The notes beneath the pieces are model-generated. The model searched no databases and was not told where the DNA came from. It saw nothing but the letters and a program-made list of their open reading frames with translations. Source: DASVDK01 sp036562265 [NCBI: Thermodesulfobacteriota bacterium] (GTDB lineage Bacteria; DASVDK01). Taken from it: 6,531 bases of DNA. The stretch lies in contig DATCKS010000556.1 in assembly GCA_036562265.1 (NCBI GenBank), positions 1 through 6,531 on the forward strand, in the 5' to 3' direction. Position 1 is the stretch's first letter, and every line of letters begins with the position of its first letter. Positions 1 through 6,531 of the stretch are shown piece after piece. The translations under genes and the position numbers were made by a program.

Positions 1-19
1 GCCGCCGGCGGGAGCCGAT

Positions 20-34
20 CGGTCGCGGCGACCG
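20..34 (-). terminator. GC-rich hairpin after recR, possible terminator
   Basis: A perfect 6-bp stem (20-25 with 29-34) with a 3-base loop lies ten bases past the recR stop codon. No T tract follows in the available sequence, so it is not a classical intrinsic terminator. It could be a weak or Rho-assisted 3' end of the operon. The rest of 1-43 shows no gene. Confidence 0.25.
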
Positions 35-43
35 GCACGAGGG

Positions 44-643
44 TCAGAAGGCGCGGCGCCCCTCGAGGGCGCGCGCGAGCGTCGCCTCGTCGGCGTACTC
101 CAGCTCGCCCCCCATGGGGACCCCGTGGGCGATGCGGCTCACCGTCACGCCGAGCGGCTTGAGGAGCTTCGACAGGTAGATGGCGGTGGCCTCCCCCTCG
201 ACGTTGGGGTTCGTGGCGAGGATGACCTCGCGCGCCTCGCCGTCGGCGAGACGCGCGAGCAGTTCCCGGATGCGCAGCGCCTCCGGCCCGACCCCCTCGA
301 TGGGGTTGAGGGCGCCGTGCAGCACGTGGTAGCGCCCCCGGTACTCGCGCGTCCGCTCGATGGCCAGGAGGTCGGGCGGCTCCTCGACGACGCAGATGAG
401 CGCCGGGTCGCGCTTCGGGTCCGCGCAGATGCGGCAGGGATCGACGTCGGTCACGTTGAAGCAGATGCCGCAGAGCCGGATCTCGTCCTTGACCCGCAAG
501 ATGGCGTGCGCCAGCGCGTCGGCGTCGCCGCGGGGGGCGCGCAGGATGTGGAAGGCGAGCCGCGAGGCGGTCTTCTCCCCCACCCCCGGCAGCTTGGCCA
601 GCTCGGCGATGAGGGCCGCGATGGGACCGGCGTAGGGGATCAG
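44..643 (-). CDS. recR: Recombination mediator protein RecR
   Basis: RecR works with RecO (and RecF) to load RecA on SSB-coated DNA at gaps and stalled forks. The 199 residues match the usual family length. Visible in order: helix-hairpin-helix LPGVGEKTA (18-26); a four-cysteine zinc finger (C58, C61, C70, C73); a Toprim domain starting at [14 protein letters not shown] (83-96) and continuing through [11 protein letters not shown] (144-154) with its acidic residues; and the C-terminal [13 protein letters not shown] segment (173-185). The start is unusual. No ATG, GTG or TTG lies in frame near the family's normal N-terminus. CTG at 643-641 overlaps the ybaB stop as CTGA, and GGAGGG lies 8 bases upstream, so I chose it. 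The frame stays open upstream to 1321, but that stretch runs through ybaB and the repeat array in another frame and is not RecR-like. Identity is certain; only the start is inferred. Confidence 0.96.
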
Positions 644-981
644 AAGGGGAACCCTCCACCGCCAGGCCCCCCGAGACCGGGGAGCCCGAGACTGCCGGTG
701 AGCTTCCCCATCTCGTCGGCCACGAGCTGACGGACCTTGCCCATCGCCTCGTTGACGGCGGCAACCACGAGGTCCTGGAGCATGACGGGGTCGTTCGGAT
801 CGATCACCTCCTTCTCGATCTTGAGCGACACCAGCTCCTGCTTGCCGTTGACCACGGCCGTGACCATGCCGCCGCCCGCCGTCGCCTCGACGGTCTTCCT
901 GCCCAGCTCCTCCTGCAGCTCCTGCATCTTCTGCTGCATCTTCTGGGCTTGCTTGAGGAGCTGACCGATGTTCTTGTTCAT
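640..981 (-). CDS. ybaB: YbaB/EbfC family nucleoid-associated protein
   Basis: This is a small DNA-binding protein of the YbaB/EbfC family, members of which form dimers that bind DNA and coat the nucleoid. The 113-residue product starts [20 protein letters not shown], a glutamine-rich, amphipathic coiled-coil helix typical of the family. The central core follows ([20 protein letters not shown], then the conserved D-P-x-D...[11 protein letters not shown] region), and the protein ends in a flexible Gly/Pro tail ([10 protein letters not shown]). I chose ATG 981 because GGAG (988-991) sits 6 bases upstream; an in-frame ATG at 993 would overlap that site, and longer versions run into the upstream repeat array. 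It lies between dnaX and recR, as in many bacteria, which supports a link to replication or recombination. Its stop overlaps the recR start by 4 bases. Confidence 0.95.
652..657 (-). promoter_or_regulatory. Ribosome binding site deciding the recR CTG start
   Basis: The minus strand reads GGAGGG here, followed by 8 bases and then CTG at 643. It lies inside the glycine-rich 3' end of ybaB. The spacing is near ideal for CTG, and no standard start codon lies within reach downstream without removing the conserved helix-hairpin-helix region. Confidence 0.6.
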
Positions 982-987
982 GGGAAT

Positions 988-991
988 CTCC
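988..991 (-). promoter_or_regulatory. ybaB ribosome binding site
   Basis: GGAG on the minus strand, 6 bases before ATG 981. It lies only two bases beyond the last base of the repeat array at 994, so folding of the first hairpins could affect access to it. Confidence 0.6.
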
Positions 992-993
992 AT

Positions 994-1386
994 CAACGGC
1001 TCGCGGCCGGCGTCCGCTCCGGCCCGGCGAAGCCGAGCCTCCGCTCGTCGGCGGCCCTGCGGGCCGCCAACCACCGGCGGCCGCTCGCCTCGCTCGGCGG
1101 CTTCCGCCGCCTCGATCAACGGCTCGCGGCCGGCTTCCGCTCCGGCCCGGCGAAGCCGGGCCTCCGCTCAACCGGGGCTTCGCCCCGGTCCCCACCACCG
1201 GTGGCCGCTCACCTCTGCGGCGCCTCCCGGCGCCGGCTTCAACGGCTCGCGGCCGGCGTCCGCTCCGCGCGGGGCAAGCCCGCGCTCCGCTCCTCGGCGC
1301 GCCTTGCGGCGCGCCAACCACCGGGGGCCGCTCGCCTCACGCGGCGGCCTGCGCCGCCGCTTCCCAACGGCTCGCGGCCGGAGTCC
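994..1386 (-). repeat. Tandem array of 123-bp three-hairpin units filling the dnaX-ybaB gap
   Basis: Units begin at 994, 1117, 1240 and 1365 (partial, 22 bp), each with CAACGGCTCGCGGCCGG. The first 27 bases differ at one position among the three full units. Each unit has three hairpins in fixed order on the plus strand. Hairpin A: 1021-1039, 1144-1162, 1267-1285. Hairpin B: 1050-1068, 1171-1189, 1296-1315. Hairpin C: 1096-1111, 1218-1235, 1341-1360. Stems are 6-8 bp and perfect except for one position in A of unit 1. B and C stems differ in sequence in every unit but still pair, while linkers stay nearly constant. On the minus strand the B and C loops include GGAA, GGGA and GCAA (GNRA type), and the unit 1 A exception becomes a G-U pair, so a structured RNA in the dnaX-ybaB transcript is the favoured reading. 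The array takes up nearly all of the 414-bp gap. I do not recognise the family. It could be a dispersed intergenic repeat like REP/BIME elements, or an mRNA processing or stability element. Confidence 0.88.
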
Positions 1387-1395
1387 TTAGTGACC

Positions 1396-3258
1396 CTAGC
1401 TCGCGAGCGGCTTCACGGCGAGGGTGTCGGGCGCGATCTCGAAGACCTCGGCCGCGACCTGCACCACCGGGTGCGCGAGCGCTTCGGCGAGGAGCGCGTC
1501 CCGCTCCCGCCTCGCCCTTGCCTCGGCGGTCTCGGCCACCGACGGCGCGAGCGGCGACATGCCGGCCGTGAGCCGCCCCACCCGTACCTCGTAGCGCCGG
1601 CCGGTGGCCTGCGCGAGGAGGTCGGTGAGGATCCCGGATCGCGCCGCGTCGGCCAGCGTGTCCTCGTGGAAGGGGTTGCCCTCGGGCATGCCGAGCGACA
1701 GCCGTCCGGGCGCAGCCTCGAGCAGCACGGCCTCTTCAAGGATCGCGCCGAGGGCCGGCTTCCGCGACGCCACGAACTGCACGGCGTCGACCCACCGCTC
1801 GGGCGTCAACTCGATGGGCCCGGCGTCGTCCGCGTGAGCCTCGCTCGGGCCGGCGGTCGCGCGACGTGCGTCGGCGCTCCCGACGGCACCCGGTCTCTCG
1901 GGCGTGTACCCGGCGCCCCTGCGGACGGCCCGCGCCTCGTCAGCGGACGCCCGCGCGCCGCTCCGCGGCGGCCCGCCCGTGGCCCCCGACCCTCCGCGCG
2001 CAGGCCCGGCCGTGCCGGGCCCGGCGCCGCCCGGCCCGCGCCTTCCGCCCTCCGGACCGCTCCCCGAACCGGCCGTCCCGTCGCCGCCGCCGAGGCGCGC
2101 GCCGAGACGGTCGAGGTCGGCCAGGATGTCGCCGAGCGAGCGCAGTTCCGCCACGCGCGCCATGCGGATCAGCGTGACCTCGAAGGCGAGCCGCGGGGCC
2201 GGCGCGCGCGACAGCTCCTCCTCGCCCCTGACGAGCAGGCCGACGAGCGCCTGCAGCTCGTCGACGCCGCGCCCCTCCGCGCGCCGGACGACCTCGGCGG
2301 CCTCGTCCGGCCCGAGTTCCGCCTCGAGCGCCTTCGCGCCGGCGACGCGGGCGAGGAGCAGGTGCCGGAAGTGCTCGAGGAGGTCTCGCGCGAGCTGCCG
2401 GAGGTCCGAGCCGCCCCGGTAGAGCGCGTCGAGCCGGATCAGGGCCGCCGCCGCGTCGCGCGCGAGGACCGCGTCGGCGAGGTCGCGGACCGCGGCGCGG
2501 TCCGAGATGCCGAGCACCTCGCGCACCGTTGCCTCGGTCACCTCGCCGCTGCCCGCGTAGGCGATGACCTGGTCGAGGAGGCTCTGCGCGTCGCGCATGC
2601 TCCCCTCCCCCTGGCGCGCGATGAGACGCAGGGCGCGGACGTCCGCCTTGACGCCGTCGGCCTCGGTGATCGTCCGGAGGCGCCCGGTCACCTCGTCGAG
2701 CGGGATGCGGCGGAAGTCGAATCGCTGGCAGCGCGACAGGATGGTGGCCGGGACCCTGTGGACCTCGGTCGTGGCGAAGACGAACTTCACGTGCGCCGGC
2801 GGCTCCTCGAGCGTCTTGAGGAGGGCGTTGAAGGCCGCCGTCGACAGCATGTGGACCTCGTCGATGATGTAGACCTTGAAGCGCGACGAGGCCGGCAGGT
2901 ACTTGACGTTCTCGCGAAGCTCGCGCACCTCGTCGACGCCGTTGTTCGACGCGCCGTCGATCTCGACGACGTCCACCGCGGTGCCGGCCGCGACCGCCTC
3001 GCACGAGGAGCAGGCCCCGCAGGGGGTCGGGTTCGGCCCGGGAGTGGCGGTGCAGTTGAGCGCCTTCGCCAGGATGCGCGCGGCCGACGTCTTGCCGACG
3101 CCGCGCGGACCGGTGAAGAGGAAGGCGTGGCCGAGACGGCCGGTGCGAATGGCGTTCTGCAGCGTCTGGGCGACGTGCCGCTGCCCGACGAGGTCGTCGA
3201 ACGTCGGCGGACGCCACTTGCGGGCGATGACCTGGTAGGCGGCGCCGGTGTCGGGCAT
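1396..3258 (-). CDS. dnaX: DNA polymerase III subunit gamma/tau
   Basis: This is the AAA+ motor of the clamp loader; in tau form it also ties polymerase cores and helicase together. The 620 residues show the family signature VIARKWRPPTFDDLVGQ near the N-terminus, Walker A GPRGVGKT (50-57), a zinc module (C69, C80, C83, C86), Walker B IIDE (131-134), sensor 1 ATTE (162-165), the arginine-finger SRC motif (175-177) and sensor 2 in GSMRDAQSLLDQ (219-230). The helical collar domain runs to about 375. A Gly/Pro/Ala/Arg-rich, probably disordered linker spans about 385-480, and a tau-like C-terminal domain (481-620) follows. ATG 3258 has GGAG 5 bases upstream (3264-3267). No A-rich slippery run was seen, so a programmed frameshift making a short gamma form is not supported. 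It lies 55 bp after ffs. Confidence 0.97.
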   Translation of the reverse strand: MPDTGAAYQVIARKWRPPTFDDLVGQRHVAQTLQNAIRTGRLGHAFLFTGPRGVGKTSAARILAKALNCTATPGPNPTPCGACSSCEAVAAGTAVDVVEIDGASNNGVDEVRELRENVKYLPASSRFKVYIIDEVHMLSTAAFNALLKTLEEPPAHVKFVFATTEVHRVPATILSRCQRFDFRRIPLDEVTGRLRTITEADGVKADVRALRLIARQGEGSMRDAQSLLDQVIAYAGSGEVTEATVREVLGISDRAAVRDLADAVLARDAAAALIRLDALYRGGSDLRQLARDLLEHFRHLLLARVAGAKALEAELGPDEAAEVVRRAEGRGVDELQALVGLLVRGEEELSRAPAPRLAFEVTLIRMARVAELRSLGDILADLDRLGARLGGGDGTAGSGSGPEGGRRGPGGAGPGTAGPARGGSGATGGPPRSGARASADEARAVRRGAGYTPERPGAVGSADARRATAGPSEAHADDAGPIELTPERWVDAVQFVASRKPALGAILEEAVLLEAAPGRLSLGMPEGNPFHEDTLADAARSGILTDLLAQATGRRYEVRVGRLTAGMSPLAPSVAETAEARARRERDALLAEALAHPVVQVAAEVFEIAPDTLAVKPLAS

Positions 3259-3270
3259 CGGTGCTCCGGG

Positions 3271-3304
3271 TCGGCCGGGGTCAGGGTCGCCCCGGCCCGG
3301 CCGA
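3271..3304 (-). other. Overlapping alternative hairpins between ffs and dnaX
   Basis: An 8-bp perfect stem forms between 3273-3280 and 3290-3297 (9-base loop). The same left arm can instead pair as 3271-3278 with 3297-3304. The two folds exclude each other. They lie between the 3' end of the SRP RNA and the dnaX ribosome binding site, 6 bases from the latter. No T tract is present, so this may be a processing or partial-termination structure, or a brake on dnaX translation, rather than a full terminator. Confidence 0.45.
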
Positions 3305-3313
3305 CGCCGTCAA

Positions 3314-3424
3314 GGGTGATCGCTAGGCACCCCTTCGGCACACGGAGGGAGCGGGTACCGTTGCTTCCTTCCGGACCTGGCGGGGTTCGCCGCGCTCCGT
3401 TGCGAAGGACCCAGCGACCACCGC
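3314..3424 (-). ncRNA. ffs: Signal recognition particle RNA, small bacterial (4.5S) type
   Basis: SRP RNA pairs with Ffh to target nascent membrane proteins to FtsY. The minus strand contains the apical Ffh-binding domain almost as in the consensus: CCAGGTCCGGAAGGAAGCA at 3362-3380, with the GGAA tetraloop and the asymmetric internal loop bases. The flanks pair as a long rod: 3413-3422 pairs with 3315-3324 over ten positions (one G-U), and further in, ACGGAG near 3395-3400 pairs with CTCCGT near 3342-3347. About 111 bases and no Alu domain match the short 4.5S class. The ends are set from the outermost pairing and may be off by a few bases. It follows the two serine tRNAs by 34 bp with no promoter seen between, so co-transcription and processing are likely. 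Confidence 0.93.
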
Positions 3425-3458
3425 TCACGGCGCCGGCCTGGCGGGGCTGCTGCGTGTC

Positions 3459-3552
3459 TGGCGGAGAGAGAGGGATTCGAACCCTCGAGGCCGGTTTGAG
3501 CCAGCCTACACGCTCTCCAGGCGTGCTCCTTCAACCACTCGGACATCTCTCC
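3459..3552 (-). tRNA. tRNA-Ser (anticodon GGA)
   Basis: Class II tRNA of 94 bases including an encoded CCA (3461-3459). The acceptor stem GGAGAGA/TCTCTCC is perfect, with G as discriminator base as expected for serine. Anticodon stem CACGC/GCGTG encloses loop CTGGAGA, giving anticodon GGA (reads UCC/UCU). A long variable arm and the T arm GAGGG-TTCGAAT-CCCTC are present. It is the second of two serine tRNAs read from the promoter at 3722-3750. Confidence 0.97.
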
Positions 3553-3565
3553 GGGGCATGCAGGC

Positions 3566-3594
3566 GACGCGGGGCGCCCCGGGCACCCCGCGTC
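3566..3594 (-). other. Hairpin in the spacer between the two serine tRNAs
   Basis: Arms 3566-3574 and 3586-3594 pair perfectly over 9 bp around an 11-base GC-rich loop. It lies midway between the tRNA-Ser(CGA) 3' end and the tRNA-Ser(GGA) 5' end. No T tract follows. It may be an RNase III-type or other processing structure in the polycistronic precursor. Confidence 0.4.
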
Positions 3595-3602
3595 CACGAA
3601 GA

Positions 3603-3695
<93 letters not shown>

Positions 3696-3721
3696 GCGCA
3701 ACCGGTGAAAACTGGTAGGGG

Positions 3722-3750
3722 ACTGTACCACCCGCCGCGGGGAGCGTCAA
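3722..3750 (-). promoter_or_regulatory. Sigma70-type promoter for the tRNA-Ser/ffs (dnaX) transcript
   Basis: The minus strand carries -35 TTGACG (3750-3745), a 17-bp spacer and -10 TACAGT (3727-3722). A C-rich discriminator follows, then the tRNA start at 3695, so transcription should begin near 3715. Near-consensus boxes with a GC-rich discriminator are typical of stable-RNA promoters under stringent control; that control is inferred. No other convincing promoter was seen before dnaX. Confidence 0.8.
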
Positions 3751-3753
3751 GGG

Positions 3754-3765
3754 TGCGATATCGCA
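3754..3765. promoter_or_regulatory. 12-bp perfect palindrome beside the -35 box
   Basis: TGCGATATCGCA is a perfect inverted repeat 3 bp upstream of the -35 hexamer, in the tadA-tRNA gap. Its place would suit an activator or other DNA-binding protein, but no family is recognised and it could be chance. Confidence 0.3.
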
Positions 3766-3790
3766 GAAGGCCTCGAAATCGCTCCGTTTT

Positions 3791-4291
3791 TCAGCCTCCA
3801 TCCACCCCGCCCCCCCGCCGCCGCGCCCGGAAGAAGCCGGTGAGGAGCGCCGACGCCTCGTCGCCGAGGACCCCCTCGGTGACGCTCAGGCGGTGGTTGA
3901 GCCGCCGGTCGCGGACGATGTCGTAGAGCGACCCCACGGCCCCCGCCCTGGGATCGCGGCAGCCGTAGACCAGGCGCGTGACGCGCGCCAGCACGAGGGC
4001 GCCCGCGCACATGGGACACGGCTCGAGCGTCACGTAGAGCGTGGTCCCGGTGAGGCGCCAGGCGCCGAGGCGGCGGCTCGCGCGGCGAATGGCGAGCATC
4101 TCGGCGTGCGCGGTGGGGTCCTGTCTGACCTCTCGCAGGTTGTGGCCGCGGGCGAGCACGACCGTCGCGCCGTCGGGCGACGGCCCGACGAGCACGGCGC
4201 CGACCGGGACCTCGCCGAGGCGGGCCGCCCGCCTCGCCTCCCGCAGCGCCATCGCCATGAACCGCTCGTCGTCGGTCGTCACGGGGATCAT
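3791..4291 (-). CDS. tadA: tRNA-specific adenosine deaminase TadA
   Basis: TadA converts A34 to inosine in the anticodon of tRNA-Arg(ACG), letting one tRNA read several CGN codons. The 166-residue product has the zinc cytidine/adenosine deaminase fold: N-terminal MALREARRAARLGEVPVGAVLV (14-35), substrate-contacting GHN (49-51), HAE with zinc ligand H62 and proton-shuttle E64, PCPMC with ligands C92 and C95 (91-95), and the TadA-type GAVGSLYDI (117-125) that sets it apart from guanine and cytosine deaminases. ATG 4291 overlaps the TGA of the upstream membrane protein as ATGA, so translation is probably coupled; no strong ribosome site is seen. A longer in-frame reading from 4447 runs through the upstream gene and is rejected. 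The order tadA, ffs, dnaX, ybaB, recR is also known from Bacillus subtilis. Confidence 0.95.
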   Translation of the reverse strand: MIPVTTDDERFMAMALREARRAARLGEVPVGAVLVGPSPDGATVVLARGHNLREVRQDPTAHAEMLAIRRASRRLGAWRLTGTTLYVTLEPCPMCAGALVLARVTRLVYGCRDPRAGAVGSLYDIVRDRRLNHRLSVTEGVLGDEASALLTGFFRARRRGGGVDGG

Positions 4292-4851
4292 CGCGTCCGG
4301 CGGCGGGCCAGCGCCGCGAGGAGGACGAGCGGGCCGAGCAGAGCAACCTCGAGGAGCACCGCGCGCACGTTGTGCGAACTCGCGAGCGTCCGGAAGAAGG
4401 TGACCACGTCGCTCTGCTCCCGCTGGATGTCGGCGAACGGGGTCCACGGGCTCATCACGTACGAACCGTCGAGCGGCCAGAAGAGGGGGACGCCGTACGG
4501 CGGCGACGTGTCGACGGCGAGCGCGTCGAGGAGGACGTGCGCGAGCACCGCGAGTCCGCAGACGAGCCCCGCACGCCCCGCGCCGACGGCGGCAAGCCCG
4601 GTCGCCCGCCCGAACGGGGAGGCCGCGAGCGCACCGCCCAGGAGGGCCGCCGCCGCGGCGGCGCCCACGCTGTGGCTCGCACCGTGGTGGTAGCGTCCGG
4701 GGTCGCCGACGAGGAGGCCCGGGACGAAGTCCAGGTCCGGCGCCAGGCTCGCCGCGACGGCGAGCGCGGCCGCCGGGGCGATGCGGGCGCCGGGCGCGAC
4801 GGCGGCGGCCAGGACGAGCCCGGCGAGCGCGTGTCCCAGCGGGGAGGGCAT
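4288..4851 (-). CDS. Membrane-bound metal-dependent hydrolase, YdjM/DUF457 family
   Basis: Members of this family are multi-pass membrane proteins annotated as metal-dependent hydrolases; the true substrate is not established. Of 187 residues, the conserved polar positions are visible: H7 in PLGHALAG, APDLDF with D39 and D41, RYHHGASHS with H55, H56 and H60, HVLLDAL with H105 and D109, and the YGVPLFWPL motif (119-127). These would form a metal site at the membrane surface. Hydrophobic segments lie at about 8-20, 25-38, 62-78, 86-110 and 165-182. ATG 4851 gives the expected family N-terminus, but no Shine-Dalgarno sequence precedes it. It overlaps tadA by 4 bases and diverges from the DsbA-like gene across 30 bp. 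The family call is fairly firm; activity is unknown. Confidence 0.82.
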   Translation of the reverse strand: MPSPLGHALAGLVLAAAVAPGARIAPAAALAVAASLAPDLDFVPGLLVGDPGRYHHGASHSVGAAAAAALLGGALAASPFGRATGLAAVGAGRAGLVCGLAVLAHVLLDALAVDTSPPYGVPLFWPLDGSYVMSPWTPFADIQREQSDVVTFFRTLASSHNVRAVLLEVALLGPLVLLAALARRRTR

Positions 4852-4856
4852 AGCGG

Positions 4857-4874
4857 GAGGGTAGCGCTACCCTC
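4857..4874. promoter_or_regulatory. 18-bp perfect palindrome in the 30-bp divergent gap
   Basis: GAGGGTAGCGCTACCCTC is an exact inverted repeat placed between the start codons at 4851 (minus) and 4882 (plus). Each strand reads TACCCT, a TANNNT-type -10 box, 6 bases (minus) or 8 bases (plus) before its ATG, and neither gene has a visible ribosome site. Either a shared operator or back-to-back -10 boxes of leaderless transcripts would explain it. Confidence 0.5.
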
Positions 4875-4881
4875 TGCCGTC

Positions 4882-5574
4882 ATGGGTGAGCCGGTCCGCA
4901 TCCTCCTCTTCCACGATCCGGTCTGCGTCTGGTCGTTCCTCTCGGCCGTCCGGCTGCGGCGCGTGGCGGCGGCGTTCGGCGACCGGGTGACGCTCGCCGG
5001 GAAGGTGTTCCTGCTCGCCCGCGACGAGATCGAGGCGCTCCGGCGATGGCCCGACCACGGCGCGCGCACCGAGGCGATCCTGGCCGAGTGGGCGCGGGCG
5101 AAGGCGCAGCCGGGCGGCGAGGCGATCGACCCGGAGCGGGCGCGCCGGCGGCTCGCGCGCATGCCGCTCTCCCTGCCGGCGGCCGCGGCGGTCAAGGGGG
5201 CCGAGGAGATCGCCGGGATGGCGGCGCACCTCGTGCTTCTGCGGCGCCTGCAGGAGGCGCTCTTCGTCGAAGGGCGCGACACGAGCGAGCCCGGCGTCAT
5301 CCTGCAGTGCGCCTCGGCGGTCGGCCTCGACACCACGCCGCTTGCCGTCGGGCTCGAGCAGGGCGCGTTCCTGCCCGACGCCTTCGCCGACGACGCCGGC
5401 GCCAGGGCGCTCGGCTTCACCACCGTGCCGACGGTGGTCTTCGACGAGCGGTTCGTCCTGGCCGGCGTGGCGGACGAGGCGCGGTACCGGGACGTGGTGA
5501 GCGCCCTCCTCGACGGCCGCGAGCCCGAGGGCTGTCTCGACCTCGACGCCGCCGAGCGGTCCCCCGCGTCCTAG
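4882..5574 (+). CDS. DsbA/FrnE-like thioredoxin-fold protein with CxxS active site
   Basis: The 230-residue product fits the DsbA family (FrnE / 2-hydroxychromene-2-carboxylate isomerase branch), thioredoxin-fold proteins with a helical insert. It opens with a beta strand (PVRILLFHDP) leading to the active site at 14-20, which reads V-C-V-W-S-F-L: C15 is kept and the second cysteine is S18. The helical insert covers about 45-165. The cis-proline loop is TTVPTVVF (180-187, P183), followed by the usual strand-turn-helix GVADEARYRDVVSALL. No signal peptide is seen, so it is probably cytoplasmic. CxxS suggests a monothiol role (isomerase, glutathione or persulfide chemistry) rather than disulfide formation. 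ATG 4882 fits the family N-terminus; the frame is open back to 4372 but that part is antisense to the membrane-protein gene. It is followed 95 bp later by a persulfide dioxygenase-like gene on the same strand. Confidence 0.82.
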   Translation: MGEPVRILLFHDPVCVWSFLSAVRLRRVAAAFGDRVTLAGKVFLLARDEIEALRRWPDHGARTEAILAEWARAKAQPGGEAIDPERARRRLARMPLSLPAAAAVKGAEEIAGMAAHLVLLRRLQEALFVEGRDTSEPGVILQCASAVGLDTTPLAVGLEQGAFLPDAFADDAGARALGFTTVPTVVFDERFVLAGVADEARYRDVVSALLDGREPEGCLDLDAAERSPAS

Positions 5575-5575
5575 G

Positions 5576-5618
5576 GCCTCTCCGCGAGAGGCGCGTCGCG
5601 CGACCAGCGGGACGCGCC
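5576..5618 (+). terminator. Two overlapping hairpins after the DsbA-like gene
   Basis: Hairpin 1 pairs 5576-5582 with 5586-5592 (7 bp, 3-base loop) two bases after the stop codon. Hairpin 2 pairs 5590-5597 with 5611-5618 (8 bp, 13-base loop). They share 5590-5592, so both cannot form fully at once. There is no T tract. They may weaken read-through or shield the 3' end before the next gene's leader. Confidence 0.35.
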
Positions 5619-5658
5619 GCAGGCACCACGCCGGAACAGGAGCCGTCCCCCGCCGACC

Positions 5659-5663
5659 GGAGG
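5659..5663 (+). promoter_or_regulatory. Strong ribosome binding site of the MBL-rhodanese gene
   Basis: GGAGG followed by 6 bases and ATG 5670. It fixes the start, and contrasts with the DsbA-like gene, which has no such site. Confidence 0.75.
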
Positions 5664-5669
5664 TGCCCC

Positions 5670-6531
5670 ATGGTCCTCGAGCAGATCTACCTCGGCTGTC
5701 TCGCGCAGGCCTCCTACCTCGTCGGCGACGGCGGCGTCGCGGCGGTCGTCGACCCCCGGCGGGACGTCGACCCCTACCTGGAGACGGCGGCGCGGCACGG
5801 CCTCGAGATCCGCTACGTCGTCGAGACGCACGTTCACGCCGACTTCGTGTCGGGCCACCGGGAGCTGGCCGGCCGCACGGGCGCGACGATCGTCATCGGG
5901 CACCGGGCCGGGGCCGCCTTCCCCCACATGGCCGCCCGCCACGGCGACGAGATCCCGCTCGGCGGCATACGCCTGCGCGTCCTCGAGACGCCGGGACACA
6001 CGCCGGAGAGCATCTCGCTGCTCGTCGTCGACGGGGACCGGCCGGTCGCGGTCTTCACCGGCGACACCCTCTTCGTCGGCGACGTGGGCCGGCCCGATCT
6101 CGTCGCGGCGCGCGGCGTCTCGGCCGAGACGCTGGCCGGGCAACTCTACGACAGCCTCCACGGCACGCTCCTCGCGCTGCCCGACGACGTCGTGGTCTAT
6201 CCGGCCCACGGGGCCGGGTCCCTCTGCGGCCGCAATCTCTCCTCCGACACGCGCTCGACGATCGGCCGCGAGCGTCGCCTGAACTACGCCCTCGCGCCGA
6301 TGTCGCGCGAGGCGTTCGTCCGGATGATGACGACCGACCTCCCCGAGTTGCCGGGTTACTTCGGGCGGGACGCCGAGATCAACCGGAACGGTCCGCGCCT
6401 CCTCGCCGACCTGCCTCCCCTGGCCGCCCTCTCGCCCGAGGCCGCGGCGCGCGAGATGGCCGCCTCCGCCGTCGTGCTCGACACGCGCGATCCGGATCGG
6501 TTCGGAGCCTCGCACCTGCCCGGCTCGGTCC
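5670..6531 (+). CDS. MBL-fold persulfide dioxygenase-like protein with rhodanese domain (3' truncated)
   Basis: This belongs to the metallo-beta-lactamase-fold group related to ETHE1/persulfide dioxygenase, fused to rhodanese. Such proteins oxidise or transfer sulfane sulfur (glutathione persulfide to sulfite). 287 codons are present. Domain 1 (about 1-210): LGCLAQASYLV, VVDPRRDV, the metal motif THVHADFVSGH (53-63), TPGHTPES with H110, TGDTLFVGDVGRPDL with D132 (130-144), and YPAHGAGSLCG with H180 (177-187). H54, H110 and D132 match the three iron ligands of ETHE1. The last residue of HxHxDH is F59, as I recall for this branch. A linker helix region follows, and from about 262 a rhodanese domain begins (VVLDTRDPDRFGASHLPGSV); the window ends before its catalytic cysteine. 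It may be co-transcribed with the DsbA-like gene. Substrate is inferred from family only. Confidence 0.9.
   Translation, partial: MVLEQIYLGCLAQASYLVGDGGVAAVVDPRRDVDPYLETAARHGLEIRYVVETHVHADFVSGHRELAGRTGATIVIGHRAGAAFPHMAARHGDEIPLGGIRLRVLETPGHTPESISLLVVDGDRPVAVFTGDTLFVGDVGRPDLVAARGVSAETLAGQLYDSLHGTLLALPDDVVVYPAHGAGSLCGRNLSSDTRSTIGRERRLNYALAPMSREAFVRMMTTDLPELPGYFGRDAEINRNGPRLLADLPPLAALSPEAAAREMAASAVVLDTRDPDRFGASHLPGSV

Follow-up and report, generated by a model that had tools for sequence, protein, structure and literature searches.

What occupies the gap between dnaX and ybaB in this DNA, and how have its hairpin stems come to differ from one repeat unit to the next and yet remain paired? The window, i.e., the whole stretch of 6,531 nucleotides that was analysed, is bacterial DNA with a GC content of 74%, and carries on its minus strand tadA, two tRNA genes, an SRP RNA gene, dnaX, a tandem array, ybaB and recR. 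The dnaX-ebfC operon of Borrelia likewise adjoins tRNAs and the SRP RNA gene, according to the available part of its description (PMC9879097). The gap extends from position 982 to 1395 (414 bp), of which 397 bp are occupied by the array, and the ribosome-binding-site-like GGAG of ybaB is situated directly 3' of it. Among 91 loci of other, distant bacteria, the corresponding gap was measurable in 64, with the ybaB start codons picked by script, and has a median length of 24 bp; 59 of these gaps are 124 bp or shorter, and the remaining five are 169, 325, 395, 435 and 558 bp long. Set against this usually compact junction, the 414-bp gap makes an insertion or expansion likely here, while the four other junctions of more than 300 bp (4 of 64, one of them with three hairpins) mean that a long dnaX-ybaB gap is not unique to the window. 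The 558-bp gap is that of Pelagimonas phthalicica (locus L048), and contains three perfect hairpins, each 7 bp long or longer.

The gap is filled by a tandem array of 123–125-bp units followed by a partial one, as the earlier note on this DNA had described, with a period of 123 bp and 3.2 copies (Table 1). Copies of the 17-bp linker R start at positions 994, 1117, 1240 and 1365, with spacings of 123, 123 and 125 bp, so that four R linkers bound three units. Read along the operon strand, the order R-C-L-B-GAGCGGA-A-GGAGCGGAnG occurs three times and is closed by the fourth R, where L is a second linker and A, B and C are hairpins. The near-identity of the linkers, which had been proposed together with the layout, is borne out by the complete identity of R at its four places. 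In the 6.5-kb window neither R nor L has a second copy elsewhere, and R has no further match even when up to three mismatches are allowed (chance mean 0.39). In addition, L can pair with R through 6 bp, a tandem GA/AG and 3 bp, with one G-U pair in unit 2. In unit 1, hairpin A has eight pairs, one of them G-U, and hairpin C has six of its eight positions paired and a GGAA loop; loops of the GNRA type (GGAA, GGGA and GCAA) are found on the operon strand in several of the hairpins. A copy of GAGCGGA precedes and another follows every hairpin A, all in one orientation; the motif occurs seven times in the window, which is not clearly above chance (14 of 200 shuffles contain as many).

Table 1. Positions of the array, its constituent parts and the two flanking genes in the window
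Feature	Position	Strand	Remark
dnaX	1396..3258	-	620 aa; gene upstream of array
ybaB/ebfC	640..981	-	113 aa; gene downstream of array
Whole tandem array	990..1386	- (operon sense)	three units and a partial fourth; period 123, 3.2 copies
Unit 1	994..1116	-	nearest ybaB
Unit 2	1117..1239	-	
Unit 3	1240..1364	-	nearest dnaX
Partial fourth copy	1365..1386	-	linker R and a few bases
Linker R (17-mer)	994..1010, 1117..1133, 1240..1256, 1365..1381	-	four exact copies
Linker L	1070..1091, 1194..1215, 1317..1338	-	three copies, none other in the window
Hairpin A	1021..1039 (unit 1), 1144..1162 (unit 2), 1267..1285 (unit 3)	-	
Hairpin B, unit 1	1050..1068	-	8 bp
Hairpin B, unit 2	1171..1189	-	8 bp; shifted against the linkers
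Hairpin B, unit 3	1296..1315	-	8 bp; GCAA loop
Hairpin C	1094..1113 (unit 1), 1217..1236 (unit 2), 1341..1360 (unit 3)	-	

Hairpins are in clear excess in the gap. Its 413 nt contain seven perfect stems of 7–8 bp, compared with a mean of 0.88 and a maximum of 4 in 500 dinucleotide shuffles; the 6118 nt of the window outside the array contain 13 perfect stems of 7 bp or more.

The stem arms and the linkers have diverged to very different extents, in agreement with the contrast between conserved linkers and changing, paired stems drawn in the earlier note. In the three unit comparisons, the hairpin arms (48 nt in all for the three hairpins) have 14, 14 and 18 differing sites (29–38%), whereas the linkers, with 56 non-overlapping nucleotides in each unit, have 3, 1 and 3 (2–5%). 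The corresponding Fisher tests give p = 1e-3, 9e-5 and 5e-5, values that are flattering since the linkers were chosen as the conserved part. Hairpin B, for which the stem beginnings quoted earlier for units 1 to 3 are correct on the plus strand, forms all of its 24 pairs, i.e., all three units are fully paired. Its differences are without exception two-sided (4, 2 and 4 of 8 pairs per comparison, with zero one-sided changes), and a B arm forms 8 of 8 pairs with its own partner but 4–6 of 8 with the arm of another unit. Hairpin A differs between units 1 and 2 by one G-U change only, and unit 3 is set apart from both of the others by two-sided changes at three pairs, and has one closing pair broken. 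The core of hairpin C, compared in register, has one two-sided pair change (in unit 2) and is otherwise constant; 6, 7 and 8 of its 8 positions are paired in units 1, 2 and 3, respectively, and in the first two units the base is frayed. The claim that stems differ yet stay paired thus applies to B throughout and to A in unit 3 only, whereas C hardly varies, and to say that the C stems differ likewise was, apart from the single change in unit 2, an overstatement.

The position of hairpin B bears on how these changes arose. Compared with units 1 and 3, unit 2 has it about 3 nt further along between the linkers, so that the changes are not column-wise compensation; the nucleotides just outside the B stem also differ in unit 2, and the flanks of hairpin C vary too. 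The shifted B and the variable flanks suggest whole-hairpin replacement or rewriting, which they would fit better than pairwise compensation, as far as three units can tell. More generally, three paralogous units are compatible with selection, with hairpin-block replacement or with hairpin-making copying, among which the shifted B would favour replacement.

The array looks non-coding. Its GC content by codon position lies between 0.72 and 0.86 in every frame (0.77/0.54/0.95 for dnaX), and stops are found in all three minus frames of the gap and twice in one plus frame; the two remaining plus frames are stop-free, which means little at this high GC content. A coding array was therefore rejected on account of the flat codon-position GC and the stops in all minus frames. 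An open frame of 919 codons on the plus strand (949–3708), antisense to dnaX and the array, is probably a by-product of the very high GC content. An intrinsic terminator, i.e., a GC stem followed by a T run, was likewise rejected, with 0 terminator-like sites on either strand between positions 800 and 1500, and the same interval contains no sigma-70-like promoter, the one promoter type covered. Among the families of Rfam 15, only the SRP RNA and the two tRNAs reached the gathering cut-off in the window, and the best match between 940 and 1430 scored 21.1 bits, the cut-off being 42. A CRISPR array was rejected because the sequences that separate the R copies are mutually homologous, not unrelated as spacers would be, and CRISPR-DR20 scored 16.9 bits against 42. 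Integron attC units carry paired core sites, RYYYAAC and GTTRRRY. An attC array was rejected as well: the minus strand of the 414 bp has a single GTTRRRY (1166–1172, in unit 2) and no RYYYAAC, and the remaining six GTT in the gap do not fit GTTRRRY on that strand.

Copies of the array were sought in genomes and in phage, plasmid and viral collections. The R-linker pattern, with up to three mismatches allowed, was present in 0 of 395 genomes from the phylum of genome G002. A search with the whole array in 117 genomes from the phylum of genome G179, in which up to five candidates per genome were scored, returned short matches at E ≤ 0.001 in 43 of them; ten of these matches were inspected as loci and are all short GC-rich look-alikes, and the others were judged from the listing. 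Phages gave no array match at E 0.01, and among plasmids 267 records matched weakly, at E values of up to 10, with coverage below 80% among the 20 matches listed. In viral contigs, the 17-mer of R matched 11 contigs, once each and in unrelated sequence, and the R-flank, two L patterns and hairpin A with its flanks had 0 matches each. The pattern GAGCGGA-gap-GGAGCGGA was found in at least 120 stretches of viral contigs, and the 88 matches scored, at 80 loci (L115–L194), include one 7-bp stem, that of L181.

Three of these viral-collection contigs are described here for their own sake. The L181 hairpin, at 13863–13896 of a contig with 69% GC, has GAGCGGA on both sides like hairpin A, and we judge it to be a chance occurrence. 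In L122, near 1258–1378, repeated GAGCGGA-AATTTTACACGTT-like motifs alternate with repeated promoter-like blocks, an alternation that we take to recall insertion-sequence ends. The contig end at L189 (13448–13693) is a tandem repeat of about 105 bp that is rich in GGAGCGGA-like purine stretches.

The reach of these searches can be gauged from DnaX. The scan of contigs for DnaX, from which 80 of at least 594 stretches were retained, has no close relative among those retained. Whole-genome DnaX searches covered 14 genomes by locus, 21 genomes (G001 and its relatives), 8 from the phylum of G003, 118 and 59 from one phylum that is Desulfobacterota-like, as it has genome G034 in common with the relatives of a Syntrophales genome, and 23 from the phylum of G007, which is Myxococcota-like by our inference; at 1e-125, a cut-off that shows strong matches only, 0 of 70 genomes from the phylum of G005 had a match. 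In the genomes reached, DnaX identity is at most 57% over about 360 residues or more, and 58–66% over shorter N-terminal pieces. At such low identity, the host lineage is not among the genomes reached, and trees leave the window unplaced; Binatota, Methylomirabilota or a similar group would be our guess at the host. The negative results for array copies come from outside the host's own lineage, and have no bearing on dispersal within the host genome. Comparison of the array with a set of retrieved loci gave a single match, 48 bp in L069 (E 3e-5), inside the dnaX match of that locus.

Bacterial palindromic repeats offer the main point of comparison. In the available part of PMC3733652, REP and BIME elements are, like the hairpins of the array, short, intergenic (most REP stems being 6–9 bp), clustered and sometimes tandem; repeats tagged by GTAG or CGTC form subfamilies with alternative complementary stem residues, and are arranged in clusters and tandem groups; and the roles proposed for REP/BIME-type repeats comprise mRNA stability, termination and supercoiling. 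Alternative complementary stem residues are also found in the array, clearly in B, in A of unit 3 and at one pair of C. However, an end tag, GTAG or CGTC within 5 nt in either orientation, accompanies one of the nine hairpins, and by that test the array is not a REP. It differs further in its 123-bp compound unit, in which three hairpins are combined with linkers that stay fixed. Since alternative complementary stems and clustering are already published for other repeats, paired stem change alone is not new, and the unusual part of the array is the three-hairpin unit with its fixed linkers. The suggestion that no named element has this layout stands for the exact layout, which is without an Rfam match at gathering score and is not described in the literature searched (titles and abstract openings, with few subscription papers covered), but it has to be qualified by the related palindromic repeats already in print (PMC3733652). 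Mitochondrial hairpin elements (double-hairpin elements, RHE) resemble the array in being repeated hairpins, some of them double or triple, and a few complementary substitutions distinguish two sponge types; within a type, the accessible text of PMC2800124 describes conserved stems and variable loops, the reverse of hairpin B.

We regard the array as a non-coding, BIME-like intergenic hairpin-repeat array, a reading that we find about evenly poised between right and wrong. The tandem layout, the near-identical linkers, the hairpin excess, the non-coding look and the short gaps elsewhere speak for it, as do the shift of B, the contrast between arms and linkers, and the published repeats with alternative complementary stems. 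Against it stand the searches made, in which no further copy was found, and the tags missing at eight of the nine hairpins; the term dispersed repeat is applied to the array by analogy. Most likely, it is an intergenic hairpin repeat that has not been catalogued, from a high-GC lineage beyond these searches, and belongs with the known bacterial hairpin repeats rather than with a new regulatory machine. A compound GC-rich hairpin repeat would have entered the normally compact dnaX-ybaB junction. Head-to-tail amplification would have followed, probably through unequal exchange at the 17-bp R linkers, which are identical. The sequence suggests that the hairpins would then have behaved as blocks, exchanged or rewritten between conserved linkers, which would leave stems that differ but remain paired. 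Because it lies between co-directional genes, the array is probably transcribed within the dnaX-ybaB-recR mRNA, where its likeliest effect, if any, would be that of an RNA-structure barrier separating the decay or expression of dnaX from that of ybaB-recR, as has been proposed for REP/BIME clusters.

Pairing could also have been kept by mutation itself or by chance. In hairpin-writing mutation, template switching at hairpins uses one arm to rewrite the other as the DNA is replicated, and stems would drift fast and yet stay paired without RNA selection. The mechanism is published, along with the finding that multiple compensatory changes are enriched in rRNA (PMC8794818, as far as its available text goes), and shares with the array the multi-base paired stem changes. 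Random G↔C swaps at the observed number rarely retain as many pairs (P = 0.004–0.016 for B and 0.002–0.05 for A and C, in comparisons that share units and are not independent), a rarity that is in keeping with template switching and runs counter to plain recent tandem duplication, in which random stem changes would have retained pairing by chance. Plain duplication would account for the low linker divergence and for hairpin C, which barely changes, but independent substitutions at the observed numbers seldom retain pairing, and B arms swapped between units lose 2–4 of 8 pairs. It is disfavoured for B, only weakly for A and C, and taken as a whole we consider it very improbable. Template switching, for its part, copies arm to arm, whereas both arms differ between units, which requires an earlier change each time; nothing in the sequence points to a source template, and ancestral states are not inferable from three units. 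In the part of PMC8794818 available, it is a mutational mechanism, inferred from the histories of rRNAs and microRNAs, rather than a family of repeats, and its authors term the evidence for the maintenance of short stems circumstantial. We give this mechanism a small but real chance of being the explanation. A further possibility, which seems to us rather unlikely, combines conserved linkers with exchangeable hairpin cassettes: block rewriting by hairpin-making copying would renew the pairing without RNA selection, and the linkers would be the recognised part. If this were true, paired stem changes need not imply a selected RNA structure, which would be a warning for covariation-based RNA discovery.

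Selection would act on the array if, in the operon mRNA, it were a structured cis-regulatory RNA, controlling the translation of ybaB-recR or the decay of the mRNA. The operon strand folds better than the plus strand and than shuffles (z = -4.8 versus -3.7, with 0 of 100 shuffles as good on each strand), R-L pairing is possible in all three units around the unpaired tandem GA/AG, several loops on this strand are of the GNRA type, and the array ends just before the GGAG of ybaB. However, there is no common fold. Units folded singly give z of -3.8, -3.1 and -1.7 on the operon strand (-2.1, -3.1 and -2.4 on the plus strand), and on the former hairpin B is predicted in all three and the R-L helix in one of three; the global folds of the units differ, which leaves no single fold for the unit. 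Moreover, the R-L pairing lacks covariation beyond one G-U, no Rfam family reaches its gathering score, and the sole array match among the loci compared is the 48 bp within dnaX of L069. We think a cis-regulatory RNA unlikely; were the array a kept RNA of this kind, the expression of a clamp-loader gene would be separated from that of a nucleoid-protein gene in an unusual way. A protein-binding DNA array, e.g., an autoregulatory site for YbaB/EbfC, would be consistent with the linkers being the conserved part, as binding sites would be, and the EbfC of Borrelia binds the 5' UTR of the dnaX-ebfC operon that encodes it, both as DNA and as RNA (PMC9879097, in the portion available). There, the sites are upstream of dnaX and not between the genes, and here the 413 bp contain a single instance of GTnAC, the Borrelia motif, at position 1390, outside the units. 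We hold a protein-binding array to be highly unlikely.

Two inverted repeats outside the gap are also of note. In the low-complexity linker of dnaX, positions 2003–2021 form a perfect 8-bp hairpin, the arms of which are exactly those of hairpin A in unit 2 around a different loop; it is either a chance occurrence or a relic of the array repeat. Between the SRP RNA gene and dnaX, a long GC-rich imperfect inverted repeat (3270–3305), spotted by eye, may mark where the SRP transcript ends or may belong to the dnaX leader.
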